Positions 1-29,689 of a stretch of DNA of 29,689 bases are shown here, in pieces. A program made the position numbers and the translations under genes. Under the pieces are notes generated by a model. It was not told where the DNA came from. It did no database searches and worked only from the letters and a program-made list of their open reading frames with translations. The stretch is from positions 1-29,689 of the IMG/VR virus record IMGVR_UViG_3300025759_000464. One strand, 5' to 3'. Position 1 is the first letter of the stretch. The number at the start of each line of letters is the position of its first letter. The DNA is from a virus.

Positions 1-202
1 AAGTTTCTGATAATATTTCTAATATTTTATTAAAAGCTTTTACTGCAAGATTAGCTTTAAAAATACTATTTAAACTAAACATTGATTTACCTGCAGCTTT
101 AGCTCCTTCTTGTATACCTTTAAGACCTAAACCTACTGTTTGTAGATTTTTTTCAGCATCTTTAGCTTTTACGTTAATTTCAATATCTATTTCTTTAGCC
201 AT
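1..202 (-). CDS. Tail tape measure protein, N-terminal part (cut by window edge)
   Basis: Only the first 67 codons are inside the window; the gene continues past position 1. The visible sequence begins MAKEIDIEINVKAKDAEKNL and continues as an amphipathic, Lys/Ala-rich helix followed by a more hydrophobic stretch (about residues 43-64). This is the usual beginning of phage tape measure proteins, which set tail length and form a helical bundle inside the tube. The ATG overlaps the stop of the preceding 46-aa gene (TAATG), so translation is probably coupled. Position at the end of the tail module, after chaperone and tail-tip genes, fits. The fold cannot be confirmed without the rest of the gene. 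Confidence 0.72.
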   Translation of the reverse strand, partial: MAKEIDIEINVKAKDAEKNLQTVGLGLKGIQEGAKAAGKSMFSLNSIFKANLAVKAFNKILEILSET

Positions 203-342
203 TATTTGTTCTTTTTAAATTGTTCGTATGCTTCTTTTATTGTTTCTGGCATTTTATTTTTACCAAGTGCTATATCTATATACTTGCCAGATATTCCTTC
301 TTGCTTTGCTAATCTTAATAATTCTAGTACATTTCCTAACAT
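202..342 (-). CDS. Small hypothetical protein upstream of the tape measure gene (46 aa)
   Basis: A 46-codon frame starting MLGNVLELLRLAKQEG and ending in a basic KKNK tail. It overlaps the end of the glycosyltransferase-like gene by 7 nt and the start of the tape measure gene by 1 nt (TAATG). Such tight overlaps on both sides support it as a translated gene even though it is short. It looks soluble and mostly helical, with no transmembrane segment. A role in tail assembly is suggested only by position next to the tape measure gene; the true chaperone pair is recognised elsewhere (8425-9173). Confidence 0.6.
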   Translation of the reverse strand: MLGNVLELLRLAKQEGISGKYIDIALGKNKMPETIKEAYEQFKKNK

Positions 343-1220
343 GTCGCTTCTAATACTTGCTTATAATAATAATAATTACAATGGGTTTTTGTTATATTGA
401 GATCTGATGGTGGGCTCTGGTTTTGCCAGTCTGATTTTCTAAAAAATCCTTTATGCTTATCTAAAACACCTGCATTATGTAAAATTTTTTTATTTTGTAA
501 CCTTTCTATTTTATCAGTAGACCATGCAAAGTCTAATCGCTTTGTTATTTCTGTTTTATATCCCTTTTTCCAGAACATCCACAAAGTAGCCCACATTTCA
601 GCTGTCCATGCTTGTATAGGGTATGACTCTTTGTACTTTTCTTTGTGTGTTTGATTGTATTGTCTCATAGCACGATAAAGTGCATTAGAAGTAACGTAAA
701 CGTTTTTCCAAAAATTACTATCTGTTCCTGTAAATATGTATTGAGCTCCTCCTGATGATTCTTTTTTATTTTCTACAATTCTTTTATCTATTTTTCCTGC
801 TTCACACATAATATCTAAAATTCCCTCTCCTTTAGATGCTATGTAATCATAACCTATATAACTTTTAGTGTCTGATAACCACACTTTGTCTTTAGAGAAT
901 TCCCCTAACGGTTCAATAAGAACAGTATCAGCATCCGCATAATAATATTGATGACCTACAGTACACCCACAACTTCCAAAATACTTACTCATTAAGTAAG
1001 GTTTTATAGCTGGTGCATAAACTTCTTGTTTATATGGATAACTAATAAAGTTTACGTGATTGTATTTTGTTCTTAATTTATTAAATTTATATTCCCCAGT
1101 ATCACCTAAAAGAATTATAATATCAAAAGGACTAACTCCGTTTTTTAAATATGAATGTATCATAGTGTCTACTTGCCACTCATAATATTTAATCTCTGGT
1201 TGTGCTGATATATATTTCAT
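336..1220 (-). CDS. Glycosyltransferase-like protein in the tail module
   Basis: A 294-aa protein with a nucleotide-sugar transferase layout. A beta-strand-rich N-terminus (FDIIILLGD, residues 32-40) is followed by YYYADADTVLIEPL (residues 92-105), where D96-A-D98 is a plausible DxD metal/sugar-nucleotide motif. A later Trp-rich segment (about residues 202-217, AWTAEMWATLWMFW) and ILHNAG (about residues 247-252) resemble the acceptor side of GT families such as the peptidyl-serine/hydroxyproline glycosyltransferases. It starts one base after the stop of the 1760-aa adhesin and overlaps the next small gene by 7 nt, so it is part of the tail operon. Inference: it may glycosylate the neighbouring tail protein or another virion component. 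It has no signal peptide or membrane segment. The family assignment is from motif resemblance only. Confidence 0.6.
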   Translation of the reverse strand: MKYISAQPEIKYYEWQVDTMIHSYLKNGVSPFDIIILLGDTGEYKFNKLRTKYNHVNFISYPYKQEVYAPAIKPYLMSKYFGSCGCTVGHQYYYADADTVLIEPLGEFSKDKVWLSDTKSYIGYDYIASKGEGILDIMCEAGKIDKRIVENKKESSGGAQYIFTGTDSNFWKNVYVTSNALYRAMRQYNQTHKEKYKESYPIQAWTAEMWATLWMFWKKGYKTEITKRLDFAWSTDKIERLQNKKILHNAGVLDKHKGFFRKSDWQNQSPPSDLNITKTHCNYYYYKQVLEATC

Positions 1221-1221
1221 A

Positions 1222-4200
1222 TTATGGACATGCTGGACAACTTGTCGGTCCTGTTAAAGTATTTGTTGATGAATTCCAGAAATAATATTCCCCAAAGTTT
1301 ACAGAGAAATATCTATCACTACCATATAGTGCAGTACAAGTATTATTTGTATATATAACTGTAGCTGTTGAAATATCATTGCTATCCATGTAAATAGTTC
1401 CTGTTCTAGTTGTATTACAACATACAGTTTCTGCATCTATTGTTGATGCGTACATTACTTGACTTCCACAACTGATTGTTGTTGTAGTAGTTGTAGTTGT
1501 AGTTGTAGTACAAGAACCAGTAATTGAACCATAACTTGTAGGTGTTTCTACATAATCTGTACCTTGTATGTCATAACAATTAGAACCATCAGTTGAAATT
1601 GTAATATCTATATCACCTACTTGATAACCTGCGTCTAATTGTACATAAGTTACAAATGAATCACTTTGTCTTTCTACTACAAACACATTATCATCTGGAA
1701 CTACTACTGGACATCCTGTTTCTCCTGTATCTGTTACTGTACCTACTGAAGCTCCTGTTTGTGTTATACCTACTACAATATAATCTATTCCTCTTGCTTG
1801 AACTCTTCTGTTTGTTGGAAGTGTAATTGCAGTTGTAGTTTCACCTGTTCTATATCCAAATGTATTGTCTGTACATTTTTTAAGATCGTAGTAATAATCA
1901 CCTGTACAATCGTTACAAGTATTAAATCTAGGATAATCATAAGTTAATATATCATTTACACATGTTTGTGAATCTACCCAAGCAGTATCTTGATTTCCAG
2001 ATGTAAACTGTGGATTACTATAACAATCACCATTATATTCAACTACTGATGGGAATGAATCCGTACTATTACCAAATTTAACTGTTGAGTCTAAACCTGT
2101 TAAACAATCTGTATACTGTCTCCAAACACTTAATGTAGGTTTAGTTGGTGCAACACACGCTGGCGGCTCTGGTTTAGTAGGACATAAGTCTGCATTCTCC
2201 CATACCTGCAAGCTAGCTGGTTCGTAATATCTGTAATTTACTAAATCTGTATAAAAACCTTCTGGTGCTCTATTAGTAGTTCCCACATTTGCAGCACTTG
2301 TGTACATATGGTCATTAGATGTAGCCGAAGTTAATGTTTTGTTATTATCAAAATAATAAAACCCTTGTACTCCTCCTTCATCACAATAGTCTTGTAATGG
2401 ATTAAATCCTTGTCCTAAATAAAATAACACGTTTGCATCTACACAAGTTGTACATACACTAAAGCTAGTTCCATTCCAATATCTTCTTTTTGTGTTGTCT
2501 GAATCTAATGAATAATAACCTACTGCAGCAGATACTACTGAACAAACCCCTGTTGTAGTTGGTCCTACATAATTATAAAGCTCTGTAGCAGAACAGAAGT
2601 CACTTTGATTTACTGGATCTATATTTGCTCCATCTATATAATAAAAACCTTTGCTTTGTTCTGCTTCACATACATCATTAAATGAACTATATCTTAAATA
2701 AGCCACACTCTTGGTTTCTAAACAAGTGTCTACAGGCTCAATAACACCTGTACAATTCACACAGCCAGTTCCTTCTGGTGATCCTACTGTTATACCACTG
2801 TTAGTAGCCCAATCTGTTTCAAAGGCTGTTGAGCTAGTATAATAACATTGTCCATTTATTTCTATATAAGAACCTGTTGTAGTACTTCCCACTGTAAATG
2901 TTTCTCTTGATCTTATATATATAGTCTGTGCTTCTACTGATGTGTCTGGACATCCTGTAACTATATAGTAATTGTAAACTATTAATTGAACTTCTCCTGT
3001 TCCAAATACAGTTGTAACTGTTTGACTTGTGGTAAATGTTCCTCCTGCATTATTTACTGATGGTTTGTTTCCTACCCATTCATATCCACTATTTAACTCT
3101 ACATCTGAATTGAAGGTAAACACTGTTCCTGCCGCTTGTGACTTAACAAGACCGCTTTGATCTCCAATTATCTCATATCCTGCTGATGGTCCTGTAATGT
3201 TACTTGTATTTATTGCAAGCGTTATATCTATAAGAGTTGCAGTTGACCAAATTATGCTATGAGTATCTTCTGCTGTTATTGTTCCATCTGTTGCTACTAC
3301 TCTATAAGTTCTAGTTCCAGCTGTTGACTCTGTAAACTCTACTTGATAACAATCATTTGCATCTACACAGTATGTTGTACCTGATCCTTCTAATGCACCA
3401 CCTGACCACGTATAGCTTGTTGGTGTAAATCCACTAGCAACAGCACCTAATACTACATTGTTGTTAATTGTTTTTTGTGTCGGTCCACCTATATTAACAA
3501 AATCATCAGTTAATTGCACTGTTCCAGATAAAGTTGTGTTTACAGTTATATTTGCAGAACCCACTGTTCCCTGTGCATTTTGTATTGAAGGTCCTGATGT
3601 AAATTGATATCCGTTGTTTGGACTAACTAATGTGTTAAATGAATATAAATCTCCAGTCTGTAAAGATAATTGGTCCCCAGTTTGGTTTCCTGTAATGTTA
3701 TACCCTGATGCATCTCCTGATATAGAGTTCACTACATTTAAAGTTATTATATATTTTTTAGGAGTCCATAATACTGTGGTTGTATCACTAAATTCTTCAT
3801 CATCAAAATCATCTGTTACTGTACACGTATAAGATACATTTCCTGTATTGTTATTTGATATTGTTATTTCATCTGTTGTTAATCCTTCAGCTTCTCCCCC
3901 ACTCCATAAATAACTAGCTGTTCCAATTACGTTAAACACTTCTGTTGTTAATGTTATGTTTTCTGTTTGCTCTTTAGTTGTTGGACCGCTTATTACGACC
4001 TCTCTTACAATAGGTGTATAAAAAACATCATGTGTGTCTGCAAACTCTGCTCCATCTGAATCATCTGTTGCGGTACAAGTGTAAGTAACTGTTTGTGATG
4101 TGTTATTTGTAACAGTGATTTGTGCTGTTGTTAATCCATCTGAATTACCTTCGCCATTATCTGACCATAAATATGTTGCAGTACCATCAAACCCTAATGC

Positions 4201-6504
4201 TGTTGCTGTTAGTGTTATGTTTTGTCCTTGCTGCACTTCTTCGTTTCCAGTTATTATAAGGCTTCTTTCTAAATCACATGTTACATCTGCTGTTGGTGTA
4301 TTACCATCTACTGTACAAAAAGAAGAATCAGCCGTACATTCAAAACATGCATTAGGATCTGTTGTGGTGGTCGTAGTTGTACTAGGTGTAGAACCACCTA
4401 CAGAAACAGTTAATTCATTAATTAATTCTAACTTACTTCTTCCGTTATTAAAATCAGTTTCAATTTCATTTATAGTATAGTTTCTGTCGTTAATTGCTAT
4501 TGTATCTGAAAGAACTAACTGCTGTAGCATTTTTAAAGGTAGGTAAGCAAATACTGTAGTTAACCTTCTATCGCTTTCAAATACTTGTGAAATATAATTT
4601 TTGTAATACACTTTAAATAAAGTGTCGTTAAAATCATCTGTAGCAGTATACTCATTTAGCTCTTTTTTAAAATGTAAATTAATTAACGTTTCATCTGGAT
4701 CTATACTAAAACTATTAGAAGGTATATTGTATTCTGTTATGTCTTTAAAGTTTACATCTTCTACATCTGGACTTCCTGCATTTTTTGTAATTAAAAACCT
4801 TATGTTTGTTGCTGATGTTTGCCTGTGACTATAAAACATTAAGGGTTTACCAAAGTAAGGTGAATTGTTATCATTTACAAACCATCCAACTTGTGCACTT
4901 ATAGGTGTTGTTACATCATTTAATCTTTCAAACTTCATATGCTCAAATGGAAGCTCTACTTTATATGTTTCAGGATTAGCATCAAAATAACTATTACCTC
5001 TATACTCTTCTGTTCCCCAACTTATGTTGCTTAATTGTTCATGTTGAGTTGCTAGTTTTGTGCCAAGACCTTCATATTTAAACTCTACTTCTTTATAAGG
5101 TAACGCAACATCTACACTTGATTGTGTCGTATCTACATAATTAGTAACATCCCATACAACATCTGATTCACTATAGAACTGATCTAATGTTTTTATAACT
5201 ATAGTACCGTTATCTGTATAAGCTGTAAGATTAAACATTTTAAATATACCAGTTAAGAAATCTATAACTTTCATTTCTGGTATTTGTTGAGATATTATAA
5301 ACTGTCTTGTATTAGTAAATGAATATGTACTTGTTAAGTTGTACTCATAACCACTTCCTGAAGGATAATAAGATGGGTTTAAACTTAAACTTGTGTCTGT
5401 GTTTAAATCAAAACTTGAAGCACTAGAAGTCATATAAATTGTATATGTTCCGTTGCCTAGAGTTCCAGATAAGTTTCTAAAACTTGATGATATAGTTTTT
5501 TGGTCATATAATTCGTTACCGTTTCTATATATGGTTATTGTTGCATTTATATTTGTTGTTGCTTGTATGTCTAAAGAATATTCTAAATATCCACCATTAG
5601 GTATGTTTTGAACTACAAATCTATCTCCATAACTTGTTACTTCTGGAATTTCTTGATTGTAATTTATTTCAAACCCAGTAATCTGTTTTGTTACCTGTGT
5701 TTCTTCAAACACGTCACCTTTCTTCCTATGTAACCACATATATAAACCATAGTAAGCTTCATTAGTTATATTAAAGAAATCTGTACTAAACGTTAAACTA
5801 TATTTATCCTCTATGGCTTTTACTATAGCATCTGCTTTTATAGCATACTTTAACTCTTCCCAATAAACACCTTGATGACTAGCGTTAGAATTAGATGATC
5901 CATAATTATATAAGTTACCTCCATCTGCGTCTGGATAATCTGCAGTTTCTGATGACTGATAATAAAGTCTTGTAGTGTGTGATATTAATGGTGCTATTAT
6001 ACCTCTTGGATAATTTAATGTAGAGTTATCTGATCTTGTATATGTTTTTATTAAACCATTTGTTAATGCGTTTTTTACTGTTGTTGCATTATATGTTGTA
6101 TCAAAAGCTGTAAGGTCTAATGAACTTAAATCATCATCCCCTATTAAGTCTTTTAAATCTATTGTGTTTGCAAAGAATGTTATTCTATATGAATTAGGTT
6201 CTCCGTCTTCTAAATCTACTCCGCTTAATTTTATCTTACCAGTTTTAAATGGTCTGCTGTTTAATTCTATTACAGCATCTTTTTTTAATCTTGCATCAAA
6301 TCCATTAGTAATAGAGTAGTTATAATAATGTTTAAATATCTTGTTGTTTGTTTTAGAAGCTGGAATATCAAACGTTCTAGAGAAGTCTACAAATATCTCT
6401 GATATATCTTTAACGTTTTGAATTGACTGAACTACATTTATAGACTCGTCATTAAACAAATCTACTCTTGTTCCTTCTATGTATAACTGCAAGTATGCTT
6501 TCAT
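1222..6504 (-). CDS. Large modular tail-tip / adhesin protein (1760 aa)
   Basis: The longest gene in the window. Residues 1-705 form a non-repetitive part starting MKAYLQLYIEGTRVDLF, probably the baseplate or tail-tip anchor. A run of seven Thr (709-715) then leads into beta-rich modules. Ig-like modules lie near 748-831, 834-916 and 1003-1089, each with GPTT/GNEE starts and YLW or YTW strands. A different module with GYNITG/GYEIIG and NNGY/NSGY motifs lies near 917-1000 and 1090-1178. Residues 1180-1660 are Cys-rich and contain a tandem duplication (about 1265-1352 and 1355-1445). A second linker of eleven Thr (1666-1676) precedes a Cys-rich C-terminal domain ending CPACP. This build is typical of phage proteins contacting the cell surface. 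The start overlaps the preceding stop by 1 nt (TAATG); the glycosyltransferase-like gene follows after 1 nt. Confidence 0.75.
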   Translation of the reverse strand: MKAYLQLYIEGTRVDLFNDESINVVQSIQNVKDISEIFVDFSRTFDIPASKTNNKIFKHYYNYSITNGFDARLKKDAVIELNSRPFKTGKIKLSGVDLEDGEPNSYRITFFANTIDLKDLIGDDDLSSLDLTAFDTTYNATTVKNALTNGLIKTYTRSDNSTLNYPRGIIAPLISHTTRLYYQSSETADYPDADGGNLYNYGSSNSNASHQGVYWEELKYAIKADAIVKAIEDKYSLTFSTDFFNITNEAYYGLYMWLHRKKGDVFEETQVTKQITGFEINYNQEIPEVTSYGDRFVVQNIPNGGYLEYSLDIQATTNINATITIYRNGNELYDQKTISSSFRNLSGTLGNGTYTIYMTSSASSFDLNTDTSLSLNPSYYPSGSGYEYNLTSTYSFTNTRQFIISQQIPEMKVIDFLTGIFKMFNLTAYTDNGTIVIKTLDQFYSESDVVWDVTNYVDTTQSSVDVALPYKEVEFKYEGLGTKLATQHEQLSNISWGTEEYRGNSYFDANPETYKVELPFEHMKFERLNDVTTPISAQVGWFVNDNNSPYFGKPLMFYSHRQTSATNIRFLITKNAGSPDVEDVNFKDITEYNIPSNSFSIDPDETLINLHFKKELNEYTATDDFNDTLFKVYYKNYISQVFESDRRLTTVFAYLPLKMLQQLVLSDTIAINDRNYTINEIETDFNNGRSKLELINELTVSVGGSTPSTTTTTTTDPNACFECTADSSFCTVDGNTPTADVTCDLERSLIITGNEEVQQGQNITLTATALGFDGTATYLWSDNGEGNSDGLTTAQITVTNNTSQTVTYTCTATDDSDGAEFADTHDVFYTPIVREVVISGPTTKEQTENITLTTEVFNVIGTASYLWSGGEAEGLTTDEITISNNNTGNVSYTCTVTDDFDDEEFSDTTTVLWTPKKYIITLNVVNSISGDASGYNITGNQTGDQLSLQTGDLYSFNTLVSPNNGYQFTSGPSIQNAQGTVGSANITVNTTLSGTVQLTDDFVNIGGPTQKTINNNVVLGAVASGFTPTSYTWSGGALEGSGTTYCVDANDCYQVEFTESTAGTRTYRVVATDGTITAEDTHSIIWSTATLIDITLAINTSNITGPSAGYEIIGDQSGLVKSQAAGTVFTFNSDVELNSGYEWVGNKPSVNNAGGTFTTSQTVTTVFGTGEVQLIVYNYYIVTGCPDTSVEAQTIYIRSRETFTVGSTTTGSYIEINGQCYYTSSTAFETDWATNSGITVGSPEGTGCVNCTGVIEPVDTCLETKSVAYLRYSSFNDVCEAEQSKGFYYIDGANIDPVNQSDFCSATELYNYVGPTTTGVCSVVSAAVGYYSLDSDNTKRRYWNGTSFSVCTTCVDANVLFYLGQGFNPLQDYCDEGGVQGFYYFDNNKTLTSATSNDHMYTSAANVGTTNRAPEGFYTDLVNYRYYEPASLQVWENADLCPTKPEPPACVAPTKPTLSVWRQYTDCLTGLDSTVKFGNSTDSFPSVVEYNGDCYSNPQFTSGNQDTAWVDSQTCVNDILTYDYPRFNTCNDCTGDYYYDLKKCTDNTFGYRTGETTTAITLPTNRRVQARGIDYIVVGITQTGASVGTVTDTGETGCPVVVPDDNVFVVERQSDSFVTYVQLDAGYQVGDIDITISTDGSNCYDIQGTDYVETPTSYGSITGSCTTTTTTTTTTTISCGSQVMYASTIDAETVCCNTTRTGTIYMDSNDISTATVIYTNNTCTALYGSDRYFSVNFGEYYFWNSSTNTLTGPTSCPACP
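1477..1509 (-). repeat. Poly-threonine codon run (11 Thr)
   Basis: Eleven consecutive ACN codons (mostly ACA/ACT) encode residues 1666-1676 of the adhesin, flanked by Cys on both sides (GSC before, ISC after). The repeat unit is a codon, so gain or loss of units would change linker length without breaking the frame. Threonine runs of this kind are common O-glycan acceptor linkers in other proteins. Confidence 0.85.
2170..2712 (-). repeat. Tandem duplicated Cys-rich module inside the adhesin
   Basis: Two adjacent modules of about 88-91 residues (1265-1352 and 1355-1445) align: SVAYLRYSSFNDVCEAE with NVLFYLGQGFNPLQDYCDE, then SKGFYYIDGAN with VQGFYYFDNNK, then VGYYSLDSDNTKRRYWN with EGFYTDLVNYRYYEP. 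The copies are diverged at DNA level, so the duplication is old. Confidence 0.7.
2971..4263 (-). repeat. Alternating Ig-like and second beta modules in the adhesin
   Basis: Residues 748-1178 hold five modules of about 80-90 residues in the order A-A-B-A-B. Type A shows ITLTA/ITLTT, TATYLWS/TASYLWS/TSYTWSG and YTCTATDD/YTCTVTDD/YRVVATDG strands. Type B shows SGYNITGNQTG against AGYEIIGDQSG and NNGYQF against NSGYEW, followed by NAQGT or NAGGT. Type A resembles PKD/Ig folds and type B resembles listerial-type beta repeats. Assignment is by eye. Confidence 0.65.
4360..4380 (-). repeat. Poly-threonine codon run (7 Thr)
   Basis: Seven ACN codons (residues 709-715 of the adhesin) follow SVGGSTPS and precede DPNACFEC. 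They mark the boundary between the anchor part and the Ig-like modules. All four ACN codons are used, so the Thr run is kept at protein level rather than being a recent simple-repeat expansion. Confidence 0.8.
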
Positions 6505-7445
6505 TATCTTACTCTATCTATATGCTCATGAGCGTGTTCAACATCTATTGTATAATTAATTAATTTATCATTAACTTTTGTTTTAAGTGTTAATGAACTG
6601 GTTACTATATCAATAGGATGGTATTCTGTACCCATATGCATCCAAACCTGTTCTGACAACATTAACTGCTTCATTACTTCATTCATCCCCTCATCTATAA
6701 AGCCTGTGTTAAGAGTCATAGTTTCTCTTCCTGATTTTTTCAGAGTTCTGTATTGATGGCTTGTTTTAAGATATGTTCCTGTTGTTGATAGATTACTGTT
6801 TTTGTATTTTTGAATTGTAGTGTTGATTTTCTCTGTGCTCTTTTTATCAAAATAAATATCTTGTAACGCTCCATACTTATTCACAAATGTTACTTTCATT
6901 GGCATATACTTTGAGCAAGGAATTCTTTGTATCGTAACTGTTACTGATGGACTTCCTACAGCTATACTTGTTGCACTTCCAGTAAAGGAATTATATACAA
7001 TATTTCCTGAAGATAATACAGGAATAAAACCACTGCCTCCTTCTGGAACATACATTAACGTGTTGTCTTGCATTAAACAAGAGGTGTTGGTTCCATCACA
7101 AAAGTTCTTGTTTGAAGAGGTGTTATAATAATCCCAATATCCATCAAATCCATCATAAGTAAACGTTCTTGTTAAACCAACTTGTGCTCCTGTAGCGTTT
7201 AATGCATCATAGAATTTAACGTTACCTCCTATTGACACTTTTTGATTTATATAAGATCCCTGATAAGTTATATCTAAATAATCTCTAGCAAGTGATGCAA
7301 TCTCATACAGTACTTCCTCTGTTGGTGTGTTTTTAATTATAGTGTATTGTGTTACTCCATTTATCTGTAATGTTAGTTCTGCAGATTCTGCTCCAGCTTG
7401 TGGGTATCTTATGTAATAAGGACTTCTTAATAATATATTTGCCAT
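6504..7445 (-). CDS. Tail-associated structural protein, function unknown (313 aa)
   Basis: Begins MANILLRSPYYIRYPQAGAE and is rich in beta-strand-like sequence, with a Cys-containing loop (NFCDGTNTSC, about residues 114-123). The C-terminal half has long polar stretches. It lies between the neck/tail-completion candidates and the 1760-aa adhesin, and its stop overlaps the adhesin start by one base, so the two are probably made together. Proteins with this start and location are common in flavobacterial and uncultured marine phages as virion proteins; a distal tail or baseplate role is likely. I see no catalytic motif. Confidence 0.6.
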   Translation of the reverse strand: MANILLRSPYYIRYPQAGAESAELTLQINGVTQYTIIKNTPTEEVLYEIASLARDYLDITYQGSYINQKVSIGGNVKFYDALNATGAQVGLTRTFTYDGFDGYWDYYNTSSNKNFCDGTNTSCLMQDNTLMYVPEGGSGFIPVLSSGNIVYNSFTGSATSIAVGSPSVTVTIQRIPCSKYMPMKVTFVNKYGALQDIYFDKKSTEKINTTIQKYKNSNLSTTGTYLKTSHQYRTLKKSGRETMTLNTGFIDEGMNEVMKQLMLSEQVWMHMGTEYHPIDIVTSSLTLKTKVNDKLINYTIDVEHAHEHIDRVR

Positions 7446-7448
7446 GTT

Positions 7449-7979
7449 CTATTGTTTTATTGTAAAATCTAAAAATTCATCTATGTCTAATCCGTATGCT
7501 TCTAATAATTCTTCTGGTAATCTTTTAAATCCTTTTTCAAAAGGTTTAGTAAAGAATAAGCTTGCTTTAATTCCTTTGTTCCAAACTGATCTAGATATTA
7601 CATATGCTGTAGACTCATAACTTGTAAATCTTCCTTTAGCATCTCTAAATTGAAATCTTCTTGCTTTTACCCATTGCTTAATTCCTCCAGACAATCCACC
7701 TTTCTTTCCAGTACCTGTTCCGAACTTAAATGGACTATTCGTTGATTCTGGATATGTGCTTGTTGCTCCTTTAACCCCTTGATCCTGAAACTTACCATAA
7801 TCTTCCATCTCAAACTTTAAGCTAAATGAATTAGGAAATACATCTACAATACCTTTTAGGGAATTATAAAGCTGTTTAGATACATTCTTATTCTTTCTAG
7901 TTAAGTTAGCTCTAGACTGACTAATAACATAATCTTTAAATGCTTCTAATGCTTTTCTTGTGTTATCTCCTTCTAACAT
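7449..7979 (-). CDS. HK97 gp10-like neck / tail-completion candidate (176 aa)
   Basis: A Lys/Arg-rich protein. The central motif YGKFQDQGVKGATS (about residues 62-75) is followed by SPFKFGTGTGKKGG and a basic segment WVKARRFQFRDAKGRF. The pattern of a conserved GxFxDxGVKG turn after an N-terminal helical region is seen in the gp10-like head-tail joining/tail completion proteins of siphoviruses, where residues near the turn contact DNA or the tube. It overlaps the preceding gene by 7 nt and is 3 nt from the next gene. The family call is moderate; a structural role is more certain. Confidence 0.55.
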   Translation of the reverse strand: MLEGDNTRKALEAFKDYVISQSRANLTRKNKNVSKQLYNSLKGIVDVFPNSFSLKFEMEDYGKFQDQGVKGATSTYPESTNSPFKFGTGTGKKGGLSGGIKQWVKARRFQFRDAKGRFTSYESTAYVISRSVWNKGIKASLFFTKPFEKGFKRLPEELLEAYGLDIDEFLDFTIKQ

Positions 7980-8428
7980 ATTGTCATATCGTTTTGTACT
8001 TGTACATCAAATGTTGCTACCCATCCTGCTAGCTTGTTTTCAAATCTATCTACAAAAGGCTCACAAGTTACATCTGCATCTACTTGATACTTTTCTGAAT
8101 ATAAATCTCCTCTTTGTAGTAATGCCATTAATCTATCTAATACTCCTAGCTGTGTGTTTAGCACATCTTGCTCATTATCATTACCTCTAAATAAATCTGT
8201 TGTTTCTTCTTTGTTTATGTCTACTATATCCATACACATAACTGAAATATTAAACGTAAGTATTTTTGGGTTTATAGTACATTGATTAACCATTACGTGA
8301 GATAAAGGAAATATTGTTTGTTTGTTCAGATCTACATTATCAAAGCTACCATATGATACGTTGTTAACGAATGGTTCTGCTTCTAGTGTTTCTTTAATCT
8401 TTGTTGTTAAATCGTAAAATCCTGTCAT
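7973..8428 (-). CDS. Tail completion / tail terminator candidate (151 aa)
   Basis: Starts MTGFYDLTTKIKETLEAEPF, with an N-terminal helix, then beta strands (PKILTFNISVMCMDIVDI) and a helix-strand C-terminal part ending in FDVQVQNDMTIC. Size and helix-strand order match phage tail terminator proteins (lambda gpU-like), which cap the tail tube, but no motif is diagnostic. The ATG overlaps the stop of the frameshifted chaperone reading frame as ATGA (8425-8428). That overlap is strong support for the -1 frame being a real upstream coding sequence. Confidence 0.5.
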   Translation of the reverse strand: MTGFYDLTTKIKETLEAEPFVNNVSYGSFDNVDLNKQTIFPLSHVMVNQCTINPKILTFNISVMCMDIVDINKEETTDLFRGNDNEQDVLNTQLGVLDRLMALLQRGDLYSEKYQVDADVTCEPFVDRFENKLAGWVATFDVQVQNDMTIC

Positions 8429-9173
8429 CTGGTTTTCTGTTTAATTAAATTTCTTTCTGTTTGTAATTTGTCTTGCTCATATGCTAAATAATATAAAGAT
8501 GAATGTACATTTAATTCACTGACAGATTCAAGTTTGGTTGCATCTCCTCCAGCCAATCTATATAACGAGTTATACCATCCCCACTTCCTAGCAAATCCTC
8601 CCTCTGTTGAATAGTCATCCCCTTGATCGCTTCTTGATTCAAAGATTTCAGGATAGTTTTCAGTAATTCGTTCTTTAAATTGTAAAAAAAAAGTATAGAA
8701 CCCATAACTATATCAAGCGGCATCTGTTTATATTTTTCAGAATCTTCTGATCCTTTATAGTCTTCTATTAGGTATTTATCTTTTAGTGTGTCTTTTATTG
8801 GTCTGTATAATACTGCCATAGCTTTATGCATCTTGCTCCAATCTCCTAGCGTAGTATCTAGGTCAATATACTCTCCTAAAGTAATTTTGTCTAAATCAGG
8901 AATAAAACCATAAGCAACACCATCCATTGTAAAAGTAGGTACAAGCTTTGCATCCTTATTAAACATATCATTTATTATTCTTACTATCTCCATTACACTA
9001 TTAAATTGTACTTTAATTACGTTCTGAAGATTTAGATTACAGAATATTTCTACTGTCTTATGTAATAGGAAATTAGAGTTCTGATTAGCTTCTGTGTTTA
9101 TCTTTTCGTACTTCTGGTATTGCTCTAGACTAATCTCTCTTAAAGATTCTGGTACTTGTATCTTAACTTTCAT
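8425..9173 (-). CDS. Tail assembly chaperone, frameshifted long form (GT-type, about 249 aa)
   Basis: Long product of a -1 shift: codons 1-163 of the 220-aa gene are read in frame zero. The ribosome (or polymerase) slips at the 9-T run 8684-8692, and reading continues from 8685 in the -1 frame for 86 codons to a TGA at 8425-8427. The extra part begins LQFKERITENYPEIFESRSD and contains WGWYNSLYRLAGGDATKLE and LYYLAYEQDKLQTE, which read as good helical protein. A TGA in the -1 frame lies about 25 nt upstream of the T run, so entry must occur between there and the zero-frame stop. The -1 frame ends in an ATGA overlap with the next gene. This matches the lambda G/GT scheme, in which the long form bridges the tube protein and tape measure. 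No experiment supports the shift efficiency. Confidence 0.78.
8511..9173 (-). CDS. Tail assembly chaperone, short form (G-type, 220 aa)
   Basis: Zero-frame product, MKVKIQVPESLREISLEQYQ at the start, then predominantly helical. It contains a LILFF-like hydrophobic stretch at residues 158-164 where the slippery run lies, and ends NLNLSVN. It is the first gene after the terminator at 9206-9232 and carries the ATTGTTATAAT sequence directly before its ATG. Its length and helical character fit tail assembly chaperones, which coat the tape measure protein before tube polymerisation. The gene is separated from the tape measure gene by about 8 kb, farther than in lambda, because the adhesin and related genes sit in between. 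Confidence 0.7.
   Translation of the reverse strand: MKVKIQVPESLREISLEQYQKYEKINTEANQNSNFLLHKTVEIFCNLNLQNVIKVQFNSVMEIVRIINDMFNKDAKLVPTFTMDGVAYGFIPDLDKITLGEYIDLDTTLGDWSKMHKAMAVLYRPIKDTLKDKYLIEDYKGSEDSEKYKQMPLDIVMGSILFFYNLKNELLKTILKSLNQEAIKGMTIQQREDLLGSGDGITRYIDWLEEMQPNLNLSVN
8684..8692 (-). promoter_or_regulatory. Slippery T9 run, probable -1 frameshift site
   Basis: On the coding strand the sequence reads ATA CTT TTT TTT TAC. Nine U's let both P- and A-site tRNAs re-pair after a one-base backward slip; the same run could also cause transcriptional slippage. It is the only such run in the stretch where both frames are open. Confidence 0.75.
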
Positions 9174-9205
9174 ATTATAACAATAGTTATTTCAGTTTTT
9201 TGTAT

Positions 9206-9232
9206 AAAAAAAGGGAACCATTTCTGATTCCC
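9206..9232 (-). terminator. Rho-independent terminator before the tail module
   Basis: On the minus strand GGGAA, a 10-nt loop, TTCCC, then seven T. It lies 28 nt after the stop of the 94-aa gene and before the tail chaperone gene. The stem is only 5 bp, so it may be leaky. Confidence 0.65.
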
Positions 9233-9259
9233 CTAACTAATTAACATTAAAAAAAATTA

Positions 9260-9544
9260 TTAACTACTATTATCTCTTTTGATTCTCATCTCTCTTTGTA
9301 TTGCATCAAGAGCTCTATCATATGCCCATTCATATACTTCTGCAATCTTATTCTCTAACTCTTTACTTCCTTGTGTAAACACCTCTGATCCTTTTTTAAT
9401 TTGTCCTTTGTAATCTAATACAAGTATTACTGTTGGTTTCTTACCTAATCTTGTTGGCTCTCTATAAACTCTTATATCGTTATCAATACACCATTTGAAA
9501 ATCTTCATCTCCTTCTCGTACTGTTCCTTTGTTTTTAGATTCAT
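9260..9544 (-). CDS. Hypothetical protein (94 aa)
   Basis: Starts MNLKTKEQYEKEMKIFKWCI and contains a strand PTVILVLDYKGQ and a C-terminal helix rich in charged residues. The frame is open farther upstream to a GTG at 9583, but the ATG at 9544 is preferred because it reduces overlap with the preceding gene (62 nt rather than 101 nt). No transmembrane segment and no motif I recognise. It is the last gene before the terminator at 9206-9232. Function unknown. Confidence 0.5.
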   Translation of the reverse strand: MNLKTKEQYEKEMKIFKWCIDNDIRVYREPTRLGKKPTVILVLDYKGQIKKGSEVFTQGSKELENKIAEVYEWAYDRALDAIQREMRIKRDNSS

Positions 9545-9698
9545 TTGACTTTTTTTTATTAATTGTTTTTTCAAGTCTAGCACATGCTCTGTTTAATGGC
9601 ATACATATATATATAGATTCATTTGTTGTTAAATCTTGTGATCTAAATATTTTAGATTCTAAATTATCTAATTCTTTTTTAATATCCTCTAATGACAT
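9483..9698 (-). CDS. Hypothetical charged protein (71 aa)
   Basis: Starts MSLEDIKKELDNLESKIFRS, with a short amphipathic helix, a segment with two Cys (YICMPLNRACARLE) and a highly charged C-terminal tail. It overlaps the preceding small membrane-protein gene by 20 nt and the next gene by about 62 nt. The regular start and helical N-terminus support it, while the long overlaps leave doubt. No known family recognised. Confidence 0.45.
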   Translation of the reverse strand: MSLEDIKKELDNLESKIFRSQDLTTNESIYICMPLNRACARLEKTINKKKSNESKNKGTVREGDEDFQMVY

Positions 9699-9834
9699 AA
9701 AATAAAAAGTGTGTTAGCATTATCATCCAGAATGTATATAGTCCTGTACCCCAAAAGAAGTACTTTATTATTCTTCTCTGTAGCTCTTTGTCTACTGGCA
9801 TATTGATTTCTTTTTTTGTTGCTTTATAATACAT
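9679..9834 (-). CDS. Small single-span membrane protein (51 aa)
   Basis: A 51-codon frame (MYYKATKKEINMPVDKELQR) with a basic N-terminus and one hydrophobic segment (about residues 26-48, FFWGTGLYTFWMIMLTHFLF). An alternative ATG at 9801 would give 40 aa and keep the membrane segment. It overlaps the preceding 40-aa membrane protein by 11 nt. It could be a second holin-like, antiholin or superinfection-exclusion factor, but nothing in the sequence decides this. Confidence 0.5.
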   Translation of the reverse strand: MYYKATKKEINMPVDKELQRRIIKYFFWGTGLYTFWMIMLTHFLFYVIRGY

Positions 9835-9946
9835 AATCAACAATATAAGTTAAAGTTCCAAGTATTCCTAACACAATAAATATTACTATGTAAAAAAATA
9901 TTCCCCAGAGTATAAATTCTTTTTTGTTTATTTCTTTGTTTTTCAT
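9824..9946 (-). CDS. Small single-span membrane protein (40 aa)
   Basis: Sequence begins MKNKEINKKEFILWGIFFYI and continues as one transmembrane helix (residues 11-36) after a Lys-rich cytoplasmic start. The ATG overlaps the stop of the preceding 77-aa gene as ATGA (9943-9946), a strong sign of coupled translation. Function unknown; it is paired with the 51-aa membrane protein just downstream. Confidence 0.55.
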   Translation of the reverse strand: MKNKEINKKEFILWGIFFYIVIFIVLGILGTLTYIVDYVL

Positions 9947-10176
9947 AGTTCTTGATTATTTGTGTACATACAATATCTCATATAATCATAATCAATATAT
10001 TCGCATTGAGAATATTCTGTTTTTTCTTGGTGATAAATTTTTATTTTTTCTTTCATTTCTTTGTTTCTAAAAAGATGCTGCCCATTCACACTAGACTTAC
10101 TAAACTCCTCACTAGGATCATAATCCATTGTTGATATCGGTTTTAGTGTTTTTATGTTACTACGGGTTATCAGCAT
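9943..10176 (-). CDS. Hypothetical protein (77 aa)
   Basis: Begins MLITRSNIKTLKPISTMDYD and continues with polar, Tyr-rich sequence ending YTNNQEL. It is predicted soluble and has no motif I know. It ends in an ATGA overlap with the next small membrane protein gene and starts 16 nt after the previous stop. An internal ATG (MDYDPSEE) is a possible alternative start. Function unknown. Confidence 0.5.
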   Translation of the reverse strand: MLITRSNIKTLKPISTMDYDPSEEFSKSSVNGQHLFRNKEMKEKIKIYHQEKTEYSQCEYIDYDYMRYCMYTNNQEL

Positions 10177-10192
10177 CTGTGTTGTTTATTTA

Positions 10193-10459
10193 TTATATTA
10201 TATAATTTTCAAAAGTTAATTCAGAAGTATCAACTTTAGTATCATTTGCTAATGAGTAACCAAAACGGCTAAAACTATCTACAAAGTCATTTTCATTATA
10301 TAATTTTTCTAAATCTTCATATTTACCATTAAGTGTAAGTAAAACAGTACTTGACAATTCAGTATAGTTACTTAACATTACTTTATAACTTCTCATTATT
10401 TCAAGAATTTCAGTTGGATTTTTAGTTTCTAATAAAACTTTTATTGTTTGTTTTTTCAT
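10193..10459 (-). CDS. Hypothetical protein (88 aa)
   Basis: A small soluble helical protein (MKKQTIKVLLETKNPTEILE at the start, DTSELTFENYII at the end). It is the first gene after the large terminase subunit and is preceded by a 105-nt very AT-rich spacer, so it may start a transcript of small accessory genes (10459-9260). No known domain seen. Confidence 0.55.
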   Translation of the reverse strand: MKKQTIKVLLETKNPTEILEIMRSYKVMLSNYTELSSTVLLTLNGKYEDLEKLYNENDFVDSFSRFGYSLANDTKVDTSELTFENYII

Positions 10460-10564
10460 AATTTTTAATTTAGTTGTTTTAATTGTTTATTAATTATGAA
10501 GCTAATATATAACTTTTCAACAAATAATCAACATTATATATTAATTTTAACATTTCTTTAACAT
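10460..10564 (-). promoter_or_regulatory. AT-rich spacer after terminase, possible promoter region
   Basis: A 105-nt gene-free stretch. On the minus strand it holds TTTGTTGAAAAG followed by TTATATATTAG, which resembles the Bacteroidetes -33 TTTG / -7 TAnnTTTG layout only loosely (spacing too short, last bases differ). A promoter is plausible from position. No terminator hairpin is visible. Confidence 0.3.
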
Positions 10565-11737
10565 TTACCATATATGATATTCTCCTTTATTAGGATCTTG
10601 TAGTTGTGAGGTTAAAGCATAACGTGCTGCATCAATACTGTGGTCTCCAGACATAGGGTTGGGCTTTTGTAGTGTGTTACCTTGTTTGTCTTTCATCCAG
10701 ACATATCCCTGAAGCTCTTTAATTAAGTTCTTTGATCTTTGTGTAACAAATACATTGTTCTGGTTTATAAGGTTAATACCATAAACAATACTATCTCTTC
10801 CTTTTGTAACTGGAAATACTTGATGACCATAACTATTTAACTCTGCTATTGATTTAGGTTCAGCTGAATCTGCCCATAAGCTTCCTAGTATCTGGTTATT
10901 TTTTAGGTATTGACTTATGTGTGAATTTAACATTCCTTTTCTATAGAGTACTTCATCAAATATATATGCATCATCTAGTTTGTATAGTGCTACTAATGCT
11001 GCTTCGTCTACCGAATAACCAAAGTCTAATCCATGACATAATAACCTAGCATGAGGTGGTATTACATCTATTTGTTTCCAATCAGGAATACAAGCTCCTT
11101 CAAGTGTTCCTATCTCACCTAGTCCATACACTCTCCACCAATTAGCCCAATAAGAGCTTTTAGATGCCTTTAGACGAGCTTTCTCTATTTCTTTGATAAT
11201 ACTATCAGGAAGTTCGTTATTGTCCTTGTAAGTTAACGTAATGAAGTCTGTGTCTTCTGTGTTGATTAGTTCTTTGTCTACCCAGAATAAATTAGTTGGG
11301 TTATAGTCTAACCATATCTCTCCAGAAGTTCTTATAGATAATTGCTGGTAAGCTTCAAAGCTAACATTGTTACACTCATTAATAAATAGATCTGTTCTTC
11401 TAGAACCTCTTAACTTATCTGGTTGGTCTGTAGAAAAAAACTCTATATAACTTCCATTACTAAATGTATACTTTAAATTAGTCTTATTGTATTTCTCTTC
11501 GTAATATCTGTTTAATCCTTTTAGGATGTTTAGAAAGTCTTTTAATGCTCCTCTTCTTAAATGAGGTACTGATTCTGATACTACACTTATCTCGCTTCCT
11601 GCGTTTCTGATTGCTTGATCTATTAATATAGATAGTATACAAATAGTTTTACCAGCAGAAGTTCCTCCTCTTACTATCTTAACTCTTTTGTCTAGGTTTA
11701 GTAGTTTGTCAAATGCTATTGTCTTTCTGACTCTCAT
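10565..11737 (-). CDS. terL: Terminase large subunit
   Basis: The 390-aa packaging motor: an ATPase that drives DNA into the prohead and a nuclease that cuts the concatemer. Walker A is GGTSAGKT (residues 24-31). Walker B is TDLFINE (115-121), with E121 as the likely catalytic glutamate, and DYNPTN follows at 144-149. The RNase H-like nuclease shows Asp in GLDFG (D238), in LWAD (D290) and in GDHSIDAARYAL (D365/D369). Order and length fit the Terminase_3 family. It overlaps the small subunit gene by one base (TAATG). It is unusual that the portal gene is not next to it but about 13 kb upstream in transcription order. Confidence 0.93.
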   Translation of the reverse strand: MRVRKTIAFDKLLNLDKRVKIVRGGTSAGKTICILSILIDQAIRNAGSEISVVSESVPHLRRGALKDFLNILKGLNRYYEEKYNKTNLKYTFSNGSYIEFFSTDQPDKLRGSRRTDLFINECNNVSFEAYQQLSIRTSGEIWLDYNPTNLFWVDKELINTEDTDFITLTYKDNNELPDSIIKEIEKARLKASKSSYWANWWRVYGLGEIGTLEGACIPDWKQIDVIPPHARLLCHGLDFGYSVDEAALVALYKLDDAYIFDEVLYRKGMLNSHISQYLKNNQILGSLWADSAEPKSIAELNSYGHQVFPVTKGRDSIVYGINLINQNNVFVTQRSKNLIKELQGYVWMKDKQGNTLQKPNPMSGDHSIDAARYALTSQLQDPNKGEYHIW

Positions 11738-11967
11738 TAATCAATGAAGAGAGGTGTGTCTTCGTTTATAGTTATGTCTTTTGTTTCTCTTGGTTTACCT
11801 GCGTAGTAATTATAAAACAGCTGAACATACTTAAAGTCTCCTTTTTCTACTCCAGCTTTCAGAGCTTGATATGCAGCGTCCTCTAATGGACTTAATTTCT
11901 CTATTAGATTTAACTCATCTGCTTTAGGTTTTCTACCTGCTCCTTGTCTTTTTCCTCCGTGTGCCAT
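11737..11967 (-). CDS. terS: Terminase small subunit-like protein
   Basis: A 76-aa protein starting MAHGGKRQGAGRKPKAD. The GGKRQGAGRKP N-terminus is a recurring feature of small phage terminase subunits and related DNA-binding proteins. The rest is a helical segment (LSPLEDAAYQALKAGVEKGD). It directly precedes and overlaps terL by one base, which supports the role of recognising packaging sites and recruiting the large subunit. It is shorter than most small subunits (usually 100-180 aa), so the oligomerisation part is minimal. Confidence 0.72.
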   Translation of the reverse strand: MAHGGKRQGAGRKPKADELNLIEKLSPLEDAAYQALKAGVEKGDFKYVQLFYNYYAGKPRETKDITINEDTPLFID

Positions 11968-11980
11968 AACTTGAAATAAC

Positions 11981-11992
11981 TTGATTAATCAA
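11981..11992. repeat. Perfect 12-bp palindrome upstream of the terminase small subunit
   Basis: TTGATTAATCAA lies 14 nt before the terS start codon, beside two copies of AACTTGA. It could be an operator or a terminase recognition site; the sequence alone does not decide. Confidence 0.5.
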
Positions 11993-12019
11993 TAATACAA
12001 TAAAAAAACTTATCATTTG

Positions 12020-12772
12020 TTAAATTCTATTATATACCATTCTAATAAACTCTCTGAACTCTTCTCTAGATTTCATGTTTCTATCCTCATTATTGTTTAG
12101 TGACGTTATTAATCTTGCTTTTAGTTTAACATAATCATATTTGTTTGCCTGCATTTCCTTTACAACTCCGTCTTGTGCAAATGAAGACTTATTAAATTTA
12201 GTTTTAAGAATGTAACACAATTCGGATATGTTTTTACTTAAAGATCTATCGTTAAACGTTAATCTTCCTACTTTAAATTCTTTTTTGTCTTTTGCCCAGA
12301 TATTTAATAAAGTTCCAATAGTTAATCCCTTATATACTTGAACATAAAAATTTCTTAAATCAGAATAATTATGATAGTATTTTACATTGTCTGGACCAAA
12401 CTCACACCATGCATCTAAATAATCTTGATCCTTCCATCTTTTTTGAGTTGAATTTAATAATGAAATATCATTTATTAATTGTTGCTTTGTTTCATATTCC
12501 TTAACCAAACAACTTATGTTTTTGTTTTTTTTATTCAATAAAAATCCTTTTAATAAATGCTGACCATCTACTATTGATTTAGATTTTTGATTAGGTATCT
12601 TTGATAAGTCTCCTATAATTGGAAGTCTTAACATGCCTATCTCATCTACACTTTTTGCTAAAGTTTTAGCGTGCTTTAAAGATATACTTCTATTAAAGTG
12701 AAGTAGGTTTTGTGGCATTAATAATTGCTCTACTTCTTTTCTGTTTAAATTTATTGTTTCTACTTGTTTCAT
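12020..12772 (-). CDS. ParB-like nuclease-domain protein
   Basis: A 250-aa protein with a ParB/Sulfiredoxin-type N-terminal domain: FNRSISLKHAKTLAKSVDEI (about residues 26-45), then a strand LPIIGD and the motif IVDGQHLLKGF (67-77), a version of the DGxHR signature. The C-terminal half is helical and basic and may bind DNA. Such proteins occur in phages beside terminase or replication genes, acting as nucleases, partition-like or regulatory proteins. Here it is between a nuclease-like gene and terS. Catalytic activity cannot be judged from the sequence. Confidence 0.65.
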   Translation of the reverse strand: MKQVETINLNRKEVEQLLMPQNLLHFNRSISLKHAKTLAKSVDEIGMLRLPIIGDLSKIPNQKSKSIVDGQHLLKGFLLNKKNKNISCLVKEYETKQQLINDISLLNSTQKRWKDQDYLDAWCEFGPDNVKYYHNYSDLRNFYVQVYKGLTIGTLLNIWAKDKKEFKVGRLTFNDRSLSKNISELCYILKTKFNKSSFAQDGVVKEMQANKYDYVKLKARLITSLNNNEDRNMKSREEFREFIRMVYNRI

Positions 12773-12783
12773 TTTTATTGTTT

Positions 12784-13287
12784 TTAATTAAACTCATTTA
12801 AATATCTATTCTCTATTTCCCAGTTCCCTGCATAGAGTTCAAAGGTAGTTCCATCCTTTCTTGTTCTGATTGTACCTTTAGGATAATAGTTACCCTTTTC
12901 TTTAAACTGTTCTTTAGTTACCCATCCACATACTGTAAGAACTTTAGTAAATCTATTTATGGAAGCAAATATAAAAGCATCAGCTATATATCCTATTTGT
13001 GTGTCTAGGACATTATTTACATAATAGTCTTTAGGATCTACTTTTCTTTCCATACACTTTACATCTGCTTTGTAACCATTCCAATCAATATCATATCCTC
13101 CATCAAATCCTCCGAGTCCTGTCATTAGTTCTATACCTAGATAGTCTCTTATGGTGTTTTCTCCTACTATTCCTATGTATTGATTTCTCTTGTTGCCATC
13201 TGCGAATCCTCTCATACCGAAGTTAGTTCTCTCTACCAACTTTTTACTGTAGGTGATTATTTCTTCGTTAAGAGATATTTGTAACAT
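12784..13287 (-). CDS. PD-(D/E)XK-like nuclease
   Basis: A 167-aa protein with the order typical of this nuclease fold: E43 in VGENTIRDYLG, then GGFDGGYDIDWNGYKADVKC, in which D66 and D75-V-K77 would be the acidic and lysine catalytic residues. FIFASIN and VCGWVTKEQF strands follow. The layout resembles small restriction-type endonucleases that act on DNA by strand cleavage. It abuts the DnaA-like gene (1-nt TAATG-type overlap at 13287) and is 11 nt from the ParB-like gene. Possible jobs are host DNA degradation or recombination intermediate processing. Confidence 0.62.
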   Translation of the reverse strand: MLQISLNEEIITYSKKLVERTNFGMRGFADGNKRNQYIGIVGENTIRDYLGIELMTGLGGFDGGYDIDWNGYKADVKCMERKVDPKDYYVNNVLDTQIGYIADAFIFASINRFTKVLTVCGWVTKEQFKEKGNYYPKGTIRTRKDGTTFELYAGNWEIENRYLNEFN

Positions 13288-13700
13288 TAGTCTAACAAGT
13301 TTCCGTTTTCATATTTTCTTTTAAGTTCTTCGTATTGCTTTTTAAGCATAAGATAATTATCTACTAACATCTCTAGATTGTATTCTAGTTTTTTATCTAG
13401 CTTTTCATACCCTAGATACTTTGTAAACTTTTCTTTTATTTTATTATAGGTGTTTAGTAATCCTTCATCTTGCTTTAACCAATATGGAAAAGCTTCTGAA
13501 GCATGCAATACTGTTGCGTGGTTTTTATTTACTGTTTTACCTATTTTTAAATAAGTCATATTAGTATACTTACGTAGGAGTTTATAATATATTCCTCTTG
13601 CTTCAACAAAGTCTCTGTCTCTACACGTTAAAACTTCTTTGTTTTCTAAATCAATATTAGTCTCTTCCTTTATTATTTTTTTTAGTTCTGATGTAATCAT
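13287..13700 (-). CDS. DnaA domain IV-like DNA-binding protein
   Basis: A 137-aa protein whose centre matches the C-terminal DNA-binding domain of the replication initiator DnaA. VEARGIYYKLLRKYTNMTYL (residues 32-51) forms the first helices, and IGKTVNKNHATVLHA (53-67) is the DnaA signature (host form IGxxxGRDHTTVLHA). The AAA+ ATPase domain is absent. A C-terminal coiled coil (about 100-132, LEMLVDNYLMLKKQYEELKR) could make it dimerise. It may bind DnaA-box-like sites to start or control phage replication, or compete with host DnaA. It overlaps the preceding gene by 44 nt. Confidence 0.8.
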   Translation of the reverse strand: MITSELKKIIKEETNIDLENKEVLTCRDRDFVEARGIYYKLLRKYTNMTYLKIGKTVNKNHATVLHASEAFPYWLKQDEGLLNTYNKIKEKFTKYLGYEKLDKKLEYNLEMLVDNYLMLKKQYEELKRKYENGNLLD

Positions 13701-13890
13701 AGTTGTAATATTTGTTTTCGTTTATTGCTTTTAATATTCCAGCACACGCTTCATAGTTTTCTAAAGTTTCATAAAGCTTTATAGCATTTTCAAGTTCTTT
13801 TTCTGTTGAACCAGCTGCTAAATCCATTAGTGCCATTAGATAATATTTTTCTATTTCATCATTGTAGAGTTCCTCGTAATACATATTCAT
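13657..13890 (-). CDS. Hypothetical protein (77 aa)
   Basis: A small acidic, helical protein (MNMYYEELYNDEIEKYYLMA) with a basic tail. It overlaps the exonuclease gene by 32 nt and the DnaA-like gene by 44 nt. A start at the second Met (MYYEEL) is also possible. No domain recognised; the place between recombination and initiation genes suggests a DNA-metabolism accessory role, without proof. Confidence 0.55.
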   Translation of the reverse strand: MNMYYEELYNDEIEKYYLMALMDLAAGSTEKELENAIKLYETLENYEACAGILKAINENKYYNYDYIRTKKNNKGRD

Positions 13891-14650
13891 TTAATTCTGA
13901 TTCTCTTTTTACAAAGTATTCTTCAAATGTTTTAATTGCTCTTTCTAATTTTTCTTTACCAGATAAGTAAAAACTTTCTTTTGCATCCCACATACCCAGA
14001 TCTCCTTTTGCTTTATCTATTGCAAAGAAATAAAACTTATCATAAGATACATTAAATAATTCACAATAAATATAAAGCTGTACGTCATATGAATATTTCT
14101 TGGCTGAATAAGGAAATGCTTTTACATCTGCTGTTGTTTTTAAATCTGCTATAAAGCCATCTCCTAAAATATCTGCCTTACCTCTGAAAGGATAACCGTG
14201 TAACATTCCTATAGCTGGTATCTCAAACTCTGCTCCTCTTGTCATTCTTTGCCACAGATCATTCTGGAGTAAAGCGTCTACTGTATACATTGCTTTGTCA
14301 TAGTCTTTTCTTGTATATACAAATTCATCTGATCCTACCTCTGCTACTTTCTCTGTGTATTTTTTTGTTCTTGCTGATTGCACTTCTACTATGTGTACTA
14401 GACTATCTACCTTGTCTGGTTCTAATGCTGCTAAATGTATAAGTCTTCCTGCTTTAAATGCTGGGTTGTCTGACTTAAAGTTTAAACTTCTAGCATAAGC
14501 TTTAGGACTATCCATTAAATACTTTATAGAAGAAGAACTCAATGCTGTTCTTCCTAGCTCTCCATAGTAAAACTTATCGTCATCCATTTTAGGAATTAGA
14601 TCTTCTGGTGAGTATTGTTTTCCGTTAAGTAATGTTATTGTATTATTCAT
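13859..14650 (-). CDS. PD-(D/E)XK exonuclease (DUF3799 / exodeoxyribonuclease VIII-like)
   Basis: A 263-aa protein with the motifs of phage RecE/Cas4-type exonucleases. LSSSSIKYLMDSPKAY lies at residues 37-52, GRLIHLAALEPD (68-79) gives H72, FRGKADIL (155-162) gives D160, IADLKTT (167-173) gives D169 and K171, and YDVQLYIYCE (188-197) gives the QxxxY motif. The enzyme would resect DNA ends during phage recombination. A single-strand binding protein is encoded in the same cluster, but no obvious annealing protein (RecT/Beta) is seen. It overlaps the upstream gene by 8 nt. Confidence 0.85.
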   Translation of the reverse strand: MNNTITLLNGKQYSPEDLIPKMDDDKFYYGELGRTALSSSSIKYLMDSPKAYARSLNFKSDNPAFKAGRLIHLAALEPDKVDSLVHIVEVQSARTKKYTEKVAEVGSDEFVYTRKDYDKAMYTVDALLQNDLWQRMTRGAEFEIPAIGMLHGYPFRGKADILGDGFIADLKTTADVKAFPYSAKKYSYDVQLYIYCELFNVSYDKFYFFAIDKAKGDLGMWDAKESFYLSGKEKLERAIKTFEEYFVKRESELNEYVLRGTLQ

Positions 14651-14936
14651 TTTTATCTAATTGGTCTTCTAATGCAGCAAGGGCTCTCCATGCTACCTTT
14701 CCCAGATGTAACATTCCATCATCATCTAAAGGATCTGTAGTGTGGTCTATTAGGTGTCTTGTTAAAGCATCTAACTGATCTGTTGATTTACTCTTGTCCC
14801 AGTGCAATGGTTTGTCTGGATGATGTTGCTGGTTTCCTATGTAACTTATCTTTGATACATATTTAAGTGCATTAGGAAAATACTTTAACACTCCAGTAAA
14901 TACTGGCATTTGTTTTCTTTCTTTGTGTTTGCTCAT
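14643..14936 (-). CDS. dATP/dGTP diphosphohydrolase-like N-terminal domain protein (DUF5664)
   Basis: A 97-aa protein containing FTGVLKYFPNALKYVSKISY, IGNQQHHPDKPLHWDKSKST, LDALTRHLIDHT and HLGKVAWRALAALEDQ. These match the phage family annotated as dATP/dGTP diphosphohydrolase N-terminal domain, proposed to hydrolyse purine deoxynucleotides and used by some phages to shape the nucleotide pool. It is flanked by a methyltransferase (4-nt overlap) and an exonuclease, so a DNA modification or pool-control role fits. No PurZ-like gene is in the window, so 2-aminoadenine DNA is not supported. Confidence 0.72.
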   Translation of the reverse strand: MSKHKERKQMPVFTGVLKYFPNALKYVSKISYIGNQQHHPDKPLHWDKSKSTDQLDALTRHLIDHTTDPLDDDGMLHLGKVAWRALAALEDQLDKNE

Positions 14937-15547
14937 AGTAATCTTAATTGTACTGTGTGATTATTAAATCTTTTTAATGTTGCTTTATAATATTCTTTGT
15001 CTATTTCATAAGCATCTAAATCATATCCTAAATTATGACAAGCTATTGCTATACTACCTGATCCTAAATGAGTATCTAATATCTTATCACCCTCTTTAGC
15101 ATAGTTCATTAAAAGCCATTCATATAGCTTAACTGGTTTTTGTGTAGGGTGTATTTTACCATTTTCTGATTTTCTGTCTTGTATAACTTTATGAATTGAA
15201 TATCTAAATACTTTTGCAGGTTTTTTTAACCCCATACTTACAAAAGCATATTCAGCACTTGCAAAGTTATCAACTGTTTGTTTTTTATCCCATACACAAA
15301 AATACTCTGATGTTGGTAAATCAAAATTATTAGCACCCCATATTATTTGATTATTTGATATTCTAAATAATTCATTAAAATATTCTTTAGTAGGTTTTGT
15401 ATCCCATTTATTAATTTTTAAAGTCTTATCTATTCTGTTTCCAAATCTTGATATTCCATAAGGTGGATCAACAATAGCTAAATCATATTGGTTGTCAGCC
15501 ATATCTTTCATAGCTTCCATACAGTCCATGTTATAAAGATTAATCAT
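14933..15547 (-). CDS. DNA adenine-N6 methyltransferase, beta class
   Basis: A 204-aa SAM-dependent DNA methylase. The catalytic motif DPPY is at residues 27-30 and the conserved HPTQKP at 133-138. The SAM-binding ILDTHLGSGS lies at 156-165, followed by AYEID (E181). DPPY before the SAM motif defines the beta class, and DPPY rather than SPPY favours N6-adenine. No restriction enzyme partner is adjacent, so it is an orphan, perhaps protecting phage DNA. The protein is short, leaving about 95 residues for target recognition. Confidence 0.88.
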   Translation of the reverse strand: MINLYNMDCMEAMKDMADNQYDLAIVDPPYGISRFGNRIDKTLKINKWDTKPTKEYFNELFRISNNQIIWGANNFDLPTSEYFCVWDKKQTVDNFASAEYAFVSMGLKKPAKVFRYSIHKVIQDRKSENGKIHPTQKPVKLYEWLLMNYAKEGDKILDTHLGSGSIAIACHNLGYDLDAYEIDKEYYKATLKRFNNHTVQLRLL

Positions 15548-15858
15548 AGTCCTAGTTCTTTTCCTTTGTTATACTTCCTTACTATCTTGTTAGCTTCTTC
15601 AAGTTCTGTTTCAACTCTTCTTGCTCTTGTAAGAGCTCTAACTTTGTCTGATCTATAAGACTCTATTGTCTTTTCGTAAGTTCTTCTTTCATATTCCAAA
15701 TGAGCAACATAGATTCCTATCTCTGCTAAACATCCTTTACATTCTTTTATTTCTTGGTTGTTTGATTCTTTACCCCACTTCATTAATTTATTTCCTAAAG
15801 TCTGGTAGTTTGTAACGTATTCTAGTTCTTTGATTAATTCCATTTTATTTGTATTCAT
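15544..15858 (-). CDS. Coiled-coil hypothetical protein (104 aa)
   Basis: Begins MNTNKMELIKELEYVTNYQT. It has two Cys in KECKGCLAEIG (about residues 38-48) and then a long heptad-rich helix (YERRTYEKTIESYRSDKVRA... to ELEEANKIVRKY). It overlaps the methyltransferase by 4 nt and the preceding gene by 14 nt. No enzymatic motif. A dimerising partner of a DNA-metabolism protein is a guess from position. Confidence 0.6.
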   Translation of the reverse strand: MNTNKMELIKELEYVTNYQTLGNKLMKWGKESNNQEIKECKGCLAEIGIYVAHLEYERRTYEKTIESYRSDKVRALTRARRVETELEEANKIVRKYNKGKELGL

Positions 15859-16249
15859 TGTAAATTGCTTCTAGTTTGTTATACACTTGACCAACAAAGC
15901 AAGGACTACAATTAGTAAGATGTTTTTTATCATTAAAAACTCTATTGTATATCTCTAACATTCTTGGTGCGTATTTTGTTATATCGTTCTTTTTTTCTAT
16001 AAATATATCTTGAAGATACAAAAATTCTTGTTCTGTAAATAGCTCTGGCATCTTATAGGGAAACAGTTCATTTAGTTTCTTCTTCCTTTTATCGCATCCA
16101 CAGTCTGCATCTAGTGCTTCTGCTACAGTATCTACAACTTTTTTTATTCCTGTTGCTTTTGTTATTTTCTCAACTGTATCGCCAAATCCTTTAGCTGCTA
16201 CTTTTTGTTGATATTCAAAATTTGCTTTAAACTTATTGTAATCGCTCAT
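15845..16249 (-). CDS. Four-cysteine protein next to the sigma-like factor (134 aa)
   Basis: A helical protein with FGDTVEKITKATGIKKVVDT at residues 22-41. DCGCDKRKKKLNELFPY follows (C50 and C52), and CSPC (C114, C117) lies near the end. Four Cys in two pairs suggest a zinc or iron-sulfur site. Proteins with the same FGDT.EKITKATGIKKVVD and CGC motifs recur in flavobacterial phages, without a known function. It starts inside the end of the sigma-like gene (17-nt overlap), so the two may be partners in transcription. Confidence 0.6.
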   Translation of the reverse strand: MSDYNKFKANFEYQQKVAAKGFGDTVEKITKATGIKKVVDTVAEALDADCGCDKRKKKLNELFPYKMPELFTEQEFLYLQDIFIEKKNDITKYAPRMLEIYNRVFNDKKHLTNCSPCFVGQVYNKLEAIYNEYK

Positions 16250-16778
16250 AATCTTCGTTTTTGTAATCTTCGTAATCTTCTTTTAATTTATCTTTTAATA
16301 TAATTTTTGCATTCTTTAATGTATTAAATATACTTACCCAACTTATTTTTGTTTCTGCTGCAATCTTTCTTATACTCATATTTGTATCTCTATACAGAAC
16401 AAAAAGCTTCTTATCATACCAGTGCCAGTTTTCTATTTCATCATCTATTTTTTCGCATATTAAATTATAAGCATCCTGTTCTCTTAAATCAGTATTGTCT
16501 TCTAACTGAAGTAATCCATCATCAATAGAAACTTTCCTAACTTTTCGCTTACTATTATAGTATAAGTAGTAAGTAGTACGTAAAGTAAAATACATATAAC
16601 CCCTACGGATAATCCCATTCTCAATAACCTTCTCTGGTTTAGCATATTTATATAATATCAAATAACTCTCTTGTACAATGTCTTCTGCATAATCATACTC
16701 ACCAAACCCATTGACTATTCTGATCCATTCTTTATGTTGCTTCGCTACTAGTCCAAGCCAGTCTGCTGTTGTTCCCAT
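16233..16778 (-). CDS. Phage sigma factor-like protein
   Basis: A 181-aa protein with sigma region 2 (YDYAEDIVQESYLILYKY, residues 28-45, the DIVQE core being characteristic) and a region 4 helix-turn-helix (MSIRKIAAETKISWVSIFNT, 134-153). It would recruit host RNA polymerase to phage promoters. The frame can be extended to a GTG at 16811, but the ATG at 16778 is preferred: it leaves a 31-nt overlap instead of 64 nt and gives a regular N-terminus (MGTTADWLGLVAKQHKEW). It probably drives late genes whose promoters need not look like host promoters. Confidence 0.75.
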   Translation of the reverse strand: MGTTADWLGLVAKQHKEWIRIVNGFGEYDYAEDIVQESYLILYKYAKPEKVIENGIIRRGYMYFTLRTTYYLYYNSKRKVRKVSIDDGLLQLEDNTDLREQDAYNLICEKIDDEIENWHWYDKKLFVLYRDTNMSIRKIAAETKISWVSIFNTLKNAKIILKDKLKEDYEDYKNEDYERLQ

Positions 16779-16969
16779 TTCACTGTAACATTTATAAATC
16801 CTATTACACACTGTAATGTGTATTCATCAAATCCGTCATCATATTGTTCTTTGTGAAATAATGCTCCTATCATAAAACCTTTTATCAATGCTATATAAAT
16901 ATCTGCATTCTTGTATTGTCCTATCATTACAAAAATTGTTGTTAATATTAATAAAGATATAAGTATCAA
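16748..16969 (-). CDS. Small membrane protein with a TTG start (73 aa)
   Basis: The frame begins with TTG, overlapping the helicase stop as TTGA (16966-16969). This start encodes one hydrophobic segment (ILISLLILTTIFVMIG, residues 2-17) and a second weaker one (YIALIKGFMIGALF). The first ATG (codon 15, at 16927) would lose the first segment. The coupled TTG start is preferred, but it is unproven. No known family; it lies between replication helicase and sigma-like genes. Confidence 0.48.
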   Translation of the reverse strand: MILISLLILTTIFVMIGQYKNADIYIALIKGFMIGALFHKEQYDDGFDEYTLQCVIGFINVTVKWEQQQTGLD

Positions 16970-17871
16970 AATAGTAATTCTTTTTTTTGTTTATCTAAAA
17001 GGTCTTTATCCATAAATGTAAAACCTATATTATTCTTTTCCATTCTTAATTTTATTGGCTCATCAAATGGTGTACATCTTCCTCCTGTTTCCATTTCTTT
17101 AATCTTTAAAACTAAAAGGTTTGAATATATCCAATCAGTTGGATGAGACGTGTACCTGTGAATACAAATCAGATCATCACAGCGGTTTCCCCACTTACCC
17201 CCTCCTTCAACACTAGCAATATTTAAAGGCATTGGTAAACCTTCGTATTCATGTCCTTTAGGATGCATACGTCTTAATGCTTCTGTTACTCCATGAGCAT
17301 TTAAAAACAGAGTGATGTTATTTTTTTTAGCAAACAATCTAAACTCTGTACTTACTTGATAGTCGTACTCGTGACCTCCTACTTCTTTATATAGTTGTTT
17401 GTCTTTTATTAAAGAGTTGTATGGATCTATAAGTATTGCATCATAATCCCAAGCATCTTTAATTGCTTTAGCTTCTTCTAGTAATTCTTTATATGTGTAG
17501 AGCTCTTCAACATCAATAATCTTAAAATAAGTATCAGACCATTCAAGTGCATCTTTTATCTCTGCGTCCTCTGCCTTTGTAATTGGCTTACGCATTTTAA
17601 ACTCTACTATTTTTCTTTGTATTGATTGAGGTGTATTCTCTGAAGACCAGATTAAAAACCTCTTTTTGTGTTTAAGAGCCCAAATGACGAATAAATACAA
17701 TATAACAGTTGTTTTGCCAACATTCGCATGACCAATTAATAAATTAAAGTTGCCCTGTTTATATCGTAAGTACTCGTCTATGTCTGGTACTCCTATTTTT
17801 AAACCTTCCTTAACCCTTCCGTGTTTTATATCTAATAGTTTTTTAAATATGTTAGAAGAGTTTACTAGCAT
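16966..17871 (-). CDS. RecA/DnaB-fold replicative helicase-like ATPase
   Basis: A 301-aa ATPase. Walker A is GHANVGKTT (residues 47-55), WSSEN gives a likely catalytic Glu at 78, and AILIDPYNS (145-153) is Walker B. FLNAHGV (189-195) is the motif-3 like strand, and GGGKWGNRCDDLICIHR (223-239) is typical of DnaB/gp4 family helicases. It lacks the N-terminal primase or DnaB N-domain, so a primase would have to come from elsewhere. It follows the OB-fold SSB by one base, consistent with a replication operon. An alternative reading is a recombinase-type (RecA/Sak4) ATPase. Confidence 0.78.
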   Translation of the reverse strand: MLVNSSNIFKKLLDIKHGRVKEGLKIGVPDIDEYLRYKQGNFNLLIGHANVGKTTVILYLFVIWALKHKKRFLIWSSENTPQSIQRKIVEFKMRKPITKAEDAEIKDALEWSDTYFKIIDVEELYTYKELLEEAKAIKDAWDYDAILIDPYNSLIKDKQLYKEVGGHEYDYQVSTEFRLFAKKNNITLFLNAHGVTEALRRMHPKGHEYEGLPMPLNIASVEGGGKWGNRCDDLICIHRYTSHPTDWIYSNLLVLKIKEMETGGRCTPFDEPIKLRMEKNNIGFTFMDKDLLDKQKKELLF

Positions 17872-17872
17872 T

Positions 17873-18184
17873 TTAGAATGGAAGATTGTCGTTTACGTCT
17901 GGCATTTGTGCGTTTGATGTTGTTTCTGCAACAGCATTAACTATTTTCCATCCTGTAACGTTTATGTAGTATTTACCTTTATACTCGTTAGATCTTAAAT
18001 TAACTGCAACATTAATTGTTTGACCTACTTGTAAGCTGTTTACTAAATCTATATTTTTATTTAAAAATTCTACTGGTATCGTTTGCGGATAGTTTCCAGC
18101 AGTCTCTACTAATACAGTTTTTTTCTTTAACTGTTTAATTGTTTCTAAACTTCCTATTGATTTAATAGTTCCTGTAAGTTCCAT
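17873..18184 (-). CDS. ssb: OB-fold single-strand DNA-binding protein (DUF3127)
   Basis: A 103-aa protein starting MELTGTIKSIGSLETIKQLK, with repeated strands (KKTVLVETAGNYPQTIPVEF, residues 21-40, and YYINVTGWKIVNAV). This is the DUF3127 family found mainly in Bacteroidetes and their phages. It ends in an acidic tail DVNDNLPF, matching the DDDIPF-type tip of bacterial SSB that recruits replication and repair enzymes. It would coat single strands during phage replication and recombination. It sits one base before the helicase. Confidence 0.8.
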   Translation of the reverse strand: MELTGTIKSIGSLETIKQLKKKTVLVETAGNYPQTIPVEFLNKNIDLVNSLQVGQTINVAVNLRSNEYKGKYYINVTGWKIVNAVAETTSNAQMPDVNDNLPF

Positions 18185-18186
18185 AT

Positions 18187-18420
18187 TTATTTATTTAAAT
18201 TATATAACATTTTATAGTCCTCTGATGTTGGTAACAGATTTTTCTCGAAATAAAGATACTTACCTATTAAACTTATGTCTCCTAGTATTTGTTGTTTCTC
18301 TTTATCGGTAGCAGCTCTCCAAACTGGATTGAGTGCTATTTCGGTAGCTCTATCTACAGCTCCTTGTTTACTAATAGAATCTTGTGTTTGATTAATTCTA
18401 GTCGGTTTCGTCTTTGTCAT
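18187..18420 (-). CDS. Hypothetical protein (77 aa)
   Basis: Begins MTKTKPTRINQTQDSISKQG and ends with EDYKMLYNLNK. Predicted soluble and helical, no catalytic motif. It is the second gene after the terminator at 18620-18646 and ends 2 nt before the SSB gene, so it belongs to the replication operon. Function unknown. Confidence 0.58.
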   Translation of the reverse strand: MTKTKPTRINQTQDSISKQGAVDRATEIALNPVWRAATDKEKQQILGDISLIGKYLYFEKNLLPTSEDYKMLYNLNK

Positions 18421-18562
18421 TTGTAAAAAAATTATTTATTATTAGTTGTTTATCTTGTTTACTTAAAAAGTCAGCTTGTAGTATTTCAAATAAAGCAGAT
18501 CTTAATCTATCTATTTCTTCTTGCTTTTTTTTTAGTAGTTCTATGTAATGTAATTCAATCAT
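18398..18562 (-). CDS. Hypothetical small coiled-coil protein (54 aa)
   Basis: A 54-codon frame starting MIELHYIELLKKKQEEIDRL, mostly a charged amphipathic helix. It is the first gene after the terminator and overlaps the next gene by 23 nt. Length and codon pattern look like the neighbouring genes. No membrane segment and no recognised domain; support rests on placement and helical composition. Confidence 0.5.
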   Translation of the reverse strand: MIELHYIELLKKKQEEIDRLRSALFEILQADFLSKQDKQLIINNFFTNDKDETD

Positions 18563-18619
18563 AATATAAAGTTAACAAATTATTTTAATATTATAATAAA
18601 ATGTTAATAAAATATATTC

Positions 18620-18646
18620 AAAAAAAAAGAGGGAACTTAATCCCTC
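18620..18646 (-). terminator. Rho-independent terminator after the NinG-like gene
   Basis: On the minus strand GAGGGA, loop TTAAGT, TCCCTC, then nine T. A compact GC-containing stem in AT-rich DNA, 34 nt after the stop of the NinG-like gene. Confidence 0.88.
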
Positions 18647-18679
18647 CTTTAAACAAAGAACAATAAAAACTAGAAAAAT

Positions 18680-19072
18680 TTACGAATGAAAAGAAAATTG
18701 TTTTATTCTATCATTATAATCGTCAATCATTTCTTTGATTTCTATATCTGTAAATTTAGCAATCAATCTGCTTTTTTCTAATAATTCCTTTGACAACTTA
18801 TCACCAAGATATAAACTAAACTTATATTGCTCACCATATCGAAAGACATTACAAGCTACACATTGAGCGTGTACATTCTCTTCATTCCATCTTGTTGCAT
18901 AATGTTTTCTTGATATAAAGTGTCCTGCTTGTATTTTAGTCCAATGATGTACTTCTCCACAAGTAGAACATCTGCAGTAGCCTTCTGTGTCTGCGTCTCT
19001 TAATCTTATGTATTTAGAAAATACAGCATCTAGTTTTTTTATTAAGTTCTTTCGTTTAGGTTTTCTAGGCAT
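18680..19072 (-). CDS. ninG: NinG-like / HNH recombination protein
   Basis: A 130-aa protein with CRCSTCGEVH (C33, C35, C38), QAGHFISRKH (G50-H51) and NVHAQCVACNVFRYG (C71, C74). These match the lambda NinG (Rap) family, a Holliday-junction endonuclease that promotes phage recombination, and the Cys pairs likely hold zinc. The N-terminus is strongly basic (MPRKPKRKNLIKKL). It is the last gene before the terminator at 18620-18646. Whether it cuts junctions or acts as a general HNH nuclease is not decided. Confidence 0.82.
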   Translation of the reverse strand: MPRKPKRKNLIKKLDAVFSKYIRLRDADTEGYCRCSTCGEVHHWTKIQAGHFISRKHYATRWNEENVHAQCVACNVFRYGEQYKFSLYLGDKLSKELLEKSRLIAKFTDIEIKEMIDDYNDRIKQFSFHS

Positions 19073-19074
19073 AA

Positions 19075-19308
19075 TTATTTATCCATACTTGTTATTAAAT
19101 GTTTACCAGATTCTGGATCTATCTCTTCTATTTTTTTATAGATGTATTTAGAATTAGCCTTTACTTCTTTCTTTTCTGTTTTAGATGAATCTAAACCAAG
19201 ATTAGTATATTGTATTGCATCTAGTTTTAACAGTTCATCTGATCTGTCTTTTACAGTTAAATTAAAATCATTTATAATTTTATCAGCTAATCTTCTTATA
19301 TCATCCAT
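19075..19308 (-). CDS. Hypothetical protein (77 aa)
   Basis: A charged, helical protein (MDDIRRLADKIINDFNLTVK) ending in SGKHLITSMDK, 2 nt before the NinG-like gene. It is preceded by the 162-nt gene-free region and is probably the first gene of a short operon with NinG. No motif recognised. Confidence 0.57.
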   Translation of the reverse strand: MDDIRRLADKIINDFNLTVKDRSDELLKLDAIQYTNLGLDSSKTEKKEVKANSKYIYKKIEEIDPESGKHLITSMDK

Positions 19309-19470
19309 ATTTAAATATTAATTTATTAATTTAATAATAATTGTTATACATTAATTACCACTAACCCACCAAAGTTATCTACTTTTTTTTTAAAAGTAAA
19401 TAGATGAGTTAATTTTCTTTTTAACAGAAGATGTTAATACTCTCTTCTCTCGCCTTGTCCTTTATAGGAT
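19309..19470 (-). other. Gene-free region between lysis and recombination genes
   Basis: No frame with a reasonable start is open in this 162-nt stretch. It contains a perfect 6-bp inverted repeat TTAACA-GAAGA-TGTTAA (19421-19437) and an imperfect AT hairpin near 19378-19406 (ATCTA-CTTTT against AAAAGTAAATAGAT). No T-tailed terminator is seen on the minus strand. It may hold the promoter of the 19308 operon or a replication/regulatory site. Confidence 0.4.
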
Positions 19471-19674
19471 TTATACCTCTACAGATCTTCTATTTAGTTC
19501 TTTAAGAATTAAATGTTTTTTTCTACTATAAGTAGAACTATTATACATTGTTATCAATTCTTTAGTTTTAAAACTACAAGGTGGATGATGTTTCCAAGTG
19601 TATTGTTTTCCAATTATCTTGCCTCTTGCATCTCTTTTATATTCCTTTGTAGAAGGTTTTAATTTTATTGACAT
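19471..19674 (-). CDS. Hypothetical basic protein (67 aa)
   Basis: A Lys/Arg-rich soluble protein (MSIKLKPSTKEYKRDARGKI) with a small hydrophilic motif WKHHPPCSFK. It follows the holin gene after one base and is the last gene of the lysis block before the gene-free region. Possibly nucleic-acid binding from charge; function unknown. Confidence 0.55.
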   Translation of the reverse strand: MSIKLKPSTKEYKRDARGKIIGKQYTWKHHPPCSFKTKELITMYNSSTYSRKKHLILKELNRRSVEV

Positions 19675-19675
19675 A

Positions 19676-20050
19676 TTAATTAGACTTGTTGTTTAGTTTC
19701 TCAAACGTTCTCATTCCTCCAAGTCCTAACATACCAACTAATACTGTCATTAAATGTTCCATTTGTAGTGCTGGTGGAACTTGCTCTTGTCCTAAAAACC
19801 ATATCAATAAATCTCTTAATACAAAGTTATAAGCTAATGCTACACCACAAACCCATCCTATGAAAGGTCTCCATCCAGCTACGAAGATTGTTCTGTGCTG
19901 TGCCTCTACTTTATTTATCTCTGATTGTAATTCTATTAATTGTTGTGGATCTATTTCTTTTCCCTTGATAAGCTCTCTTATCTCCATACCTAGTCCACCT
20001 ATATCAGATTGACTTTGTAAACCTAATAGTTTTTTTAATAGTTTAAGCAT
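19676..20050 (-). CDS. Holin of the GTA 3TM type
   Basis: A 124-aa membrane protein. A charged N-terminal helix (about residues 1-55) is followed by AGWRPFIGWVCGVALAYNF (58-76), the recognisable core of the GTA_holin_3TM family. RDLLIWFLG and a last helix MTVLVGMLGLGGMRTFEKLN (101-120) complete three membrane segments. Holins form pores that let the endolysin reach the peptidoglycan. It overlaps the endolysin gene by 8 nt, as expected for a lysis cassette. Confidence 0.8.
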   Translation of the reverse strand: MLKLLKKLLGLQSQSDIGGLGMEIRELIKGKEIDPQQLIELQSEINKVEAQHRTIFVAGWRPFIGWVCGVALAYNFVLRDLLIWFLGQEQVPPALQMEHLMTVLVGMLGLGGMRTFEKLNNKSN

Positions 20051-20402
20051 ATGTCCAAATTACTTTTTGTGTTTTTGTAGGATCACTGTCTACGTGTATA
20101 AACGTATTAGCAACACCTATCCTATAGAATCCAGCTTTAATAAGTGCTGATAGTATTTCGTATCTATACGTGCTGGATGTTGCATGTATATCGGCAGCGA
20201 ATCCTCGTAAATGTGACGAGTTCTCTGATCCTCCCACTTTTTCATTATGCTCTTCAGTTCTGAATCCTGAATTAATTTTAAATGGTATTCCTGCAATTTG
20301 ACGTGCATGGTTGAGCATGCGGAGAAAAGTTGGATCCATATTACGACCACTATCAGGAAAGTCAGGCGAGTCAAATTCACTGTATGTAAAATAAGATTTC
20401 AT
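20043..20402 (-). CDS. Endolysin, M15-family peptidase (D-Ala/L-Ala-D-Glu type)
   Basis: A 119-aa zinc peptidase of the M15A (Peptidase_M15_3) type. It has INSGFRTEEHN (residues 43-53), SSHLRGFAADIH (62-73) with zinc ligands H64 and D71, and FIHVD (101-105) with the third ligand H103 and D105 close to the active site. It lacks a signal peptide, so it depends on the holin. It would cleave peptide bonds in the cell wall. In the +1 frame a lipoprotein-like reading frame (20117-20380) is nested within it. Confidence 0.88.
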   Translation of the reverse strand: MKSYFTYSEFDSPDFPDSGRNMDPTFLRMLNHARQIAGIPFKINSGFRTEEHNEKVGGSENSSHLRGFAADIHATSSTYRYEILSALIKAGFYRIGVANTFIHVDSDPTKTQKVIWTYA

Positions 20403-20408
20403 TAGTCA

Positions 20409-20507
20409 TTACATCTTTAATTTACCAAGCCATTTGTTCCAGCCTTTAGCAACTGCAATATTAAATTTCTCTAATTTATTTGCTATGTATCTTAATGTTC
20501 TTACCAT
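20409..20507 (-). CDS. Small cationic peptide (32 aa) in the lysis cassette
   Basis: A 32-codon frame, MVRTLRYIANKLEKFNIAVA followed by a Lys/Trp-rich end. It overlaps the stop of the 50-aa membrane protein by 7 nt and ends 6 nt before the endolysin start. The composition is that of an amphipathic cationic helix, which would favour the inner membrane surface. It could be a lysis regulator or a chance frame; the tight placement is the only support. Confidence 0.4.
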   Translation of the reverse strand: MVRTLRYIANKLEKFNIAVAKGWNKWLGKLKM

Positions 20508-20653
20508 TTCTTATCGTTTAAAAGTTGTATAATCTTAATTACTGTATAAACCAACGTTGCTATTATTAGAAGTGATTGTAGTGCTTCGTTTAATTGTGAT
20601 ATTGTTATTACGTAAGTAACTATTCCTAATAATGTTGGTTCAAATCCATTCAT
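20501..20653 (-). CDS. Small hydrophobic protein, possible second holin/antiholin (50 aa)
   Basis: A 50-codon frame with two hydrophobic segments (about residues 8-19, LLGIVTYVITIS, and 28-45, LLIIATLVYTVIKIIQLL), ending NDKKW. It lies directly between the fiber gene and the lysis cassette. A two-segment small hydrophobic protein beside a 3TM holin and endolysin fits an antiholin or pinholin, which is inference. It starts 25 nt after the fiber stop. Confidence 0.55.
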   Translation of the reverse strand: MNGFEPTLLGIVTYVITISQLNEALQSLLIIATLVYTVIKIIQLLNDKKW

Positions 20654-20678
20654 TTTATTATTTTTTAATCATTAATCA

Positions 20679-23297
20679 TTAGTTTATTTTAAATGCCATA
20701 TATATTGAATTTTGACCACTATCATTATAGAAACCACTTGTAAATTCAAAACCAGTACTTGTAAAGTTTATGTTAGTTGTACCACTAACTTCTGCATCAG
20801 AATTATTTGCTTCTAATCTTGCTTCTTTTGGGTTTCCATCTCGAACACTATCCCATATCATCCAATCTTGGTTATCATCATATTTTCTTAAAATTAATAA
20901 GTCTGGTTGAAAGCCAATATTAATTGATTGTGAAGTGCCATTTCCAGCATAAGAACCAAAGGCAGAATATCCTGATACTGAATGCCAACAATAGGCAATA
21001 TATTGTCTGCCACTTGTATTTGCATTTCCAAATGTTTGATTTAATGCAAAAGTAGTAGCAGAAGGTACAAGCCAGTTAGTAGATGTATCTTGTACTGAAT
21101 TATCATTTAAAGTAAGATATTTACTATTACCTAAAGATGAATGATGCACTATCCAGTTAGTAGAACCATCACTTATACACTTAATAAGTATCAGATTTGG
21201 TGCAGCCGATAATCCGTGTGGTATCTTTATTCCTGAAACACCAGTACTTGTATATTTTACAATACTAAATCCTGCATTAGCATTTGCACTAACTATTGAT
21301 GCTGGTGGACCACCTAAAGTTAAATCATCATTGTCAGATACTGTTTCTGCATATAATTCAGCTACACCAACATCAGATATTGCACCCTTATATAACCTAA
21401 CTTGGTCTATTTTTCCATCCCAAGCCGTTGAATCAGCATCAGCCCTTCCAATTCTCATTTTGTTTTGACTTGGAAAAGTGTTTGATGTTGTTGAGCTTGG
21501 CGTATATAATTGACCATTGATTATTGCTTTAACTGTATTCGCAACACTATCATATACCATCCCAACGTGATACCAAGTACTTGTGCTAAATGAAAATGCA
21601 ACTTCACCATATAACGTACTTCCGTGAATAACAATTTTTGTACTGTTCATCCATATAGTACCATTATTTGTATTAGTAGAATTGTTCATACCACCAATTA
21701 CAGTAGGATATGAATTACTAAAACTATCAGCATTAACCCACATTGACCAACTAAAACTGGTATTACTATGGTTATAAGAAACATCAACATAACTGCTACT
21801 ACCATTAAATACTGCTGCTTTGTTAAACTTACCTGTTGCATAAGTAATACTATTTGCAGTACCATTATATGTTCCTGTTACATCATTCGCATTGTCCTCA
21901 AATTTATATACTGCTTTTGCAGGTCCTCCATAGATTGTCGGTTCGTTATCATCAGCTTTCCAAGACCAAGCAACATAATTTTTTGCTGAAGTGTTAGCGT
22001 GTTCTCCTAAACCATCTACAACTGTAAATCCATCTGTATCAAAAGATGACAAATATCCATATTGACCATACTGACCTTCAGCTGCATTATTTGAACTATA
22101 TATATTAAAATTCTGTCCTGCACCTCTTATTGAATCGTGTAGTATATGGTCTTGCCCACTTGATGTTCTATTTTTAATCCAAACTAAATTAGGAGTAAAT
22201 CCTAAACCATCAATACTTTGTGTACCACCATCACCTGTATAAGTTACTGTACTAAAACTTTTTGCTACTGTTGGTGCTTCTGTGTCAGGATCTGCAGCAA
22301 ATGCCATATAGATATATGAACCTCCATTATCATTAAGTCCACCATCAGATGAAACTGCTTGAAAACCATTGCTTAAAAAACTAAATCCATTACCTAAATT
22401 TCCTGTTTGTTCAACTGATGAACTATTAGGAATTAACGCTAAATTTCTTGGGTCAGAAGGACTTCTTTTATTATCAAATATTAACCAATTATCACCTGAA
22501 TCAGTTCTTTTAATCATTAAAAACGCAGGTTCAAATCCTGTTTCTACAATCGGTCCATTTGTTGAACCATTACCTGTGTATGTGCCAATCTTTGAAAAGC
22601 CATCAATACTTTTAAAAGCATAAGCAATATAATCACCAGATTGAGATACTGGATTAAATACTGAACTGGTTGGAACAGCTGAACCTGTTGTACCTGCAAC
22701 AGCAGTAGAATTTAAAACAAGATAATTATAATTAGAATCTATAGTAGGAGGAGGTATATAAGTATACCAATCTTCACTCCCTGATGTTTTCTTTTGTATA
22801 ATTAACTCTGGTGCTACACCTAATCCGTGTCCTACTGTTTGAGTGCCTGAAGCAGTAGCTGTATATTTTATTATAGAGAATCCTGCATCTTGATTTGCTT
22901 GTACTGTACTTGTAATTCCTCCATCAGTATTACTGCTTGTAGTTCCTCCGTTTGCTTTCCAACACCACGCTACGAAATCCTCTCCACTGTCATTTACATT
23001 ACCCCAATTCGGTAAGGTAAAACCACCAGTGTCAAATGAAGCAACTCCTAAAGTAGTTTGTTCTGCTGCAGTATTGTTTGATGCTAAACTTTTATTATTA
23101 CCTCTTGTACTATCTGAAAGAACGTGATTATCTGCAAAACTTCTTGGCTTAATCCAAACAAAATCAGGAGTAAAGTTTAATCCTGTTATAGAATGTGATG
23201 ATGTACCATCTCCTTCGTATAATACTACTCCAAAGTGTTCTGATGGTACTAATCCTCCTGCCGCAGCACCCTGTAATAATCTCTTATTTACAGCCAT
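20679..23297 (-). CDS. Tail fiber / receptor-binding protein with DUF7483-like repeats and LamG domain (872 aa)
   Basis: Built from six copies of a roughly 90-100 residue module at about residues 22-115, 138-229, 236-336, 347-447, 675-773 and 780-869. Each has GDG/GNG near the start, a GLxFxP or GFxP turn, DFVWIK/NLVWIK/ELIIQK/FLMIKR/NLILIK/DLLILR, and ends in an aromatic strand such as FVAWCWKA, YVAWSWKA, YIAYCWHS or YIYMAF. Between copies 4 and 5 is a LamG-type concanavalin A-like domain (462-650, with FNGSSSYVDVS, WSMWVNADS, WYHVGMVYD and KIDQVRLYKG). LamG folds bind glycans or proteins. The short N-terminus (MAVNKRLLQGAAAGGLV) would attach to the tail or a fiber adaptor. The two genes before it are probably fiber accessories. 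It likely defines host range. Confidence 0.75.
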   Translation of the reverse strand: MAVNKRLLQGAAAGGLVPSEHFGVVLYEGDGTSSHSITGLNFTPDFVWIKPRSFADNHVLSDSTRGNNKSLASNNTAAEQTTLGVASFDTGGFTLPNWGNVNDSGEDFVAWCWKANGGTTSSNTDGGITSTVQANQDAGFSIIKYTATASGTQTVGHGLGVAPELIIQKKTSGSEDWYTYIPPPTIDSNYNYLVLNSTAVAGTTGSAVPTSSVFNPVSQSGDYIAYAFKSIDGFSKIGTYTGNGSTNGPIVETGFEPAFLMIKRTDSGDNWLIFDNKRSPSDPRNLALIPNSSSVEQTGNLGNGFSFLSNGFQAVSSDGGLNDNGGSYIYMAFAADPDTEAPTVAKSFSTVTYTGDGGTQSIDGLGFTPNLVWIKNRTSSGQDHILHDSIRGAGQNFNIYSSNNAAEGQYGQYGYLSSFDTDGFTVVDGLGEHANTSAKNYVAWSWKADDNEPTIYGGPAKAVYKFEDNANDVTGTYNGTANSITYATGKFNKAAVFNGSSSYVDVSYNHSNTSFSWSMWVNADSFSNSYPTVIGGMNNSTNTNNGTIWMNSTKIVIHGSTLYGEVAFSFSTSTWYHVGMVYDSVANTVKAIINGQLYTPSSTTSNTFPSQNKMRIGRADADSTAWDGKIDQVRLYKGAISDVGVAELYAETVSDNDDLTLGGPPASIVSANANAGFSIVKYTSTGVSGIKIPHGLSAAPNLILIKCISDGSTNWIVHHSSLGNSKYLTLNDNSVQDTSTNWLVPSATTFALNQTFGNANTSGRQYIAYCWHSVSGYSAFGSYAGNGTSQSINIGFQPDLLILRKYDDNQDWMIWDSVRDGNPKEARLEANNSDAEVSGTTNINFTSTGFEFTSGFYNDSGQNSIYMAFKIN

Positions 23298-23299
23298 AT

Positions 23300-23782
23300 T
23301 TAGTCTATATTAGGGAAATCGTATGTAATTACTTTCTTTTTAGTAGTAAGTGCATTGATTTCTGATTCAACTGTGTCTGATAATTCTCTTAAAGCTACTC
23401 TTGCATCTACAACATCTGCTGGTACATCTGCTCCATTATCTGCTTCTCTAATTATATACCAATCAGTCGCTGCAAGTTTATTTCCTATTTGTGCTTTAAA
23501 ATTATTAATTGCTCTTTCTTTTAATTCTGCTAAAGTTTCACTCCAAGTAATATCTTCTGTATCTTTTCTAAATACTGATGAAGCTGAATCAAAATATATT
23601 TCTCCAAGTGTGTGTATTCTTGAGTCATAATTTTCATCTATGATTACATCAAATAGACCAGCATTTCTTAATTCATCAGAAGTCATACTTCTTGCGTTTA
23701 AGTGATAACCTGTTGATGACCTAAATTTATTAGGTACATCTGGATAAGTTGTAATAATTCCGTTGTTGTTTACTGCTTTCAT
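23300..23782 (-). CDS. Fiber-associated protein (160 aa)
   Basis: Begins MKAVNNNGIITTYPDVPNKF and ends with a helical segment (TLAELKERAINNFKAQIGNK, then DARVALRELSDTVESEINAL) resembling tail fiber assembly or DUF4376-like proteins. The frame extends to a GTG at 23812, but the ATG at 23782 lies 3 nt after the preceding stop and is preferred. It is 2 nt upstream of the fiber gene and probably chaperones or joins it to the virion. Confidence 0.6.
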   Translation of the reverse strand: MKAVNNNGIITTYPDVPNKFRSSTGYHLNARSMTSDELRNAGLFDVIIDENYDSRIHTLGEIYFDSASSVFRKDTEDITWSETLAELKERAINNFKAQIGNKLAATDWYIIREADNGADVPADVVDARVALRELSDTVESEINALTTKKKVITYDFPNID

Positions 23783-23784
23783 AA

Positions 23785-24312
23785 TTATGCTTCTTTTGAT
23801 ATTGTTGCCCACTGTTCAGTAGCTCCGTTAGTTGATACAATTTGAATTAAGTTTGTTACAGTACCATCATAAGTACCGCTTATTTCTTTTACACTTGCTG
23901 GGAGTGTTAGTGTGTAGTTACCGTCAATTACTAAATCTATAACCATCCCTGTTGAAACATTAGAAAATGTTAATGTAGTATTTGCACCTAATGTCTTTGT
24001 ATGTACTGCAGCTGCTGACCAATCAACATCACTTGCGGATATAGTAGCTGAAGTAGTAAACTCTGCACCCATTTTAGCATAAGTAATTTGGTCATCTGCA
24101 ATATGAACTGTATCAACTGCTCCATCAGCTATCTTATCTGAATCTACAGCATCTGCTGCTAATTTTGCTGTAGTTACTGCTCCATCAGCAACACCACCAG
24201 CACCTGCATATAGCTCTGTAAAGTTATCATTAGTTTTATCAAATGCGGATCTTATTGGATCACCTGTTCCGTCATTTGCTGTTGTTCCTATATTAATTGT
24301 TTGTTTTGCCAT
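23785..24312 (-). CDS. Fiber or head-decoration protein (175 aa)
   Basis: Starts MAKQTINIGTTANDGTGDPI followed by RSAFDKTNDNFTELY, the N-terminus seen in many phage tail fibers. Repeats of an Ala/Asp motif follow: DGAVTTAKLAADAVDSDKIA and ADGAVDTVHIADDQITYAK, like fiber coiled segments. The C-terminal part (TLTFSNVSTGMVIDLVIDG) is beta-rich. It lies 3 nt after the small Trp-rich gene and before the other fiber genes. Whether it is a separate short fiber or an adaptor is not decided. Confidence 0.62.
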   Translation of the reverse strand: MAKQTINIGTTANDGTGDPIRSAFDKTNDNFTELYAGAGGVADGAVTTAKLAADAVDSDKIADGAVDTVHIADDQITYAKMGAEFTTSATISASDVDWSAAAVHTKTLGANTTLTFSNVSTGMVIDLVIDGNYTLTLPASVKEISGTYDGTVTNLIQIVSTNGATEQWATISKEA

Positions 24313-24315
24313 GTC

Positions 24316-24480
24316 TTAATAAATTGTTTTATCTGCTGTATATAATGTTGAGTCTACTAATACTAGTGTGGTGTCTGCTCTAAAAAAAGAACCATCTGCG
24401 TCAAAAGGGTATATTGAACCCCATCCATTTTCTTCATTTACATTTCCCCACCACGATACGTCATATATTGTTCCAAACAT
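24316..24480 (-). CDS. Small Trp-rich virion-associated candidate (54 aa)
   Basis: A 54-codon frame beginning MFGTIYDVSWWGNVNEENGW with a GSIYPFDADGSFFRAD continuation. Small proteins with this SWWGNVNE.NGWG..YP.DADG pattern appear next to fiber genes of marine phages. It ends 3 nt before the next gene. The upstream leader contains TTATTGTAATAGT directly before the ATG, the motif shared with three other genes. A structural role is inferred from place. Confidence 0.65.
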   Translation of the reverse strand: MFGTIYDVSWWGNVNEENGWGSIYPFDADGSFFRADTTLVLVDSTLYTADKTIY

Positions 24481-24526
24481 ACTATTACAATAAGTTTTTT
24501 AATTTTTTGTTATTCTTTGTCAAGTC

Positions 24527-24559
24527 TATAATGTATTTTTTTAATCTTTGCACATTATA
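24527..24559. repeat. Perfect 8-bp inverted repeat upstream of the Trp-rich gene
   Basis: TATAATGT and ACATTATA are separated by 17 nt. It lies in the 102-nt gene-free stretch between the connector and the Trp-rich gene. It could be an operator or an AT-rich hairpin; no terminator T run follows on the minus strand. Confidence 0.5.
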
Positions 24560-24582
24560 AGCTTTTGGTTTGTATTTTTTTT

Positions 24583-25083
24583 TTATAATACCCATCCTTC
24601 AAAACTTGCATCTTTATCTGGATATACATCCTCGTTAGAGTTACTGTTGTATTCAGGAAAACTATCATTATTAAAGCTCATGTAGCTAATAAATCTGTCC
24701 GTGTAGTACTGTGCTAAATTTCTTTCTTTTTCTATAAGAAAATCTATTTCATCTTTGTCTACATTAGTTGCATTTTCACTTGAATGTTTAAAAACACCTT
24801 TATTGGCTACTGTATAAGCAGCAAAAGGAAGGTATTCTACCATAGCCCAGTGAATAAGCATTGGTTTTACATAGTCTGTAACTAAACTTAAATAACTACC
24901 AGCTAAACTACTTGCAATTATATCAGATTCTATTTTGTTTAATAGATCTGTACCTAAATAGTTTTGTATATGAATGTCTTGTGCAATCTTAATGAACTGA
25001 ATAAACTTATCAGTATCAACATTACCATTCATTGCTGTAAACTTTACTATATCTTTTCTACTAATTAATAATGCTTGTGCCAT
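24583..25083 (-). CDS. Head-tail connector candidate (DUF6712-like, 166 aa)
   Basis: A helical protein starting MAQALLISRKDIVKFTAMNG, with QDIHIQNYLGTDLLNKIESD (about residues 34-53) and VKPMLIHWAMVEYLPFAAYT. This pattern fits the DUF6712/gp6-like head-tail adaptor proteins of Bacteroidetes phages, which bind the portal ring. It is the next gene after the portal with a 2-nt gap, which supports the role. Confidence 0.68.
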   Translation of the reverse strand: MAQALLISRKDIVKFTAMNGNVDTDKFIQFIKIAQDIHIQNYLGTDLLNKIESDIIASSLAGSYLSLVTDYVKPMLIHWAMVEYLPFAAYTVANKGVFKHSSENATNVDKDEIDFLIEKERNLAQYYTDRFISYMSFNNDSFPEYNSNSNEDVYPDKDASFEGWVL

Positions 25084-25085
25084 TT

Positions 25086-26840
25086 TTATCTAGGGTTTTT
25101 ATATCCGTTATTTGGCATGTCTTTAGGAGCTATTGCTGCTTTTTTATGCCCTGCTGGTCTTGGTTTATAAGAACTTGGAATACTATCTACCTCTTTGCTA
25201 CTAGCTAAAGATTTATCTTCATAGTTTTCTCCATCCTTTTTCTTTTTTAATTTATAAAGTCTTTCTTCCCAGAAATGACCACAGTTTGGTCCACCTTTAT
25301 ATTTAAATAGATCATATGATTGTTTTTTATGACCAAAAGATTTATTTACTCCTGCTCTAGAAGCTTTATCTATATCTTCTAATCTATAGACAACACCATT
25401 TCTTGTTCTTTTCATCATGGTAGAACAAAACTTTCTACTGTTGCCACTTGTGTATTTTTCTTCGTAAGCATATCTTACTTTATATACACTTTTATCTAAA
25501 TAACTTTCATCTGATGGTTTAGACTTAACAGATTCTAATTCTAAATCACCATCTATTACTTTTTGCTTCCACTCTTCTAAACCTTCGTTTTCTTCTGAAT
25601 ATTCTCTTTTTCCTATAAGATCATACTCCTCCATTATCTCACCCTCTAACTCTGATAAAAAGTCTTCACTCATTTCGTCTGTAAGATCTGGTTTTTCTTC
25701 TTTTAATTTAACTCCTGTCTCTTCTTCTCTTGATTCTTCTGTTACTGCATTGTCAGTCTCTATGAAAGCAAGCGGCTGAAGCGTTTTAAAGTATAAATTA
25801 AGGCTTATCTCGTTTACAGATAGTATTGCGTCCATACAGCCAATTAAAAGCTCCTGATAAGGCTTTATTGTAACGTTATCAAATAACAAAGAAGCTGTCT
25901 TTATTTCATCAGCGTTTGATCCTAGTCCATTATTTTCTGTTCTAATACCTAAAAGCAATGGTGATGTTACTCTGTGTCCTATAATTAACTTATTTGCACA
26001 CTCTGTAGATAAATACTGATAATGTGCTGGTGCGTCATTTAAAGGTACATCATCTATTGTTGTTTTGCTTTCTGCATTGTTGTTGAATGCTATAATTACT
26101 TTTTCTCCTCTTGCTCCTGTAAGTTTACCCATAACATCAGACTTAACCTGCATTTGCTTTTCTCTATCAGGCACCCCATTGTTAAAGTTTACAACTTTAG
26201 TTCCTGAAAATCCGTTTTGTATATCATTGATTAAATAGTCTGATACTTCTGATTCTAATTCAGCATAAGCTAAAGCTCCTTGATAGTCTACTGGACAATA
26301 ATAATCATATCCACTTACATATCTTTTTACAACTTTAATTTCTGGCTCTTTACCATTACCAAATCCAAATGCTGCTATTCTTTTAGGTTTACTATTTGCT
26401 TTTATCTTGGTCCAGTCATGAAAATAGTAATATGCTTCAATCTCTCCATCATCATTACATTTCTCTGCTCTCAATGTCTGTCTTGGAAAGTGTTCTGCTT
26501 TTACTACTTTGCTGTCTTGGTATAATACCTGAAAACTTCCTTCTCCTAATAGTTTAAGATCTAGTATTACATTTCTTAAATCTTCATCTCTAAATATAGA
26601 TTTCATTGCTGCATATTCATCTGGCTTTTGAGAGCTGTTTGTTGCATCAATACCTTTTCCATATATTAATTGAGATATTCCTTGAATAATTGCATTGTTA
26701 GTTGCAGAATTAATAAATAAATTAATTAAATAAGAATAATAATCATTGTTCTCACCATAATTAACCCAATCTCTGTGTTTGTCTTCAGATATTTTAGGTC
26801 TATTGTATTCTGATAAGTTTACTATGTGTAAATTGTCCAT
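25086..26840 (-). CDS. Portal protein with a C-terminal Cys/His module
   Basis: A 584-aa protein. The N-terminal 360 residues show portal features: an amphipathic start (MDNLHIVNLSEYNRPKISED), LINLFINSATNNAIIQGISQ (38-57), ILDLKLLGEGSFQVLY (92-107) and HRVTSPLLLGIRTENNGLGS (289-308). The dodecameric ring forms the DNA entry pore. Residues 361-440 are an acidic linker. Residues 452-530 form a separate module, YKVRYAYEEKYTSGNSRKFC, MKRTRNGVVYRLEDI, GVNKSFGHKK and FKYKGGPNCGHFWEERLY, with C472, H504, C520 and H522. This resembles a head morphogenesis or MuF-type tail found downstream of portals, here fused. The portal comes after the capsid gene, not before. Confidence 0.75.
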   Translation of the reverse strand: MDNLHIVNLSEYNRPKISEDKHRDWVNYGENNDYYSYLINLFINSATNNAIIQGISQLIYGKGIDATNSSQKPDEYAAMKSIFRDEDLRNVILDLKLLGEGSFQVLYQDSKVVKAEHFPRQTLRAEKCNDDGEIEAYYYFHDWTKIKANSKPKRIAAFGFGNGKEPEIKVVKRYVSGYDYYCPVDYQGALAYAELESEVSDYLINDIQNGFSGTKVVNFNNGVPDREKQMQVKSDVMGKLTGARGEKVIIAFNNNAESKTTIDDVPLNDAPAHYQYLSTECANKLIIGHRVTSPLLLGIRTENNGLGSNADEIKTASLLFDNVTIKPYQELLIGCMDAILSVNEISLNLYFKTLQPLAFIETDNAVTEESREEETGVKLKEEKPDLTDEMSEDFLSELEGEIMEEYDLIGKREYSEENEGLEEWKQKVIDGDLELESVKSKPSDESYLDKSVYKVRYAYEEKYTSGNSRKFCSTMMKRTRNGVVYRLEDIDKASRAGVNKSFGHKKQSYDLFKYKGGPNCGHFWEERLYKLKKKKDGENYEDKSLASSKEVDSIPSSYKPRPAGHKKAAIAPKDMPNNGYKNPR

Positions 26841-26841
26841 A

Positions 26842-27189
26842 TTATAGTACTATAAATTCGTTTGTTGTTTCTTGCTCATCATATTCATTATTGTTTACTG
26901 AATAATTTGTAACAGTTTGATTTGTACAGAATATTTTATCTTTATAAATAATACTGCCACTTTTTTTTATCGTTAATGTATAAAATGTGTCTTCTACTAA
27001 TGTGAATACATCAGAATACTCATAATAGTAATCATTTAATGTAAACGCATTTGTGTCTTCATCATACACTGACTTATTTGTTGTTTCATTTACAATTGAT
27101 ATGTTATAAATGTTGCTGCCAGATGCTACGTATTCTCTTGGAATAAAACTAATCGTTTGAGAAGTTAAACTCTTCTGTAATATTATCAT
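26842..27189 (-). CDS. Hypothetical beta-rich protein (115 aa)
   Basis: Starts MIILQKSLTSQTISFIPREY and is rich in Ser/Thr/Asn with strands such as YTLTIKKSGSIIYKDKIFCT. It lies between the tail-tube-like gene and the portal and is probably a virion or assembly protein. It is preceded by the terminator at 27234-27256 and carries the ATTGTACTAGT sequence before its ATG. No family motif recognised. Confidence 0.58.
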   Translation of the reverse strand: MIILQKSLTSQTISFIPREYVASGSNIYNISIVNETTNKSVYDEDTNAFTLNDYYYEYSDVFTLVEDTFYTLTIKKSGSIIYKDKIFCTNQTVTNYSVNNNEYDEQETTNEFIVL

Positions 27190-27233
27190 ACTAGTACAAT
27201 AAAATAAATGTTATTTTGTTAATTATTAAGCAT

Positions 27234-27256
27234 AAAAAAAGGCACCAATTAGTGCC
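27234..27256 (-). terminator. Rho-independent terminator after the tail-tube-like gene
   Basis: On the minus strand GGCAC, loop, GTGCC followed directly by seven T. The hairpin lies 24 nt after the stop at 27281. Confidence 0.87.
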
Positions 27257-27280
27257 TTCTTTATCGAGTTTAAAGGATTA

Positions 27281-27835
27281 TTATGAGTTACTTCCTTCAG
27301 TTGGAGTAGCAAACCCAGCGTTAGTTAATGCAGTATCTACATCTGCTGCTGATTCTATAAAGTTTGCTGGAACTTTTTCTTGTGCAGTGAACGTTAATGT
27401 ATAACCTGAAAGGTCACCCATTGCTGCTCCTGTTACGATTGTTCCGCCACTTACATCCGCTCCGTTTTCTAATCCCATTATAAATAGGTTTTCATTATAA
27501 TCTTCAACAACTATGTGAGGTCTACCATAAGCTAATAATTTTAACTCTTTGTTGTCCTCTTTTGTAAGTTTTTTAAGTGTAAGATTTAATGTTTGCTCAA
27601 AGAAAGTTGTTCCGTTTTCTCTAGAAGCATTAATTGTTTGTTCAAAAGATGAATTACCTTTTACTTCGTATTTAAAACTAGCAACTGATGTTCCTACGCT
27701 ATCTACCACGTCTGTGTCAGTAGTATCGTAAGTAACAGCTGTATAGTCTCCGAAATCAGAAATATAAATATTTTTAATTCCACCTACTACGTCTTTACAA
27801 GGTTCTTTTCTTCCTTTAGTTAAATCACAAGCCAT
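27281..27835 (-). CDS. Major tail tube protein candidate (184 aa)
   Basis: Begins MACDLTKGRKEPCKDVVGGI, followed by beta strands (NIYISDFGDYTAVTYDTTDT), SFKYEVKGNSSFEQTINASR, TLNLTLKKLTKEDNKELKLL and GAAMGDLSGYTLTFTAQEKV. The beta-sandwich pattern and the size fit siphovirus tail tube proteins. It follows the capsid gene and the terminator at 27850-27881, so its expression may be separately set. Alternative: a capsid-associated minor protein. Confidence 0.66.
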   Translation of the reverse strand: MACDLTKGRKEPCKDVVGGIKNIYISDFGDYTAVTYDTTDTDVVDSVGTSVASFKYEVKGNSSFEQTINASRENGTTFFEQTLNLTLKKLTKEDNKELKLLAYGRPHIVVEDYNENLFIMGLENGADVSGGTIVTGAAMGDLSGYTLTFTAQEKVPANFIESAADVDTALTNAGFATPTEGSNS

Positions 27836-27849
27836 ATTATTTTTATTTT

Positions 27850-27881
27850 AAAAAAAAAGGTAGGCAGTTTAGCTACCTACC
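27850..27881 (-). terminator. Strong rho-independent terminator after the capsid gene
   Basis: On the minus strand GGTAGG, an 11-nt loop, CCTACC, then nine T. It is 25 nt downstream of the capsid stop and lies before the tail-tube-like gene. Confidence 0.92.
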
Positions 27882-27906
27882 CTTTCTTATGTTATACAAT
27901 CTTTAA

Positions 27907-28854
27907 TTACGCTGTTGCGTATAATACAATGTCAGATCCGATTGCGTGCTGAATACCAGCAGTAAATCTCATAACGATTCTTACATTTTGAGAACCATCA
28001 AGATCAGCCATGTCTAATACTTTTACTTCGTTGTGGTCTGATAATAAACCTGTACCAAAGAATAAGTTTGATTTTTCTGCAGCAACTGCGTCATTGCTAG
28101 ATAAACCTTGTGCTAATACAACTGGAATACCATCAAACTGAAGACCTGCTCCTTTTGAGTACCACTGTGTACCTTGATTGTTTGTACCTGCAGCTCCTAC
28201 TCCTGCTGCTGCAAAACCACCTAGTGCTCTAATGTAGTTTCTATACATGTTAGAAGGTAAGTAGATAGTCATATCTTCTGAACCATATGCTGCAGAAGGG
28301 ATAGCGTCAGCTATCTTACCTAATTCTGCTATAATGTTAGATGCTGTTGATGCTGTACCTGTTACATCATTAACGTCAGTATCTGCACCTAATGTAGTGA
28401 TAAATCCATCAAACTCTCCGTCTGTTGCATTTGTTCCTGTCCAGATATTGTTTTCTATTTTTTGAGCAACTTTAGCTGATACATGTCCGATTAAGAAATC
28501 AGAGAATGAAGGAGGTAAAGTTTCGTTAATTGCTGAATATCCCATTTGAACTGCTTCCCAATCTTGTACGTAGTCTTTTTTACAAAGCTCTAGGTTCACT
28601 TGGAATTCTTCTGGTTGTAATATTCTTTCTGTTAATGTTAAAACATCTGCTTGACCTGAAAAGTCACATGCACCATTTTTAACAAGACCAGTAGAAGCAA
28701 CTTTTTTCATTACTTCTTTGTATTTTACATTTGGCTTAACTGTTATTAAGTTATTAGCTAATGTGTTTCCACTTAAAAGAGCTGCAGAAACATATTTTCC
28801 TGCAAATTCTCCTGCATAAGTAGAAGTTATTGGTGTTACTGTACTATTTGCCAT
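27907..28854 (-). CDS. Major capsid protein (HK97-like)
   Basis: A 315-aa protein beginning MANSTVTPITSTYAGEFAGK. It has ILQPEEFQVNLELCKKDYVQ (about residues 77-96), SDFLIGHVSAKVAQKIENNI (118-137) and a P-domain-like central part (DMTIYLPSNMYRNYIRALGG). The C-terminal part GLSSNDAVAAEKSNLFFGTG with NVRIVMRFTAGIQHAIG is typical of this fold. No long N-terminal delta domain is present; a separate scaffold gene lies 11 nt upstream. The leader is A-rich (AAATAAAA before ATG), as in highly translated flavobacterial genes. The terminator directly after it suggests a dedicated capsid transcript. Confidence 0.83.
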   Translation of the reverse strand: MANSTVTPITSTYAGEFAGKYVSAALLSGNTLANNLITVKPNVKYKEVMKKVASTGLVKNGACDFSGQADVLTLTERILQPEEFQVNLELCKKDYVQDWEAVQMGYSAINETLPPSFSDFLIGHVSAKVAQKIENNIWTGTNATDGEFDGFITTLGADTDVNDVTGTASTASNIIAELGKIADAIPSAAYGSEDMTIYLPSNMYRNYIRALGGFAAAGVGAAGTNNQGTQWYSKGAGLQFDGIPVVLAQGLSSNDAVAAEKSNLFFGTGLLSDHNEVKVLDMADLDGSQNVRIVMRFTAGIQHAIGSDIVLYATA

Positions 28855-28865
28855 TTTTATTTATT

Positions 28866-29504
28866 TTAATTAAAATTTGATATTGTTTGCATTACCCTGT
28901 CTAAAGTATTCATAGGTCTAGAATTTGAAGGAATGTTTAATTGTGTTTTCTCTTCGCTTTCTGGATTGTGTTTTACTTTTTCTACTTCAGATAAGATTTC
29001 TTTTACAGGCTCTTCAGATAATTCTTCTTTAACCTCTTCAGAAGCCATTTCTTCGTCTTTTTTACCATAACCTAATTCTTCAATCATAGTTACAATATCT
29101 TCGACTGCTTTTTTAACTTCTGCTAATTCTTCTTTTGTAGCGTAATCTGCTGCAGCTTCAACTTCTTCCACTTCAGCTTCGCCTATAGAAGCAATTATAC
29201 CTTCTTCTTCGATAGTTAATTTTAAACCATCTTCAAGAGTGTATTCTCCAACTGGTAGTGCAACTTTTTCGTCTTCTGTAACAATAAAGATTTCGTTACC
29301 AGTTTCAAAAGCTTCTGCTTCTACTGTTGTACCATTTTCAAGCTGCATAGTTGCAAGCTCTACTTTTGTTTCCTCTACTTGATCTGTAGCTAAAGTTTCT
29401 TCTTTAGTTTCTTCAAGATTTACATCTTGCTCCTCTAAACTTACTTCTGTAGCGTTCATACCTAGTAGGTCTTTTACTTGTTTTAACATTTCTGTCGCTT
29501 TCAT
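28866..29504 (-). CDS. Scaffolding protein candidate, Glu-rich (212 aa)
   Basis: Starts MKATEMLKQVKDLLGMNATE and is very rich in Glu, with acidic coiled-coil segments (TKEELAEVKKAVEDIVTMIE) and a C-terminal part ending in RPMNTLDRVMQTISNFN. Acidic, helical composition, size and location directly before the capsid gene fit a scaffold. Its leader contains ATTGTAATATT directly before the ATG. A head maturation protease is not seen in the protein. Confidence 0.68.
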   Translation of the reverse strand: MKATEMLKQVKDLLGMNATEVSLEEQDVNLEETKEETLATDQVEETKVELATMQLENGTTVEAEAFETGNEIFIVTEDEKVALPVGEYTLEDGLKLTIEEEGIIASIGEAEVEEVEAAADYATKEELAEVKKAVEDIVTMIEELGYGKKDEEMASEEVKEELSEEPVKEILSEVEKVKHNPESEEKTQLNIPSNSRPMNTLDRVMQTISNFN

Positions 29505-29541
29505 AATATTACAATTAAATTAATTTGTGTTTGTTATATTT

Positions 29542-29689
29542 TTAAAAATACCTTTGAGTTCTTTGAATAAAATATTCTATGTCCCAAATATTTGCCGAAC
29601 CACCGTGTGATTGTATTTTTAATGTTGCTCCGTTATCAATAAAACTTTGGTCAATATAATATTGAATTAACTTGTGTTCTTGTTGTGTT
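29542..29689 (-). CDS. C-terminal end of an unknown protein (cut by window edge)
   Basis: An open frame enters from the right edge and ends at a TAA at 29542-29544. The visible 48 residues include QEHKLIQYYIDQSFIDNGAT and WDIEYFIQRTQRYF. The other frames are closed within this stretch. It lies 37 nt upstream of the scaffold gene and likely belongs to the head module. The beginning is outside the window, so no function can be given. Confidence 0.55.
   Translation of the reverse strand, partial: TQQEHKLIQYYIDQSFIDNGATLKIQSHGGSANIWDIEYFIQRTQRYF

Follow-up and report, generated by a model that had tools for sequence, protein, structure and literature searches.

Tail chaperones made in two lengths by frameshifting are already known, and the stretch of DNA analysed here (referred to as the window; 29,689 nucleotides of the IMG/VR virus record IMGVR_UViG_3300025759_000464, from a marine flavobacterial phage) raises the question of whether a run of nine Ts inside a 220-aa gene serves a similar purpose. 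This question has three parts, namely whether the run joins two coding frames into a second and longer protein, at what step of gene expression the slip would be made, and what the two proteins would do. In the arrangement that we propose, one gene would give rise to two proteins with a common N domain. Ordinary decoding would yield a 220-aa short form consisting of the N domain and a 57-aa tail, and a fraction of decoding events would slip by one base on the T9 run to yield a 249-aa long form, in which the N domain is followed by a helical domain carrying the motif KWGWY.

The features of the locus are collected in Table 1. On the minus strand the run stands in the context ATA CTT TTT TTT TAC, and the 0 frame encodes 163 residues through TTT TTT before the 57 further residues of the tail. 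The -1 frame is entered at the codon TTA (8685) and ends in a TGA (8427-8425) that shares bases with the start codon of the 151-aa gene (ATG at 8428), while the +1 frame meets a stop two codons past the run. An earlier sequence-only reading of the window had described a -1 frame, opened by the run, with 86 residues beyond codon 163 of the 220-aa gene and an ATGA overlap of the stop with the next start; translation returned the same coordinates and the overlap is present. It had also noted a TGA in the -1 frame upstream of the run, which does exist, at 20 nt rather than at about 25 nt. Immediately 5' of the ATG of the recoded gene, at 9174-9190 (-), lies the sequence TATTGTTATAAT, AT-rich variants of which recur in relatives and which is a possible promoter-like or leaderless-start signal.

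Table 1. Features of the recoded locus and its neighbours in the window
Feature	Positions	Strand	Remarks
0-frame ORF, 220 aa	8511..9173	-	N domain (residues 1-163) and 57-aa C-terminal extension; putative short, gpG-like product
T9 run, putative slip site	8684..8692	-	x TT TTT TTT TAC in the 0 frame; includes T TTT TTT
-1-frame coding part, 86 codons and TGA	8425..8685	-	LQFKERITENYP...KWGWY...IKQKTR; C-terminal domain of the putative 249-aa fused long product
TGA shutting the -1 frame 5' of the T9 run	8713..8715	-	from -1-frame translation
ATGA, fusion stop overlapping the next gene's start	8425..8428	-	overlap shared by 113 of 179 non-redundant relatives
Next gene, 151 aa	7973..8428	-	same place in the relatives inspected; phrog_30964 (E 6.5e-13), PHROG function unknown
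Conserved neighbour, 176 aa	7449..7979	-	phrog_29822, PHROG function unknown
Tape-measure-like gene, first 67 codons, cut by the window edge	2..202	-	75-82% identical to open frames of 552-586 aa from four relatives

Conservation of the T run among relatives

The relatives comprised 296 loci, 185 of them non-redundant (<90% identity), and included the cultured phage P12024L and a chromosomal prophage; the sets of relatives overlap and their counts are lower bounds. The run was T9 or T10 in all 296 loci, with T9 in 161 and T10 in 24 of the non-redundant ones. Comparison with relatives had been named in advance by the sequence-only reading as the check on its proposal, and neither a relative lacking the run nor a stop in the -1 frame of the relatives was found. 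A query with the fused protein recovered 38 IMG/VR loci of 37-96% identity, all 38 of which had exactly T9 in the same phase and both frames open. A DNA motif representing the KWGWY domain of the -1 frame, from which the run itself was excluded, identified at least 120 loci, and among the matches listed, 80 of 80 carried T9 or T10 upstream together with a 0-frame ORF in the -1 relation. When an N-domain motif scan and profile HMMs were applied to the fetched loci, 203 of 204 pairs of N and C domains stood in the -1 relation (the exception being L218), and none of the 204, a set that includes loci from the N-domain motif, was a single-ORF fusion. A junction scan in which each of the two Phe codons could also be TTC yielded 156 sites, every one with T9 or T10; TTC accounts for 21% of the Phe codons in other long ORFs of these phages.

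The cultured relative, Nonlabens phage P12024L, has been counted among siphoviral isolates (PMC8776804). Its gp40/gp41 (phrog_32199 and phrog_38404) are direct homologues of the two parts, carry the T9 in an identical phase and lie directly after the large terminase gene; they differ in being annotated as two hypothetical proteins, in a 0-frame tail of only 25 codons and in being ~31-41% identical to the present gene. The expectation that a standard gene caller would miss the second part was right in substance, the -1 part of P12024L being annotated only as the 55-codon fragment gp41. Among genome contigs, a motif scan returned four genuine matches in Bacteroidota MAGs and four chance ones, and the four genuine matches agree with the T-run arrangement, as does a prophage in a 3.9-Mb Flavobacteriaceae chromosomal contig (L337). 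When 397 Flavobacteriaceae and 395 Bacteroidota genomes were searched with HMMs, clear matches came only from three (G015, G222 and G233), indicating a phage-borne gene that is seldom integrated.

Coding in both frames past the run

Past the run, the 0 frame of the relatives mostly continues for 55-57 codons and the -1 frame for 82-86 codons, and the overlap contains no stops in either of these frames as against 6.8 per overlap in the +1 frame. Substitutions were counted in 69 sister pairs. By 0-frame codon position they were distributed as 333/559/580 in the overlap and as 654/403/1796 in the part that encodes the N domain only, and by -1-frame codon position as 106/55/249 in the part that encodes the C domain only. 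The overlap pattern departs from the N-only pattern (P 6e-76) and from the C-only pattern (P 2e-15), and both single-frame patterns are rejected. Judged by these substitutions, both frames past the run are under purifying selection, and since neither single-frame pattern fits, the 57-aa tail of the short form is under selection as well. The conserved glycines of this tail may owe their conservation in part to WGW, which the -1 frame encodes.

With T9 or T10 kept at every related locus, we regard it as almost certain that the gene makes two products by programmed recoding at the run, and the proposal of the sequence-only reading that a -1 shift fuses the 0-frame and -1-frame domains is upheld by these comparisons. 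Three simpler accounts were weighed. Homopolymers are error-prone, and two long-read 'plasmid' records in PLSDB carry T8 and T7 at the run; however, an account by sequencing or assembly error, or by decay of the gene, is refuted by the comparative data and has practically no standing, as 296 loci, drawn from independent samples and including a cultured phage and a chromosomal prophage contig, share one phase, and selection acts on both frames. The -1 domain could instead be a separate gene with its own start, for which the run would be irrelevant, and in favour of this the annotation of P12024L treats gp41 as an ORF of its own with 55 codons, and some ATG, GTG or TTG precedes WGW in 63 of the 185 non-redundant loci. 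Yet no such codon is found in the other 122, only 5 loci have an ATG 5' of the conserved FF, the FF-L junction is itself conserved, and single-chain homologues exist, a fold search of BFVD having detected at least nine proteins of 226-280 aa that are matched by both the N and C models and thus hold both domains in one chain; this account is rejected as extremely improbable. Phase variation in the DNA, with replication slippage switching between T9 (short) and T10 (fused), is likewise rejected and is very improbable. Its support comes from three IMG/VR loci (L343 at 1580, L344 at 3220 on the minus strand and L345 at 2226) with T10 or T11, in which one extra T places both domains in one ORF, and from L218, whose run is one T short of that in its relative L203. 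A mixture of states would be predicted, whereas the fused state was seen in 3 loci against at least 120 shifted loci at matched motif stringency, and the N domain of L344 is broken, so that errors are likely. The three fused loci, L218 and the PLSDB records with T8 and T7 were treated as errors or rare variants.

The two PLSDB records, CP045836.1 (L340 and L342; Lysinibacillus pakistanensis) and NZ_CP040811.1 (L341; Escherichia fergusonii), share 99.7% identity over 6.4 kb and are long-read versions of a single phage of the flavobacterial group; CP045836 consists of two ~33-kb units in tandem. Both have other homopolymer breaks and look like contamination or assembly artefacts.

Run length and the step at which the slip is made

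The T run is able to begin at any codon position, and the codons on its two sides compensate for one another. In the 5 loci with AGT or GGT as the first codon, and so a single T from it, TTT TTT is always followed by a codon beginning with TT, and in L189, where the codon after the run is CTG and contributes none, the first codon is TTT. If the flanks were independent, 5.4 runs shorter than nine would be expected among the 185 non-redundant loci, and none was present (P<5e-5). By this measure the flanking codons hold nine Ts in place, and it is the length of the run that is conserved and not the heptamer T TTT TTT. A counterpoint is that the coding of Leu/Val-Phe-Phe-Tyr by itself favours Ts around the run.

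Long T runs are avoided elsewhere in these phages. In other ORFs of at least 150 aa (1.13 Mb), two T9 runs were found against 17 expected under synonymous shuffling, and the ratios of observed to expected runs in phases 0, 1 and 2 were 0.12, 0.23 and 0.17 for T8 and 0.19, 0.00 and 0.10 for T9, a depletion of 4- to 10-fold or more in every phase. The in-phase heptamer T TTT TTT (T7) occurred 91 times against 138 expected, no worse than in the other two phases. Avoidance that depends on the length and not on the phase of a run is what slippage by the polymerase predicts; replication slippage could also cause T8 and T9 to be avoided elsewhere, but would not explain why the recoded gene must keep nine. 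In bacterial genomes, selection against slippage-prone runs typically sets in at nine A/T, and a run of this kind is used by mxiE of Shigella flexneri, one of the T9/A9 genes with transcriptional slippage and thus a precedent (PMC1088944). There, addition of a non-templated U within a U run connects two overlapping ORFs (mxiEa and mxiEb) and the product is likewise longer than the standard one (PMC1088944), although mxiE is a bacterial regulator and not a phage assembly gene, and slippage in the present gene is predicted from its sequence.

On this basis the slip is somewhat more probably transcriptional than not: RNA polymerase would add one U to give U10, and ribosomes would then read the fusion in frame. 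Alternatively, as in lambda G/GT, the ribosome could shift by -1 on T TTT TTT and give the same two products, with the Ts beyond the heptamer being incidental or serving to raise efficiency, and this we hold to be possible but rather less than probable. The in-phase canonical heptamer is available at every related site, as any T9 guarantees, and -1 ribosomal shifting, with lambda as the precedent, is the rule for tail-chaperone genes (PMC5009743). However, T7 would suffice for a ribosomal slip, yet the flanks compensate to exclude any shorter run than nine, and in-phase heptamers are tolerated in other genes without special avoidance. Folding of the downstream sequence, with pseudoknots left out, did not detect a stimulatory structure either in 60 loci (mean folding z 0.00 and 0.17) or in the window (z +1.5). 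Lambda-type frameshift sites need not have a downstream stem-loop or pseudoknot. Since at least nine Ts are kept in any phase and an RNA stimulator was absent from the folded sequences, transcriptional slippage is favoured over ribosomal slippage rather than proven, and the two may act together. The lambda-like frameshift implied by the sequence-only reading thus stands in its -1 direction and would probably have to be modified in its mechanism. From the sequence we infer that both forms are expressed, in a ratio that would be determined in transcription rather than in translation.

The tail-chaperone reading and the gene neighbourhood

The 0-frame ORF matches phrog_32199 (E 2.9e-19, residues 4-170) and the -1 domain matches phrog_38404 (E 1.2e-4). 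The AF2 model of the N domain has a mean pLDDT of 85, and that of the C domain is all helical (pLDDT 77). Sequence searches of the PDB with both profiles gave no match, no Pfam family exceeded the cut-off, and nothing rose above noise in a fold search of the PDB (best VIA, Z 2.5). Weak matches were obtained to a BFVD fold named 'Tail assembly chaperone protein' (A0A8S5V8Z8; E 0.012, prob 0.99), to the profile phrog_166, 'tail protein', in 11 of 67 N domains, and to Phage_TAC_7 in 2 of 67 members (E 0.01).

In relatives with enough downstream sequence and in the prophage L337, the recoded gene is followed by genes of ~150 aa, ~170 aa, ~310-380 aa and ~670-1760 aa, a tape-measure gene of ~530-650 aa, a protease gene, a scaffold-like gene and the capsid gene, and the tape-measure counterparts in a relative and in the prophage match PHROG tape-measure profiles (E 1.8e-7 to 4e-5). 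The position upstream of the tape measure, as claimed earlier, is thus borne out; the two genes are not adjacent, five genes and ~8 kb lying between them in the window. The 151-aa gene is possibly a tail terminator.

Lambda gpG/gpGT, a pair with conserved counterparts among long-tailed phages, resembles the present pair in having a short form and a -1-shifted long form with a common N domain, in belonging to a long-tailed phage and in being encoded upstream of the tape measure. In contrast to lambda, no sequence relation to gpG/gpGT was detected, the site is a T9 or T10 run instead of the lambda heptamer, four to five genes intervene where lambda has the pair directly upstream, the 0-frame overlap of 55-57 codons is conserved, and the slip is probably transcriptional. 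In a lambda-type pair the short form is in large excess and both forms are absent from virions, the short form binding the tape measure and the long form the tail tube protein. By analogy, the short form here would serve as a coat for the tape-measure protein, and the long form, the scarcer of the two, would bring in tail-tube subunits.

The siphophage context of the gene, the conserved gene order towards the tape measure and the weak fold and profile matches make a tail-chaperone function likely. Of the G/GT identity assigned by the sequence-only reading, the two-length -1 architecture is therefore retained, and the chaperone part is suggested by this context. A programmed pair with another role, in which the two lengths belong to some other factor in head-tail or tail assembly, is unlikely. 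It would accord with the lack of Pfam, PDB or PDB-fold matches, with the genes that separate the recoded gene from the tape measure and with the unknown function of both phrog_32199 and phrog_38404; the tail-chaperone matches, however, are weak but specific, a two-length frameshift layout upstream of the tape measure is found in a siphophage, and between the two genes no other tail-chaperone candidate was recognised in the gene order of the relatives or in the prophage. Taken as a whole, the reading that in a large group of marine Bacteroidota siphophages the tail-chaperone pair arises by transcriptional slippage on an invariant T9-T10, with the ratio of short to long form set by RNA polymerase and not by the ribosome, is put forward tentatively.

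What appears to be new is the gene family, the invariance of its T9/T10 and the argument from sequence that transcriptional slippage operates in a tail-chaperone role; a literature search, mostly outside subscription journals, found no paper on this family or on transcriptional slippage in a tail chaperone. The phrog_32199 and phrog_38404 families would accordingly be read as one recoded gene with a probable function, present in hundreds of marine viral contigs, and could be annotated by a simple rule, in which KWGWY is sought in the -1 frame 25-40 codons past a T9/T10 run. An abundant phage group would, if the slip is transcriptional, be an exception to the ribosomal setting of tail-chaperone ratios.

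Several other features were observed. In Flavobacterium phage 6H, gp10 (L339, 10352-10927) is a distant structural match located upstream of the 6H tape measure; it breaks off early, with an apparent continuation in other frames at a site that is not T9, and is possibly another recoded or misannotated tail chaperone. The 1760-aa tail gene of the window (1222-6504, -) has Ig/PKD-like repeats and Thr runs past residue ~710, and as its counterparts in relatives can be as short as ~670 aa, a long and variable adhesin-like insert seems to have been added to it. Between this gene and the tape measure lies a 294-aa gene (336-1220, -), present in close relatives and missing in more distant ones, which by eye is possibly a glycosyltransferase. 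Finally, an 87-codon ORF (20117-20380, -) lies out of frame inside a 119-aa gene (20043-20402); its start resembles a signal peptide, it includes a possible lipobox (LFSACS), and it could encode an embedded outer-membrane spanin.
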